Assembly (NCBI GenBank): GCA_944381105.1 | Contig: CALWJU010000033.1 | Coordinates: forward strand, 1 to 56,134 | DNA length: 56,134 nucleotides | Reading direction: 5' to 3' | Source of the DNA: an uncultured Clostridia bacterium | Lineage (GTDB): Bacteria; Bacillota; Clostridia; Christensenellales; UBA1242 | Shown here: positions 1 through 56,134 of the stretch, one piece after another | Numbering within the stretch: the first letter of the stretch is position 1 | Layout of the letters: each line of letters starts with the position of its first letter | Notes under the pieces: model-generated | Told to the model about the DNA's origin: nothing | What the model saw: only the letters and a program-made list of their open reading frames with translations | Database searches by the model: none | Made by a program: the position numbers and the translations under genes

Positions 1-40
1 GTCGAACTTGCTTGCAAGAGTGAGACTGATGGTTTTACAT

Positions 41-123
41 ACTATGTGATGAACACAATTTATTGTGTTTTTGCGTTTAGCAAAATTAAAATTTAACTTG
101 CTTAAATTTTAACATCACATAGT
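41..123 (-). repeat. 83-bp cloverleaf-like palindromic element, copy 1
   Basis: The ends ACTATGTGATG and CATCACATAGT are perfect inverted repeats of 11 bp. Read on the minus strand, the inside holds three consecutive hairpins: an AT-rich one (TTAAAATTTAA loop TTAAATTTTAA), TTTTGC loop GCAAAA, and ACACAAT loop ATTGTGT. The same architecture recurs at 13890, 33739, 54035 and 54168 with different stem sequences. In the minus reading direction it follows the HAD gene, so it may form the 3' end of that transcript. Confidence 0.85.
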
Positions 124-152
124 TTATTTTATAATTCTTTAATGTAGAAACT

Positions 153-638
153 TTACTCAATAAGCATGCTGACATGCTCTGCATCAATGCCTAAACTTTG
201 TGTTGCTTTGATAACTCTGTGGTCATCTTCGATAAGAAAGGCAGTTTCATCGCTAGAAAGTATCTTTTTAATTTTATTGCCTTTTAAAAAGTGTTTGTTA
301 TCGCTGGTGTAATTTTCATTTGATAGCACAATAATAAAAATATTTTCTGGTATTATAAAAGGTGCAAATTTTCTTAGCCACTCAATCTTCTCTTCTTTTT
401 GCTCTTGATAGTGGCAATTGCTTAAAATACAGACTTCAACGTTTGGAATTTTACTTAACCTCTCCATAACTTTCAAAACGGTTTTTATCGGTCTTTTATC
501 AAGGAAAAGTCCCTTTTTATTTGTAAGAATATCATTTTTCTCTCCACTTTTAAACTCGGCACATGTTCCGTCCATGTCAAAGAATACTTTTACCTTTTTG
601 GTCTTTGCCATTTCTAAAATCTTATCAAATAAAATCAT
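153..638 (-). CDS. HAD-superfamily hydrolase, 5'-nucleotidase (NT5C)-like
   Basis: This 161-residue protein opens with the HAD motif I, FFDMDGT, where the first Asp is the nucleophile and the second the acid/base of phosphoryl transfer. A later ILSN segment fits motif II and LIEDD fits the acidic motif IV that holds Mg2+. The size and pattern resemble small cytosolic 5'(3')-deoxyribonucleotidase-like HAD proteins, so a phosphatase acting on a nucleotide or other small phosphate ester is likely; the substrate is unknown. The start at 638 is chosen because AAAGGAG lies 5 bases upstream; an in-frame ATG 24 bases earlier has no ribosome binding site. A second, unrelated HAD protein lies at 32962. 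Confidence 0.75.
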   Translation of the reverse strand: MILFDKILEMAKTKKVKVFFDMDGTCAEFKSGEKNDILTNKKGLFLDKRPIKTVLKVMERLSKIPNVEVCILSNCHYQEQKEEKIEWLRKFAPFIIPENIFIIVLSNENYTSDNKHFLKGNKIKKILSSDETAFLIEDDHRVIKATQSLGIDAEHVSMLIE

Positions 639-802
639 ATTTTCTCCTTTGTAATATAACATTTATTTCAAAACTCAACTTAAATAAACTCGCATAGCGT
701 TTTTATTTACTTAAAAAATAGACAACTTTTTTTATTTTACTTTTATAAATAGACAATCTTTTCTATTTGCTTAATTAAATAGACAACTTTAAAGAATATC
801 TT

Positions 803-1507
803 TTAATTTATTTCAATTACCTGTCCTTGATAGGTTTCATTTAGCCCAGATTCTTTAATAAGAGGGAGGGTGAGAGTAGACAGATGCACAGGATAGAAAG
901 ATACATCTTTGTACTCATTCGATAGAGTTTTGACCTCATCAATTGTCAGATGTTTGAGATTTTTTTGTATATTTGAGGTGTCAATAAAGACCGCCTTGCT
1001 TTTCTTGATGATTTTTATTAGGCTGTTGCACATGCAACTATCTCCTGAAAAACCAACCTTTATAGTGTCGTCGTCAATCACATATCCATAGGCGTCAAGA
1101 CTACCATGTGTCATCTTATATGACCTAATTTTATATTTTCCGAGATTAAAAGTCTTGCCATTTTCACACTCTTTTATCTCAAATTTTTCTTCCACATAGT
1201 TTTTAAGATGAGGCACGTCAAAGGCGTTAAATAGTGAATATAGCCTTTCTCTGCAACCCTTAGGTGCGACTATCACATACTTTTTATCCTGTCTTGCAAG
1301 CACATCAACCAAAAGGTGTAAATCGGCAAAGTGGTCGGAGTGAAAATGCGAGATTAGTATATATTTTACGTTGTCGAGGCAATAGTCGTTATAAAGTGTT
1401 TTAAAACTTCCTTGTGGCACATCAAGGATAATGTCATCATTTATTATGTAACTTGTTGCTAGGTTTTTAGTCCATGTGCAACAATTTCCAACAAGAGTAA
1501 CTAACAT
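803..1507 (-). CDS. Metallo-beta-lactamase-fold hydrolase (RNase Z-like)
   Basis: The 234-residue protein has the metal-binding HxHxDH motif (HFHSDH, residues 54-59). Further on are HGS, a SGDS segment carrying the bridging Asp, and a C-terminal HLS that supplies the last His. These mark a cytoplasmic binuclear-zinc hydrolase of the MBL fold. The compact length and lack of extra domains fit the RNase Z / phosphodiesterase-like branch rather than glyoxalase II, but the substrate cannot be told from sequence. The ATG is preceded by AAAAGGATG. It stands alone between the HAD gene and the membrane-protein/glycosyltransferase pair, all on the minus strand, with AT-rich gaps that hold no clear terminator. 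Confidence 0.75.
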   Translation of the reverse strand: MLVTLVGNCCTWTKNLATSYIINDDIILDVPQGSFKTLYNDYCLDNVKYILISHFHSDHFADLHLLVDVLARQDKKYVIVAPKGCRERLYSLFNAFDVPHLKNYVEEKFEIKECENGKTFNLGKYKIRSYKMTHGSLDAYGYVIDDDTIKVGFSGDSCMCNSLIKIIKKSKAVFIDTSNIQKNLKHLTIDEVKTLSNEYKDVSFYPVHLSTLTLPLIKESGLNETYQGQVIEIN

Positions 1508-1658
1508 AATTCATCCTTTTATTAAAAATTATAAACAACAAAATTATTATTAAATAAAGGTAATGCAAAAATAGAAGTAATACAATAGGTAAAATGAATA
1601 TTATCTTATAGGTTTAGAAAGGTATAAATTTATAGCAAATCTCAGACCTATAAATTTT

Positions 1659-2375
1659 CTAAGGCTGATAATTTATGCTTTTCGACATAATTTTCAACTT
1701 TTTTGTGCAAATTTTATATTTTTTATTGTTTTTTAGCACTTTTATATATTTTTTAAGAAAATAATTGTAGTAAAAAATTAGATATACGCCGAGTGCGACT
1801 GTTATAAGTCCTATTGCCATTCCAAAGAGGGTGTTGTAGAGAATGGACTCCTCTACTTTTAAAGAGACAGAAAGCAGTGCAATTTGTGTAAGAACCAAAG
1901 AAGAAAGTGCTGAACAGACATTTGTTATTTTTAGCCCTACGAGCAGTGGGTCCTTTGCTGACCAAGATTTTATAAGACCTCGAACAGAGAAAAATATTTC
2001 GCAAAATGCAACGAGGGCAAAGGTTATTGAAATGATTAGAGCGTATTTTTGCTCGTAGGTATTTAAAAATATTTCAAAGATATACAATAGGTAGATTAGC
2101 CCTGCTACAATTATACTGCAAGCAATCTGTAAGTAATATTTTCTCTCTTTAATAAAATTCTTAGCGTTTCGTCTGCCGTCAAAATATGAACATTTACATA
2201 GACCAATACAAATAGTATAGAATCCACTTAGCGTTAAGAAATATGAAGAGATAAGCCCAGCAAGCACAAGTTTAATCAAAGCCCACGCAAAATTGCCAGC
2301 CATAGAAATTTTATTATGCAAAGTGGTCTTTTGCTTATAAGGCATATTTTTATAAGTCAACAACCAATTTTTCAT
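1659..2375 (-). CDS. Predicted multi-pass membrane protein
   Basis: I do not recognise a family. The 238-residue protein has about five to six hydrophobic segments (roughly residues 28-60, 83-103, 112-135, 150-170, 178-205) and a Lys-rich C-terminal tail of about 30 residues that should be cytoplasmic. Its ATG overlaps the stop codon of the upstream glycosyltransferase gene by one base (TAATG), so the two are translationally coupled and probably work together. By inference it may help export or anchor a glycosylated lipid or polymer made by that enzyme. This is guilt by association only. Short runs of Lys at the end coincide with AT-rich DNA. Confidence 0.6.
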   Translation of the reverse strand: MKNWLLTYKNMPYKQKTTLHNKISMAGNFAWALIKLVLAGLISSYFLTLSGFYTICIGLCKCSYFDGRRNAKNFIKERKYYLQIACSIIVAGLIYLLYIFEIFLNTYEQKYALIISITFALVAFCEIFFSVRGLIKSWSAKDPLLVGLKITNVCSALSSLVLTQIALLSVSLKVEESILYNTLFGMAIGLITVALGVYLIFYYNYFLKKYIKVLKNNKKYKICTKKLKIMSKSINYQP

Positions 2376-3523
2376 TATTTAACCCTACTTTCAAGCACGT
2401 CAATAAACATTTGCTCCATTCTATTCATGCACTCCTCTTGATTAAACCTCTCTCCAAATTGTATGTACTTATCTTTGTAAATTTGCTTTTCCTTAGGGTT
2501 CTCAAACCAAAAGTCAATCTTAGAGGCAAGGTCTTTTGGGTCATCACACTTAAAAATGTTGTTGTCGGATATTGCAAAGTCCTTTGTCGCACTCTTTTTC
2601 GAGTTCGACACAACAGGCACAAGTCCACATGCCACTGCTTCAAGACAGGCAATACCTTCAAGTTCAGCCTTTGCAGGATGGACATAGAGGTCGGCATAGT
2701 TTACAAGGTCAGCCATTTCAGAGCGAGAGAAATATTTTATGATAGGAGGGTTTACAATATTCTCCTCAGCATATTTTTCAAGTCTCTTTTGTAGTGGGCC
2801 TTGTCCTGCAATGATAAGTTGAATTTCGCTGTTATGCTTAGATAGTGCCACCGCTTCAAATAGGGTAATGTGCGATTTTTCTTTGCATAGCCTGCCCGTG
2901 CTTAAAATAATAAACTTGTCTTTAAGATCGTCTGGTTTCTCACAAGGCTTATAGGTCATATATTTATTTACACCATTGCTTATTATGTAATGATTTGTTC
3001 TGCCGACAATGTTTTCAAACACGTCGCAGATAAACTTAGTAGGATAATGCACGGCGTCGCAATATTGATAGAGGTGCTTATAAAACTGCTTGTATATGTG
3101 AGTGTTGAAAGGCTCACAGTTCATAAGCCCAAGGTGGCTTGATACAAGTTCTGCTTGACAATGGAAGCCAGCAGTAACAGGTTTGCCTAGCCTCTTTGCT
3201 ATTCGGCATGCAGTTATACCGAGAGGAAAGGGGAGCATAACATGTACAATATCACAGCCTTTAATCGCCTCAATAATCTTCTTCTTATCTTTTAAAGGAA
3301 GAGATACGCCATTTCTCTCGACAATTTTGTTAAGAGGTCCAAGATTTAATTTGTCAAGCACAATAAATTGCCCATTTTCATTATTTTCGCTCTCGTCAAG
3401 GTCGCAACAAACCACCTTAACAGAGTGTCCTTTTTCTTTTAAGGAATTGATAAGGTTATAGGAGGCAATGCTAGTGCCATTATTTTTCTTTCCTAGTATG
3501 TCGCATACAATTACAATTTTCAT
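2375..3523 (-). CDS. Glycosyltransferase, family GT4 (group 1)
   Basis: The 382-residue protein shows the two-Rossmann GT-B layout. An N-terminal strand MKIVIVCDI and a glycine-containing loop form the acceptor domain. From about residue 210 there is the nucleotide-sugar domain with STGRL, an EK-rich turn and the E-x7-E region (EGIACLEA). Known relatives are retaining transferases that add hexoses to lipids (diacylglycerol glucosyltransferases) or polymers on the cytoplasmic membrane face. The start at 3523 has AAAGGGA upstream; a longer reading from 3619 would add 32 residues without a ribosome binding site. It is coupled to the membrane protein that follows. The acceptor is not predictable, but a membrane glycolipid is a reasonable guess. 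Confidence 0.85.
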   Translation of the reverse strand: MKIVIVCDILGKKNNGTSIASYNLINSLKEKGHSVKVVCCDLDESENNENGQFIVLDKLNLGPLNKIVERNGVSLPLKDKKKIIEAIKGCDIVHVMLPFPLGITACRIAKRLGKPVTAGFHCQAELVSSHLGLMNCEPFNTHIYKQFYKHLYQYCDAVHYPTKFICDVFENIVGRTNHYIISNGVNKYMTYKPCEKPDDLKDKFIILSTGRLCKEKSHITLFEAVALSKHNSEIQLIIAGQGPLQKRLEKYAEENIVNPPIIKYFSRSEMADLVNYADLYVHPAKAELEGIACLEAVACGLVPVVSNSKKSATKDFAISDNNIFKCDDPKDLASKIDFWFENPKEKQIYKDKYIQFGERFNQEECMNRMEQMFIDVLESRVK

Positions 3524-3682
3524 AATATTCCCTTTATTAATATGTGCAAAATCTGACGATACTTGTATTATATCATAAAATTCAGAAAAATCAAAAAATA
3601 AATTTGCAAAATATAACAAAATTATTCATTAAGATATTGCAAAATATGGCTTTGTGTGTTAGAATGATAAAAAGGAAGAAAA

Positions 3683-5086
3683 ATGAAGGATTTCCACCAT
3701 AGCCGAGACAATCTCAAAAAGACAAAGAAAAACAATCAAAGGAAGAGGGCACAGTCCGATCTCGATAAAGAGGTTGAAGCATACATAATGTCTAGCGACG
3801 AAGATTATCCGCTCTATAAACTTGCAAATACTTTAAAGAGCCTTAAACTCACTCCGCAGAGGGCAAAACAGTTGGTAAAAGGGGCGATAAGGGAAAATAT
3901 TAAGGACTATGACCCTCTCGCAGATGGCTATTCGCTATATTTGACTAACGGACTCGAAGAGACACTCTCAAAGTTTTCTATGGCTGACTTTGTAAACAGA
4001 AATTGGCAGTACACACCGCTGATTTTAACTAATGCTGACTATAAAACCTTGCAAGAATGCGAAAAATTTCCGCTATATATGGATAGGTATGACTACTCTT
4101 TGCCTCTTCATAAGTTTGGCAACAATATAAGTTTTCAAAATGAACTAACCTTTAAAAAGAGAAAGATTAAAAATTCAAATGATATAAGTTTTTATACCAC
4201 AAAAGAGGAAAATATGCTCTTTGCAAAAGTTACAAACTTGAAGTTTGAACCGATAAATCATGCTCTTATTAGAGAGGCGAGCAGAGATTTAGTGCAAGAG
4301 GAGAGGGAGAAATTAAAATATAACCCTAGGCTATATAATCGAACCTTTTCTATATCCCTTTATGCTTTGCTTGATGGAGACCCAAGAAAGAGCCACCCAT
4401 TTATTAGATATGACTGTTCAAGTATGACACACTCAAATGTCTTTATGGCAGGGGACAAAAGGGAGAGCGTATATGGTCTTGAATCGGACAACCCTCACTT
4501 TCATTTTCAAAATGAGGACGACCTACTTCTCTGTACAAGAAAGTATAGAGATAATAGCAGAAGGCTAAGGTGGAAAACAGGCAAATGCAATTCAATTGAC
4601 CTAAAACATTTAGTTAAATATCTAGTCAGCCTTGACAACACTCCATATGATGAACTTGAAAAACTCGACCAACAAAATCAAAACTATGGTATGCCATTTT
4701 TGAATTTAAAAATAAAGGGTAAAAAGATAGACACAATAAATATTGATAAACTGCTTAACTCCTACCTCTGCTCCTCGCAAGAAGAGAAGGACTATATCAA
4801 CTCGCTCAAAGAGGACTTCAAACTGTACTGCTTGGTAAAACCTAGCGGAACAGGTGAAAAGAGTTTTAAAAAACTTATATTATCCCTTCAATTTTTGCAG
4901 TTTGTACATGACGAGAGGTTTAATAGCCAAAATTGCGACAGACTTGAACTCCTTTCCAATTTAGAGGTCGAGTGTGCCACAAATGTGGTAAATGCGATAA
5001 CCAACTGCTCTTCAAAGATACTTGAAAGGGACTATAAGCCAAAATTTGTCATTGACAACGAGTTTTTGTCTCCATGTGAAAAATAG
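3683..5086 (+). CDS. Uncharacterised 467-residue protein
   Basis: I recognise no family. The first 30 residues are very basic (KKTKKNN, KRK runs). The rest looks globular and soluble, with no membrane segment. Around residues 220-290 is a patch rich in aromatic and His residues: HPFIRYDCSS, then THSN, then PHFHFQ. Such RYD and PHxH clusters could bind metal, but I cannot link them to a defined domain. A ribosome binding site (AAGGAAG) and a -10 box (TAGAAT) lie just upstream, and a terminator-like hairpin follows at 5240, so this is a real single-gene unit. It faces away from the glycosyltransferase pair. Confidence 0.6.
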   Translation: MKDFHHSRDNLKKTKKNNQRKRAQSDLDKEVEAYIMSSDEDYPLYKLANTLKSLKLTPQRAKQLVKGAIRENIKDYDPLADGYSLYLTNGLEETLSKFSMADFVNRNWQYTPLILTNADYKTLQECEKFPLYMDRYDYSLPLHKFGNNISFQNELTFKKRKIKNSNDISFYTTKEENMLFAKVTNLKFEPINHALIREASRDLVQEEREKLKYNPRLYNRTFSISLYALLDGDPRKSHPFIRYDCSSMTHSNVFMAGDKRESVYGLESDNPHFHFQNEDDLLLCTRKYRDNSRRLRWKTGKCNSIDLKHLVKYLVSLDNTPYDELEKLDQQNQNYGMPFLNLKIKGKKIDTINIDKLLNSYLCSSQEEKDYINSLKEDFKLYCLVKPSGTGEKSFKKLILSLQFLQFVHDERFNSQNCDRLELLSNLEVECATNVVNAITNCSSKILERDYKPKFVIDNEFLSPCEK

Positions 5087-5239
5087 TGATAGATTGTAAA
5101 ACTATAAAAAATAAACATCGTCAAATGTTTTAAATAAAATAGACAAAAAATGCAATGGTAAAACCCAAGAGATAATTTATATAGAAACGCCAATGATAAT
5201 AACCTAATAAAATCATAGTTTAGAAGAAAAATAAAACAG

Positions 5240-5288
5240 AAATAAAAGGTAAAAAATTAAAATTTAGTTTGCCTTTTATTTTTTATTT
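5240..5288 (+). terminator. Rho-independent terminator after the 467-residue gene
   Basis: The arms AATAAAAGG and CCTTTTATT pair around a 22-base AT-rich loop and are followed by T-rich sequence. It closes the unit at 3683. A TATAAT box at 5291 directly after it may be the promoter of the ABC operon. Confidence 0.55.
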
Positions 5289-5290
5289 GC

Positions 5291-5393
5291 TATAATATTT
5301 ATACAATAAAAACAATACTTTATAAGTTGTCGATTGACCAACGAGAATATAACTAAAAACTTTATTGCTCATACTTATAGCAATCGTCAACTT
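5291..5393 (+). promoter_or_regulatory. Promoter and structured leader of the ABC operon
   Basis: TATAAT at 5291-5296 would start a leader of about 190 bases. In it, AAGTTGTCGATTG (5324-5336) pairs with CAATCGTCAACTT (5381-5393): 13 positions with one mismatch, enclosing 44 bases. A short inner hairpin (TTGC...GCAA) would compete for the CAA of the right arm. This looks like a regulatory leader, though the -35 box is poor. Confidence 0.4.
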
Positions 5394-5497
5394 GCTCAGA
5401 GTACAAAATATGGATGAAATTGATAAAAAATATTCTTTTACTAGGCATAAAATAACTTATTTGCATAAAGAATAAAAGAGACAATTTAGGAGGCGTC

Positions 5498-6448
5498 ATG
5501 GAAGAGATAATTGTTGTTGACAAATTAACACAAGACTACGGACATGGTAGAGGAGTTTTTGACGTCTCATTTTCTGTCAAAAAAGGAGAGGTGTTTGGCT
5601 TTTTAGGGCCAAATGGTGCAGGTAAAAGTACAACTATCCGTCATATTATGGGCTTTTCAAAGGCTCAAAAGGGAGAGATAAAGGTATTTGGCATGGAAGC
5701 CTTTTCATCTTACTATAAGATACTTGACAGGGTGGGGTATTTGCCAGGAGAGATAGCACTTCCTGACGGACTTACAGGCTGGGAATTTATTAGGATGATG
5801 TGGTCGCTTAGAAATGTGGAAAATAAGGAGAGACTTGAATACCTTCTCTCAATATTCAAACTTGATCCCTCTGGCGAGACTAAAAAGATGAGCCTAGGCG
5901 ATAAACGTAAACTTGCCATTGTTACCGCATTTATGCACGATCCTGAACTGCTTGTTTTAGACGAGCCAACAAGCGGACTTGATCCTGTCATGCAACAGAC
6001 CTTTATTGACTTTGTTAAGGAGGAGAAAAAGAGAGGCAAGACCATACTTTTGTCCTCGCATATGTTCAATGAGGTTGAGGCGACTTGCGACCGAATTGCT
6101 ATCATTAAAGACGGCTATATTGTGTCCGAATTTGATACAAGCGATATAACACATAACGAGAACAAGACCTTTAAGGTAACCTTTAAAAATCTCAAAGATT
6201 TAGAAGAGGTTGAATCGTCTCTTCCAAAGTTACGTAAAAATGCAATCAATATAAAGAGAATTTCTGTAAAGAGCGTAGATAAAGACAAGAAAACGCTTAC
6301 GATTGCTGTAAACGACAAGGATATAAACAGCCTTATTGACATGCTAAGCAGTTTCAGCATTGAGTCCTACCAGCAAGAAAAATTTACACTTGAAGACTAC
6401 TTTATGGGGTTCTACAAAGAAGATAAAAAATTTGGAATAGAGGTGTAA
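5498..6448 (+). CDS. ABC transporter ATP-binding protein (first of two)
   Basis: The 316-residue protein has Walker A GPNGAGKST (37-45), Walker B LLVLDEP (151-157), a D-loop SGLD and the switch His region SSHMF. It hydrolyses ATP on the cytoplasmic face to drive a membrane partner. The signature motif is unusual, MSLGDKRKLAI instead of LSGGQ. After about residue 220 there is a C-terminal domain of the kind found in CcmA-type exporters. It begins with AGGAGG 6 bases before ATG and heads a three-gene operon; the next gene starts one base after its stop. The pair with the second ATPase probably forms a heterodimer with the permease at 7621. Cargo unknown; drug, peptide or lipid export are all possible. 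Confidence 0.9.
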   Translation: MEEIIVVDKLTQDYGHGRGVFDVSFSVKKGEVFGFLGPNGAGKSTTIRHIMGFSKAQKGEIKVFGMEAFSSYYKILDRVGYLPGEIALPDGLTGWEFIRMMWSLRNVENKERLEYLLSIFKLDPSGETKKMSLGDKRKLAIVTAFMHDPELLVLDEPTSGLDPVMQQTFIDFVKEEKKRGKTILLSSHMFNEVEATCDRIAIIKDGYIVSEFDTSDITHNENKTFKVTFKNLKDLEEVESSLPKLRKNAINIKRISVKSVDKDKKTLTIAVNDKDINSLIDMLSSFSIESYQQEKFTLEDYFMGFYKEDKKFGIEV

Positions 6449-6449
6449 T

Positions 6450-7631
6450 ATGGAGTATGTAATAGAAGCAAAGCACCTTACAAAAGATTATGGCGACAAA
6501 AGAGGGATATTTGACCTCAACTTTTCAATCAAGAAGGGAGAGGTCTTTGGTTTTGTAGGTACAAATGGAAGCGGAAAAACCACAACTATTCGTCATATCA
6601 TGGGCTTTTTAAAGGCTCAAAAGGGAAGCGTAACTGTAATGGGGCTAGACTCATGGAAAAACTCCTGCGAGATTAAAAAATATGTGGAGTATGTGCCTGG
6701 CGAGATAGCCTTTCCCGACCTAAAAGATGGAAACACCTTTTTAAAGGCACAGGCAGAACTGTTAAACCTCAAAAGTATGGACTATGCAAACTACCTTGTC
6801 GACAAACTCCAACTTGACCCCTCTGCCAACCTCAAAAGGATGAGCAAAGGCATGAAGCAAAAGACCGCAATAGTCGCAGCCTTCATGGCAGATAAGGATA
6901 TAATCATACTCGATGAGGCAAATACAGGACTTGACCCGCTTATGAGGGAGACCTTTACCGAGATTTTGCTCGACGAGAAGAAAAAAGGTAAGACTATACT
7001 TATGAGCAGTCAGAGTTTTGACGAACTCGAACAGGTTTGCGACAGAGTAGCCCTCATCTTCAATGGGCATATCATCGATATAGCCGACATGAAAGATATA
7101 AAAGAGAGCAAGTTCAAAGACTTTAAGATTGAGTTTTTGTCAAGAGAGGAATATCTCAAATTTAAAAGGCTAAAATACGAGGTTGTCCGTGATCAAGAGA
7201 AGTACAATCAAGTAACAATCAAGGTCAAGGATAGTGATGTAAATAGACTTTTTAGAACGCTAAAAAACTACCACCTCAAATTTATGAGCGAGGTCAAATA
7301 TAACCTTGAAAAATATTTCAAGAGCGTACTTGCAAAGGAATATTTAAGGCAAGAGGAAGAGTTGAAGAGGGCGAAAGAGAAGGATATCTCAGAGAAAACT
7401 AAGGCAGAGATAAAACAAGAAAAGCATGAAAATAAGTTGCATGCGAAAAAGGTTAGCGAAGAGGAAAAGAGTGAGAAGTTCTTCAATAAACCAAAGCATA
7501 AGCAGGAGAAAAGGGAAAATAAAAAACAGATAAAAGAGATTAAGTCTATCAAAAAAGAGGTCTTAAAATCAGACCGAAAATATAAGAAGATTATAAAAAA
7601 GATAGATAAAGGAGGTAAAGATGTTCAGTAA
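6450..7631 (+). CDS. ABC transporter ATP-binding protein with charged C-terminal extension
   Basis: The 393-residue ATPase is a clear paralogue of its upstream neighbour, with matching phrases such as TIRHIMGF and AQKG. Walker A is GTNGSGKTT (37-45) and Walker B IIILDEA (151-157). The usual Pro after the catalytic Glu is Ala (DEANTGLD), the signature is MSKGMKQ, and the switch position reads SSQSF, with Gln where His is normal. That suggests the two nucleotide sites are not equal. Residues from about 300 to 393 are almost entirely Lys and Glu, probably a long charged helix. Its last 11 bases overlap the permease gene, which points to coupled translation. Confidence 0.9.
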   Translation: MEYVIEAKHLTKDYGDKRGIFDLNFSIKKGEVFGFVGTNGSGKTTTIRHIMGFLKAQKGSVTVMGLDSWKNSCEIKKYVEYVPGEIAFPDLKDGNTFLKAQAELLNLKSMDYANYLVDKLQLDPSANLKRMSKGMKQKTAIVAAFMADKDIIILDEANTGLDPLMRETFTEILLDEKKKGKTILMSSQSFDELEQVCDRVALIFNGHIIDIADMKDIKESKFKDFKIEFLSREEYLKFKRLKYEVVRDQEKYNQVTIKVKDSDVNRLFRTLKNYHLKFMSEVKYNLEKYFKSVLAKEYLRQEEELKRAKEKDISEKTKAEIKQEKHENKLHAKKVSEEEKSEKFFNKPKHKQEKRENKKQIKEIKSIKKEVLKSDRKYKKIIKKIDKGGKDVQ

Positions 7632-9369
7632 AGCACTTTTTAAGCAATCCATGAAAGCCAATTGGGTAAAATGGGTGATGGCGACCGCATCAACCTGTAT
7701 AATGCTGGCAATTGTCATCATAGTGCTAGGTAACCTCGGTATAAACAATATTCGAGACCAACTCAAAGAGGTGTTTACTCAGGCAGACCAGCAGTCCTAT
7801 TTAAAGACAAGTTCAATAGATAGTTATGACCTCTATCTTAACGCTGTTGACTTTGAAAATGGTATGGTTATGCTAGACGAGTCAAATATGGATATGGCGT
7901 CATTACTATGGGGATATGTAACAAGAGGCTATGACAATGCACTTTCAAGTTATCAGCCAGCCGATCCTGAGGCGGAACTTACCGAAGAAGACTATGAGAT
8001 CATAAGAAACAATGCGGTAGACAGCGTCTACGACCAAATAATAGGACTACTAGATATGTTTCCTCAGTACGCCGAAGATTTTAACTTTACAGAAACTGAA
8101 CTTAAACAACTCTTGTATTTCATGATGCTTACATATGAAGATAACCCTGACTTTACAGGAGGGGAGGCGACAAACGAAAAAGTAATCTCGGCGATAAAGA
8201 CAAGATTTCTTGACTATGTTCAAGATAACGCTTATGCAACAGCACTTTCACAAGAGGACGCAACAGAAGAGACCGCTCTTGCCTCAGCCATGTCAGCGAG
8301 AGAACTTGCAAGTGATGCGTTTGACAGTTATGACGATCAAAAAGCCTCAGCAGAAACAGACGGCGGAACTTTTGTATATGACAACGACAATTTTAAAACA
8401 CTGGCAAATGACTATGTAAACAATATGATATATAATCAAGTTCTTACATCCTTTACTCTCGGCTCTGATGGAGATTTAAGCGAAGAAGAGCAGGCAGAGG
8501 CAGAACAAATGGCAGTTGCCTCAAAGGTTATGTCAAATACAGCAATTACTACCTATGAATTTTGGATAAAGGAACTCACCACAGACGAGGATGGCTTGCC
8601 ACTTGACCTTACAGACGAACAACTTGCTCAGGCTTATGCACAGGCAAGAGAGGAGGCGACCAAGAGTATAACCGACCAGATAGATGCGGAGGTATCCAAA
8701 GCCCTAGAAGAGTTAGGAAACATGGATATATATAGTCTTATCATAGGCTCAATCTTTTATAGGATAGCAGGACTCTTGATGCCTATGGTGTTTGTAATCA
8801 TGACAGCAAACGGACTTCTTGCAGGGCAGGTGGACTCAGGCTCAATGGCGTATGTTCTCTCTACTCCTACAAAGAGAAGGACGGTAACCGTTACTCAAAT
8901 GACCTATCTAATTGTCTCACTGTTTGCCATGTTTGCACTTCTTACGATAACAAGTGTAATAGCGGTTTGGATATCAGGCGGAAATGCCTTTGCAATCAAC
9001 TATGAACAAATTCTGCTATTCAACCTCGGTGCATTTTTAACCATGTTTGCAATTGCAGGTTTCTGCTTCATGTGCTCAGCACTTTTCAATAGAACAAAAT
9101 ATTCTCTTGGCATAGGTGGCGGAGTAACAATCTTCTCACTTGTCTGCACAATACTTGGACTTTTCGGTTCAACCGTAGTGCCATCAGCAATGAGAATATC
9201 GGCTATGAATTTCTTCAACTATTTGTCGGTAATAACGCTATATGATACAGTCTCAATAATGGCAGGCTCGCTTGCATACCTATGGAAGTTTGCGATACTG
9301 CTTGGCATAGGAATAGTATGTTTCATAGTAGGCATCTTCCGTTTTGATAAGAAAGACCTGCCACTGTAA
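7621..9369 (+). CDS. ABC-2 type permease with large extracytoplasmic domain
   Basis: The 582-residue membrane protein has one transmembrane helix near residues 16-38. An acidic stretch of about 330 residues, probably outside the membrane, follows. Then come about five helices from residue 375 to the end, in an ABC2-type layout (GLLAGQVDSGSMAYVLSTPTK lies between helices and contains the typical cytoplasmic gate-helix region). It would be the channel partner of the two ATPases encoded just upstream. AAAGGAGG stands 5 bases before its ATG inside the end of the previous gene. The acidic external domain is large for the family and may bind a substrate or the cell wall. Confidence 0.85.
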   Translation: MFSKALFKQSMKANWVKWVMATASTCIMLAIVIIVLGNLGINNIRDQLKEVFTQADQQSYLKTSSIDSYDLYLNAVDFENGMVMLDESNMDMASLLWGYVTRGYDNALSSYQPADPEAELTEEDYEIIRNNAVDSVYDQIIGLLDMFPQYAEDFNFTETELKQLLYFMMLTYEDNPDFTGGEATNEKVISAIKTRFLDYVQDNAYATALSQEDATEETALASAMSARELASDAFDSYDDQKASAETDGGTFVYDNDNFKTLANDYVNNMIYNQVLTSFTLGSDGDLSEEEQAEAEQMAVASKVMSNTAITTYEFWIKELTTDEDGLPLDLTDEQLAQAYAQAREEATKSITDQIDAEVSKALEELGNMDIYSLIIGSIFYRIAGLLMPMVFVIMTANGLLAGQVDSGSMAYVLSTPTKRRTVTVTQMTYLIVSLFAMFALLTITSVIAVWISGGNAFAINYEQILLFNLGAFLTMFAIAGFCFMCSALFNRTKYSLGIGGGVTIFSLVCTILGLFGSTVVPSAMRISAMNFFNYLSVITLYDTVSIMAGSLAYLWKFAILLGIGIVCFIVGIFRFDKKDLPL

Positions 9370-9685
9370 AATGAAAAAAGAAAAAAGAAGAACGAAGAAA
9401 TAAGAGAGCGTAAGGAAAACATGAAAAAATAAAAGTGTGCAGAAAAATTTATAAGAGCAGCACCAAAATATAAATAAAAAAAATAAAAATACAAACAAAA
9501 AAATAGGGCAAAATAAGTCCTATTTTTTTATAAAATACAATAAAAATTCCGAAAAATAATAAAAATATCAAAAATATAAACTAAATAATTGAAAAAATTA
9601 ATAAAAAATTCAAATATAATTAATAATAAAAACTCGAAAAATCAATAATAAAATAATAAAAAACACAAAAATAATTAAAATTTGC
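9370..9685. other. AT-rich spacer between convergent genes
   Basis: The 316 bases are almost pure A and T. Apart from the terminator at 9497 I see no gene, tRNA or clear repeat. Confidence 0.6.
9497..9531. terminator. Terminator of the ABC operon (possibly bidirectional)
   Basis: AAAAAATAGG and CCTATTTTTT pair around an 11-base loop. The A-run and T-run on the two sides let it work in both directions between the ABC operon and glmM, whose ends face each other. Confidence 0.75.
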
Positions 9686-10990
9686 TTAATTGCTTGCATC
9701 ATTTATATTTTTGACAAGACTTTCAAGAGTTTGTGCTGACTTTAAGGCTTGCAATCTACTTTTATGCTCGCACATGATACGAATTTTATTCTCTGTGCCA
9801 CTCGCTCTGACTAGCACTCTCCCTAAGTTTGAAAAGTCCTTTTGCAGAGATAAAATTTCTTGTGTGAGTTTTTCTGAATTTAAAATTCTATACTTATCGT
9901 TTACCTCAACATTGATGTTTATTTGTGGATATTTTTTGTATGATATAAGTTTGCTCAACCTCTTGCCACTTTTTTTCATTATGCTTGCAAGAGTTAGCCC
10001 AACCAAAAGGCCGTCGCCTGTGGTAGATTTCTCTCCTATTATTATATGTCCAGAGGGTTCACCGCCTAGTGAAATACCCTTGTTTTTCATCTTTTCAATT
10101 ACATACTTGTCGCCGACATCGGCACGCAAAAGGCTTATACCTTTCTTTTTTAGTGCGTTTTCTAAACCTTTGTTTGTCATACTTGTGCCTACTACCGAAT
10201 TTATATTTTTGATTTGAGAGGCAAGCACAAAGAGGATATCATCTCCGTCTATTATCGTTCCGTCCTCATCGCAAGCAATAATTCTGTCGCCATCTCCGTC
10301 GAAACTTAGTCCTAGGTCAGCCTTTTTTCTTTTGACAGTCTCCGCCATAACGAGAGGGTGAAGAGCGCCACTATCCTCATTTATGCTAAGTCCGTCAGTC
10401 CTATCATTTATAGAGATTACCTTTCCACCTTTTTCAGAAAATATTTTTTTTGCAATATGACTGCACGCACCATTGCCACAGTCAAGTACAATTTTAAGTC
10501 CGTCAAGACTACACGAGTTTTCATTTAGAAAATCAATATATTTTTTTAATAGGTTAGGTTTAAATGAATATCTTCCTATTTTGTTATAAACCACGCTTGA
10601 CTGAAACATAAACTTTCGCTCTATGCTGTTTTCTAAAATTTCAGAAATCTTATATCCGTTATTGTCAAAAATCTTGATGCCATTGTAGTTTGGTGGATTA
10701 TGACTTGCCGAAATCATAACTCCAAAGTCTGCTCCCTCTTTCTTAGTAATATAGGCAATAGCAGGGGTAGGAAGCAGGCCTACGTCTACGCAATTGACGC
10801 CGTTTTGCATTAGACCATTAATCATGGAGAGTGAGAGAATATCTCCTGTAACTCTTGTATCCTTGCCGATAACAACCTTTTTATTTTCACAAAATCTGCT
10901 TAGGCTGTTGCCACACTTAAAAGCAATACTTGGTGTCAATTCCTCTCCATAAATTCCTCTTAGCCCGTCAGTACCAAAATAAATACCCAT
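9686..10990 (-). CDS. glmM: Phosphoglucosamine mutase
   Basis: GlmM interconverts glucosamine-6-phosphate and glucosamine-1-phosphate on the way to UDP-GlcNAc, the cell-wall precursor. The 434-residue protein starts MGIYFGTDGLRG. It has the phosphoserine loop SASHNP (Ser about 96), the Mg2+ loop DGDGDR (around 230), the sugar-binding GEPSGH, and the C-terminal RASGTE phosphate-binding loop. All four expected domains are present. The start at 10990 has AAAGGAG upstream; a start 18 bases earlier lacks support. It shares strand and pathway with the GlmU-type acetyltransferase 326 bases upstream and lies back to back with glmS beyond it. Confidence 0.95.
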   Translation of the reverse strand: MGIYFGTDGLRGIYGEELTPSIAFKCGNSLSRFCENKKVVIGKDTRVTGDILSLSMINGLMQNGVNCVDVGLLPTPAIAYITKKEGADFGVMISASHNPPNYNGIKIFDNNGYKISEILENSIERKFMFQSSVVYNKIGRYSFKPNLLKKYIDFLNENSCSLDGLKIVLDCGNGACSHIAKKIFSEKGGKVISINDRTDGLSINEDSGALHPLVMAETVKRKKADLGLSFDGDGDRIIACDEDGTIIDGDDILFVLASQIKNINSVVGTSMTNKGLENALKKKGISLLRADVGDKYVIEKMKNKGISLGGEPSGHIIIGEKSTTGDGLLVGLTLASIMKKSGKRLSKLISYKKYPQININVEVNDKYRILNSEKLTQEILSLQKDFSNLGRVLVRASGTENKIRIMCEHKSRLQALKSAQTLESLVKNINDASN

Positions 10991-11316
10991 AATTTCTCCT
11001 TTTACCAAAAAAAATCACTTTTTAAAAGAAAATAATGTCGAAAATATAAAATTATAATTTTTCTTTATTTTTTTTGTTGTTATTTTTAAAAATCTATTTT
11101 TTATATTTTTTAATTAAAAAATGCTTTTTTATTTATTTTTTTATTTAAAAAATCTAATTTTTTAACACATTTTTTCATAATTTTATCACAATTTTTAAAC
11201 AATTTTATTAAATAACTAAATTTTAAATTTTATTTAAATAATTTGACATTTTTTGAAAATATTTTTGTTTTTTAATAAATTTTTTTATTTTTCTCTTATT
11301 TATAAAATTAATTGTT
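10991..11316. other. Very AT-rich spacer in the glm cluster
   Basis: These 326 bases between glmM and the acetyltransferase gene are dominated by T-runs and A-runs. I see no credible gene or family repeat. Some T-rich hairpins on the minus strand could end the acetyltransferase transcript, but none is clear. Confidence 0.5.
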
Positions 11317-11925
11317 TTACCAATATTTTTTTGCCTTGTTTGGTTTATTTTCTTGTCTCACTCTTCCTATTACAAAGTCATCTTTTTTGACGTCCTCTGT
11401 AACCGTTGTTCCTGCACAGATATACGAATCACTTTCGATATTTACAGGGGCAATTATGTTACAGTTTGAGCCAATAAAGACATGGTCTTTTACAATGCAC
11501 TTGTTTTTTTCTTTTCCGTTATAGTTTGCAAATATGACTCCGCACCCAATATTACAGCCTCTTCCTATTTCGCAGTCGCCCACATAGGCAAGATGGCTTA
11601 TTTTTGTGTTTGCTCCAATAGTGCTATTTTTTATCTCCACAAAATTGCCGATTTTACAGTTGTCTCCAATTATAGATTGAGGGCGAACTCTTGCGTACGG
11701 GCCAAGCGAAACATTGTCTTTTATCTTACTCTTTTCAATTACGCTTGCATGCAAAGTGCAATTTTTACCTATAACGCTATCGCAAATAAAATTATTTGGA
11801 TAGAGAAAACAGTTATCGCCTATCACGCAATTTTCTAGATGATTATTTTCGCATATAACCACATTTTTGCCAAAGGAGACATTTTTGCCTACAAAACAAC
11901 TTTTCTTATTTAAAAATTTTGCCAT
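11317..11925 (-). CDS. Stand-alone GlmU-type glucosamine-1-phosphate N-acetyltransferase domain
   Basis: The 202-residue protein is a left-handed beta helix made of hexapeptide repeats (IGDNC, IGANT, IGRGC). It matches the C-terminal half of GlmU closely: GPYARVRP, GNFVEIK, the catalytic-His segment SHLAYVGD (His111), NIGCG, FANYNG and AAGTT-like CAGTTVTEDV. It should use acetyl-CoA to make GlcNAc-1-phosphate. The N-terminal uridylyltransferase domain of ordinary bifunctional GlmU (about 230 residues) is absent. The ATG at 11925 follows GAGAGG; the upstream in-frame TTG is ignored. Its neighbours glmM and glmS supply the preceding steps. Confidence 0.85.
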   Translation of the reverse strand: MAKFLNKKSCFVGKNVSFGKNVVICENNHLENCVIGDNCFLYPNNFICDSVIGKNCTLHASVIEKSKIKDNVSLGPYARVRPQSIIGDNCKIGNFVEIKNSTIGANTKISHLAYVGDCEIGRGCNIGCGVIFANYNGKEKNKCIVKDHVFIGSNCNIIAPVNIESDSYICAGTTVTEDVKKDDFVIGRVRQENKPNKAKKYW

Positions 11926-12069
11926 TTTACCTCTCAAATTTAAAAAAACATAAACCTTACATATTCTTTTATGAAAATAAAATCAATTTGTTTCATATTA
12001 ATAGATATAAATTGAAATTTTTCAACTTGCCTCACTTTCTGTCATAAAAAATAATAAAAAGGAGTTTTT

Positions 12070-13821
12070 ATGTGCGGAATAATAGGATATATTGGCTTGT
12101 GCCCTGAACAAAATCTTTTAAATGGACTAAAAAAACTTGAATATCGAGGATATGATTCGGCAGGTATGACGGTTAGACGTGAGGGCAGGTTTGAGACTTA
12201 TAAAGAAGTGGGGCAAGTTCAAAATCTTGCTGGGACAGTTGTCTATAAAGAGGAGTTTGGCATAGGCATAGCACACACTCGCTGGGCAACTCATGGTAAA
12301 ATCTCGATAGAGAATACCCATCCTCATTTTTCAGTTAGCGGTGAGGTTGCTCTTGTGCATAATGGTATTATTGAGAATTTCGAGGAGTTGAAAGAAAAAA
12401 ACAAAGATGTAACTTATCTCGGTCAGACAGACAGCGAGGTTGTTGCTAAAATGTTTGAAAGTCTTTCAATTAACTCGCTACGAAAGGTACTAAAAAAACT
12501 CGTTGGCTCTTATGCCTTAGCCCTGCTCTCAAAGGAGGGGGACTATTTATATTTTGCCAAAAATAAAAGCCCGCTTTATATAGCAAAGGGTAAAGAGTGT
12601 GCAGTCATTGCAAGTGATCCCTCTTGCTTTTCAGGTCTTTGCGAAAATTACTATCAACTTGACGATGGAGACTATGGCAAAATTTCACTAAAAAATATTG
12701 TAATTTACAATAAAAACCATAAAATAGTTGAAAAAACGCCACAAAAACTTGATTTTAACTATTTAAGCGAGGATAAATCAGGTTATGAACACTTTATGAT
12801 AAAAGAGATTTATCAAAGTAGACTGGCTCTTGAAAATATCATCGAGAAATATTCTCACAGCGAGATGAAAGAGAACTTGTCAAAGATAAAAAATTATAAT
12901 TTTGATAGAGTGTACCTTGTCGGCTGTGGCACTGCCTACCACGCTGGACTTATAGGAGAACACTATTTAAGAGAAAATATTAATATTGACGCATATTGCC
13001 TTGTTGCAAGTGAGTTCAAAGATAGCAATTTGCTTGTCGACAATAATAGCCTCTGCATCTTTATCTCGCAAAGTGGAGAGACCGCAGACTCAATCTCCGC
13101 CCTTGAATATTGTAAGGAAAAGGGTGCAAAGATAATCTCGATAACCAATGTGGAATATTCAACAATAGCAAAAATGTCGGATATAAACCTGCCTATTTTT
13201 GCTGGGCAAGAGCGAGCGGTCGCTTCAACAAAAGCCTATTTTGCCATGTGTGCCGTGTTGTTTATTCTGTCAAATTACCTCAAAGGTCAGAATTATATTT
13301 TGCCTCTTAAAACGCTTAGTCATAAAATAGACTTTGGCAATGATATTTCACTTAAAAAACTTGCAAAAACATTGGCTGTTTACAAAAACCTTTTCTTTAT
13401 AGGTAGGGGAGTTGATTATGTAACTGCCTTAGAAGCCTCGCTAAAACTCAAAGAGATAACTTATATTTTTTCATCAGCCTTGCCTAGTGGCGAACTCAAA
13501 CATGGCTCGCTTGCCCTTATTGATAGCAACTTGCCATGCCTCATCATAGCGACTGATGAGAGACAATTTGCAAAGACGCTAAATAATGCGAGTGAGATAA
13601 AATCACGAGGGGGAAAGTTAATACTCTTTACCAGCCTTTTTGTAGAAAAAGATGTTGAGGAAAATTTTGACTATATAATAAAAATAACTCCTTTGCCAAG
13701 AGACCTAATGCCAATGCAGATAATTTTAAGCCTGCAAAAACTTGCCTATTTCACTTCGCTAGAAAAGGGGAATGATCCAGATAAGCCACGAAATCTAGCC
13801 AAAAGCGTAACAGTTGAGTAA
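12070..13821 (+). CDS. glmS: Glutamine-fructose-6-phosphate aminotransferase
   Basis: GlmS makes glucosamine-6-phosphate from fructose-6-phosphate and glutamine, the committed step to UDP-GlcNAc. The 583-residue enzyme begins MCGIIGYIG with the Cys nucleophile next to the initiator Met, followed by RGYDSAG, HTRWATHG and HNGIIEN of the class II glutaminase. Two SIS domains follow (ISQSGETADS about 335; the second from about 430) and the family ending LAKSVTVE. AAAAGGAG precedes the ATG. The 144-base divergent spacer to the acetyltransferase gene is too short, and lacks the core motifs, for a glmS ribozyme. A hairpin at 13853 and a cloverleaf element follow. Confidence 0.97.
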   Translation: MCGIIGYIGLCPEQNLLNGLKKLEYRGYDSAGMTVRREGRFETYKEVGQVQNLAGTVVYKEEFGIGIAHTRWATHGKISIENTHPHFSVSGEVALVHNGIIENFEELKEKNKDVTYLGQTDSEVVAKMFESLSINSLRKVLKKLVGSYALALLSKEGDYLYFAKNKSPLYIAKGKECAVIASDPSCFSGLCENYYQLDDGDYGKISLKNIVIYNKNHKIVEKTPQKLDFNYLSEDKSGYEHFMIKEIYQSRLALENIIEKYSHSEMKENLSKIKNYNFDRVYLVGCGTAYHAGLIGEHYLRENINIDAYCLVASEFKDSNLLVDNNSLCIFISQSGETADSISALEYCKEKGAKIISITNVEYSTIAKMSDINLPIFAGQERAVASTKAYFAMCAVLFILSNYLKGQNYILPLKTLSHKIDFGNDISLKKLAKTLAVYKNLFFIGRGVDYVTALEASLKLKEITYIFSSALPSGELKHGSLALIDSNLPCLIIATDERQFAKTLNNASEIKSRGGKLILFTSLFVEKDVEENFDYIIKITPLPRDLMPMQIILSLQKLAYFTSLEKGNDPDKPRNLAKSVTVE

Positions 13822-13852
13822 CTTTCTACCATTAATACTGACATGCAATTGC

Positions 13853-13888
13853 TATGTTACTTTTATATAATTTTTGTCAAGTAACATA
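13853..13888 (+). terminator. Possible terminator after glmS
   Basis: TATGTTACTT and AAGTAACATA pair around a 16-base loop that is T-rich. It sits 32 bases after the glmS stop. The stem is sound, but the T-run is within the loop rather than after it, so termination is uncertain. Confidence 0.4.
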
Positions 13889-13889
13889 T

Positions 13890-13972
13890 ACTTTGTGATG
13901 ATAAAATTTTATATCAATAAAATTTTATTAAATTCTTGCGAATTTGCGTGCAAAGCACGCTCATCACAAAGT
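13890..13972 (+). repeat. 83-bp cloverleaf-like palindromic element, copy 2
   Basis: Outer arms ACTTTGTGATG and CATCACAAAGT pair perfectly. The inside folds as TAAAATTTTAT/ATAAAATTTTA (11 bp), AAATTC-TTGC-GAATTT (6 bp) and GCGTG/CACGC (5 bp). Compared with copy 1 the outer stem has changed on both arms together (A-T to T-A at the fourth base). It lies at the 3' side of glmS, in the same direction. Confidence 0.88.
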
Positions 13973-14030
13973 TTGTAAAAATTTGACTAAACTTTTTTCA
14001 CAAAATGGAAAAACAAAGCAAAATTTTTAA

Positions 14031-14065
14031 AATAAAAATACTAGATATAGTAAAATATCTAGTAT
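14031..14065 (-). terminator. Terminator of tRNA-Gly
   Basis: On the minus strand ATACTAGATAT pairs with ATATCTAGTAT (11 bp, 6-base loop) and is followed by TTTTATTTT. It begins 8 bases after the CCA end of the tRNA gene. Confidence 0.8.
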
Positions 14066-14072
14066 CGGTATA

Positions 14073-14146
14073 TGGAGCAGGTAACGGGGATCGGACCCGT
14101 GAATTGTGCTTGGGAAGCACACATTTTACCACTAAATTACACCTGC
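14073..14146 (-). tRNA. tRNA-Gly (anticodon CCC)
   Basis: The minus strand folds as a full cloverleaf: acceptor GCAGGTG/TACCTGC, anticodon loop TTCCCAA on stem TGTGC/GCACA, T arm with GGTCCGATCC, and an encoded CCA end. The CCC anticodon reads GGG glycine codons. A terminator follows directly. Confidence 0.95.
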
Positions 14147-14269
14147 GTTTAAACATTAAGGCTTTAATCTTTTAGTGCTATTATTTTAGCACATTATTAA
14201 AAATTACCAAAATGTTTTAGCAAAATTGTGAGTTTTATAAAAAATTATTTCTTTTGGTAATGATTAAAT

Positions 14270-14579
14270 TTACGTTTGGCGTGAGAGGCGGAAACTGCGT
14301 CGCAAACTACGTTTCTGTGATTATCTTGCGATAATTCACGTTATCACTCGTTTGCTCCTTATCCCATAAAATTTATCGATTTTATGGGAACCCTTATGGG
14401 CGTAACTTTCGCCTGCTAAGGCGAAAGTAAGCATAAGTGCAATTGAATTCATATCCTTATAAAGAAAGACACGCTAAATGCGACAGCATTTACGTTTGGC
14501 GTGAGAGAGAAAAAACAAGTGCTCCTGCCGATACGTTTCGTGCAGGCACGAAACTAGGCAGAAACGCAGTTTTTTCTCT
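14270..14579. repeat. Hairpin-rich spacer between two tRNA genes
   Basis: This stretch holds a directly repeated phrase TTTACGTTTGGCGTGAGAG (at about 14270 and 14490) and a chain of perfect hairpins. These are CCCATAAAAT/ATTTTATGGG (14363-14388, followed by AACCC), CTTTCGCCT/AGGCGAAAG near 14420, AAATGC-GACA-GCATTT near 14477, and a nested structure at 14513-14578. In the last, GAGAAAAAAC/GTTTTTTCTC encloses CTGCC/GGCAG and TTTCGTGC/GCACGAAA. The last one lies directly 3' of tRNA-Pro and may terminate it. No open reading frame is convincing here. Confidence 0.65.
14363..14393 (-). repeat. GGGTTCCC-stem-GGG module, copy 1
   Basis: Read on the minus strand: GGGTTCCC, where the last CCC begins a 10-bp perfect stem CCCATAAAAT / ATTTTATGGG with a 6-base loop. 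The same layout with other stem bases occurs at 32326, 32651 and 32893. Confidence 0.7.
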
Positions 14580-14655
14580 TGGTCGAGATGGTGGGATTTG
14601 AACCCACGACCTCATGGTCCCGAACCATGCACGCTAGCCACTGCGCTACATCTCG
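14580..14655 (-). tRNA. tRNA-Pro (anticodon CGG)
   Basis: On the minus strand acceptor arms CGAGATG/CATCTCG, anticodon loop TTCGGGA on stem CATGG/CCATG, T arm GGTTCAAATCC and an encoded CCA end make a complete tRNA. The CGG anticodon reads CCG proline codons, rare in such AT-rich genomes. Confidence 0.95.
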
Positions 14656-14917
14656 ATAAGCCTATTATATCATAAATTAACTTTATTTGCTACATTTTTA
14701 TTTATTTTAGAGGTTTTGTTTTAAATTATTTATGCTTTTAGTATGAAAAATTTGTTTATTTGACAAATTTATTTTTTCCAGTAGACTTAACACTTTGAAT
14801 TTCTGATAGATATATTTTGCCATGTTTGTTTTATAAATTTTTAAGTTGCAAAAATTTAGACTTAGCATTAGATATTTAAATTCTCTTAAATTACATTAAC
14901 AAAAATATAAAATTACC
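14656..14917. other. AT-rich spacer upstream of the Y-family polymerase
   Basis: No gene or family repeat is visible. It should contain the tRNA-Pro promoter (read leftwards) and ends at the promoter of the polymerase gene. Confidence 0.5.
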
Positions 14918-14946
14918 TTGCAAAATCTTGTTTAATGGTCTAAAAT
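14918..14946 (+). promoter_or_regulatory. Promoter of the Y-family polymerase gene, leaderless geometry
   Basis: TTGCAA (14918-14923), a 17-base spacer and TAAAAT (14941-14946) stand only 6 bases before ATG 14953. Transcription would start at or next to the A of ATG, and there is no ribosome binding site. Confidence 0.65.
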
Positions 14947-14952
14947 ATAGTT

Positions 14953-16221
14953 ATGCAAGGAAATAGAGTATATTTTGTGATTGATATGAAAACCTTTTTT
15001 GCCTCAGTCGAGTGTGCAGAAAGAGGACTTGACCCATTTGAGACCAATCTCGTAGTTGCAGACTCCTCTCGTGGCGAGGGCACTATTTGTCTTGCAATTA
15101 CGCCTAAACTAAAAGAACAAGGTATTCATAATCGTTGTAGGCTATTTGAAATTCCAAAGGGGATAGAGTACATTGTTGCCAAACCGCAAATGAAAAAATA
15201 TATTGAATATGCCAGCGAAATCTATGGAATATACCTTAAATATATTGACAAAAATGATATTCATGTCTACTCAATAGATGAGTGTTTCATAGACGCTACT
15301 GATTACTTAAAACTCTACAAGTTAGGAGCGAAAGAGTTTGCGGTTAAACTTATGAGAGAGATTAAGGAAAGTTTGCACATACCAAGCAGTGCAGGGATAG
15401 GCACAAATATGTATCTTGCAAAGATAGCCCTTGACATAACTGCAAAGCATAGTTCTGACTTTATCGGACTGCTTGATGAGAACACCTATAAGGAGAAACT
15501 CTGGCATCACCGACCTATAACAGATTTTTGGCAGGTATCAAGGGGGACGGAGGAAAGATTAAGGAAACATGGTATATATGACATGTACGGTGTCGCACAT
15601 GCAAATGAGGACATGCTTTATAAAGAATTTGGGATAAATGCCGAACTCTTGATTGATCACGCATGGGGAAGAGAGAGTTGCACAATGGCCGATATTAAGA
15701 ACTATAAGACAAAGAAAAAGTCAATATCAAATATGCAAGTGCTACCAAAAAACTATGATTTTTCTGCTGGCGAGACAATAATAAAGGAAATGCTCCAAAA
15801 TGGCTGTTATAGTCTTTACAAAAATGGTTATGTAACAGATTTGCTCCATATTTATATAGGTTATGGCGATAGAGATAAGGAATTTATCAAGGGCAGTCTA
15901 AGACTAAACGTCATGACAAACCTCTATTCGTTTATGGAGAAGAAAGCGATAGAACTTTATAGAAAGACAGTAGACTCATCAAGGATGATAAGGCGAATAG
16001 GAATAGATTTTTGCGAACTTCAAGATATGTCGCATGAGATGTATGATATGTTTACCGATATGGATAGGGTAAAGAAAGAGAAGAGACTAGTCGAGAGCGT
16101 GCTTGCAATCAAGGAGAAATTTGGCGGAAATTCCATGCTTAAAGGGATAGATTTTCAAGAAAATGCGACACAGATAGAGAGAAATAAGTTGATAGGAGGG
16201 CATAATAGTGGCGAGAGTTAA
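14953..16221 (+). CDS. Y-family DNA polymerase (UvrX/DinB-UmuC-like)
   Basis: The 422-residue protein starts with the palm motif VIDMKTFFASVECA, where Asp holds a catalytic metal, and has the second acidic motif YSIDECFID (around residue 111). After this come a thumb and a little-finger domain. Such enzymes copy damaged templates with low fidelity in the cytoplasm. The next gene, yolD-like, overlaps by 14 bases, as in the uvrX/yolD pairs of Bacillota. No LexA-type operator is evident in the short promoter region, so I cannot say that it is SOS-controlled. The mRNA is predicted to be leaderless. Confidence 0.9.
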   Translation: MQGNRVYFVIDMKTFFASVECAERGLDPFETNLVVADSSRGEGTICLAITPKLKEQGIHNRCRLFEIPKGIEYIVAKPQMKKYIEYASEIYGIYLKYIDKNDIHVYSIDECFIDATDYLKLYKLGAKEFAVKLMREIKESLHIPSSAGIGTNMYLAKIALDITAKHSSDFIGLLDENTYKEKLWHHRPITDFWQVSRGTEERLRKHGIYDMYGVAHANEDMLYKEFGINAELLIDHAWGRESCTMADIKNYKTKKKSISNMQVLPKNYDFSAGETIIKEMLQNGCYSLYKNGYVTDLLHIYIGYGDRDKEFIKGSLRLNVMTNLYSFMEKKAIELYRKTVDSSRMIRRIGIDFCELQDMSHEMYDMFTDMDRVKKEKRLVESVLAIKEKFGGNSMLKGIDFQENATQIERNKLIGGHNSGES

Positions 16222-16537
16222 AATGCCAAGGTCGGATAGAGCAAAACAATTCATGCCATTTTACGCACTTAAAGGACTGCAAAAGGCACTTAGGATGAAA
16301 GAATATCAGCACGAGCGAGTAGAAAAAGGGGACTTAGACGAGGAAAAAATCGCAAAAATAACAAAAAATTTGACAAATTTAGACAAAAATAGTAAAATTT
16401 CAGTAAATTATTATGAAGACGGACATTATAAGACCATTATAGGCAGAGCCAAAATTTTGTATGAGGAAAGTGTGCTTATGATAGACAATAAAAAAATTAA
16501 TTTTGATGATATCTTTGACGTGGATATTGTCAATTAA
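16208..16537 (+). CDS. YolD-like protein
   Basis: The 109-residue protein has the family opening DRAKQFMPFYALKG and a C-terminal half with a beta-rich YYEDGHYKTIIGRAK segment. YolD-like proteins are small and accompany Y-family polymerases in Bacillota; a role in modulating the polymerase is likely but not well defined. The start is GTG at 16208 with AGGAGGG about 8 bases upstream, inside the polymerase gene, so both are made from one transcript. Confidence 0.85.
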   Translation: MARVKMPRSDRAKQFMPFYALKGLQKALRMKEYQHERVEKGDLDEEKIAKITKNLTNLDKNSKISVNYYEDGHYKTIIGRAKILYEESVLMIDNKKINFDDIFDVDIVN

Positions 16538-16717
16538 ACAAAAAATATCTTTAAAGGATGTTTGTATCTAGGCTAATAAAGGTTGTGTGTATTTAAACTT
16601 ATAAAGTCCCTATCAAGATTAAAAATAGAAATCTTTTATAGAAATCTTTATGAAAGTTTATATAACATTTTACAAAATTTTGTGATTTTGCTATAATGCA
16701 CGAAAGAGGAGGAATTT

Positions 16718-16955
16718 ATGGTAAAACAAACAGCAGGGCGAAAAAATCTCGGAAAACTTGCTCCGAAATTTGCCGAAAAAGGCTCAATAACTTAAAAAGG
16801 GTGATGTAGTGAATATAGCACCAGAGGTCAAACATTGGCATGGAGCAAAAAAAGATGGTTACTTCACTCATATAGCAATAGAAATTACAGCCGAGAACTC
16901 ATCAAACGAGTGGCTTGAAGAGGTGAGCGACAAAGAATATAACAAACTTAAATAA
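16718..16955 (+). pseudogene. Remnant of a carboxymuconolactone decarboxylase-cupin fusion gene
   Basis: An ATG with a strong AGGAGG site opens a 25-codon frame, MVKQTAGRKNLGKLAPKFAE, typical of the N-terminus of the CMD-family part. It stops at 16793-16795. In another frame from 16791 runs a 54-codon piece with KKGDVVNIAPEVKHWHGA and an ending EWLEEVSDKEYNKL, which is the C-terminal cupin half of the same fusion family. The middle (more than 150 residues) is missing and the junction is shifted by one base. So this is an internal deletion of a once complete redox or detoxification gene. A -10 box TATAAT precedes it, so a short transcript may still be made. Confidence 0.85.
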
Positions 16956-17056
16956 CAAAACAATACAAAAATTGGCAAAAATAGAAATTTTTGTCGAAAA
17001 AATATGAGACTTTATGACAGGATATAATGGAAAAAATAATCAAAAAAGGAGAGAAA

Positions 17057-17716
17057 ATGGATAAATTATTAAAATTGACAGGTTGCGGTGAGACGTCAAA
17101 AGCACCAGATATAATCACAATATCCTTGAATATACTCGGAGAGAATAAAGACTATAATGACGCAATGAGCGAGTGCGATAAAAAGGTTATGTCTTTAAAG
17201 GAGTCGCTTAAAAGTGTCGGACTTGAAGATAGTCAGATTAAAACAACAGACTTTCGTGTCAAGACTATAAATAAATATGTTGAGCAGTTTAAACAGGGCA
17301 AATACGTCTTTGACAAGTTTTCTGTAAGTCATAGTCTGTCTGTTAAGTTGCCTTTTGATTTAAAGTTGCTTGCAAGGAGTATAGATAAAATAGTTGAAAG
17401 CAATGTAAGCCCAAATTTTTCCATCAATTTTTCTGTTGAGGATGAGAAATTGTTAAAGGAGAGGGCAATTGCAGAGGCTGTTAAAGATTGCAAGGAGAAG
17501 GCAGATATCTTGGCAGAAAGTGCAGGGGTAAAACTTAAAGATATAGTGTCAATCGACCATAGTTTTCAACAGGTAAATGTTTATATGCCGAGAGCAATGT
17601 CTTATGACTATGAGGCAGGCTCTGTTATGACAAAAGCCTCACAAGCAATAGAAAGCATAAATGTTGAGGATATCAAGATAAGAGCAAACGTTACAATGCA
17701 GTGGGAAATTGATTAA
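17057..17716 (+). CDS. SIMPL-domain protein (DUF541, YggE-like)
   Basis: The 219-residue protein matches the SIMPL family. An N-terminal strand with GCGETSKAPD is followed by paired beta-alpha repeats, a typical VEDEKLLKERAIAEAVKDC helix and a C-terminal strand ending VTMQWEI. Relatives are often exported, but this one has no signal peptide and should be cytoplasmic. Members are linked to stress responses without a known reaction. The start at 17057 is picked for the AAAGGAG just before it; an ATG 30 bases earlier has none. It is a single gene. Confidence 0.8.
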   Translation: MDKLLKLTGCGETSKAPDIITISLNILGENKDYNDAMSECDKKVMSLKESLKSVGLEDSQIKTTDFRVKTINKYVEQFKQGKYVFDKFSVSHSLSVKLPFDLKLLARSIDKIVESNVSPNFSINFSVEDEKLLKERAIAEAVKDCKEKADILAESAGVKLKDIVSIDHSFQQVNVYMPRAMSYDYEAGSVMTKASQAIESINVEDIKIRANVTMQWEID

Positions 17717-17926
17717 AAGATAAAATTTTTGTTAGTTTATTAAATATAAAACCCATTCTAAATCTCACTTTTTATCGTTGCTTTTGCAAAGTCTGCCTTG
17801 TCTGATCGCTTTAAATACAAGTCTTTTAAATTGTGGTAAGTTTAGACAGCAAAATAAATTAAAAATTGACAAAAATCGATTGTTATTCATAAAATTATGT
17901 TGTATAATATAATCAAGGAGGGCAAT

Positions 17927-18151
17927 ATGGCAAAAATCGGAAAAGATTATTTTGGACTAAGTCGAGTTGTAAGTATCATTCTTGCAATCATACCGGTTAC
18001 CGCTTGGATTTGTGGTGTTATCACAAGAATATCTGAGGGCAAAATCGTAGCAGGAATTCTTCGTCTATTCCTCGGATTTTGGATCGTTTGGTTAATCGAC
18101 CTTGTTCTTATGATTGTAAACGGTAGAATATTGAGACTGTTAAACGTTTAA
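17927..18151 (+). CDS. Small two-helix membrane protein
   Basis: The 74-residue protein has two hydrophobic helices (about residues 12-33 and 44-66) separated by a short polar turn ISEGK. AAGGAGGG precedes the ATG at 17927, and TATAAT lies at about 17903, so it has its own promoter; a terminator follows at 18167. I cannot assign a function. The layout resembles small membrane proteins of unknown role that are widespread in Bacillota. Confidence 0.7.
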   Translation: MAKIGKDYFGLSRVVSIILAIIPVTAWICGVITRISEGKIVAGILRLFLGFWIVWLIDLVLMIVNGRILRLLNV

Positions 18152-18166
18152 GTAAGACTCAAAAAT

Positions 18167-18191
18167 GCCCTTTTTCAAAAGGGGCTTTTTT
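18167..18191 (+). terminator. Rho-independent terminator
   Basis: GCCCTTTTTC and AAAAGGGGC form a GC-based stem followed by TTTTTTATTTT, 15 bases after the stop of the small membrane protein gene. Confidence 0.85.
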
Positions 18192-18247
18192 ATTTTGTTA
18201 GTTTAGCCTTTTTCTAATTTTTTTTAAGTTGCCACCTAAAAAACTTA

Positions 18248-18292
18248 ATTTGTTTAATTTGTTTGATTTGTTTGATTTGTTTGATTTGTTTT
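18248..18292. repeat. 9-bp tandem repeat TTTGTTTGA
   Basis: About five copies of TTTGTTTGA (first one with A for G) lie in a 329-base spacer after the terminator. The rest of the spacer is AT-rich without a gene. Slippage-prone microsatellite; no function seen. Confidence 0.8.
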
Positions 18293-18480
18293 AGCAGTTT
18301 TAGTTGTTTTAAGTGATACCGTAAAAATTGCAAAATTTTCTAGTTTTTTCTTTTTAGACTATAAAAAACAATGCAACTTGAAATTTAATTTTGTAAAAAT
18401 TAACATAAATGATTGACTAAATAAAAAAAATGTTTATAATATTATAGTAACATGTTTTGTTTTCTAGCCAAAGGAGTAAT

Positions 18481-18723
18481 ATGAATAGTTTGCTTTTAAG
18501 TTTTATAGATGATTGGGGACGAGCCATAGGGCAGGGGCTTGGACGAACATGGCTTATAGTATTCATCATCGTATTCTTGGCTATCACACTTTTTATGTTT
18601 ACAAATATTTTTATACGACAAGTTGCAAAATCAAAATTTAAATTCAAGTGGATACAGATGATTTTTATGGTAATCTTTGCCTTGTTTACAGTTTGGTTTT
18701 GTATAATACTTTCAAACATGTAG
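18481..18723 (+). CDS. Small membrane protein upstream of secG
   Basis: The 80-residue protein has two hydrophobic segments (about 19-42 and 56-78) around a basic cytoplasmic stretch KSKFKFK. AAAGGAG precedes the ATG at 18481, and it lies 31 bases before secG on the same strand, so it is probably cotranscribed. No family is recognised. The position suggests some role at the membrane near the Sec translocon, but that is only inference. Confidence 0.65.
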   Translation: MNSLLLSFIDDWGRAIGQGLGRTWLIVFIIVFLAITLFMFTNIFIRQVAKSKFKFKWIQMIFMVIFALFTVWFCIILSNM

Positions 18724-18754
18724 AGCATCAAATTTTTACTTAAAGGAGATTTTT

Positions 18755-19063
18755 ATGAACGACGGACTTCTTAGCGATTTTTGGGCGACCGCCCTACCTA
18801 TTATAAGATATGTTTTATTTGGAATTATCATAGCAAGTGCAATTGTGATGATAATTACTACTCTTATGCAAGCAAATGACTCATCAAAAAGCCTAGACGC
18901 TTTCACTGGTGCAAGTCAGGAGAGTTATTATTCTAAAAATAAAGGTGCGTCAAGGGATAGTATCCTAAAACGTATTACTATTGCCATGGCTATTATCATA
19001 TTTGTATGTATTATTTTATTCTTTGTTACCGAAATCTTCTTAAATCCAGGAGCAAGCGAATAG
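18755..19063 (+). CDS. secG: Preprotein translocase subunit SecG
   Basis: The 102-residue protein has two membrane helices (about 15-40 and 74-95). Between them is a polar loop with MQANDSSKSLDAFTGASQES, the place where SecG proteins carry the GLG..GG signature in diverged form, and a conserved-type RDSILKRIT before helix 2. SecG assists SecYE in export. The assignment rests strongly on context, since secG-rnr-smpB-ssrA is a conserved order in Bacillota. The rnr ATG begins one base after its stop. The extended C-terminus after helix 2 is short, as expected. Confidence 0.85.
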   Translation: MNDGLLSDFWATALPIIRYVLFGIIIASAIVMIITTLMQANDSSKSLDAFTGASQESYYSKNKGASRDSILKRITIAMAIIIFVCIILFFVTEIFLNPGASE

Positions 19064-19064
19064 A

Positions 19065-21158
19065 ATGCAGGCAAAGGAAAAGATTATAGAGTTTTTATCA
19101 AAAGATGGTTTGTCTCTAAAAAAGACGGACAATCTTTTTTATTTTATAGCAAATACCTATAACCTAAATATTGATGAGGTCAAAAAGACATTTAAAAATC
19201 TTGTTAAGGATGGCGATATATTTGAGGTTAAAAAGGGCAATTTTGTAGTCATTCCAAATGAGGAATATAAGAGGGGAACTTTTATAGGCAACGCTCGTGG
19301 TTATGGCTTTGTAGATATTGACGGCTCGGATGAGGAAGATATCTTTATTGCTGGCAACTGCCAAAACGGTGCAATTGACGGAGATAAGGTCATTGTAAAA
19401 GTGTTGTCGCAAAGCGATGAGGGCAGTGATGGCAAGGTTGAGAAGATAGTAAAACCTGTTACCAAACTTGCTGGCGTAACTGAAAAAGTGGGCGGTAACT
19501 TGTTTGTAACTCCTGACAACAATCATATTCCTTATAAGATAAGAATTATCAAAGGCGGACTTAGGGTAAAAGAAGATGAGCGTGTAGTTGTTAGGCTATC
19601 TCGCAAGAGCGGAAATTTGAGCGGTGTTGTAGATGAGGTGCTAGGCAAGAGCGACGACGTAAAGGCTTGCGAACTTGCGATAATTCGAGACCATGGGCTT
19701 TATGAAACATTTCCACAAGAGGTTCTTGACGAGGCGAGAGCATTACCTCAAAAGGTCAAACCTTCGCAGAAGAAAGCAAGAGTTGACCTTACTGATACAG
19801 TAACTTTTACCATAGACGGACTTGACGCAAAGGACCTCGATGATGCAGTCTCAATTGAAAGGACAGAGGAGGGATATATCCTAGGCGTTCATATAGCAGA
19901 CGTCGGTGAATATGTTAAGTATGATACCCTTGTGGATGAGGAGGCTTTTAATCGTGGGACAAGTGTCTACTTTCCTACTTCCGTTCTTCCAATGCTACCG
20001 AAAGAACTCTCAAATGGTATTTGCTCGTTAAATGAGAATGTTGAGAGGTTGACCCTCTCATGTATAATGACGCTTGACAAGGACGCCAATGTTATATCAC
20101 ATAAGATTTGCGAAAGCGTGATAAAGAGCAAGGCAAGACTTAACTATACCGACGTTTACAAGGTTCTTTGCGGTCAAAAGGCTGACGAGAAAACCGAGAG
20201 TGTAAAAGAACAACTTTTTATAATGCACGAGGTATCAAAGAAAATTCAAGAGAAGAAAAGACAAGAGGGAAGCCTCGACTTTGAAATTCCAGAGGTTCAG
20301 TTTGTTTTTGACGAAAAGGGTGTGGCGATAGACTTTGATAAACGTGAGCGAAACGACGCACATAGGCTGATTGAGGACTTTATGGTGCTTGCAAATCAGA
20401 CGGTTGCAAAAGAGTACTGCGACAATGACATACCATTTTTGTACCGAGTTCACGAAAGCCCTCGAAAAGAAAAACTTGAAAGCGTGCTTGAATATATGAA
20501 AGGGCTAGGCATTAAAACTCCGTCTGTGCCAGAAGAGATTACACCAGAGTACTACCAAAATCTAATCAAACTTTGCGACGGACAAGCCTACACTGAGACC
20601 GTCAATAAGGTGATTTTGCGTTCTATGCAAAAGGCAAGGTATACTAACCAGTGCCTCGGACACTTTGGACTTGCACTTAAATATTACTGCCATTTTACCT
20701 CGCCAATCAGACGTTATCCAGACCTTACAATACACCGAATAATCAAAGAGAACCTCCACAAAGTTATAAAGGGAGCAAGGAAAGAGGAACTAGAAAACTT
20801 TACCTTTGAGGCGGGCGAGCAGTCAAGTTTAACAGAGAAGAACGCCGACAAATGCGAGCGAGAGGTGGATGATCTTTGGAAAGCCTATCTTATGAGAGAC
20901 AAGATAGGGCAGGAATTTGAAGGTGTCATATCCACCGTTACCAACTTTGGCATCTTTGTCGAACTTGAAAATACCGTCGAGGGAATGATAAAGGTTGAGG
21001 ATTTAAACGACAGCGGATTTCTGCTCTTTGAAAAACAACTAAAACTAAAAGGACAGAGACTAACCTTTTCAGTTGGAGACAGAGTTATAGTAAAACTTAT
21101 CGCTTCAAATATCTATACCCGCAAGATTGATTTTGAGTTTGTAAGATTTGTTAAATAG
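19065..21158 (+). CDS. rnr: Ribonuclease R
   Basis: The 697-residue enzyme degrades structured RNA from the 3' end and assists tmRNA quality control. The layout is an N-terminal helix-turn-helix-like part, cold-shock domains from about 65 (GTFIGNARGYGFV), the RNB nuclease domain with the metal-binding DGLDAKDLDDAVS (about 250), HFTSPIRRYPDL (about 545), and a C-terminal S1 domain (EFEGVISTVTNFGIFVEL). All catalytic Asp residues look intact. It starts one base after secG and ends with a terminator, so secG and rnr share a transcript. It lacks a long Lys-rich tail. Confidence 0.95.
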   Translation: MQAKEKIIEFLSKDGLSLKKTDNLFYFIANTYNLNIDEVKKTFKNLVKDGDIFEVKKGNFVVIPNEEYKRGTFIGNARGYGFVDIDGSDEEDIFIAGNCQNGAIDGDKVIVKVLSQSDEGSDGKVEKIVKPVTKLAGVTEKVGGNLFVTPDNNHIPYKIRIIKGGLRVKEDERVVVRLSRKSGNLSGVVDEVLGKSDDVKACELAIIRDHGLYETFPQEVLDEARALPQKVKPSQKKARVDLTDTVTFTIDGLDAKDLDDAVSIERTEEGYILGVHIADVGEYVKYDTLVDEEAFNRGTSVYFPTSVLPMLPKELSNGICSLNENVERLTLSCIMTLDKDANVISHKICESVIKSKARLNYTDVYKVLCGQKADEKTESVKEQLFIMHEVSKKIQEKKRQEGSLDFEIPEVQFVFDEKGVAIDFDKRERNDAHRLIEDFMVLANQTVAKEYCDNDIPFLYRVHESPRKEKLESVLEYMKGLGIKTPSVPEEITPEYYQNLIKLCDGQAYTETVNKVILRSMQKARYTNQCLGHFGLALKYYCHFTSPIRRYPDLTIHRIIKENLHKVIKGARKEELENFTFEAGEQSSLTEKNADKCEREVDDLWKAYLMRDKIGQEFEGVISTVTNFGIFVELENTVEGMIKVEDLNDSGFLLFEKQLKLKGQRLTFSVGDRVIVKLIASNIYTRKIDFEFVRFVK

Positions 21159-21332
21159 TTTTTTAAGATATATCTTTATATCCTTTCTAGAAAAAAATAT
21201 GTTTAAAAATTTAATAAAGGGTTTTTAAAGACAAATATTAAAGGTTTTAATAAAAAAAGATATAAAAGCAATAAAAGATAATTAAAGATAAAAATAAAAG
21301 TTTTTATAGAAAAACATGATAATTTTAATGAA

Positions 21333-21379
21333 AAAAGCATATTGCCAGCAAAGGCTAAAAAGGGCAGTGTGCTTTTTTT
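21333..21379 (+). terminator. Terminator after rnr
   Basis: GCATATTGCC and GGGCAGTGTGC pair with a T-run of seven after the stem, 175 bases past the rnr stop. The rest of the 441-base gap before smpB is AT-rich with no gene; a TATAAT box at about 21584 serves smpB. Confidence 0.75.
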
Positions 21380-21599
21380 ATGCAAAATCTTTAAAAATTT
21401 TATAAAAAACTCACAAATTTTAGTATGATTTTATATATAAAATAGTATATAATATATTGTAAAATAAGGATAATTTATAAAAAAACAGTGTTTTTTGGCA
21501 AAAAAAACGAAAAAAAACACAAATTTTTTCAATTTTTATCAACTTTTTTCACTTAGGGTATTGAAAAAGTAGAAAAAGGGTGCTATAATAGGAGGCGAG

Positions 21600-22043
21600 A
21601 TGAGGATAATAACTAATAATAAAAAAGCATATCACAATTTCTTCGTTTCAGACTTGCTTGAAGCGGGCATTGAACTAAAAGGCGGTGAGATTAAATCTGT
21701 CGCAAACGGAAAAATCAGTCTTAGTGATAGTTTTGTTACAATCAAAAATGGCGAGGCTTACCTAAGAAACTGTTACATAGCACCAACAGACAACTCTCAG
21801 ACAACTGATAGTGAATGTAAACGCACAAGAAAGTTACTTTTGCATAAAGAGGAGATACTTAAACTTGAACGTAAAGTTCAAGAAAAAGGCTATTCAATCT
21901 TGCCAACAAAGGTCTACATGAAAGACGGCAAGGCAAAGGTTGAGATAGGTCTTGGCAAGGGCAAGAAACTTTATGACAAAAGACAGGTCCTTAAAGATAG
22001 AGCAGTCAAAAGGGACCTCGACCGAGTGCTAAAAAACTATTAA
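21600..22043 (+). CDS. smpB: SsrA-binding protein SmpB
   Basis: The 147-residue protein has the SmpB opening with a conserved H and F (YHNFFVSDLLEAGIELKGGEIKS), RNCYIAP, RKLLLHKEEI and the C-terminal basic tail with GKKLYDKRQVLKDRAVKRD. It binds tmRNA and delivers it to stalled ribosomes, with the tail in the mRNA channel. AGGAGG lies 3-4 bases before the ATG. The tmRNA gene starts 11 bases after the stop, and smpB and tmRNA probably share a promoter. Confidence 0.97.
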   Translation: MRIITNNKKAYHNFFVSDLLEAGIELKGGEIKSVANGKISLSDSFVTIKNGEAYLRNCYIAPTDNSQTTDSECKRTRKLLLHKEEILKLERKVQEKGYSILPTKVYMKDGKAKVEIGLGKGKKLYDKRQVLKDRAVKRDLDRVLKNY

Positions 22044-22054
22044 CCCTCTTGTTT

Positions 22055-22443
22055 GGGGGCGTTACTGGTTTCGACGGGGAGCATTGGTCAAAATGTAAAG
22101 CACGTGGTGTGTCTATCACCTAAAAAAAGACAACAAAAATAAACGCAAAAAATAACGTAGTTCGTTATGACAATGCAAGCCTTGCTTGCGCTGCCTAATC
22201 GGACAGACAAAGTCTAAACAATTTTTGGACGGCTCTGGTATAATCTCACCAAATTATATTAAGGGTTAAAAAATGGTGCTCTGTAAGTTACTCTGTCTAA
22301 GGTTACTTATAAAAAAATAGACTTGGCTGATAAAAATTTTGTTTATGTTAGGTTTATCAGCGAGAGCATAACATAAACTAAACGTGTAGAAAAGTTTTGA
22401 ACAAGTTTTTCGGAAGCGGGTTCAATTCCCGCCGTCTCCACCA
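22055..22443 (+). ncRNA. ssrA: tmRNA (SsrA)
   Basis: The 5' end GGGGGCGTTACTGG pairs with the 3' end CGTCTCC before an encoded ACCA, forming the tRNA-like acceptor arm. A T arm GGGTTCAATTCCC is present. The tag frame runs from the resume codon GCA at 22145 to TAA at 22196-22198 and encodes AKNNVVRYDNASLACAA, where the AA end is the expected degradation signal. Length 389. Hairpins and pseudoknot regions fill the rest. It rescues stalled ribosomes with SmpB encoded next to it. Confidence 0.97.
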
Positions 22444-22510
22444 AAAGCAAACTTGCTAGATAATAAGACAAATGCTCAAAAATAAAAAAATAAAAAAGGA
22501 AGTGAAAATT

Positions 22511-23629
22511 ATGAGTTCAGTAATTATTACAGTGGTTGTTGTTCTTGGAATTATCGTAGCAGGAGGATTTCTCTTGTATTTCATGGGCGACCTAATAATG
22601 AGCCTTTCTCACAAGAAGAAAGACGAAAAGACTATCACAAACAATCTTGACAAACAAAATAAGGAACTAGAAGAGCGTATCAATGCCCTCGAAAAGAAAG
22701 AGGAGATTAAGAAAGACCCTGAGTTTGCCACTATCCTCTATAATGGTGCAGTTGTAGAGAATTATAACCCAGACGAAGAGAAAGAGGAAAGTGTTGAGCC
22801 TGACGAAAAAGAGGTCGAAAACGAGGACGAGATAGAGCAGTTACTTGACGAGCAGGCAGAGCAAGAGGAAAGCGAAGAAAATGAGGCTGAGGAAAATGAG
22901 ACCGAGGAAGAGGTCAGCGATGATGCCAGCGAGTTTATTAGACAACGCCGTCAAGAGTTAATGGAAAGACTTGCAAGAATGCAGGCTATGGATGAGGAGA
23001 CTGCTGAGGAAGAGGAGTCAGTTGACCTTACCGACAGCGAGCAAAACGAAGAGGAAGAAGTTCAAGAAGTGCCTGCCGTTGAGGAAGAGGTTCAAGAGGA
23101 AGAGCCAAAGGTTGAGGACGCAGTTCAAAATCAAATCTTTGAGGAGAATAAGGAAGATAAAAATGCTCTTGCATCAAATCTTAGCCTTGAAGAATTACAA
23201 ACAAGACTTGCCGAGACACAAGATAGACTCAAAGCAAACGAGAAAGAACTTAGAAAGTGTAAGAAAGAATTTATTCCTCTTAGAAGAGTAAAGAAAACTC
23301 TTGAAAATGACGAGAAAAAACTTCGTAGAAAAGAGGCTCTTGTTGCTAAACAAAAGGTTGTTCTCTATGGCGTAAATAACTATGCAGACATTGATGAAGA
23401 GAAAGCAAAAAAACTCGAAGAGGATCTTGACCTACTTGAAGGACTTAAACTTTCCGTTCAACACTGTGAAGAGGTTATGGAAAAGAACGCAGAGAGATAT
23501 CCACTTCTTGAAAAGATATTCAATCTTCTTTCTTCTCAAAATGCCGAACTCAAAGAGGACATCAAAAAATTGCAAGAGGCAATCGAAAGCATAAATTCAT
23601 CAGATGATACAACTGCCGATGCTGAATAA
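22511..23629 (+). CDS. Membrane-anchored acidic coiled-coil protein
   Basis: The 372-residue protein has one N-terminal transmembrane helix (about 4-27) and a short basic stretch KKKDEK. A long stretch (about 85-215) is made mostly of Glu, and a C-terminal region rich in Leu, Lys and Glu in heptad-like spacing should be a coiled coil. The topology suggests a cytoplasmic tail. AAGGAAG precedes the ATG at 22511. No family is recognised. It could be a scaffold or division-associated protein, but nothing in the sequence proves this. The acidic middle may be intrinsically disordered. Confidence 0.65.
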   Translation: MSSVIITVVVVLGIIVAGGFLLYFMGDLIMSLSHKKKDEKTITNNLDKQNKELEERINALEKKEEIKKDPEFATILYNGAVVENYNPDEEKEESVEPDEKEVENEDEIEQLLDEQAEQEESEENEAEENETEEEVSDDASEFIRQRRQELMERLARMQAMDEETAEEEESVDLTDSEQNEEEEVQEVPAVEEEVQEEEPKVEDAVQNQIFEENKEDKNALASNLSLEELQTRLAETQDRLKANEKELRKCKKEFIPLRRVKKTLENDEKKLRRKEALVAKQKVVLYGVNNYADIDEEKAKKLEEDLDLLEGLKLSVQHCEEVMEKNAERYPLLEKIFNLLSSQNAELKEDIKKLQEAIESINSSDDTTADAE

Positions 23630-23743
23630 TACAAAAAAATGAGATATAGTAAAATAGTATCAGTAAGAACTTGCAAACAACAAAACTTTATTGCTGAACA
23701 AAAATTTAAAAAATAATTTTCACAAAAAATATAAATTTTCACT

Positions 23744-23793
23744 AAAAAAACGGTTTCAAAGCATGAAAATTGCCAAAATTGAAACCGTTTTTT
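23744..23793. terminator. Bidirectional terminator
   Basis: AAAAAACGGTTTCAA and TTGAAACCGTTTTTT form a 15-bp stem with A- and T-runs on each side. It separates the coiled-coil gene from the convergent ung gene. Confidence 0.85.
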
Positions 23794-23853
23794 ATATATT
23801 TAATAAGTTTAATTTAAATTTTTTATTTGTTCTTTTGAGCCAAAAGAGAAAAA

Positions 23854-23976
23854 CAAACTGAGTCTGATTTTATTTAAAAGATACAAAATAGTAAGTGGCT
23901 AAGGCACTTGGGCAGGCTTAGTCTGTTTCTTGCAAAAAATCGACAAAAATTAAACAAAATCGACAAACTGAGTTCT
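23854..23976. repeat. CAGRCTKAGYCTG / GTGGCTAAGGCAC hairpin repeats, cluster 1
   Basis: Short palindromes CAAACTGAGTCTG (23854), AAGTG-loop-CACTT (23893), CAGGCTTAGTCTG (23913) and a decayed CAAACTGAGTTCT (23964) occur with AAATCGACA spacers and the phrase AAAGATACAAAA. The same set recurs at 42149, 47725-48100 and 50021. It fills the gap before the 3' end of ung. No gene is seen. Confidence 0.65.
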
Positions 23977-24017
23977 TAAAGAAATTAAAATATATACTTC
24001 TGTAAGTAAGTGGCATT

Positions 24018-24677
24018 TCAATGCCAGTCAATAGGTGTCTCTTTATGAGCGAGTAAAAACTCATTGCATTTTGAAAAATGTTTGCAACCGAAAAAGCCTC
24101 GATAAGCAGAAAGGGGACTAGGATGCGGTGCTTTAAGCACTAAATGCTGAGGTGCAATCAAGGGAGAAAAACTTTGAGCGAATGAGCCCCACAGCATAAA
24201 TACAGCAGGTTTTTGTCTTTGCCCAACAAGCTTTATTATCTTTCTCGTCAAGGTCTCCCAGCCTCTATCTTTGTGCGAGTTAGCCTGTCCTCGTCTTACC
24301 GTAAGAACGGTGTTAAGTAGCAGTACGCCCTGTTTTGCCCATCTTTCGAGATTTCCATTTTTGAGGCAGGTTATACCAAGGTCTGACTCAATTTCTTTCA
24401 TGATATTTACAAGGGAGGGTGGAATTTGAATGTTTTCTGGCACAGAGAAAGCCAGCCCTTGTGCCTGTCCTGGCTCATGATAGGGGTCTTGTCCGATAAT
24501 GACAACCTTAATCTTATCAAAGGGGAGTTGATTTAAGGCGTTAAAAATTTTGTCCTCGCTTGGATAGACTTGATATTTTGAATACTCATCATTCAAAAAC
24601 AATTGCAACTTTTTAAAATAATCTTTATGGAACTCCTCGCCTAGCAGGTCGTACCAACTTTTTCTTATCTGTATCAT
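24018..24677 (-). CDS. ung: Uracil-DNA glycosylase
   Basis: The 219-residue enzyme removes uracil from DNA as the first step of base-excision repair. The catalytic water-activating motif GQDPYHEPGQAQGLAFSV (Asp about 64), the LLNTVLTV motif and the DNA-binding loop HPSPLSAYRGFFG (His about 184) are all intact; length is typical for family 1. The promoter sits directly before ATG: TATAAT 6 bases upstream and TTGACC 17 bases further, so the mRNA should be leaderless. The gene is divergent from the MazF-domain gene, whose own promoter starts about 17 bases beyond. Confidence 0.97.
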   Translation of the reverse strand: MIQIRKSWYDLLGEEFHKDYFKKLQLFLNDEYSKYQVYPSEDKIFNALNQLPFDKIKVVIIGQDPYHEPGQAQGLAFSVPENIQIPPSLVNIMKEIESDLGITCLKNGNLERWAKQGVLLLNTVLTVRRGQANSHKDRGWETLTRKIIKLVGQRQKPAVFMLWGSFAQSFSPLIAPQHLVLKAPHPSPLSAYRGFFGCKHFSKCNEFLLAHKETPIDWH

Positions 24678-24683
24678 ATTGTT

Positions 24684-24712
24684 ATTATAATATTTTTTTA
24701 TTAAAAGGTCAA
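24684..24712 (-). promoter_or_regulatory. Promoter of ung, leaderless geometry
   Basis: On the minus strand TTGACC (24712-24707), a 17-base spacer and TATAAT (24689-24684) lie 6 bases from the ATG at 24677. No ribosome binding site is present. Confidence 0.75.
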
Positions 24713-24728
24713 TAATTTAAAGGAAGTA

Positions 24729-24757
24729 TTGACAAAGAATATTTCCTAAGGTATAAT
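24729..24757 (+). promoter_or_regulatory. Consensus promoter of the MazF-domain gene
   Basis: TTGACA (24729-24734), spacer of exactly 17 bases and TATAAT (24752-24757): both boxes match the sigma-A consensus fully. The ATG with its GGAG site lies 22 bases downstream. Confidence 0.85.
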
Positions 24758-24779
24758 GTAAGAATTGATGGAGAAAAAA

Positions 24780-26276
24780 ATGAAAATAAATTTGACAAAC
24801 GACGAAATAGTAAATATTGTACGTATGGTACTTGATAGCGACTACCAACTTGCATCACTATATAGAGAGGATGAGGACGATATAAATTCTGTCCGCATGA
24901 CTTTTTATAATATGCAAAAGCATGACAAGGTGTATATTTCTTTCAGAAACAATCATATTGAGGTTATTTCAAATGACAACAAGAGCATATATCTTCTCCA
25001 AAAATATTATCTTGACTATATAAGCACCAAATTTGCAGAGATAGGACAGAAAAGAGATGAGATTGTTACCTCTGCCACCAAACTTGCAAATAAATTGAAA
25101 TTTTCTATTATTAACTCTATGTACAATGAGGGAGTAGAAGAAATAGACTCTCTGCTTAAAGATAAAGATAAATTTACCCTCGCAAGTGCTATGGACTATG
25201 TCCGCTGTGGTAATCATACCTCATTTAGAAAGATTGACAATCCATATGCTAAATTAAAGCGGGATATAAAGATAGGACAGGTATATGTTGCCGACCTTAA
25301 CCCTGTTGTTGATGCCGAGTATGGCGGTAAACGTAATGTGGTTGTGATAGGTTATAACAATGACAGGACAAATTTTGTAGTTGTGCCATGTACCACAAAT
25401 GCAGATAATGGAATGAATATAGGGTTTATGACAGAAAAGGCAAACTATGCGGTAGCAAACAAGATAAAAATAGTATCACCTATGAGGTTATTCGAATTTA
25501 AAGGCGTTATAAGCAAGCAAAATCTAGAAAAACTCAAAGAGGCGGTGCTCTCATCCTATGCTCTATTTGAAGAAAAACAGTTTAACGAAGAATTTAAAAC
25601 TAAAATCTCCTACAAGAATTCGGTAGAAAACACACAAACTCTTGATGGACTTTCTGTTCTCTTTCCTATACGAAATCCTAGTGAGAAGGTATTAGTTAAA
25701 ATTATCAATGGCTATTATAGACACCTTGAAAGCATTGACGGCATAAAAAGAGGAGAGGTGCAAGAGGGCGACTATTACACAAACACAAGTTTTAAAAACA
25801 ACACAATTATAACAATATTAAATGGTAAGTCGGGACAGCAGGAAGTAGAAAAATATGACTTTTCCAACTTTTGCGTTAAAAGATTAAATGAAGAATTTAA
25901 ATGGAAATATGATAGAGATTTAACCTCATATTACCAAAAAGATATGTTGAAGTATGTTAAAAGTTACTATATTCATCTGCTTAAATATCTTTGCAATCTT
26001 GAAAATATGTTCTATCGAAAAGAAAATTTAGTGGAAACAAGCGAAGAGGAAGAGGAGTATCTCATAAGACATAGCAAAATCTTAAAGGACAAATTTAACG
26101 AACTTGGGTTTATATATAGCGGAAAATTTGAAGAATTAATTCTAGACGGTTCAAAGGCCTTCAAAATGTCTGAGTTTAAAAGACAAGAGCCTATTCAAGA
26201 CGAAGATGATAAACTCATTGAAAGACTTGAAAGTGATAAAGCACTAGAAGAACTTGACGAAGATGAAAACGAGTAG
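24780..26276 (+). CDS. Large protein with an internal PemK/MazF-like domain
   Basis: The 498-residue protein has a MazF-like fold in its middle (about 165-285): IGQVYVADLNPVVDAEYGG, KRNVVVIG and VVVPCTT. These line up with [22 protein letters not shown] and VIVSAITS of the true MazF encoded at 31858. The Arg and Thr used for RNA cleavage in MazF are both present. The first 160 residues and the last 200 have no recognised domain, and the C-terminus ends in an acidic stretch. It may be an RNA-binding or cleaving protein rather than a free toxin, since the domain is buried in a long chain. GGAG precedes the ATG; the promoter is perfect consensus. Confidence 0.7.
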   Translation: MKINLTNDEIVNIVRMVLDSDYQLASLYREDEDDINSVRMTFYNMQKHDKVYISFRNNHIEVISNDNKSIYLLQKYYLDYISTKFAEIGQKRDEIVTSATKLANKLKFSIINSMYNEGVEEIDSLLKDKDKFTLASAMDYVRCGNHTSFRKIDNPYAKLKRDIKIGQVYVADLNPVVDAEYGGKRNVVVIGYNNDRTNFVVVPCTTNADNGMNIGFMTEKANYAVANKIKIVSPMRLFEFKGVISKQNLEKLKEAVLSSYALFEEKQFNEEFKTKISYKNSVENTQTLDGLSVLFPIRNPSEKVLVKIINGYYRHLESIDGIKRGEVQEGDYYTNTSFKNNTIITILNGKSGQQEVEKYDFSNFCVKRLNEEFKWKYDRDLTSYYQKDMLKYVKSYYIHLLKYLCNLENMFYRKENLVETSEEEEEYLIRHSKILKDKFNELGFIYSGKFEELILDGSKAFKMSEFKRQEPIQDEDDKLIERLESDKALEELDEDENE

Positions 26277-26353
26277 GGTTATATAAAGGAAAAAATATAT
26301 AAAAAAAGGTAAAAATTGTAAAAAAAAAGGTTAAAATAAAATAGAAACAATAA

Positions 26354-26390
26354 AAAAGCATAATGTTGGTGTTTGATATTATGCTTTTAT
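26354..26390. terminator. Bidirectional terminator between convergent genes
   Basis: AAAAGCATAAT and ATTATGCTTTT pair with an 11-12 base loop and flanking A/T runs. It serves both the MazF-domain gene and the GGGtGRT gene. Confidence 0.75.
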
Positions 26391-26407
26391 TTTGAATAAA
26401 TTTTAAA

Positions 26408-27391
26408 TTATTTTCTTGTCTCAACTGCGACAGATAGTGCAACGGTTGCTCCAACTATTGGATTATTGCCCATACCGATAAAGCCCATCATTTCAACATG
26501 AGCAGGCACAGAGGAAGAGCCAGCAAATTGAGCGTCGCAGTGCATACGTCCCATAGTGTCAGTCAGTCCATAACTTGCAGGGCCACATCTCATATTGTCA
26601 GGGTGGAGAGTTCTACCTGTACCGCCACCTGAGGCAACTGAGAAATACTCACGCCCATTTTCATAACACCACTTTTTGTAAATGCCAGCAACAGGGTGTT
26701 GGAAACGCATAGGGTTTGTGGAATTACCTGTTATTGACACGTCAACCTTTTCGTGTTGCATAATAGCCACGCCCTCAGGTACGTCATACGCACCATAGAC
26801 CTTAACTTTCGCCCTCTCTCCATTTGAAAATGGTTTTTCGGAGAGGATTTTAAGTTCTCCTGTCTTGTGGTCGTAACTAGTAGAGACAAATGTAAAGCCA
26901 TTTACACGAGAGATGATGTAGGCGGCGTCCTTACCAAGCCCATTTAGAATGACGTTGAGGGGAGTTTTGCGAACTTTATTTGCCGAGGTTACAATTCCGA
27001 TAGCACCCTCAGCCGCAGCGAAACTCTCATGCCCAGCAAGGAAACAAAAACTCTTTGTCTCCTCTTTTAAGAGCATGCTACCAAGCCTGCCATGACCTAG
27101 CCCTATCTTACGCTCGTCGGCAACCGAACCTTTTACGCAATAGGCTTGCAGTCCCTCGCCAAGTTTTAGGGCGACCTCGCTTGCCTTGTTTGTGCCACTA
27201 ACCAGTGCGATAGCCACACCAAGTTCATAGGCTTTAACAGCATTGTCAAAGCAGATAGGTTGAATACCTTTGACGATTTCTTCTACATTTATACCGTTTT
27301 CAAGGCATATCTTTCTTGCCTCGTCAAGACTTTTTATATGATATTTTTTCAAGGTATCTTCAATACCTGTTTTTTTAACGGTGTAATCCAT
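26408..27391 (-). CDS. GGGtGRT protein (function unknown)
   Basis: The 327-residue protein carries the hallmark SGGGTGRTLHPDNMRCGP near residue 255 and a glycine-rich, strongly conserved body (GLGHGRLGSMLL, AGHESFAAAEGAIG, GMGNNPIVGATVAL). The family is widespread in anaerobes and always unassigned; no membrane segment is present. The gene overlaps the upstream NifU-like gene by one base (TGATG), so the two are translated together and almost certainly act together, probably in an iron-sulfur or redox process. That role is inferred only from the partner. Confidence 0.88.
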   Translation of the reverse strand: MDYTVKKTGIEDTLKKYHIKSLDEARKICLENGINVEEIVKGIQPICFDNAVKAYELGVAIALVSGTNKASEVALKLGEGLQAYCVKGSVADERKIGLGHGRLGSMLLKEETKSFCFLAGHESFAAAEGAIGIVTSANKVRKTPLNVILNGLGKDAAYIISRVNGFTFVSTSYDHKTGELKILSEKPFSNGERAKVKVYGAYDVPEGVAIMQHEKVDVSITGNSTNPMRFQHPVAGIYKKWCYENGREYFSVASGGGTGRTLHPDNMRCGPASYGLTDTMGRMHCDAQFAGSSSVPAHVEMMGFIGMGNNPIVGATVALSVAVETRK

Positions 27392-28059
27392 CAGTCTACC
27401 CTCCTTGGATCTATAACACTCTTTGCCTCGGCAAATCGTCCATAGGTCTTAGTCGCCTTTTTGATAGCCTCTTTTGAGTCCATTCCCTCACGAAGAGACT
27501 TCATAAGTGAGCCTATTGCCACATATTCGTAGCCTATAATCTCGCCATTTTCATCAAGTCCCTCTTTTGTGATGTATCCCTCAGCCAAATTGAGATACCT
27601 CGTACCTTTTCCCTCTTGCGAGTAGACAGTTCCAACATTGCTAGAAAGAGTTTTGCCGAGGTCTTCAAGTGCTGAGCCGACAGCAAGACCATTTTCAGAG
27701 AAAGCCGATTGACTTCTTCCGTATACAAGTTGCAAAAAGATGTTTTTCATAGCGTCATTGATAGCGTCGCACACAAGGTCGGTGTTTAGTGCTTCAAGCA
27801 GTGTCTTTCCTGGCAAAATTTCTCCTGCCATAGCCGCCGAATGAGTCATACCGCTACAACCGATAGTCTCAACAAGTGCCTCTTTGATGATGCCATCTTT
27901 AATATTTAGTGTAAGTTTGCATGTGCCTTGTTGTGGAGCACACATTCCACAGCCATGCGAAAAGCCAGAAATTTGTTTTATATCCTTTAATTGAACCCAA
28001 TCTCCCTCTTCTGGAATAGGCGAAGGGCCAAAACCTGTCATATTTTTAGGACAACTCAT
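27391..28059 (-). CDS. NifU/IscU-like iron-sulfur scaffold-type protein
   Basis: The 222-residue protein shows an IscU-type core with CGMCAPQQGTCKL, then KEALVETIGCSGMTHSAAMAGEIL. The Cys residues sit where NifU-type scaffolds ligate an Fe-S cluster or a metal. The N-terminal Cys (MSCPKNM) and a C-terminal helical part are extra. It is the standing partner of GGGtGRT proteins and is cotranscribed with the next gene. A ribosome binding site GGAGG precedes the ATG. It could assemble or carry a cluster for a target not known. Confidence 0.82.
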   Translation of the reverse strand: MSCPKNMTGFGPSPIPEEGDWVQLKDIKQISGFSHGCGMCAPQQGTCKLTLNIKDGIIKEALVETIGCSGMTHSAAMAGEILPGKTLLEALNTDLVCDAINDAMKNIFLQLVYGRSQSAFSENGLAVGSALEDLGKTLSSNVGTVYSQEGKGTRYLNLAEGYITKEGLDENGEIIGYEYVAIGSLMKSLREGMDSKEAIKKATKTYGRFAEAKSVIDPRRVD

Positions 28060-28189
28060 TTTATATTCCTCCGCTTTTAATTATATATAGCACGCTAAAA
28101 TAAGTCAAACAAATGACAATCAAAATTAATAAAGATAAAGATATTAATAAGAGAAAAAATAATAAAAAAATAATTTAAAAGTTATTAAT

Positions 28190-28227
28190 AAAAGTCAATT
28201 TAATTCAAATTAAGTTGACTTTTTTTA
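28190..28227 (+). terminator. Terminator-like hairpin upstream of tyrS
   Basis: AAAGTCAATTTAATT pairs imperfectly with AATTAAGTTGACTTT (one mismatch), followed by T-rich sequence. It lies 52 bases before tyrS in a divergent spacer where no plus-strand gene needs ending, so it may be an attenuator or only a stable hairpin. No T-box specifier or conserved T-box sequence is visible. Confidence 0.5.
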
Positions 28228-28278
28228 TTTATTAATGTAACATTATTAGTAAAATAAAACTAAATAGGAGAGAGAAAA

Positions 28279-29523
28279 ATGAAAGTCAACACAAATCTAT
28301 ACAAAACACTAAAAGAGCGTGGACTTCTCTATCAATGCACAGACGAGGAAGCACTAAAAAAACTGCTTGAAAGTGGCAAGCCTATTGCACTATACGAGGG
28401 GACTGATCCAACCGCCGATAGTTTGCATATAGGACACTGCGTGCCATATGTAATTATGCGAAGATTTCAGCAGGCAGGACATAAAGTATATCTTCTTATG
28501 GGTGGGGCTACCGCTTGTATTGGTGATCCGTCTGGCAAGAGCGAGATAAGAAAGATGATGACAAAAGAGCAAATTCAGTCCAATATTGATAAAATCAAGG
28601 ACACCTTAAAGGTATTTTTAGACTTTGAGGGAGAGAATAAGGCGGAGATTGTCAACAATTATGATTGGTTTAAAGATTTGACCTATATTGATTTTATGCG
28701 AGATATAGGACAATTTTTCAATGTAAACGAAATGCTTTCAAGTGAAATCTATGACAATCGTCTCTCAGAGGGCGGACTAACCTTTTTTGAAATGGGATAT
28801 ATGCCAATGCAGGCTTATGACTTTATACATCTCAACGAAAAATATGGTTGCTCGCTTGAATGGGGAGGGGCAGACCAGTGGGGAAATATTGCAGCAGGCG
28901 TTAAACTTGCAAGAAAAATGAGCTATGCAGACGGAAAGAAAAGAAATATGATAGGTGCGACAAATCCACTTCTCTTGACACCAGAGGGTAAAAAGATGGG
29001 CAAGACTGAGAAAGGTGCTATTTGGATAAATAAAGATAAAATATCAGCCTATGACTTCTATCAAGGTATCTATCAGACGCCAGACGCTTGCGTTGAAATG
29101 ATGTTCGCACTCTTCACAGATGAGCCTATGGATAAGGTAAGGTCGCTTGTCAAAGAGGACATTGTAAAGGCTAAAAAACTGCTCTGCTATGAGATAACAA
29201 AATTTATTCGTGGGAAGGAGGACGCAGATAAGGCAAGAGATATGAGCGAAAATCTCTTTACGCAAGGTGGCGACGACGCTCCTACTTTTGAAATATCAAG
29301 AGAAGAATTAAAACAAGGTAAACCTATTTGCGACCTATTGTTTGAGACAGCCCTCTCGCCATCAAAGAGCGAGGCACGACGCCTTATTCAAGGGGGTGCG
29401 ATTTCAGTAAAGGGTCAAAAGATATCTGATTTTACCCTAACAATAAAAGAAAGCGATTTTGAAGATGACTCGCTTCTTCTCAAAAAAGGCAAAAAGAACT
29501 TTATAAAAGTTGTGATAAAATAA
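28279..29523 (+). CDS. tyrS: Tyrosyl-tRNA synthetase
   Basis: The 414-residue enzyme charges tRNA-Tyr. It has the class I HIGH motif in SLHIGHC (about 50-53), the amino-acid pocket YDWF / GGADQWGN, and a KMSKS-type loop in the form KMGKT (about 235-239). A C-terminal S4 RNA-binding domain (SKSEARRLIQGGAISVKG, from about 355) completes it. Length is normal. A ribosome binding site AGGAGAG precedes the ATG. Single gene, followed after about 90 bases by an XRE regulator. Confidence 0.97.
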   Translation: MKVNTNLYKTLKERGLLYQCTDEEALKKLLESGKPIALYEGTDPTADSLHIGHCVPYVIMRRFQQAGHKVYLLMGGATACIGDPSGKSEIRKMMTKEQIQSNIDKIKDTLKVFLDFEGENKAEIVNNYDWFKDLTYIDFMRDIGQFFNVNEMLSSEIYDNRLSEGGLTFFEMGYMPMQAYDFIHLNEKYGCSLEWGGADQWGNIAAGVKLARKMSYADGKKRNMIGATNPLLLTPEGKKMGKTEKGAIWINKDKISAYDFYQGIYQTPDACVEMMFALFTDEPMDKVRSLVKEDIVKAKKLLCYEITKFIRGKEDADKARDMSENLFTQGGDDAPTFEISREELKQGKPICDLLFETALSPSKSEARRLIQGGAISVKGQKISDFTLTIKESDFEDDSLLLKKGKKNFIKVVIK

Positions 29524-29611
29524 AAAAGGAGAAAAGAACATAAGGACGAAAATAAAATAAGAAAGAAAAAAGAGAAGTTAGTTAGGACAGAATTAAAATA
29601 ATAAATAAGAA

Positions 29612-29800
29612 ATGCGTTTGAAAGAATTAAGAGAAGAGCGAGGACTAACTATGACCGAACTTGCTAAGAAAATAAATGTAAGTCCAAACACCGTAAGTCG
29701 TTGGGAGCGAGGGAAGAGGTTGCCAAATTTGGATGCTATAATTGCTCTTGCAAAGTTTTTTAAAGTATCAACTGACTACTTATGTGGACTTGAAGATTAA
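29612..29800 (+). CDS. XRE-family helix-turn-helix regulator
   Basis: The 62-residue protein is little more than a Cro/CI-type DNA-binding domain: MTELAKKINVSPNTVSRWERG with the recognition helix near residues 26-37, then LPNLDAIIALAKFFKVSTDYL. Such stand-alone XRE proteins often control neighbouring genes or themselves. No clear ribosome binding site is seen (AAGAA at best), so expression level is unclear. Targets are unknown; the short IMPACT gene downstream is 102 bases away. Confidence 0.88.
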   Translation: MRLKELREERGLTMTELAKKINVSPNTVSRWERGKRLPNLDAIIALAKFFKVSTDYLCGLED

Positions 29801-29902
29801 AAATTGTTAAGAAATAATGAGGACAATTCAATTTTAAATATGATATAAACAAAAATATTGTTGATTTTATAAAAATAAAAACTACCAAAAGTAAGAAAAC
29901 AG

Positions 29903-30256
29903 ATGAATTTTAAAAATGAAATCGAAATAATTGAGAAAAAATCTAAATTTTATGGATATCTATTTGAGTGCCAAAGCGAAAGCGAAATAAGACAGGCACT
30001 CTCCTTTTTGAAAGAAAGACACAAAAAGGCAACACATATTTGCTGGGCGTGTAGACTAAAAACTCCTTTCATAGAGAGGGCGGTCGACGACGGCGAACCT
30101 AGTGGAACAGCAGGCAGACCAATTCTGTCAGTGCTTCAAAAGAAAAATGTCGAAAATGTCTGTGTGATTATTGTCCGCTACTTTGGGGGAATAAAACTCG
30201 GAGCGTCTGGGCTAGTGCGAATTTATGCGAAGGCGACAGCAGAACTTTTTAAGTAG
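29903..30256 (+). CDS. Short YigZ/IMPACT-family protein
   Basis: The 117-residue protein has the N-terminal IMPACT domain: KSKFYGYLFECQSE, HKKATHICWACR, DDGEPSGTAGRPIL and RYFGGIKLGASGLVRIYAKA. Full-length YigZ is about 200 residues, with a C-terminal domain absent here. No remnant is visible after the TAG at 30254, and a hairpin at 30283 follows, so the truncation looks fixed rather than a fresh frameshift. The role of the family is unclear (translation-linked or protease-like). The ribosome binding site is weak. Confidence 0.85.
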   Translation: MNFKNEIEIIEKKSKFYGYLFECQSESEIRQALSFLKERHKKATHICWACRLKTPFIERAVDDGEPSGTAGRPILSVLQKKNVENVCVIIVRYFGGIKLGASGLVRIYAKATAELFK

Positions 30257-30282
30257 ATTATAAAAATTTAAAAAATAAAACA

Positions 30283-30312
30283 TGCAACTAAAAAAATATA
30301 AAAATAGTTGCA
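30283..30312. terminator. Hairpin after the IMPACT gene
   Basis: TGCAACTA and TAGTTGCA pair with a 14-base loop of A and T. The following sequence is A-rich on the plus strand, so it may act more as a stable end than a classic terminator. Confidence 0.45.
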
Positions 30313-30424
30313 ACAATAAAAATACAAAACCAATAGTAGTAGGGAATAAGGTAAAAATTTAATATATTAAGAATTAAAAAAGTTAAAATTTATCAAATTT
30401 ATTTAAAAAAATTTCCTATTATGA

Positions 30425-30430
30425 TATAAT
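30425..30430 (+). promoter_or_regulatory. -10 box of recX, leaderless geometry
   Basis: TATAAT stands 6 bases before ATG 30437. The -35 position has only TTTAAA. AAGGG lies between the box and the ATG but would not be in the transcript if initiation is at the usual distance. Confidence 0.5.
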
Positions 30431-30436
30431 AAGGGT

Positions 30437-31054
30437 ATGAAAGAGATAACTGAGATTAAGAAGATAGGCAAAGGGCTACGTTATAGCCTCTATTTAGACG
30501 GAGAGTTTTTTGGTGTGTACGAGGCTGAGATTTTAGCACGACACTGCCTTAAAACAGGAGAGAAATTTGATGATGAGTTTTTTGATAAGTTGAGGCTAGA
30601 AAATGGCGATTATGCCTGCTTCAATAGAGGACTAACACTACTTGAAAAGGGGATGAAAAGCGAGAAAATGCTTAGGGATTACCTTCGAGGTAAGGACTAC
30701 CCAAAAGAGAGTATTGACAAGGCAACTGACAAATTGAAAGAGTATGGATATATTGACGATGAGAGTTTTTGCGAAAGTTATATTTCCTCATATAGAACAA
30801 AAAGCAAGAAAAGGTTAAAATATGATTTGCTCTATAAGGGGATAAAAGAGGAAATAGTAGAGGAGAAACTTGCCGAAGTTTACAGCGATGAGGATGAGCA
30901 AGAAAATCTTTTCATGCAGGCAGAGAGATACATGAGAGCCAAAGAATTTGACCTCAAAACCAAGCAAAAATTTTATAATCATTTTGCATCAAAGGGTTTT
31001 GGTAGTGGCATGATTTTGAGTACGTGGGAGAAGATAAAAAATGATAGGACTTGA
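30437..31054 (+). CDS. recX: RecX regulatory protein
   Basis: RecX binds RecA filaments and restrains recombination and SOS activity. The 205-residue protein shows the three-helix RecX repeats (LLEKGMKSEKMLRDYLRGK, AIDKLKEYGYIDDESFCESYI, KSKKRLKYDLLYKGI), typical in length. It is probably leaderless and overlaps acpS by 14 bases. No recA lies nearby in the window. Confidence 0.9.
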   Translation: MKEITEIKKIGKGLRYSLYLDGEFFGVYEAEILARHCLKTGEKFDDEFFDKLRLENGDYACFNRGLTLLEKGMKSEKMLRDYLRGKDYPKESIDKATDKLKEYGYIDDESFCESYISSYRTKSKKRLKYDLLYKGIKEEIVEEKLAEVYSDEDEQENLFMQAERYMRAKEFDLKTKQKFYNHFASKGFGSGMILSTWEKIKNDRT

Positions 31055-31400
31055 CGCAAAAAAGATTGAGGATGATGATAAAATTTTACAGGCTTTAAAC
31101 GATTTTGCACTGCCAAGTGAGATTGACTATATAAAAAAATCGTCCTGTCTAAAAGTTAGAAAGCAGAGAACGACCGCTCTTATCTGCGTGAAAAATGCAG
31201 TTAAAAAGGCTCTTGGGTTGGATGAAAATGAATATAACTTTAAAGACATTGAACTTTCTCATGAGAAGAGCGGAAAGCCTTTTGTTATCTTGCACGGCAT
31301 GGCACTTGAAAAATATAATCAAAACTTTGCCGATAAAAATATAGAAATTTCTCTATCACACATACCAAATTATGCTGTTGCCATTGCTATTTTACAATAA
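31041..31400 (+). CDS. Holo-ACP synthase-like protein with a changed metal ligand
   Basis: The 119-residue protein matches AcpS in outline: the N-terminal strand MIGLDAKKI with the first Mg-binding Asp, a central helix VKNAVKKALG, GKPFVILHG, and ISLSHIPNYAVAIAI at the end. AcpS transfers 4'-phosphopantetheine from CoA to acyl carrier protein. In normal AcpS the helix reads KEA, with Glu as second Mg ligand; here it is Asn (codon AAT). Length is normal. It overlaps recX by 14 bases. Activity may be low or changed, or another residue may substitute. Confidence 0.75.
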   Translation: MIGLDAKKIEDDDKILQALNDFALPSEIDYIKKSSCLKVRKQRTTALICVKNAVKKALGLDENEYNFKDIELSHEKSGKPFVILHGMALEKYNQNFADKNIEISLSHIPNYAVAIAILQ

Positions 31401-31428
31401 AAGACCGTTATCTAAGGTCTTTTATTGT
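31395..31428. terminator. Bidirectional terminator overlapping the acpS stop
   Basis: CAATAAAAGACC and GGTCTTTTATTG form a perfect 12-bp stem with a 9-base loop. The left arm contains the TAA stop of the AcpS-like gene. Confidence 0.85.
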
Positions 31429-31529
31429 CTTTCTTTTTCAGTTAACTCATCAAGTGTCTGCATAATAGCAGTATAATTTAAATCAGCGTTATATTGCAAA
31501 GTAATTCGCTCTACCTTATTTATCTCCAT
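31422..31529 (-). CDS. Possible 35-residue small ORF
   Basis: ATG at 31529 opens a 35-codon frame reading MEINKVERITLQYNADLNYT and on to TLDELTEKERQ. It ends right at the terminator at 31395. Its amphipathic, acidic end looks protein-like, but there is no ribosome binding site. It may be a gene fragment. I cannot assign it. Confidence 0.25.
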   Translation of the reverse strand: MEINKVERITLQYNADLNYTAIMQTLDELTEKERQ

Positions 31530-31634
31530 ATTTAATATAACATAAAAAAAAGTCAATATAAGTTTGCATAATTGCAAACTCTTTTTGACAAACTAATTCA
31601 AATGGTTTAAAAAATAAAAACAAAGGGGATAATT

Positions 31635-31901
31635 ATGTTTAGAAAAGTTAGACTTAAAAGAGGTTTATTAAAGAGAGCAAGGAAAATAACTTCGACAAAT
31701 ATTGACCTAAGCCTTAAAGACGAATATGCAAATTTTTTTGGCAGTCAGCATAATATGGTAGTAGAAGGGGAGGTATTTCAAGAGGTCCACAATAAAACCT
31801 TTGACGAACTTGCACCCCTCGAAAAAGCCGACCTAACTGATTTTTGGATAGGAGAACATGGAGCAGATAAAAAGAGGAGAAATTTATTACGCCGACCTTA
31901 G
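31635..31901 (+). CDS. Uncharacterised protein upstream of mazF (candidate partner)
   Basis: The 88-residue protein begins with a very basic stretch, [15 protein letters not shown]. It then has a mixed globular part ([28 protein letters not shown]) and a basic end. It is preceded by AAAGGGGA. Its last 44 bases overlap mazF in another frame, the arrangement expected of an antitoxin-toxin pair. It does not look like the ribbon-helix-helix MazE of Bacillus. So either it is an unrelated antitoxin or just an upstream gene. No recognised domain. Confidence 0.6.
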
Positions 31902-32202
31902 CCCTGTTGTTGGTAGTGAACAGGGCGGTGTTCGTCCTGTGCTAATTATTCAGAATGACATCGGCAATAAGTATTCGCCGACTGTAATAGTATCTGCGAT
32001 AACAAGTCAACTCGGCAAAGCCAAACTGCCGACGCATATAGAACTGCCAGCCGAGAAATACAACTTGCCTAAAAATTCGGTTGCCTTGCTTGAACAGATA
32101 AGGACACTTGATAAACGCAGATTGCAAGAAAAGATAACCACTCTCTCGCCAGAGAAGATGCGAGAGGTCAATAAGGCATTATTGATATCGTTAGGATTTT
32201 AG
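31858..32202 (+). CDS. mazF: MazF-type mRNA interferase
   Basis: The 114-residue protein is a full PemK/MazF domain: [41 protein letters not shown] and [13 protein letters not shown]. The Arg in GVRP and the Thr in AITS correspond to the catalytic residues of endoribonuclease toxins of Bacillota. The GG in SEQGG and the length are typical. AGGAGAAC precedes ATG. It follows the 88-residue protein with overlap. Its stop is followed without a gap by a duplicated 317-bp structured unit whose first hairpin may act as terminator. Confidence 0.92.
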
Positions 32203-32519
32203 TTGGTGGGGCAACAAAACATTTTAAAATAAAATTGTAAGTTTTATGCTTACAATTTTATTTTAACTCCTTACGGAGAACACGGGCACGGCTTTTTTTT
32301 GGGGAGACACCAAATTCATTTATCACCCCAAAAGTGATAAAACACTTTCGGGGAACCCCGATGACGCTGGCACGACTTGCGAGGCAAGTCTAACAGCGAT
32401 GAACCGCACACTGCGGAATATAATTCCTTGTATGCTTTTGGTTTCTCTCCCAAGCCTCTTCCACCTGCTCGAAAAATTCCGCTGGACATTTTTCTTCGCA
32501 ACAAGGACCCGCAAGGGGT
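32203..32519 (-). repeat. 317-bp hairpin-rich unit, copy 1 (direct tandem duplication)
   Basis: Begins on the base after the mazF stop. It contains an 18-bp perfect stem (32224-32241 with 32249-32266), TTTATCAC/GTGATAAA, a GGGTTCCC module at 32326, GACTTGC/GCAAGTC near 32380 and CCGCA/TGCGG near 32405. Copy 2 starts 326 bases later with only about six substitutions and one indel. Reading frames on the minus strand exist but the several frames are equally open, so I do not call a gene; it looks like a structured RNA or DNA element. Confidence 0.8.
32326..32359 (-). repeat. GGGTTCCC-stem-GGG module, copy 2
   Basis: Minus strand: GGGGTTCCCC, then GAAAGTG / CACTTTT, then GGGG. It is the same layout as at 14363 with different stem bases. 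Confidence 0.65.
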
Positions 32520-32528
32520 AGATTTATA

Positions 32529-32844
32529 TTGGCAGGGCAACAAAACATTTTAAAATAAAATTGTAAGTTTTATGCTTACAATTTTATTTTAACTCCTTAC
32601 GGAGAACACGGGCACGGCTTATTTTGGGGAGACACCAAATTAATTTATCACCCCAAAAGTGATAAAACACTTTCGGGGAACCCCGATGACGCTGGCACGA
32701 CTTGCAAGGCAAATCTAACAGCGATGAACCGCATACTGCGGAATATAATTCCTTGTATGCTTTTGGTTTCTCTCCCAAGCCTCTTCCATCTGCTCGAAAA
32801 ATTCCGCTGGACATTTTTCTTCGCAACAAGGACCCGCAAGGGGT
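32529..32844 (-). repeat. 317-bp hairpin-rich unit, copy 2
   Basis: Second copy of the unit at 32203, nearly identical. Differences include the CCGCA loop (TAC for CAC), one base in GCAAGTC (now GCAAATC, which weakens that hairpin) and a one-base deletion in a T-run. The near identity means a recent duplication or conversion between copies. Confidence 0.85.
32651..32684 (-). repeat. GGGTTCCC-stem-GGG module, copy 3
   Basis: The same sequence as the module at 32326, in the second copy of the tandem unit. Confidence 0.65.
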
Positions 32845-32892
32845 GTGATTTTAAATTATAAAGACACTAAAATTTTGGTTTTCCTCCCATCT

Positions 32893-32923
32893 GGGTTCCC
32901 TTGAAATTGACTAATTTCAAGGG
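32893..32923 (+). repeat. GGGTTCCC-stem-GGG module, copy 4
   Basis: GGGTTCCC runs into an 11-bp perfect stem CCCTTGAAATT / AATTTCAAGGG with loop GACT. Orientation is opposite to the other three copies and the stem sequence differs at nearly all inner positions while pairing is kept. Confidence 0.7.
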
Positions 32924-32961
32924 TGGTAACTCCCTTTCCACCTCTTATTAAAAAACAGGCT

Positions 32962-33546
32962 TTAAGCCTGCATTTTGTTGATTGTTTTATAGATATCTTT
33001 CCAGCCATTTGTAAGTATTTTATTTTTTCCCTTGCATTTTTTATTTGCAGGGGTTTTGTATATTATTACAGGGACAACCTTTGAAAAATTTTCAATGTTG
33101 TTTGCATCGTCCTCAATCATGACCTCAACCTTTTCTTCTTTTATAACCTCTATCTTGTTATAGGTAAAATATATCGTGTCATAGTAAATTTTGTTTTTAC
33201 TAAGCCACTTTTTTACCGCTTCCCGCATCTTCGCTCCCTTTTCATTATCGAGATAAGAAAAAGACCTTGATGTAATTATCACAATTCTGTGCCCATCATT
33301 ATGTAGTTTTTGTATGTAGTAATTTGCATGATTGTTCATTTTGACAACTTTTGCATAGTGAAGTGAATATTTTTCCCAAAAATCGTCCTCAACAACACTT
33401 GAAACATTAAATTGTTCGTGAAATTTTTCTTTACTCTTATTAAATTTAAAGGAAATATTATTTTCTTTAAGGTATGACTTGAAATGTCGCCATGTGTAAT
33501 TGTTAAGATTACAAAGCACTCCGTCAATATCAACACCAATAACCAT
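32962..33546 (-). CDS. HAD-superfamily hydrolase, nucleotidase-like
   Basis: The 194-residue protein starts with motif I VIGVDIDGVLCNLN, has IVIITSRSFS as motif II and VEVMIEDDANN as the acidic motif IV. A cap region with Lys and Tyr lies between (about 15-90). The set fits a 5'-nucleotidase-like or YqfW-like HAD phosphatase acting on an unknown phosphate ester. AAGGAGA precedes the ATG. It lies 20 bases downstream of tRNA-Trp on the same strand, so it may share that transcript. Confidence 0.75.
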   Translation of the reverse strand: MVIGVDIDGVLCNLNNYTWRHFKSYLKENNISFKFNKSKEKFHEQFNVSSVVEDDFWEKYSLHYAKVVKMNNHANYYIQKLHNDGHRIVIITSRSFSYLDNEKGAKMREAVKKWLSKNKIYYDTIYFTYNKIEVIKEEKVEVMIEDDANNIENFSKVVPVIIYKTPANKKCKGKNKILTNGWKDIYKTINKMQA

Positions 33547-33565
33547 AATATCTCCTTAAAAAAAA

Positions 33566-33639
33566 TGGCAGGGGTGGTAGGAGTCGAACCCACCTCAGGA
33601 GTTTTGGAGACTCTTATTCTACCGATGAACTACACCCCT
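33566..33639 (-). tRNA. tRNA-Trp (anticodon CCA)
   Basis: On the minus strand acceptor AGGGGTG/CACCCCT, anticodon loop CTCCAAA, T arm GGGTTCGACTCC and encoded GCCA make a complete tRNA. It is the only one in its neighbourhood and lies upstream of the HAD gene. Confidence 0.93.
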
Positions 33640-33738
33640 ATATTGTTGCGTTTAAAAACTTAAACACACTATTAATAATACAATAAAATATAAAAATAGT
33701 CAATAAAATTTAAAAAATTAATTTAAAATGAATAAATT

Positions 33739-33821
33739 ACTATGTGATGTTAAAATTTTATTAGCATAAAATTTTAATAAATTCTTGCGAATTTGTGCGT
33801 TTTACGCACTCATCACATAGT
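33739..33821 (+). repeat. 83-bp cloverleaf-like palindromic element, copy 3
   Basis: ACTATGTGATG/CATCACATAGT outside; inside TTAAAATTTTAT/ATAAAATTTTAA, ATTC-TTGC-GAAT and GTGCGT/ACGCAC. The third hairpin differs from copy 2 on both arms. It is in a 426-base spacer with no gene. Confidence 0.88.
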
Positions 33822-34065
33822 ATCTTTCATAACTAAACTTTAAAATTGCCCTAAAAGTCGCCTAGCGAGTATTGCAACCAAAGACCGCAAAACATTTTTA
33901 TACATAAATTACTAAAAAAATTGGTTTTACTATAATCTTGCTCTTGCAATGCAAAAATTTTGCCAAAATATTGTCAAAAACGTGAGATTTGTCAAAAAAT
34001 GTGTAAAATTAGTCGGAGTAAATTTTGACAATAATGTGTAAATTTTTTAAAATTTAATAAATCAT
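33822..34065. other. AT-rich spacer, nothing recognised
   Basis: Between the cloverleaf element and the end of the 428-residue gene I see repeated AAAATTTTG-like words but no gene, tRNA or clear terminator. Confidence 0.4.
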
Positions 34066-35352
34066 TTATAAAAACAGCGAGATTATATCCTTAGTGCAGT
34101 CGACAACATCTTTAAGTTTTTTGTTGTCCTCAATGAGACGTTGATTGTAACATATTTGCATTTTGAAACAGTCGTTTTTAATTTGATTTATCGTACGGGA
34201 CTTTCTATACGAGTCAAACACCGAATTGATTGAGAAATGTGAGAGGTTATGTCTATTTAAAATGTTGATTATCTGATACAATTTTTCTTTGTTGTACTCG
34301 TCTGGCAAAAATAGCGTAACGTCTTGCACACGAGCAATATTTAAAATATGAATTTCAAGGAATAACCTTGTCGAAGGGGAGAGAAGGTTTTTATAGAGTG
34401 CATTTTTATAGGCATTAGTTTTTGTATTAAAGTAATCCTCCTCGTTATCTTTACTCTTGTAAATGATAGAGAAGCCGAACTCGTTATTCAATGCCTTACA
34501 AATGCTTCCGCTCATGCTCTCGCTTTCCTTTTCCTTGCCTTCAAACATACCTTTTTTGGCGTGCGGTGCAGAGAGAATAATTTCTGGCAAACCATTAATA
34601 TACTCAAAATCATTGATACTTTGAGAGGAAGAGAATTTTTTATCATCCTCACGCAATTTTTTGATGTCAATATGTCTTGCTCTTACCACCTCACGTTGAC
34701 GGAGAGTCTGACAAAATAGGTGCAGAGCGTTTACTATTTTTACAATATTTTTGCCATTTTGCAAGAATTTCTCATTAATTTCAATTTTTAATGCCTTTTT
34801 ATGCAGATTTTCGCATATCCACGTAGCAAGAGAACCATCTTTTTGTGAACTATTAAAATTAATATTGTTTATTCTATAATTATTCAAAGCAAAAACCATT
34901 TCTTGAAGAATTTCTGTGTCATCAAAAAGGGTCTTGCCCAGGTTCGAACAAAGGCTTACAGCGGTTAAGTCGGCAAAATGTTTGCAGTCAAGTTCTATCA
35001 TAATGATAGGCTTATAACTTTGGCTAAATGAGGCAAGCCTATCACAAAAACTCTCTTTTTTCTTGTTGCTCTTTTTATCCTCTTCTTCATTTTTGCTATT
35101 GTTTCCGCTTAAAGCCTCAATTTGTTTGAGTTTTACCTCGTTTTTTGATACATTGCAAAGCATGGTATAACCATAATATTTGTTAAGTAACCTAGCGATT
35201 AAATGAGATTGTCCCTTATCGCTAAGAGAGTTCTTCACACAAAAAATGATTTCGGTATCTCCCTCATTGTAAACAAAAGGTTTGTCCCTTTTGACTTTAA
35301 AATAGAAGTCCATTTCTTTATCAATTTGATTTTTTGAAAGTTCTTTTAACAT
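34066..35352 (-). CDS. Protein resembling tandem N-formylglutamate amidohydrolase-like domains
   Basis: I recognise this 428-residue protein only weakly. The C-terminal half has GLPEIILSAPHAKKG, then SGSICKAL and LFLEIHILN, a spacing like the Zn-binding PH...R...DxH of the FGase fold, though the last Asp is Glu. The N-terminal half shows a poorer echo (IIMIELDCKH). A Lys/Glu-rich linker lies at about residue 95. There is no membrane segment. It may be an inactive relative. The divergent fic gene has its start 128 bases away, so shared control is possible. AGGTGATG precedes the ATG. Confidence 0.4.
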   Translation of the reverse strand: MLKELSKNQIDKEMDFYFKVKRDKPFVYNEGDTEIIFCVKNSLSDKGQSHLIARLLNKYYGYTMLCNVSKNEVKLKQIEALSGNNSKNEEEDKKSNKKKESFCDRLASFSQSYKPIIMIELDCKHFADLTAVSLCSNLGKTLFDDTEILQEMVFALNNYRINNINFNSSQKDGSLATWICENLHKKALKIEINEKFLQNGKNIVKIVNALHLFCQTLRQREVVRARHIDIKKLREDDKKFSSSQSINDFEYINGLPEIILSAPHAKKGMFEGKEKESESMSGSICKALNNEFGFSIIYKSKDNEEDYFNTKTNAYKNALYKNLLSPSTRLFLEIHILNIARVQDVTLFLPDEYNKEKLYQIINILNRHNLSHFSINSVFDSYRKSRTINQIKNDCFKMQICYNQRLIEDNKKLKDVVDCTKDIISLFL

Positions 35353-35480
35353 ACATCACCTACGTTTTTATTATAACAAATAATCAAAAAAAGTCAAAAA
35401 CAATATTGAAAATATATAAAAAATATGATAAAATATTAAAAATAGTAAAAAACTTTAAAAGCAAAAACAAAGAGGTGAAA

Positions 35481-36671
35481 ATGAAGGAAAAGATTGATAT
35501 AGGATTTAAAGGCTATTATCTTTCACGCAAGGTTGACACAAGAAAGATAGAGTCGTCGCAGAGAGAAATAGAGGACTATAAAAATGGCTCGCTTGCAAGG
35601 TTTATCAATCCCTTTATTAAGGAGTTCAACAATCTCGTCAGCCTTGATTATGTAATCAAGAGTGATAAACTTGAAGAGGTGGACTATGGCGTTATGGAAG
35701 ATGACTTAAAGGACATCAAGTACGGACTTATTACAAACAGCGGAATTCTTGCCTTTCAGTATAAACGAGGTAAGATAAAAGAGACAAAAGAGGGTGTATT
35801 TGGATTTAGAAATAACACTGATTTTGGAGTTGCGGTCAAAACAATTTTAAAAAAGGGTCTTGGCAATTTTAAAATGATAACTTTTGAGAACCTAAAAGAT
35901 TATTATAAGAAGAGTAAAATAATAGGTAAATTCAGGACTTGTCAGTTGCAAGATAGTTTTGTTAAAAATACACACCTGATATATATAAATCCGATGAAAA
36001 GAGAGTTTAAAGTTTTGCCCAATAAGAGCCATATGCTTGCACTCCAACAGATAATAGAAATGGCAAATAGGAGTAGACAGAATGGCGAAAAACTCGAACG
36101 ACGCTCCTTAGAGATTATCAATGGACTGCTTTTCAGCGGAACAGAACGTGAGGGAGAGCGAGGACTTGGAAAATTCAGAGACACAAACATTCTAGTGCAG
36201 TGGTGGGACGCCTTTGTGCTTAGAGAGGTGTTAGAGCGAGACTATTTAGGCAACCCAACAAGGTACAATAACACTCCTCTTATCAAAGAGATACAGGCAC
36301 TTCTCGATTGGTATAATAGTGCAAATGATGTTTCGTCAATAGTTAAAGCATCAATTTTGATGCTGGAAATATCACGCCTTCAACCTTTTCGTGATGGCAA
36401 TAAAAGGACAGCAAGACTGTTTTCAAACTATGAACTTATTAAGAGTGGCTATCCGATTGTGGCGTTTAGGGCAGATTCGAAGGGTAGTTTTGATAACCGC
36501 CTTGCAAGATGTATAAACAGCAGGGACATATCCGACTTTGCCGACTATTTGGTAGATATGATAGACCAGCAACAGCAGGCATACTTAAATGAGGTAACAA
36601 CACTTGCTCACTATCTTGATGACGATATGGCACACTCTAAGGTGCATGAAATTGATGGGGAGAAACAGTAA
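35481..36671 (+). CDS. Fic-domain protein
   Basis: The 396-residue protein has a Fic core near residues 265-320: EISRLQPFRDGNKRTARLFS. This matches the HPFxxGNGR motif of AMP- or nucleotide-transferring Fic enzymes, except that the first His is Gln (CAA). Such a Q form occurs in a known subgroup of Fic proteins, but the catalytic base of AMPylation is then absent. An N-terminal part of about 200 residues has no known domain, and the C-terminus is helical. AGAGGTGA precedes the ATG at 35481; a longer reading would add an AT-rich tail. The target is unknown. Confidence 0.8.
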   Translation: MKEKIDIGFKGYYLSRKVDTRKIESSQREIEDYKNGSLARFINPFIKEFNNLVSLDYVIKSDKLEEVDYGVMEDDLKDIKYGLITNSGILAFQYKRGKIKETKEGVFGFRNNTDFGVAVKTILKKGLGNFKMITFENLKDYYKKSKIIGKFRTCQLQDSFVKNTHLIYINPMKREFKVLPNKSHMLALQQIIEMANRSRQNGEKLERRSLEIINGLLFSGTEREGERGLGKFRDTNILVQWWDAFVLREVLERDYLGNPTRYNNTPLIKEIQALLDWYNSANDVSSIVKASILMLEISRLQPFRDGNKRTARLFSNYELIKSGYPIVAFRADSKGSFDNRLARCINSRDISDFADYLVDMIDQQQQAYLNEVTTLAHYLDDDMAHSKVHEIDGEKQ

Positions 36672-36752
36672 ATTACAAAATAATTAAAAACCGTTTTAAA
36701 AAAGTTTTATAATTTGTGAAAATGTGCTAAAATATACACCAAAGGGTGAAAA

Positions 36753-37367
36753 ATGGAAATAAGTACATTAATCGGACAGTTTTTAGACGCAAACGTGTAT
36801 ATAGTAAAAAAGGGTAAAAATTGCCTTATAATTGATAGCGGTGCTTTCTTGTATGATATGATTAAGGCGGTAAAAGGGTATAAGGTCGATGGGATTCTTT
36901 TGACGCATGGACACTTTGACCACTCTTGCCATTGCATTGACTATGCACGATTTTTTGGATGTAAAATTTACGCAAGCGAGAAGATTAAGGATACTCTAAC
37001 CGATCCTGTTGCCATTTATTCAGAGCATGGGGATACGATAGAGGATTTTTCTCGCTTTGAGTTTATAGAGGAAGATAAGACTATCAAAATAGGTGATTTT
37101 GAGGTGGAATGTTACTATTGTCCAGGGCATAGCAAGTGCTGTGAGTGTTATATTATAGATGGCGTAATGTTTTCAGGCGATGTGCTATTTAATAAGGGGA
37201 TAGGGCGAACAGACCTTAAAAACTCAGATAAGAAAGAGATGCTAGAAAGTCTTAAAAAACTTGAAAAGTTAAATTTCGCTGAGGTATACAGCGGACATGG
37301 CGAAAAAAGCACTTACGATGACCAAATGAAGAACATAGCAGTATTTAAGAGGTTTTTAGCAAGATAA
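36753..37367 (+). CDS. Metallo-beta-lactamase-fold hydrolase (glyoxalase II-like)
   Basis: The 204-residue protein has THGHFDHSCH (the HxHxDH motif at about 51-56), CPGHSKCCECY (third His), MFSGDVLF (bridging Asp) and a final SGHGEKST. These make the two-zinc site of the YcbL/glyoxalase-II-like branch. Without the substrate-binding C-terminal domain of true glyoxalase II, it may act on another thioester. AAAGGGTG precedes ATG. Its stop codon is followed by the inverted repeat array. Confidence 0.85.
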   Translation: MEISTLIGQFLDANVYIVKKGKNCLIIDSGAFLYDMIKAVKGYKVDGILLTHGHFDHSCHCIDYARFFGCKIYASEKIKDTLTDPVAIYSEHGDTIEDFSRFEFIEEDKTIKIGDFEVECYYCPGHSKCCECYIIDGVMFSGDVLFNKGIGRTDLKNSDKKEMLESLKKLEKLNFAEVYSGHGEKSTYDDQMKNIAVFKRFLAR

Positions 37368-37707
37368 CCAAGCCTAACGCTTGGCGATTGTCCGATTAAT
37401 TTTATCATAAATACAAACCACATCTCCGCTCTCAACCAAGCCTAACGCTTGGCGACTAACAGATTAGCTTTTTTTTGAAATTATACTTATTCTCCGCTCT
37501 CAAACATTTGGTTTGAGAGCGGAAATAAGTCAGTTTTTTTAATATACTTAATCGGACAATCGTCAAACATTTGGTTTGAGAGCGGAGATAAAATATACTT
37601 TCAGATAAAACACATCGGACAATCGTCAAACATTTGGTTTGAGAGCGGAGAATAAGTTTGTTTTTTTAATATACTTAATCGGACAGTCGCCAAGCGTTAG
37701 GCTTGTT
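37366..37707. repeat. Inverted array of 64-68 bp units with variable hairpins
   Basis: Two units run forward (hairpins CCAAGC-CTAAC-GCTTGG at 37368 and 37436). Then three run in reverse, with hairpin CAAAC-ATTTG-GTTTG at 37501, 37564 and 37627, and the array ends with the first hairpin type again at 37690. Each unit joins the hairpin to GATTGTCCGATTAA and, after an AT-rich part, to CTCCGCTCTC. The whole stretch is thus a nested palindrome. The last hairpin contains the TAA stop of the dnaI-like gene, so the element has set that gene's end. Confidence 0.8.
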
Positions 37708-38602
37708 TGGAGAGTCGCAAATCGCTACCTTTGACGTACACACATATAGAGGTGGCTTTGTCAATAATTCTGCTTGAAATTCGCTCGTCATAGTAGTCTT
37801 TTATATCATACAAATCAAGGTTAGAGGTTATGATTGTCGGCAGTTTCTTCATTTTTCGCTCGTTTATCACTTGATAGAGATAGTTGATTGTAATATTCGG
37901 TTGCCTAAGTTCTGTTCCAAGGTCATCAATAAAGAGAATTTCGCTGTTTAAATACCTGTCAAGGAGCGCACTCTTTTCGTCAAGATCTCTTGTTGAGTAA
38001 CTCTTGATAAAATCTTGATGCATCGCAAAAGAGGTAGTAAGAAGAACTACATGATTAAGAGAGATAAGTTCGTTTGCCATGCACTTAATAAGATGAGTCT
38101 TGCCTACGCCTGTATCCCCAGCAATGAAGATGAGGGTTTTATCAAACTTAGAATGACACCACTGTGCCATTTTGGTATATAACTTTCTCATCTGCTCGCT
38201 GTTTTCAAAAATGGAAAAGTTTACATCTTTAAAGTCTTCAAGTTTGTCAAACCCACTCTCTCGTTTGAGGGTGTTGTTGATCTCTTTGATAAGACAAGAG
38301 CAGTACTGCCCATCAATATAGCCACTATCATTACATTTTTTGCAGTGGTATATAGGTTCAATAGAGGGTAACCCTAACTCCTTTAACCTTTCCTCGTATT
38401 TCTTTTTGAGGTTTAATACCTTTTGCGAAAGAGGTTTGTTCTCTTTGACCGCCTCAATCATCTTTGTGGTGTATTCTTGATAGAGCGACTTAAATTTTTC
38501 ATCCTTAAATGCTAAAATTTTGTTCTCTTTTGCTCTGTTTTCAGCGTCAAATCGCCTTTCGTCTATGATAGTCCTCGCCCTTTCAATAACAGAAGTTTTC
38601 AT
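37697..38602 (-). CDS. dnaI: DnaI/DnaC-type helicase loader ATPase
   Basis: The 301-residue AAA+ protein has a zinc-binding CKKCNDSGYI...CSC motif (about 87-104), Walker A GDTGVGKTH (about 161-169), Walker B LFIDDLG (about 226), and sensor 1 TIITSNL. It should load the replicative helicase with the DnaB/DnaD-like protein encoded 271 bases upstream on the same strand. GGGGGAG precedes the ATG. The last residues SKQA and the stop lie inside the repeat array at 37366, so the C-terminus may differ from relatives. Confidence 0.85.
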   Translation of the reverse strand: MKTSVIERARTIIDERRFDAENRAKENKILAFKDEKFKSLYQEYTTKMIEAVKENKPLSQKVLNLKKKYEERLKELGLPSIEPIYHCKKCNDSGYIDGQYCSCLIKEINNTLKRESGFDKLEDFKDVNFSIFENSEQMRKLYTKMAQWCHSKFDKTLIFIAGDTGVGKTHLIKCMANELISLNHVVLLTTSFAMHQDFIKSYSTRDLDEKSALLDRYLNSEILFIDDLGTELRQPNITINYLYQVINERKMKKLPTIITSNLDLYDIKDYYDERISSRIIDKATSICVYVKGSDLRLSKQA

Positions 38603-38873
38603 TTTCTCCCCCTAAAAGTATAATTTTTTTAAAAATTTGCCTAAATTATGCTAAAATTGTTTATCTTTGTCTAAAATTTTTGCATATTTGTTAAAAATAA
38701 TGTTTGAATTTGTCTAAAATTGTCTAATTTTGTCTAAAATTATCAAAAATTTTCTTATTTTTTTAAATAATATCTAAGTTTTGCATGTCTTTATAAAATT
38801 TACAAATTTTTTTAGTTTTTTGCTAAGTTAGAGCCATATTTTTAAATTTAAATGCCACATTATCTTAAAACTA
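38603..38873 (-). promoter_or_regulatory. Spacer with iterated TGTCTAAAATT words
   Basis: TTTGTCTAAAATT-type words occur at about 38669, 38711, 38721 and 38731. Such close copies (10-base steps) could be binding sites in front of dnaI. No DnaA box or gene is seen here. Confidence 0.35.
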
Positions 38874-40316
38874 TCATACATCAATCTCGTCAATTGATTG
38901 AAATAGTGCGTTGATTTCCTCTTTTGAATAACTACGACCGCCAAAGTTATTCTTTTTGCTTACCTTTTCCTCAATCGGCTTGTTCGCCTTTGCCTCGTCA
39001 AGTGTGTTTATGCCCTTTTCATGATAGTCGGCAAGTATTTTTGAGAGGTACTTGATAGGGTTATTTTTGCCCTTCGAAATAGAGATGGCATAGTCAAGCA
39101 CATCACTCTTTGTCTTCCATTCCTCAGTCCAAATTTTGTAGTTTGTTCGGTCAAAGGTGCTTACATTTCTCTCAATGCCAAGACTAAACAAAATCTCTTT
39201 TATCTTGTCATCGTCGGCTAGCACTTGGTTCATGTATTGACTAAAAGCGCTAAGCGACAATAGTCCAAGTTTATAGAATTTCGCACAAGTCTTGTCCATA
39301 CCTTCAAGCGTGCGGATAGAGTTTTTAAAGCAGTAAGAGGCAATTTCGACGAGCAAGTTTTTTTCAAATCCCATATTTATCCATTTAAGTATATAGTTTT
39401 CAACCACAGTTTCAAGGTTCTCATAGTAGACGCCGATAGCCTTGTTTACCTCTTTTGCAAGGTCATAAAGGGACTGCTTTTCATTTTCAAAGTCGTCGAT
39501 TTCCTTTGTAGACATAAGTTTCATCTCGAAATACTTAGTCAATATGCAATCCAATTTTTCAAAATTCAACCTAGATTTTTTCTTGTATGACTTGCAAATA
39601 TGTATTATTACGTCAAGGTTGAACCCATAATCACTCAGCCACTTGTTAAGTAAGGCTCGCTCTTCGATATAAGGGGAGCGGTGAATGCCAAGCACCTCAA
39701 AGATTTCAAGAATGCTAGGGTCCTTTTCTTCAAATTGACGTAATCGTTCCTCAACCGCCTTTGTGGTAGTTATGCCCTCGTATGCCCAATTTTTAGCAAC
39801 GGTGAGTATGTAGTGATAGCCGACAGCCTGCTTTTTTGTGTTGACGCAGTACTGCATAATCATAAGAAGAGCCTCCTGTTCAACATGATAGCGTTCAAGG
39901 AAATCATAGTACTCCTCATACTCATGCTTAGTTATAGAACGTTTGCCTTGAAAGATATCCTGTGCCTGAGCGTTAAAGGTGGCATACTTGTCAGGCTTGA
40001 AGAGTTTGTTTGAGTTAAGTACATTTTTCAGCGGTATAAACACCACTTGCACAGGGTCGGTACTAAGTAGTTGTACCAGTCCTTGCTCTTGCCAAAATTC
40101 AAAAGCACCAATGACGTCCTCCTGGCTCATATTAAGTGTTTTAGCGAAATTTTCTAGGGAGTTGTCAAAGGAAGAACTCTTGCATAGATACAACCCATAT
40201 ACATACACAACCACAAATTGAGGCTCTGCAAAGGGTAGATAGTCATTTATAAAAATATTGTCGATTTCAGTTTTAGAACTTGCAATAAACTCGCTTGAAT
40301 ATTTACAAAAAGCCAT
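38874..40316 (-). CDS. Replication initiation/helicase-loading protein, DnaB/DnaD type
   Basis: The 480-residue protein has an N-terminal winged-helix-like domain (about 15-105), including FAKTLNMSQEDVIGAFEFW. One or two DnaB_2/DnaD-type helical domains follow (about 125-205 with AKNWAYEGITT, and about 345-445 with IKYLSKILADYHEKGI). The short acidic tail ends ALFQSIDEIDV. It should bind at oriC and bring the DnaI loader. CGAGGT precedes ATG. It is on the same strand as dnaI, the usual pairing in Bacillota. Confidence 0.8.
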   Translation of the reverse strand: MAFCKYSSEFIASSKTEIDNIFINDYLPFAEPQFVVVYVYGLYLCKSSSFDNSLENFAKTLNMSQEDVIGAFEFWQEQGLVQLLSTDPVQVVFIPLKNVLNSNKLFKPDKYATFNAQAQDIFQGKRSITKHEYEEYYDFLERYHVEQEALLMIMQYCVNTKKQAVGYHYILTVAKNWAYEGITTTKAVEERLRQFEEKDPSILEIFEVLGIHRSPYIEERALLNKWLSDYGFNLDVIIHICKSYKKKSRLNFEKLDCILTKYFEMKLMSTKEIDDFENEKQSLYDLAKEVNKAIGVYYENLETVVENYILKWINMGFEKNLLVEIASYCFKNSIRTLEGMDKTCAKFYKLGLLSLSAFSQYMNQVLADDDKIKEILFSLGIERNVSTFDRTNYKIWTEEWKTKSDVLDYAISISKGKNNPIKYLSKILADYHEKGINTLDEAKANKPIEEKVSKKNNFGGRSYSKEEINALFQSIDEIDV

Positions 40317-40585
40317 AAAAATTTACCTCGAAACAATTTTAACATAAACCACTCAAATTTACAACCTTTTTTAATAGGTTGTTTTTTTCTTATTAGTTTT
40401 TTTATCTAATTGCGAAGAATTTTTCTAAAAACAATTGCAATTTTACAAATGATAACTTACATAAAAAATACAAAATTTAGTAAAAAACGCAAAATTTCAA
40501 CAAAAAACATGAAAAATTCATAAAAAACAAATAATTTTTCTAAAATAATAATTTTTTGATTTAAAATTTATGATAGAAAAATAGG
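40317..40585. other. AT-rich spacer, nothing recognised
   Basis: Between divergent dnaB/dnaD-like and peptidase genes. It holds repeated AAAAAAC and TTTTTC words but no gene. Confidence 0.4.
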
Positions 40586-40614
40586 TTATCAAAATAGACA
40601 AAGACAAGTATATT
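40586..40614 (+). promoter_or_regulatory. Promoter of the M1 peptidase gene, leaderless geometry
   Basis: TTATCA, 17 bases and TATATT, ending 5 bases before ATG 40620. No ribosome binding site is present before this ATG. Confidence 0.6.
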
Positions 40615-40619
40615 ATAGC

Positions 40620-42122
40620 ATGAAGAAAATAACGCTAAACAAAAAAACAAAGATAATATCGGTATCATTGCTCTTTTTAGTTGTGCTAGCAGTGGTAATA
40701 ATTATATGTGTAAATGGACTTAAAGAGGAAGAAAAACCGCTTTCAACCTACAATATGAAACTTTCCTACGATGATGAAAACCATGTTTTAAGTGGCGAAG
40801 AGGAGATAACCTTTATCAATAACTATGACAATATGTTCACATGCCTATATCTTCATCTCTATCCAAACGCTTTCAGAGAGGGTGCGAAGAATGATCTTGT
40901 CAGCGTTGCGGATAGTGATGAGGTCTATGTCGACGGCGTCAGTTATGGCAATATCGAGATAAAAGGGGTGAGTAGCGAAGGCGAAAACTTAAACTACAAT
41001 ATCGAGGGCGAAGATAGCAATATTCTCAAAGTTGAACTGCCTGTCGAGGTTTATCCAGACGAGAGCATAACCTTTTCTGTCGAGTTTGCGACCACGCTTG
41101 CAAATGTCAATCATAGGCTAGGATATGGAAACAACGCCATAAACTTTGGCAACTTTTATCCTGTTATTTGTATGTACGAGGAGGGCGTAGGCTTTAAGAC
41201 CGACCTGTACCACTCAAATGGCGACCCTTTTTATAGTGAGGTGGCATCATATCAAGTAGAAATTGCCTATCCTGCAAAATACACTCTTGCAAGTTCTGGC
41301 TCGTTGCAGTTGACAACCGAAGAGGAAGGAGTGGCAACAAGTAAAGTCTCAGGAGATAAAATTCGAGATTTCTGCTTTGTGCTTAGTGATATATTTGACT
41401 CAGTATCGCAAAAAGTAGGCTCAACAACTTTAACATATTATGGCTATGAGGGAGACAGCCTTTCCTCCGCCTTAGAAATCTCAGTTAAGGCACTAAACAC
41501 TTTTAACGAACTCTTCGGCAAATATCCTTATTCGACATTAAATATAGTCAAGACAAATTTTCTTCATGGCGGTATGGAGTATCCAAACCTTGTTATGATA
41601 AGCGACAATTTAGAGGATGATGAGATAGCCTACGTGATAGTCCATGAAATAGCACATCAGTGGTGGTATGGAGTGGTCGGAAATGACGAGTATAACCACG
41701 CATGGATGGACGAAGGACTGACCGAATATAGCACTCTTCTTTTCTTTGAGGAGCATGAGGAGTACAATGTTGACACCGCTTCTCTTGTTAAAAATGCGAC
41801 CGAGAGTTATAAGACCTTTGTGCGAGTCTATACCTCAGTAAATGGAGAGGTTGACACCTCAATGGATAGACCACTAAACAAGTTTGACACACAACCAGAA
41901 TATGTGCAATGTACCTACACAAAGGGAATGTTAATGTTTGACTCAATCAGAAAGTCGGTAGGAGATAGAAAATTTTTCAAGGCACTAAAAGACTATTATC
42001 AAGACTTTGCATATAAAAATGCCAGCCCAGCCGATATGATAGCCTCATTTATAGATAGCACTAGGGTCGACCTTGAAGGGTTCTTTAACAGTTGGCTAAG
42101 TGGCGATGTGGTAATTAAATAG
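40620..42122 (+). CDS. Membrane-anchored M1-family metallopeptidase
   Basis: The 500-residue protein has an N-terminal signal-anchor (basic start then hydrophobic about 12-31) and would face outside the cell. The gluzincin zinc site HEIAHQWWYG plus DEGLTEY (about 20 residues later) is intact, and a GGMEYP exopeptidase motif (about 318-323) precedes it. The N-terminal beta domain and C-terminal helix-poor part are shorter than in full-length aminopeptidase N. It probably trims peptides at the surface. The start directly before the anchor favours this ATG; the mRNA would be leaderless. Confidence 0.9.
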   Translation: MKKITLNKKTKIISVSLLFLVVLAVVIIICVNGLKEEEKPLSTYNMKLSYDDENHVLSGEEEITFINNYDNMFTCLYLHLYPNAFREGAKNDLVSVADSDEVYVDGVSYGNIEIKGVSSEGENLNYNIEGEDSNILKVELPVEVYPDESITFSVEFATTLANVNHRLGYGNNAINFGNFYPVICMYEEGVGFKTDLYHSNGDPFYSEVASYQVEIAYPAKYTLASSGSLQLTTEEEGVATSKVSGDKIRDFCFVLSDIFDSVSQKVGSTTLTYYGYEGDSLSSALEISVKALNTFNELFGKYPYSTLNIVKTNFLHGGMEYPNLVMISDNLEDDEIAYVIVHEIAHQWWYGVVGNDEYNHAWMDEGLTEYSTLLFFEEHEEYNVDTASLVKNATESYKTFVRVYTSVNGEVDTSMDRPLNKFDTQPEYVQCTYTKGMLMFDSIRKSVGDRKFFKALKDYYQDFAYKNASPADMIASFIDSTRVDLEGFFNSWLSGDVVIK

Positions 42123-42451
42123 CCTGTCCAAAAACTTCACAAACAGGGCGAACTTAGTTTGTTTTTATTAGAAAGATACAAAAAGGTAAGTGCCTAAGGC
42201 ACATTAAGGCACAAAAAAACAAGAAAATTTAGACAAAATAAGGTTGAACTCATAAAATTTAACACAAAAATCGATAAAAACAAGAAAAATCTGACAAATT
42301 TTACTTAAAAGATACAAAAAAAGAAAGTGGGCTAAACCACAAAAGAAACAAAAGGCAGATAAAATTTTAAAAAAGTGTCATTTACTATTGAAAAATGGGA
42401 TGTTTCCGCCTTAAAATTTGAATAAACTTGAATTTTAAGGAGGAAATTAAT
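42123..42451. repeat. Spacer with hairpin repeat cluster 2
   Basis: CGAACTTAGTTTG (42149), AAGTGCCTAAGGCAC (42188) and GTGGGCTAAACCAC (about 42327) belong to the hairpin family also seen at 23854 and 47725. The phrase AAAGATACAAAA again stands near them. No gene is seen. Confidence 0.65.
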
Positions 42452-43348
42452 ATGGAAAACAATGAAAAATGCCAGCGAGACAAGATAGTCTTTTTTAAAA
42501 ATTGGGCAAATTCTATCAACGTACTGCCAGAGGAGTTTCAACTAGAAACATATAAGGCTCTTCTTGAATATGGCTTCTCAGGACAGATGCCAAAGGGCAT
42601 ATCTAAGATTACAGAGGCACTTCTTGTAAGTTTTTCGCTAAGCGTCGAGAATGGCATAAGCCGTTCACAACAGCAGTCCCAAAATGGAAAGAAAGGAGGC
42701 AATCCAAATTTTATTAGGGGGCAGAAAAACCCTTATTATAATGAAAATGATGACATAAACGAAGATAACCCAAACATAACCGAAGATAACCCAGACATAA
42801 ACCAAGATAACCCAAAGATAACCCAAGATTACCCAGACATAAACCAAGATAACCCAAAGATAACCCAAGATAACCCAAAGATAACCCAAGATTACCCAGA
42901 CATAACCCAAACAAAAAGTGAGATAACCCAAGATAACCCTAAAATAGAAATAGAAAAAGAAATAGAAATAGAAAATAATAATTGTCTGTCTACGAATAAA
43001 AATAATCTATCATACGTGCGTGCGTGCGAGGATAGAGAGCAGTTAAAACAGACAATCATGAATGGCTATGTAAGTTATATCTCATATTGGGGGAGTGATA
43101 TACATGGTAACGAGATATTTAGGGATATCATGTACGTTATGGCAGACGCCATCTTGAAAGCAAGAAAGGGCAAACTAAAATATCGGTGCACAAGATACAG
43201 CGAAAAGGAGATTTATGACAAGTTTTCAAAGATTGACGTACAAGACCTGAGAGATATAGTTTGGCAGATTGAAAACAATGACGAGATTAAAGACATAAGC
43301 CTCTATACATTGGGTGCTTTAATCAATAGGGCGGATGAGAAAGGATGA
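42452..43348 (+). CDS. DUF6291-like, phage-replication-type protein with DNPxITQ repeats
   Basis: The 298-residue protein opens with the KIVFFKNWANSINVLPEEF segment typical of phage-like replication proteins. It then has a stretch of seven to eight 7-residue repeats (consensus DNPKITQ) at about 105-165, and a conserved C-terminal part YVMADAILKARKGKLKYRC. The repeats are encoded by 21-base DNA repeats and are probably a flexible linker. AAGGAGG precedes ATG. Similar genes occur in prophages and mobile elements, but no phage neighbours are here, so this may be a leftover. Confidence 0.65.
   Translation: MENNEKCQRDKIVFFKNWANSINVLPEEFQLETYKALLEYGFSGQMPKGISKITEALLVSFSLSVENGISRSQQQSQNGKKGGNPNFIRGQKNPYYNENDDINEDNPNITEDNPDINQDNPKITQDYPDINQDNPKITQDNPKITQDYPDITQTKSEITQDNPKIEIEKEIEIENNNCLSTNKNNLSYVRACEDREQLKQTIMNGYVSYISYWGSDIHGNEIFRDIMYVMADAILKARKGKLKYRCTRYSEKEIYDKFSKIDVQDLRDIVWQIENNDEIKDISLYTLGALINRADEKG
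42755..42945 (+). repeat. 21-bp coding tandem repeats
   Basis: AACCCAAGATAACCCAAAGA-like units lie inside the DUF6291-like gene and encode DNPxITQ. They are prone to expansion or contraction without frame loss. Confidence 0.8.
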
Positions 43349-43711
43349 GGCTGACGAGAGGTTTTTAATATGGCTGATAATAAGGCTAACGAGAAAAAGT
43401 GATTTTCCTTTTAAGTGCGACAGCAATAGGTAATTATTAAGTTTTGCCATAATTTTTCAAAGCATGCCTAGAAAATCGCTTATGAAGTTTAATTGTTGTG
43501 GCTTGCTTTAAACTTAATTACAAATTTTCGTTCCAAATCTTGCCAAAATTTTAATTTTCTGCCGAACATGTTTAAATTTGAAAATTTTTGTGTTAAATAC
43601 GTTTAAAATTACATAGCACTGTACCGAAAACGCTTTAAAACACTAATTTTGTGCCTAGTTTACATTAATCGCTTTAACATTGTCTTGCATGCTCTTTATC
43701 TTTTAAACCTA
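43349..43711. other. Spacer between convergent genes, nothing recognised
   Basis: This 363-base stretch has scattered GTTTAAA words and no terminator that I can defend. The two flanking genes end facing each other. Confidence 0.4.
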
Positions 43712-44476
43712 TCATAGCCCTTTTGCTAGTTTTAAGTATAAGTCAAGGGCTAGGGTGTAGTGATATTTTAAAAGAGAGGAGTAAGTCTGAGAGGAAGATG
43801 AGGACATTTGGCAAAGACTATTGCTTGCTGAAAGAAGTTCTTCACAACTGTTTTTAATCTCCTCAATCTGCCCACTTGCATCTGAAAACAAGGTGTTAAA
43901 GTTTGAAATGGTATTACTCAAATTGCTGTGAGAGGTATTTAGGGCAAGTTTAGCAGAGGTCTCGTTGTAGACCAGTGTGTCAAGACTTATTGCAATGTCA
44001 TAGAGGGCTAGGTAATAATCATAAAAGCAGTCAATCGCCATAGAAAGCACTCGTTTTTCTTCTGACGAAAAGTTTCCGCTTATGGATAGGGCAGGGAATT
44101 TAGCCTCAATAATTTCACTGTCCAGCCCTTGATTTGCCTTAACACTATTTTGTACCAGCACGGCATCATTTTTATTGGCATAAGCAGATGAAATTACGTA
44201 GAAATAATCATCTTGTTCCCACACATATCCGCCACCGCCAATACTTTGAAAGTCGCCAGCACGACCTTCCGCCTCGCTTTTAACTTGCGATCTTGCAAGA
44301 GAGAGCATGTATACAGAGAAGGAGTCCTTTGTTACAGAGGATGAGTTGCTCGCCGATGGAATAAGCAGATAAGACAAATAGTTTGCGATTATTATAGCCA
44401 CAACCAAAAACAAAACACAGGCAATGATTATTAAAGATTTGCGATTATTAAATAATTTTTTGTTAAAATCTGTCAT
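43712..44476 (-). CDS. Membrane-anchored SPOR-like protein
   Basis: The 254-residue protein has one N-terminal transmembrane helix (about 15-37) after a basic start. An outside stretch of Ser and Asn follows, then a SPOR-like fold around 75-115: GGGGYVWEQDDYFYVISSAY, then NKNDAVLVQ. The C-terminal half is helical and rich in Ser and Leu. SPOR domains bind peptidoglycan at division sites, so a cell-wall role is likely. The ribosome binding site (AAAGGAG) is 16 bases before ATG, which is far, and a stop codon lies directly upstream in frame. Confidence 0.65.
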   Translation of the reverse strand: MTDFNKKLFNNRKSLIIIACVLFLVVAIIIANYLSYLLIPSASNSSSVTKDSFSVYMLSLARSQVKSEAEGRAGDFQSIGGGGYVWEQDDYFYVISSAYANKNDAVLVQNSVKANQGLDSEIIEAKFPALSISGNFSSEEKRVLSMAIDCFYDYYLALYDIAISLDTLVYNETSAKLALNTSHSNLSNTISNFNTLFSDASGQIEEIKNSCEELLSASNSLCQMSSSSSQTYSSLLKYHYTLALDLYLKLAKGL

Positions 44477-44564
44477 TTAATATTGAAAAATGCTCCTTTC
44501 CTATGATAAATTTAAAATATGCTAAAAATCGACAAAATATGCTAAAAAAAACGCACGAAAAAGT

Positions 44565-44593
44565 TTGCCAAAGGAAGAAAAAAGTATTATAAT
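44565..44593 (+). promoter_or_regulatory. Promoter of the groESL leader
   Basis: TTGCCA (44565-44570), 17-base spacer, TATAAT (44588-44593). No CIRCE inverted repeat is visible between here and groES, so heat control by HrcA in the usual form is not supported. Confidence 0.65.
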
Positions 44594-44610
44594 CACTATT
44601 GAAAACAACT

Positions 44611-44752
44611 AAGCCTTGTTTTCAGTGGCAAATGAAGATTGTAAGTAGATTGCGTCTTAGTATGCTCGGATAGTCTTGTTTGCACCTTAGGTTATGCTAT
44701 ATATTATGCAAAGAAAAGTTAGTTTATTTACGCATAGCAAAAAATGAGGCTT
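44611..44752 (+). ncRNA. Candidate structured RNA in the groESL leader
   Basis: The ends pair: AAGCCT (44611) with AGGCTT (44747), then TTTT with AAAA. Inside are two arms: GTGGCAAATGAAG (44625) with CTTGTTTGCAC (44675), and GTTATGC (44691) with GCATAGC (44732). Together these make a three-way junction of about 142 bases that starts roughly 11 bases after the promoter. No known RNA family was identified. It could be a separate small RNA or a leader that controls groES. Confidence 0.4.
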
Positions 44753-44891
44753 GCAAGATACTAAAAAACTATTTACAAAAATTTACAACATAAACAAACA
44801 CATATCTACAAAAATTTGTTACAGCAAATTTTTACAACAAAAAGAGGAAATTTTAAAAAAGTTTTCGTATAAAAATATGCAGGAGGAAAAA

Positions 44892-46804
<1,913 letters not shown>

Positions 46805-46909
46805 GAAAATCAATGTTAAGAACTCTTAGACATTGAGTAAGTTACCAAAGAAAAAATTGTCTAACTACAAAAGAAAACCTTTATTTATAGTTGCAAAAGA
46901 TATTAAGAG

Positions 46910-47540
46910 AAACAAATGACGACAAGAAAAGATACCAAAGATGAGTAGGCACAAAAGGCTTAGAGATACAAAAGACAAATAATCAAAGCACAAAAGAAAT
47001 TATGAGATACTAATGAAATTATGTGGTACTAATGAAATAATGAGGTACAAAAGATATTAAGATAAAAAAGGAGCAAAAAATTAATAGCATACAAAAGACA
47101 TAAAGTATACGTTTCATGATTTAATAATAAATTGTACAGAAGATAACTAATAATTTTCATTAATCAATAATTTTACAAAAGAAAACTAAAATCACGTTTC
47201 ATTTAATATATATTGTACAAAAGATAACTAAAATCACGTTTCATTTAATATATATTGTACAAAAGAAAACAAATAATTTTCATTAATCAATTATTTTACA
47301 AAAGAAGATGTTTTATAAAAAGCATTAAGAAATAAGCAAAACTTAAAGTTTAAAAAGTTGTGCTTATGATAAACAAATGATAAATAAGATATAGTCTTAA
47401 AATCTCAAAACCCCAAAATTTACTCAAAAGAAAAATTATACCAATGATAATCAAAAATTCACAAAGTAAAAACATACAAAAGATAGTAAATTTATAATTT
47501 TGCTACAAAATCTATTAAAAAACGTTTCATGTAAAATATA
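46910..47540. repeat. Array of ATACAAAAGA-type words and 42-bp repeats downstream of groEL
   Basis: The word TACAAAAGA (variants TTTACAAAAGA, TGTACAAAAGA, TGTACAGAAGA) recurs at least nine times in 500 bases. A longer unit ACTAAAATCACGTTTCATTT plus TTGTACAAAAGA is duplicated with period 42 (47184, 47226). Another unit, AATAATTTTCATTAATC, is present twice (about 47140 and 47272). TTGTACAA is a perfect palindrome. No gene is seen in this stretch. Confidence 0.65.
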
Positions 47541-47664
47541 TATTGTGCAAAAAGGTTAAATTTAGAAAAGTACATAAGATTTTAAAGAGGACTTATTAGG
47601 TATAAAAGGAGGTAAAATTATCGATTTTTAAAGTCATTTAAAAAATGAGAATAAAAGAGGCTTG

Positions 47665-47695
47665 GCAAGCACGAAAATTTTCGTGCTTGCTTTTT
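47665..47695 (+). terminator. Strong rho-independent terminator
   Basis: A 26-base perfect palindrome, GCAAGCACGAAAA and its complement, is followed by TTTTT. It lies 860 bases after groEL, so the groESL transcript or a short RNA may end here. Confidence 0.85.
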
Positions 47696-47724
47696 AATTA
47701 AATATATTTGTAAAAGTAGATAGA

Positions 47725-48100
47725 CAGGCTTATCCAGATTTTATTGACAAATTACGAATTCGACATATTCAAGAAAAATTCGACAGGCTTAGACAGGTTG
47801 AGCCTGCATTTAGAATAAAAAGTATATAAAATTCGACAAAACCACAAAAAAATCGACAGGCTTAGCCTGTTTTTTGAAAACCGAGCTTGTTTTTAGAAAG
47901 ATTTAAATTCGACAATTTCAAGAAGATTTCGACAGGCTTAGCCTGTTTTTATGAAAATCATTTTTAAAATCGACAAAAATGAGAATTTATCGACAGTCTG
48001 AGACTGTTTCTGTTTATAGTTATTTGTAAAATCGACAATCACAAGATAGTTTGTTTTTATAAAAATGATACAAAAAAGTGGCTAAGGCACTTGGACAGAC
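47725..48100. repeat. Hairpin repeat cluster 3 with TCGACA
   Basis: Hairpins CAGGTTGAGCCTG (47794), CAGGCTTAGCCTG (47857, 47933), CAGTCTGAGACTG (47994) and AAGTGGCTAAGGCACTT (48076) alternate with TCGACA or TCGACAA words, about ten in 350 bases. In the 13-bp members the central pairs change together (G-C, T-A, A-T) with pairing kept. The cluster lies downstream of the SDR gene. Confidence 0.7.
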
Positions 48101-48136
48101 TTAGCGTTTAAAAAAATCGATACTTTAATGTACCGA

Positions 48137-48925
48137 TTATTTATCTATATAGAAAAGTTTAGTCATAACTTTAAGCACAAGTCCTTTTGGAAAGAATTTT
48201 TGCACTTGATAGAGAATTTTATTTCTTGTTCCCATTACATACTGAGGTTTAAGATGTTTCTTTGCAATGATTTTAGTCATTATTTTAGTTGCCTTTTCGA
48301 CACTCATCCTCTTATCTTCTCGACTATCAATTCGCTCAGCAGAAAGGCGAATGGCGTCTTTATAACGCTCATTTGTCTTAAAATCTTTTTGCCTATTTTT
48401 TGTAAAGTTGGTCTTTATATCGCAAGGACAGATGGCGGTAACCTCAATTGTCGTCTTTGAAAGTTCCATTCTAAGACAGTCGCTAAGCATGCTGACTGCC
48501 GATTTGCTAGAACAGTAAAATGCTCTAAATGGCAGAGGAAAGAGGGCACAAGCCGAACTTATATTGATTATCTTACCTTTTGTGCTTAGCAGTGGCAGGG
48601 CGTACTTAATCGCATAAATCGAGCCAAGGACATTGACATCATATTCTTTTTGTATTTGTTTTTCATCGATAAGTTCAATTGCACCAGACAGACCAAAGCC
48701 CGCACAGTTGATAAGTATGTCAATGCTAGAAATTTTAGTCTTTATATCATCAAAAGCATTTTTGAGAGCCTCACTGTCAGATACGTCGACATTATAGTCA
48801 TCACCGCTAAGGCTAATACCTATGACTTTGTTGCCAAGATTTTCATAATACTCCCTTAACGCCTTGCCAATTCCACTTGAAGAGCCTGTAATCACAATAT
48901 TCGAATTTTTGACTTTTTTCATCAT
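48137..48925 (-). CDS. Short-chain dehydrogenase/reductase
   Basis: The 262-residue protein has the Rossmann motif TGSSSGIG (about 13-20), NCAG in LINCAGFG, and the catalytic Ser and YxxxK in FYCSSKSA. It is thus an NAD(P)-dependent oxidoreductase with all catalytic residues. The substrate is unknown; the layout resembles the SDR-type ketoreductases that act on small hydroxy compounds. TAAGGAG precedes two adjacent ATGs; the first is used here. Confidence 0.88.
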   Translation of the reverse strand: MMKKVKNSNIVITGSSSGIGKALREYYENLGNKVIGISLSGDDYNVDVSDSEALKNAFDDIKTKISSIDILINCAGFGLSGAIELIDEKQIQKEYDVNVLGSIYAIKYALPLLSTKGKIINISSACALFPLPFRAFYCSSKSAVSMLSDCLRMELSKTTIEVTAICPCDIKTNFTKNRQKDFKTNERYKDAIRLSAERIDSREDKRMSVEKATKIMTKIIAKKHLKPQYVMGTRNKILYQVQKFFPKGLVLKVMTKLFYIDK

Positions 48926-49140
48926 AACTCCTTAATTCTTGCTGTAATTTTAATGTAAAAATAGTATATAATAAAATATCAAATAATCAAAATGATTTGA
49001 CTTAATTTTTGATAAATGGTATTATAATAACTAAGTTTGCTAAAAATTTGCTAGAATTGTTTACTAAAAACAAAAGTTGCTAAAACTTTTTACTAAAAAG
49101 TTGCTTGTAATGTGTGCTATAAAATATAAGGAGGAGAGGA

Positions 49141-49626
49141 ATGAATAGGACTAAGAAATGGCTAATAATTGTAGCAATCATATTCAACTTTGTCGAGATT
49201 GCATGGAATGTATATAGAATAGTGGATTGGTTTATGCTTGATGAGGTTTATAGAAATTCGGTATTCTACGTAGTATATGACTTTATCACAATTGCCTGCC
49301 TTTTGACTGTTGCGGTGCTTTTAATTATGTCTATTTGGAACAATGGCAAATTATTTAGACAAAGATATGGGTATTATATGACGGCACTTGTAATATCAAT
49401 AATTGTCAACTTGCTTTCTGTGTCATCTGTACTATTAATAATCACCATGTTCATATCTGACTGGGTATGGATAAATCCAAAGGATGATAAGACGGTAACA
49501 ATTGACGATAAAACCGAGGTGATAAGAGAGAGTAAAGAGGCAAAGATTGATCGTCTCAGAAAACTCAAAGAAGAGGGTAAGATAAGTGAGGAGGAATTTC
49601 AAGCAGAACTATTAAAACTCTTGTAA
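49141..49626 (+). CDS. Small membrane protein with C-terminal SHOCT domain
   Basis: The 161-residue protein has three hydrophobic helices (about 7-25, 42-65, 76-106) and ends with a SHOCT motif: EAKIDRLRKLKEEGKISEEEF. SHOCT (short C-terminal) domains are found on many otherwise unrelated proteins and probably mediate oligomerisation or localisation. AAGGAGGAG precedes the ATG. Function unknown. Confidence 0.75.
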   Translation: MNRTKKWLIIVAIIFNFVEIAWNVYRIVDWFMLDEVYRNSVFYVVYDFITIACLLTVAVLLIMSIWNNGKLFRQRYGYYMTALVISIIVNLLSVSSVLLIITMFISDWVWINPKDDKTVTIDDKTEVIRESKEAKIDRLRKLKEEGKISEEEFQAELLKLL

Positions 49627-50151
49627 AATAATAATATAAATATTTAATAATTTTTAAATATTTTTGAGTAATAATAAAAAATTAATAATAAAAGCAATAA
49701 AAAATCAATTTTTTAAACAAAAAATATATTTTTAAACAATTTTATGCTGTAAAAAGTAAATTTTTAAAATGAAAAAATATATTTATGGCTATAAAAATGC
49801 TTTAAATAAAAAAAATAATTTAATTAAAAAATAAAACAGCGGTAGACATTTAAACATATGCTCTATCGTTTTTTTTTATTATAATAAAAATAAATCAATC
49901 TAATAATTAAAAAAATATAATAATTGCAAAAAAATATAAATAAAATTTAACAAAAATTGTTAAAAAAATAAAAAAATACTAAAAACAACAAAATATGTCA
50001 AAAAAATCATTTAAAACTAACAGACTTATCCTATTTTAGAGCAATCATTTTTATATTTGCCAAAATTAAAATATCGACAGGCTCATCCTATTTTAGAGAA
50101 ATCATTTTTATATTCGACAAAAATAAAATATTATCGACAATAATTTTATTG
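49627..50151. other. AT-rich spacer with terminator and two hairpin-family repeats
   Basis: Mostly runs of A and T. It holds the terminator at 49840 and a duplicated phrase at 50021 and 50078: CAGACTTATCCTATTTTAG and CAGGCTCATCCTATTTTAG, each followed by AATCATTTTTATATT. These are decayed members of the hairpin family at 47725. No gene. Confidence 0.55.
49840..49877 (+). terminator. Rho-independent terminator
   Basis: CGGTAGA and TCTATCG pair (one G-T) with a 15-base loop, followed by nine T. It lies 214 bases past the SHOCT gene. Confidence 0.75.
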
Positions 50152-50598
50152 CTATCTTTTTCTTTTTTCTTTAAAATATTTGCTGAGCATTTCTTGGCAA
50201 AGTTCAGAGTAAGTTGCATCATATGTTATCTCAACCTTATGGTTAAGCCTTGTGCTAGACAATATCTGCTCACAAAGGTTATCATTTGAGGTGGTCTCTC
50301 TGCAAGCATAGTATAGGTGTCTTATTCTTGCGTTTGCAATTGCTCCGCTACACATAGGACAGGGTTCAAGCGTTACATATATATCGCAGTCTACTAGGTG
50401 CCATGAGGCAAGTTTTTTACACGCCTTTTCTATGGCTATCATCTCGGCGTGGTCGAGGGCATTTTTGCTCGTTTGCCTTCTGTTATAGCCTCTTGCAATA
50501 ATCTTATTATCTTTTACTATAACAGCACCTATTGGCACTTCGTCGTTAAAAAGAGCCTTGTTTGCTTCTTTTATTGCTTCCTTCATAAAATCTATCAT
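50152..50598 (-). CDS. tadA: tRNA-specific adenosine deaminase
   Basis: The 148-residue enzyme converts A34 to inosine in tRNA-Arg. It has the zinc-binding DHAEMIAIEKA (His and catalytic Glu), PCPMCSGAI with two Cys ligands, and the family start MKEAIKEANKALFNDEVPIGAV. Length is typical. The -10 box TAAAAT stands 6 bases before the ATG, with TTTACT 17 bases further, so it is predicted leaderless. It is divergent from the CPBP protease gene, with only 79 bases between the starts. Confidence 0.95.
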   Translation of the reverse strand: MIDFMKEAIKEANKALFNDEVPIGAVIVKDNKIIARGYNRRQTSKNALDHAEMIAIEKACKKLASWHLVDCDIYVTLEPCPMCSGAIANARIRHLYYACRETTSNDNLCEQILSSTRLNHKVEITYDATYSELCQEMLSKYFKEKRKR

Positions 50599-50604
50599 AG
50601 ATAA

Positions 50605-50633
50605 ATTTTAATAAAAAAATATCACAAAGTAAA
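50605..50633 (-). promoter_or_regulatory. Promoter of tadA, leaderless geometry
   Basis: Minus strand TTTACT, 17-base spacer, TAAAAT, then 6 bases to ATG 50598. It lies back to back with the promoter at 50643. Confidence 0.6.
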
Positions 50634-50642
50634 GCACTTTTG

Positions 50643-50671
50643 TTGTTTTTTATGATAATTTATTGTATAAT
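50643..50671 (+). promoter_or_regulatory. Promoter of the first CPBP gene, leaderless geometry
   Basis: TTGTTT, 17 bases, TATAAT, then 6 bases to ATG 50678. No ribosome binding site is present. Confidence 0.65.
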
Positions 50672-50677
50672 AGTGAA

Positions 50678-51727
50678 ATGGAAAAACAGCAGTTGGAGGC
50701 AAAGACCTTTTCAAGACGAAATTTTTATAATGATGATGACAGCGGTAAGGTGTTCCTTTTTGCACTTATTTTACCTATCCTTCTTGCCATTCTCTTTACT
50801 CTTATATCCAACTTGATTGTTGGCGTGAGTGGAATGGAGAGCGAGCAGGTCTCGTCAAGCCTTGCCTATACCACTATTTTGCAGGTTGTAAGTGCGGTGG
50901 CGTCAATAGGGCTGTTTCTTGTTTATAATAAGGTAAACAATATATCTTTCTCGGCTGTAAAATTAAAGTTTAAGATGCCTTATCAAAATTACATTCTTGC
51001 GGTTTTGATAGGTATTATTTCCCTCTTTGGATTACAGTACTTTATAGGTGCGGTTGACGACCTGCTCAGTCTTATCGGCTTTCCACTTGAAATCTCATCA
51101 CCTGATATGCCAGAAAGTTTGACAAACCCTAAAAGCCTTGGTGTATTCTTTCTTTCTGTCTTTGTAACCTGCCTGCTTCCTGCAATAAGCGAAGAACTAC
51201 TTTTTAGAGGGGTGATTTTACAGGGGTTACGAAAGAGATTTGGAGATATAGGCTCAATCTTTCTCTCCGCTTTAATGTTTGCCCTTATGCACCAAAATTT
51301 GCAACAACTTGTCTACCCATTTTTGTTAGGCTCAATTATGGCATGGATAGTGCTTAGGTCTGGCTCGCTCTTCTCCTCAATGCTGGTACATTTTATCAAT
51401 AACTTCCTTGTGATACTCTTTACCTATCTATCAAATGTAACAAGTTTTTCGCTGGAACTAGCAGGTGAGTGGTGGTTCTATCTGCTTGCATTACTGCTTT
51501 TAGGTGTAACCTTTGCTATAATATACCTTATTGATAGATTTGTTTATAAGCATAAAAGTGAGGAGAACTTAGAAAGCGAAAGTCAAGACCAAAAAGGAGA
51601 AAATGGCGGAGCAAAAAAACAAAGTCAAGATAACAGCCCGCAAAAAACTTCGAAATATATCTACATTTCACTTTGTGTGTCGATATTGCTGTTTTTATTT
51701 GTTAATATTATTAATTTTGTGTTGTAA
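50678..51727 (+). CDS. CPBP-family intramembrane metalloprotease (first)
   Basis: The 349-residue protein has about eight membrane helices and the three CPBP motifs in order: SEELLFRG (Glu-Glu-x3-Arg), FALMHQN (Phe-x3-His) and LVHFINN (His-x3-Asn). This family is related to CAAX-processing proteases and in bacteria acts on peptides or in immunity and bacteriocin maturation. A Ser/Lys/Gln-rich hydrophilic segment near the C-terminus precedes the last helix. The start is at 50678 for lack of a ribosome binding site at an upstream TTG. Substrate unknown. Confidence 0.88.
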   Translation: MEKQQLEAKTFSRRNFYNDDDSGKVFLFALILPILLAILFTLISNLIVGVSGMESEQVSSSLAYTTILQVVSAVASIGLFLVYNKVNNISFSAVKLKFKMPYQNYILAVLIGIISLFGLQYFIGAVDDLLSLIGFPLEISSPDMPESLTNPKSLGVFFLSVFVTCLLPAISEELLFRGVILQGLRKRFGDIGSIFLSALMFALMHQNLQQLVYPFLLGSIMAWIVLRSGSLFSSMLVHFINNFLVILFTYLSNVTSFSLELAGEWWFYLLALLLLGVTFAIIYLIDRFVYKHKSEENLESESQDQKGENGGAKKQSQDNSPQKTSKYIYISLCVSILLFLFVNIINFVL

Positions 51728-52218
51728 AAATGTTTCAAAATTTGCTTTCGACACCAAATGACAAAATTGTTTAACACTCGACAAAACTCGTGCAAAATAA
51801 ATTAAAAATAATAAATTTCTACTTTACAGCGTATGAATAAAGTATTATTATAGTCTTAGTCAAACTAAGTCTGTGCTATGATTCTTATAGGTTTTCTATA
51901 AGGCAAAACTGAGACTATTATTACTTTATAGATTTGGCGATTTCCTTGTTTGAGTTTATGGTTTTACTAAATGTTCTTGATGGCTTCAACTTGAATAGGC
52001 TTTTGATGGGAGATTACAGATTTATAAACATATTTTAGTCTAGGTCAGGGAATGGAGGTTTTTATGCAAACCACCTCGGAAGTAAAAATTTTAACCCTGT
52101 TAAAATTTTTGTCCGTCTTGCGACGAACCTTTCGCTCCGCTCATGCTTCCTCGGAAATATACAGGAAACATAGCAGAGACTAAAAAATTGACAATTTCAT
52201 TAGGATAAAAGGAGATTT
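51728..52218. other. Structured spacer between two CPBP genes
   Basis: Within 491 bases lie the long inverted repeat at 51839, a hairpin with 12-bp perfect stem AAAAATTTTAAC/GTTAAAATTTTT at 52084 and a GGTTT/AAACC hairpin just before it. There is no long reading frame. It may hold one or more small RNAs or a leader of the second CPBP gene. Confidence 0.5.
51839..51927 (+). ncRNA. Candidate structured RNA with two alternative folds
   Basis: AAAGTATTATTATAGTCTTAGT pairs with ACTGAGACTATTATTACTTT through about 20 positions with small bulges. The apical hairpin is CTTATAG-GTTTT-CTATAAG (51884-51902). CTTAGT at 51855 can pair either with ACTGAG of the far arm or with nearby ACTAAG (51864), so two folds exclude each other. 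No family is recognised. Confidence 0.4.
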
Positions 52219-53370
52219 ATGAAAAATCGATCAACGTCAACAAACACAATTATAACATATTCAATAATCGTATTGGTTTTGGTTGTCCTGAAAATCTTGA
52301 CAGCAGACCAATTTCACCTCTTCGACTTTATGGGAGAGAACGAAATGAAAATCTTTAATTACATCGTCAACGCCATTTTGCAGATAGGTATACTTTTCTG
52401 CGGAGCGGTATTCTTGTTTAAGGTCTTTCAAAAGGCAAAGTTAAAAGAGATTTTCAAGTTCTATGGCTTTAAGAAAATATCGTGGAAAGGGATTGGTTAC
52501 TCAATTCTGCTCGGCATCATTGTATATATCTTGAACGTATTTGTAGCCTCTTTCTTCTCCCTCTTACTTAGAGAACTAGGCTACTCATATGGTCAGTCAT
52601 CAATGACATCATATCCCGTTTGGCTCTTTTTTATAAATATAGTAACCGCATGTATCTTACCAGCAATTTGTGAAGAAACTCTCCATAGAGGTATGCTTAT
52701 AAAAGGTCTTTCAGGCTATGGAATGAAAAAAGCAATAATAATATCCTCTCTTCTCTTTGGGCTTATGCACATGAATATAGAGCAGTTCTTCTACACTACA
52801 TTGATAGGCTTGTTCTTAGGACTATTGACAAGCAAATGCGATTGTATTATCCCTGCTATGATTGTTCACTTTATGAATAATTTCCTTAGCACATTTATGC
52901 AGTTTTCAAGCATGAACAATCTAGGTGTCGAGGGTGTGTTTACCTTTATAAATACCTCTTTTGCAAATAACCCTATGGTCGCATTGCTCTTTGTTATAAC
53001 TTTGATAGTATTGCTTCTCATCCTTGCAAAAACTCTGGTGCGAAAGATAACTGAGGAGTCTATGCTTAAACAAATGCACTCACTACAAGATGCACTTATA
53101 AAAGAACTTATGCGAGGGGAGTTCTTCGCAGGACTTGAAGAATTTGTAAAACTCGGTGAGGGCGAGGAAGATAAGTTTAAAAAAGAAGATATACACCAAC
53201 TTGTTCACAAACGCTCGCTGGAATACGGCATTACCGATGAGATTACCGATAGTATTATATTGGAGGGCGATACGGCAAAACCTAGCACATTTGCAAGAGT
53301 GTTGCTGGTCTGCTCTTTTGTGCTTATGGGTATTGTAACACTTATATCCTTTATCATAGGTGTGCTATGA
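52219..53370 (+). CDS. CPBP-family intramembrane metalloprotease (second)
   Basis: The 383-residue protein is a diverged paralogue of the first CPBP, with CEETLHRG, FGLMHMN and IVHFMNN motifs in place. It has about eight membrane helices and a long hydrophilic stretch (about 275-360) before a last C-terminal helix. AAAGGAG precedes the ATG. It overlaps rlmH by four bases (ATGA), so the two are cotranscribed. Its acidic cytoplasmic stretch is not shared with the first copy. Confidence 0.88.
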   Translation: MKNRSTSTNTIITYSIIVLVLVVLKILTADQFHLFDFMGENEMKIFNYIVNAILQIGILFCGAVFLFKVFQKAKLKEIFKFYGFKKISWKGIGYSILLGIIVYILNVFVASFFSLLLRELGYSYGQSSMTSYPVWLFFINIVTACILPAICEETLHRGMLIKGLSGYGMKKAIIISSLLFGLMHMNIEQFFYTTLIGLFLGLLTSKCDCIIPAMIVHFMNNFLSTFMQFSSMNNLGVEGVFTFINTSFANNPMVALLFVITLIVLLLILAKTLVRKITEESMLKQMHSLQDALIKELMRGEFFAGLEEFVKLGEGEEDKFKKEDIHQLVHKRSLEYGITDEITDSIILEGDTAKPSTFARVLLVCSFVLMGIVTLISFIIGVL

Positions 53371-53822
53371 ATATAGTTCTGCTTTGCGTAGGCTCGCTGA
53401 AAGAAAGGTTTTGGGTAGACGCCACAAAAGAATATCAAAAGAGGCTACAAAAGTTCTGCAAACTTGAAATTAAAGAACTGTCAGAGCAAAACAAGTTTTC
53501 AAGTATTGATAAGATTATCGCCGAAGAGGGCAAGGAGATTATTGCAAATATCAAAGGCTATTCCATCCTCTTCGATATTGAGGGCAAGGAAGAGACGAGC
53601 GAACAGTTTGCCAAAAATATATCATCTCTCTTTCAAAAGTCTAGTACACTGACCTTTATCATAGGTGGCTCGTATGGTGTTAGTGAGGAGGTTAAAAAAA
53701 AGGTGGATGAGAGGGTGTCTTTCGGAAAAATAACCCTACCTCATAATCTCGCACGTGTGGTGGCGTTAGAACAGATTTATAGGGCGTTTATGATTAATGG
53801 TGGCGGTAAATACCATAAATGA
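53367..53822 (+). CDS. rlmH: 23S rRNA pseudouridine-1915 N3-methyltransferase RlmH
   Basis: The 151-residue SPOUT-class enzyme methylates pseudouridine in helix 69 of 23S rRNA. It has the opening MNIVLLCVGSLKERFW, the knot region FIIGGSYGVSEEV and the family ending LPHNLARVVALEQIYRAF followed by GGKYHK. All is typical in length. The start codon overlaps the stop of the CPBP gene. Confidence 0.97.
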   Translation: MNIVLLCVGSLKERFWVDATKEYQKRLQKFCKLEIKELSEQNKFSSIDKIIAEEGKEIIANIKGYSILFDIEGKEETSEQFAKNISSLFQKSSTLTFIIGGSYGVSEEVKKKVDERVSFGKITLPHNLARVVALEQIYRAFMINGGGKYHK

Positions 53823-53932
53823 TGATTTTTATAGTGCATAATAAATCCTAATATTAACATAAGAAATAGTAAGATTTTATTTTACAAGTAAAATGAGGTG
53901 CTTATATAACACGCAAGCAAAAGTAATCAAAT

Positions 53933-54034
53933 AAGCAAACTGCGAAGCACTTAAAACAAATGAAACACACCAATAATAGACAAGCAAACTGCGAAGCACT
54001 TAAAACAAATGAAACACATCAATAATAAACAAGC
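53933..54034. repeat. 49-bp direct repeats
   Basis: The unit AAGCAAACTGCGAAGCACTT followed by AAAACAAATGAAACACA is present twice (53933, 53982) with a period of 49. A third start at 54031 merges into cloverleaf copy 4. Copies are almost identical. No gene is seen. Confidence 0.8.
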
Positions 54035-54117
54035 AAACTGTGATGATAAAATTTTATGACTATAAAATTTTATTAAATTCTTGCGAATTTGCGTGATTTA
54101 TCACGCCATCACAGTTT
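54035..54117 (+). repeat. 83-bp cloverleaf-like palindromic element, copy 4
   Basis: AAACTGTGATG and CATCACAGTTT outside; inside TAAAATTTTAT/ATAAAATTTTA, AAATTC-TTGC-GAATTT, and GCGTGA/TCACGC. The outer stem begins AAAC where copy 2 has ACTT, changed on both arms. It lies downstream of rlmH in the same direction. Confidence 0.88.
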
Positions 54118-54165
54118 GGTCTTTGTTTAGTGTTTTTAATAAAACCTTGTTGTTGGATTTTTTAC

Positions 54166-54250
54166 AAAAACTGTGATGTTAAAATTTAACTCAGTTAAAT
54201 TTTAAATTTGCTAACGCAAAAGCACAATAAATTGTGCCATCACAGTTTTT
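54166..54250 (+). repeat. Cloverleaf-like palindromic element, copy 5
   Basis: Outer arms AAAAACTGTGATG / CATCACAGTTTTT. Inside TTAAAATTTAA/TTAAATTTTAA, TTTGC-TAAC-GCAAA, GCACAAT/ATTGTGC. It is the same internal version as copy 1 (which is read from the minus strand) and lies 48 bases after copy 4. Confidence 0.88.
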
Positions 54251-54253
54251 TTA

Positions 54254-54400
54254 CAAGGTGTCGGTCTCAATCTTGAAAGATTTCGACCTCCGAATTAAAG
54301 AGATACAAGGTGTCGGTCTCAATCTTGAAAGATTTCGACCTCCGAATTAAAAAGATACAAGGTGTCGGTCTCAATCTTGAAAGATTTCGACCTCCGTTTT
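54254..54400. repeat. 52-bp tandem repeats (three copies)
   Basis: Unit ACAAGGTGTCGGTCTCAATC followed by TTGAAAGATTTCGACCTCCG starts at 54254, 54306 and 54358. Each unit holds the imperfect hairpin GTCGGTCTC-AATCTT-GA-AAGATT-TCGAC. Units 1 and 2 differ by one base. No CRISPR-type unique spacers are present. Confidence 0.85.
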
Positions 54401-54434
54401 TAAATTAAGTTGATTAAGGCATTTTGTGGTTTGA

Positions 54435-54518
54435 TTATATCAAATTAAAGAATAGGACACAAAAAAGACAGCCTAAGAATAACGAAAGAATAATAAAAAT
54501 TGAAAGATTCCTCTGCAT
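54435..54518 (-). CDS. Possible 27-residue hydrophobic peptide
   Basis: ATG at 54518 opens a 27-codon frame reading MQRNLSIFIILSLFLGCLFC and ending VLFFNLI. It is one hydrophobic helix with a short basic start and two Cys. GAGGTG stands close before the ATG and TATAAT overlaps it. Direct repeats lie just downstream. Size, hydrophobicity and repeats recall type I toxins, but this is inference; it may be random. Confidence 0.35.
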   Translation of the reverse strand: MQRNLSIFIILSLFLGCLFCVLFFNLI

Positions 54519-54707
54519 ATACACCTCATTATAGTCAGAAAAAATTAAATGTATGGAAATTTTAGCCTTAATAAGTCTAAAATTTTTTAATTTTAAAGAC
54601 TAAAAACATAACTTTAAGGGGTTGACAAAAAATAGAAATATGTTAGCAAACCTAAAAAGCATTTTTTTTGTTAAAGGCTGATTTAAAGTTTGGTTAAACA
54701 TAGAGAG

Positions 54708-55160
54708 TTAAAAGTCATCTCTATCGCCGAAATGTTCATCAAAAAGACCGCTTTCTTTTGATGAGCGAAAACTAGGGTCATCATCACGTCTGTCAAAACT
54801 ATTATCTACCTCTCTACCAAAATTTTCCTCTCCTGCCTCAACGTTAAGGTTAGATTGAGCAGGAACAGTCTCCTCACTTTTATCGGTGTTTGTGTTATCC
54901 TCTTTTTTGCCTATTTTTTTTATGTTTTTCATCAGGTCATTCTTATTTCTGAATGAAAATACAGCAAGCGTTCCTTTGCCTTTTATAAGTTTGTAGATTA
55001 AGAATAAACTAGCCACACCAACAATAATATAAACAATACGTGATAGGATGCTTGATTGATAGCCAAAAATTCCAGCCACGAAATCATATTGAAGTAGTCC
55101 TACCATAAGCCAATTTATAGAGCCAAGCATGGTCAAAATAAAAGCGATAATTGTAAGCAT
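54708..55160 (-). CDS. DUF378-like membrane protein with acidic tail
   Basis: The 150-residue protein has two helices (about 5-25 and 37-60) in the DUF378 pattern: MLTIIAFILTMLGSINWLMVG, then IVYIIVGVASLFLIYKL. A hydrophilic tail rich in Asp and Arg, ending in SGLFDEHFGDRDDF, follows. DUF378 proteins are small membrane proteins of unknown function; the acidic tail is an addition. TAGGAGG precedes the ATG. Confidence 0.78.
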   Translation of the reverse strand: MLTIIAFILTMLGSINWLMVGLLQYDFVAGIFGYQSSILSRIVYIIVGVASLFLIYKLIKGKGTLAVFSFRNKNDLMKNIKKIGKKEDNTNTDKSEETVPAQSNLNVEAGEENFGREVDNSFDRRDDDPSFRSSKESGLFDEHFGDRDDF

Positions 55161-55311
55161 AACGACCTCCTAAAATATTTTTAGCAAATTTTTAAAAATC
55201 ATGCACAAAAGAAAAAATTGTAGCGTAAATTAAAAAATACCTCAAAAAAGTTGACATAAAAAGAAAAATTATGTATAATCTATCTTCGAAAACAAAAAGG
55301 AGTTACAAACT

Positions 55312-55776
55312 ATGGTACATTATTTAACACCAGAAGGTAAAAAACAACTTGAAGAAAAACTCAACTATTACAAGACTGTAAGAAGAGTTGAAGTAAGTAA
55401 AAAGATTGGTATAGCAAGAGAATTTGGCGACCTTTCTGAGAATTCAGAGTATGATTCAGCAAAAGAGGAACAGGCACAAATTGAAGGCGAGATAAGAGAG
55501 ATGGAGGACATCCTTTTAACTTGCCATATTATAGAGAAGAAAGAGGGTGCAAGCGATAAGGTAGAAATAGGCAGTCAGGTAAAACTCTACGATGAGGAGT
55601 TTGATGAGGAACTTGTCTATAAAATATTAGGTTCAACAGAAAGCGACCCAGCACATGGTATAATCTCAAACATATCGCCTGTTGGCTCAGCATTGCTTGG
55701 CAAGAAAAAGGGCGATAAAATAAAGGTTAAAACTGACGGTGGCGAGATTGTGTATAAGATACTCGCAATTAACTAA
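55312..55776 (+). CDS. greA: Transcription elongation factor GreA
   Basis: The 154-residue protein rescues backtracked RNA polymerase. The N-terminal coiled coil carries the acidic tip DLSENSEYDSAKEEQ, whose two Asp/Glu coordinate Mg in the polymerase channel. The C-terminal FKBP-like domain ends DGGEIVYKILAI. AAGGAG precedes the ATG and a terminator follows at 55925. Confidence 0.95.
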   Translation: MVHYLTPEGKKQLEEKLNYYKTVRRVEVSKKIGIAREFGDLSENSEYDSAKEEQAQIEGEIREMEDILLTCHIIEKKEGASDKVEIGSQVKLYDEEFDEELVYKILGSTESDPAHGIISNISPVGSALLGKKKGDKIKVKTDGGEIVYKILAIN

Positions 55777-55924
55777 TTTCATGCTACATTTAGAAAAAAC
55801 TTGTTTAGATATGATTATATTACCTTTGCAATAGTTATTGCAAAAGGGCAGACAAAGAATAAAGAATGAATAGTTAAGAAAAAAATAGGGGAAGGTTGCA
55901 AACTTTTGAAACTAGCAAAATAAT

Positions 55925-55958
55925 GAACGCTTTATCACAATGGTAAAGCGTTCTTTAT
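55925..55958 (+). terminator. Terminator after greA
   Basis: GAACGCTTTA and TAAAGCGTTC pair with a 9-base loop, followed by TTTATT. An additional perfect palindrome TTTGCAAT/ATTGCAAA lies at 55825. Confidence 0.8.
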
Positions 55959-56052
55959 TAAAATAAATTATTTCATTTTGCAAATAAAATGTTTGCAAAT
56001 TATAAATAAAAAGTGTATAATATGACTAATTAATTTATTTAAGGAGATTTTA

Positions 56053-56134
56053 ATGTCTATTTCATATAATAAACTCTGGAAATTACTTATTGATAAAGGA
56101 ATGACAAAGACAGAATTGAGATTAAAAGCAGATA
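56053..56134 (+). CDS. Helix-turn-helix (XRE-type) regulator, 5' part only
   Basis: AAGGAGA precedes the ATG at 56053. The 27 codons in the window read MSISYNKLWKLLIDKGMTKT and ELRLKAD, the start of a small Cro/CI-type HTH family in which the phrase KLWKLLIDKGMTKTEL is typical. The gene runs off the end of the window, so its length and the rest of the domain cannot be seen. Confidence 0.8.
   Translation, partial: MSISYNKLWKLLIDKGMTKTELRLKAD

Follow-up and report, generated by a model that had tools for sequence, protein, structure and literature searches.

A unit of about 137 letters, half of which can be folded into a four-armed cloverleaf, occurs in dozens of copies in an uncultured gut bacterium of the Clostridia and in its relatives. 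The copies form a family with the potential to fold, their stems covary, and the unit is present or absent as a block without duplication of the target. Mobility in the recent past is likely. We favor, at a probability of roughly 55%, the idea that the unit (cloverleaf, linker and a second hairpin called S) is a non-autonomous mobile element that is moved as folded single-stranded DNA by an enzyme acting in trans.

The window is the whole stretch of DNA that was analyzed, 56,134 nucleotides in length. The five cloverleaf copies of the original prediction were all read directly in it at the positions given there (table), and all five fold according to the predicted plan of an outer stem and three hairpins, H1 to H3 (z between –7.4 and –11.0, with none of 200 shuffles equally good). 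For the copy at 13890 the folds cover both strands in DNA and RNA form; for the other four they cover DNA and RNA on one strand and DNA on the opposite strand. There are two subtypes. Subtype A has H1 arms AAAATTTTA, an H2 of AAATTC-TNNC-GAATTT and a variable H3. Subtype B has an H1 of TAAAATTTAA, an H2 of TTTTGC-TAAAC-GCAAAA and an H3 that is mostly ACACAA-TAAA-TTGTGT.

Cloverleaf copies and S hairpins in the window
Feature	Position	Strand	Remarks
Cloverleaf, subtype B	41..123	–	read directly; folds; model R2, 110.7 bits
S1 hairpin after copy 41–123, truncated by contig start	1..31	–	sequence same as S1 elsewhere
Cloverleaf, subtype A	13890..13972	+	read directly; folds; model R1, 100.7 bits
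Arms of copy 13890	outer stem 13890–13900 with 13962–13972; H1 13902–13927; H2 13930–13945; H3 13946–13960		
Cloverleaf, subtype A	33739..33821	+	read directly; folds
Cloverleaf, subtype A, outer stem variant AAACTG/CAGTTT	54035..54117	+	read directly; folds
Cloverleaf, subtype B, outer stem variant AAACTG/CAGTTT	54166..54250	+	read directly; folds
Three tandem S3 hairpins, period 52 bases	54261..54397 (54261–54293, 54313–54345, 54365–54397)	+	

No S hairpin was recognized after the copy at 13890 or at the copy at 33739, and the copy at 54035 has no S match of its own. The S1 at the contig start was read directly, its cut end having kept it off the scripted S list. The tandem S3 hairpins are S-like (TCGGTCTCA...TTCGACCTCCGA), and from their sequence we read S3 as probably related to S1. 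The locus in genome G008 that corresponds to 33739 gave no match to that cloverleaf copy. Two other features of the window are a stretch of about 325 bases that is tandemly repeated with 96% identity (32195–32844) and two NT5C genes (PF06941; 153–662 and 32962–33546), each near a cloverleaf copy. The contig itself starts within a unit (1–123). Several other contigs of the host genome (G000) start or end in the same way, so the repeats break assembly.

A search for the pattern TGTGATG-N50-75-CATCACA found 37 places in the 1,176,640-base host genome (43 contigs) and none with the reversed control. The covariance model search that had been proposed as a check yielded many further copies, extending the list to 63 places in the host-genome stretches examined (about 60 copies); two of these places are truncated where a contig ends, no fewer than three are degenerate, and a weak match at C13:5077 (E 0.07) was excluded. 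Near-identical units occur at distant loci within one genome. Scanning named genomes gave at least 110 stretches with the repeat, all from metagenome-assembled genomes. The carriers listed are mostly uncultured Clostridia bacterium, with some Christensenellaceae or Firmicutes and one Candidatus Caccovivens faecavium. The host is probably an uncultured relative of Clostridium similar to Candidatus Caccovivens; it is tied to these carriers by the repeats they share and by relatives with 100% matches to their records. Within the genus, model R2 matches 20 of 61 genomes; of 40 others it matches 2, weakly (E 0.07). Across the order (E 0.001) it matches 9 of 396 genomes, in one family only and in 4 of 142 genera.

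The exact pattern had no match in viral contigs, and a 291-base query had none when compared with phage (50,697 records) and plasmids (72,556 records); on these results a phage, plasmid or viral origin was rejected. At the gathering score, Rfam recognized only a tmRNA and three tRNAs in the window and left the cloverleaf unmatched, and loose Rfam scans of two loci and of window positions 53950–54450 gave nothing close to that score. We found no family of such form in the literature in PubMed Central. Together, these searches support the earlier statement that no family of this kind has been described.

After many cloverleaf copies there is a linker (TATGTAAAAC and similar) and then the hairpin S, which lies between CATCAG and TTCCGATAATATA. 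The full unit begins with TAAACTATG and ends with TTCCGATAATA, and comprises the 83-bp cloverleaf, the short linker and S (about 137 bp). The host-genome DNA examined holds 22 S1 and 9 S2 matches. S also covaries. The 135 units over all loci examined, a count that includes at least two false matches, contain 59 distinct S sequences, of which 33 have a two-base test position that is fully paired, 12 have it less than fully paired and 14 do not match the pattern. The paired forms were CC/GG (15), TC/GA (12), TT/AA (5) and AC/GT (1). S is present in 27 of 81 genomes of the genus. When the R2 and S models were run on 61 genomes, both matched in 17, a weak R2 match occurred alone in three (G033, G036 and G045), S occurred alone in one (G017) and neither matched in 40. 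S thus occurs in genomes with the cloverleaf, which we count in favor of a joint mobile unit.

Empty sites in related strains, another check named with the original prediction, were found between genomes G059 and G032, which are mostly 92–98% identical in the stretches compared and 70–87% identical in some. With partial sampling of 46 element clusters, both flanks were present in the other genome's stretches for 9, one flank for 16 and neither for 21. Three sites are filled in one genome and empty in the other (L245 vs. L253, L237 vs. L252 and L249 vs. L246; the second pair was located by one flank and then aligned). Removal of 136, 137 and 138 bp, cloverleaf and S as one block, restores the empty sequence at these sites with no net loss, and the exact unit ends are defined to within a few A/T bases. 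The 83-bp element first described is therefore the cloverleaf itself, and is only part of the mobile unit where S follows. The predicted lack of a target-site duplication holds at the three alignable pairs, which are too few to exclude 1–2 bases in A/T runs. The remaining shared sites are filled in both genomes. Comparison of G000 with more distant species gave no base-by-base alignment of empty sites. Insertion sites are scattered and A+T-rich, with a TAATA-like bias just 5' of units that the three empty targets match only in part. At L235/L251, from the same two genomes, a B cloverleaf sits inside a broken A unit. This suggests that gain of a cloverleaf need not bring an S with it, and counts against the block model.

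Units also form arrays, with 34 of the 135 directly preceded by another unit. The tandem junction, GATAATA-TAAAC, consists of two unit ends joined head to tail without an extra base. Arrays mix subtypes A and B, so that duplication alone is insufficient as an explanation. Array length is also altered by recombination between units (L030 vs. L150). The pairs L104/L172 and L030/L150 seemed alike at first; their array lengths differ. At three locus pairs (L060/L043, L058/L137 and L063/L074) a stretch of 94–98% identity ends at a unit. We do not claim units as borders of gene transfer, because metagenome assembly also breaks off or misjoins contigs at repeats of this kind. The L060/L043 stretch (L060:1641–3047 and L043:46–1447, from G000 and G029) is 1.4 kb long and 97% identical up to the cloverleaf unit where it stops; it holds a small ferritin-like ORF, so named by eye, and a tRNA. 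Elsewhere (window 32400–34800) G029 matches little besides a tRNA and the repeat.

Pairing is kept despite changes in sequence, as originally proposed, and the covariation is strong. In alignment A4 (99 rows, 90 distinct) 95.9% of stem cells pair and double changes occur at 19 of 32 pairs (207 cells). Alignment A3, with a structure that lacks H3 (97 rows, 90 distinct), gave 96.0% and double changes at 17 of 30 pairs (97 cells). Slid partners pair at 32–47% and none of 500 shuffles reached any of five measures in A3 or A4, both of which share part of their copies and are biased toward the covariance models to which they were fitted. In an independent count at fixed outer-stem positions the Watson-Crick fraction of distinct arm pairs was 0.725, compared with 0.550 (sd 0.025) when arms were re-dealt within subtype. 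For H3, where hairpins were placed by maximizing pairing, the values were 0.944 and 0.544. Our parse penalizes every mismatch; it recovered no cloverleaf from 26 of 161 distinct copies, which were dropped. Given such degenerate copies, constraint probably does not act on every resident copy.

The further claim that the fold itself is selected was right about the covariation and is too strong as it stands, given the degenerate copies and an alternative in mutation. Passages of PMC8794818 describe how template switching in replication can create compensatory stem changes. Since such switching can also keep stems perfect, selection on the fold is not proven. Covariation would then arise by copying one stem arm to the other in an ordinary mobile or inert repeat, and the fold need not serve any purpose. 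Stems that differ as a whole, at several pairs and with wobble intermediates scarce, fit this explanation. We nevertheless consider it unlikely. Loop inversions are absent from the 38 distinct loops of H1 and the 27 of H2, with a few reverse-complement loop pairs in H3; GTGATG/CATCAC and GNNA stay constant, and the degenerate copies do lose pairing.

Wobble pairs and loops were compared to judge whether folding takes place in DNA or in RNA. Of the 3,077 pairs parsed in H1 to H3, 4 are G.T and 10 are A.C; adding the outer stem raises these numbers to 21 and 40. Plus-strand RNA should favor G.T, and the parse shows no such wobble excess. U-G cells do stand out in the model-fitted alignments (69 at A3 pair 51–73 and 12 at A4 pair 54–61), and we read these as misplaced pairs that are located elsewhere in the parse. 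Among even-length hairpins of subtype A (12 odd-length H1 and 6 odd-length H2 were excluded), the bottom-strand loop has the form GNNA in 51 of 64 H1 and 65 of 70 H2, or in 28 of 40 and 18 of 23 distinct hairpins, respectively; the copies are related and these counts are not independent. The third base of the GNNA loops is a pyrimidine in 49 of 51 H1 and 39 of 65 H2, and 64 of the 65 H2 loops have a c-g closing pair. Subtype B does not generally follow GNNA (H1 0/59, H2 12/59, H3 1/59), nor does H3 of subtype A (20/76). A title cited in PMC8373063 names d(cGNNAg) as a stable DNA tetraloop. Subtype A loops thus keep the DNA motif GNNA more widely than the RNA motif GNRA, which supports folded DNA without proving it.

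The copies had been said to lie mostly 3' of genes, and this was not borne out. Out of 63 copies, 15 lie where a contig or stretch ends and 2 overlap small ORFs, which leaves 46 intergenic copies. Using simple ORF calls made in this analysis, 28 intergenic copies lie between codirectional, 11 between convergent and 7 between divergent genes, where the shares of intergenic bases are 54, 28 and 18%. By cluster, 45 are on the strand of the local gene majority and 44 against it (two mixed clusters were dropped); for single genomes the numbers with and against are 27 and 16 in G000 (p 0.13), 11 and 18 in G059, and 7 and 10 in G032. Copies follow intergenic space without overall strand bias, and a terminator or 3'-end element was rejected for lack of bias in position or strand. 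With gene strand as a proxy there is also no sign of a lagging-strand preference, which counts against a single-strand model.

These data bear on a functional RNA, such as an sRNA, terminator or 3'-end stabilizer, that spread and was kept for a fold useful to the host. RNA folds of the copies are strong, as is the covariation. Even so, we think such a role quite unlikely given the absence of bias in position or strand around genes, the few G.T pairs in the parse, loops that follow GNNA beyond GNRA, the lack of an Rfam family, the empty sites in close genomes and the degenerate copies.

A still less probable explanation is that units are cassettes moved by a tyrosine recombinase, in an Xer/dif- or integron-like manner, on the head-to-tail junction. 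The absence of duplication, the head-to-tail arrays and a PF00589 match in 80 of 81 genomes of the genus are consistent with this, and the junction agrees at 21 of 28 bases with the dif of Bacillus subtilis (sequence confirmed in PMC3025954), which may differ from that of the host. By contrast, eight shuffled dif sequences gave 6–30 matches of at least 20 bases in the same DNA in which real dif gave 54, many of these being unit junctions. With up to 3 mismatches the junction occurred only in G000, G032 and G059 and was missing from all 32 genomes selected for lack of an R2 match. A dif-like pattern had 6 three-mismatch matches, spread over 5 of 21 genomes, and the reversed control gave a similar level. 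The scattered, A+T-rich insertion sites also argue against it, and beyond the 21-base agreement these comparisons gave an Xer/dif junction no support. In G000 (L076:3013–4493) a tyrosine recombinase gene (344 aa), of a type widespread in the genus, has an A and a B unit immediately upstream. At L293, L294 and L296 a palindromic motif like TATGGTGTA.TATGCA lies near the recombinase gene and is possibly a binding or recombination site.

Under the mobile-element reading that we prefer, the unit would be excised and inserted as folded single-stranded DNA, the folded strand most likely being the complement of the plus strand. An enzyme supplied in trans would recognize the shape of the fold together with a small number of constant bases, which may be GTGATG/CATCAC, the GNNA loops and CTCA/TTCG in S. 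With TAATA at unit ends and TAATA-like bases 5' of unit starts, a resident unit may be a good target, and such self-targeting would explain the mixed A–B arrays. The nearest working model would be the single-strand transposition of IS200/IS605 and REP elements. It is a doubtful step further to propose a previously undescribed class of single-strand DNA transposition, with a bipartite unit, bottom-strand shape recognition, its own 3' target building arrays and a non-Y1 enzyme.

Two candidate enzymes were rejected. The Y1 transposase (PF01797), seen in 8 of the 81 genomes of the genus, was not found as a resident mobilizer in G000, G029, G037 or G059. Reverse transcriptase (PF00078) is in 19 of 81, including G000 and G059 and not the copy-rich G008, G029, G032 and G037, so that its presence does not track copy number. 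In G041 (L222:1471–2148) about 130 bp separate the end of a gene for an IS200-like transposase (151 aa, PF01797) from the cloverleaf copy that follows; this is the sole one of 11 Y1 loci with a strong copy.

IS200/IS605 transposons insert without target duplication, and integron attC sites are read by the shape of a folded bottom strand in arrays that grow by adjacent insertion. The proposed bottom-strand recognition and the adjacent units here are like attC, whereas GTTRRRY/RYYYAAC boxes were not seen by inspection of the unit consensus and the unit carries no gene. G000 has five PF00589 matches. PMC6006769 describes subterminal folds and a single-stranded circular intermediate for IS200/IS605, our model for mechanism; the present unit differs in having no enzyme gene and a multi-branched fold.

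The element resembles known structured mobile repeats such as REP/BIME with TnpA-REP (RAYT), in a new variant form. Shared traits, from the sections of PMC8266576 and PMC3733652 that cover them, are intergenic hairpins, tandem mosaics and subfamilies with alternative complementary stem bases, and REP/BIME are thought there to move as folded single-stranded DNA. Our unit has a cloverleaf and S rather than a hairpin of 20–50 nt, is joined head to tail rather than in inverted pairs, and has no resident Y1 gene in G000 or G059. G-T pairs, reported as frequent in REP families in part of PMC3733652, are few in our parse. Of the REP/RAYT tag GTAG (or CGTC), no GTAG was seen in end profiles of 98 and 91 units (TAATATAAACTA and TAATATAAA). 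The bcr1–bcr18 repeats of the Bacillus cereus group are alike by description, being interspersed and MITE-like with conserved secondary structure in some (PMC3446304, in part). Bacterial MITEs (RUP, ERIC and Correia/NEMIS), as outlined in portions of PMC2229807, are likewise 100–200 bp, A+T-rich, non-coding, intergenic and without their own enzyme. The three sites without duplication set our unit apart from them, and the 137-bp unit has no terminal inverted repeats of the DDE-type MITE form, only the cloverleaf half having 11-bp inverted arms.

These results warn that covariation by itself is no proof of a functional RNA, and comparing wobble pairs and GNNA/GNRA loops offers an inexpensive way to ask from sequence whether DNA or RNA folds. 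The repeats also mark points where metagenome contigs of this genus often end. To our knowledge, few small mobile DNAs are thought to be recognized by fold more than by sequence. With a multi-branched fold, clean empty sites and many covarying stem pairs, this family makes the question of shape versus sequence directly testable.
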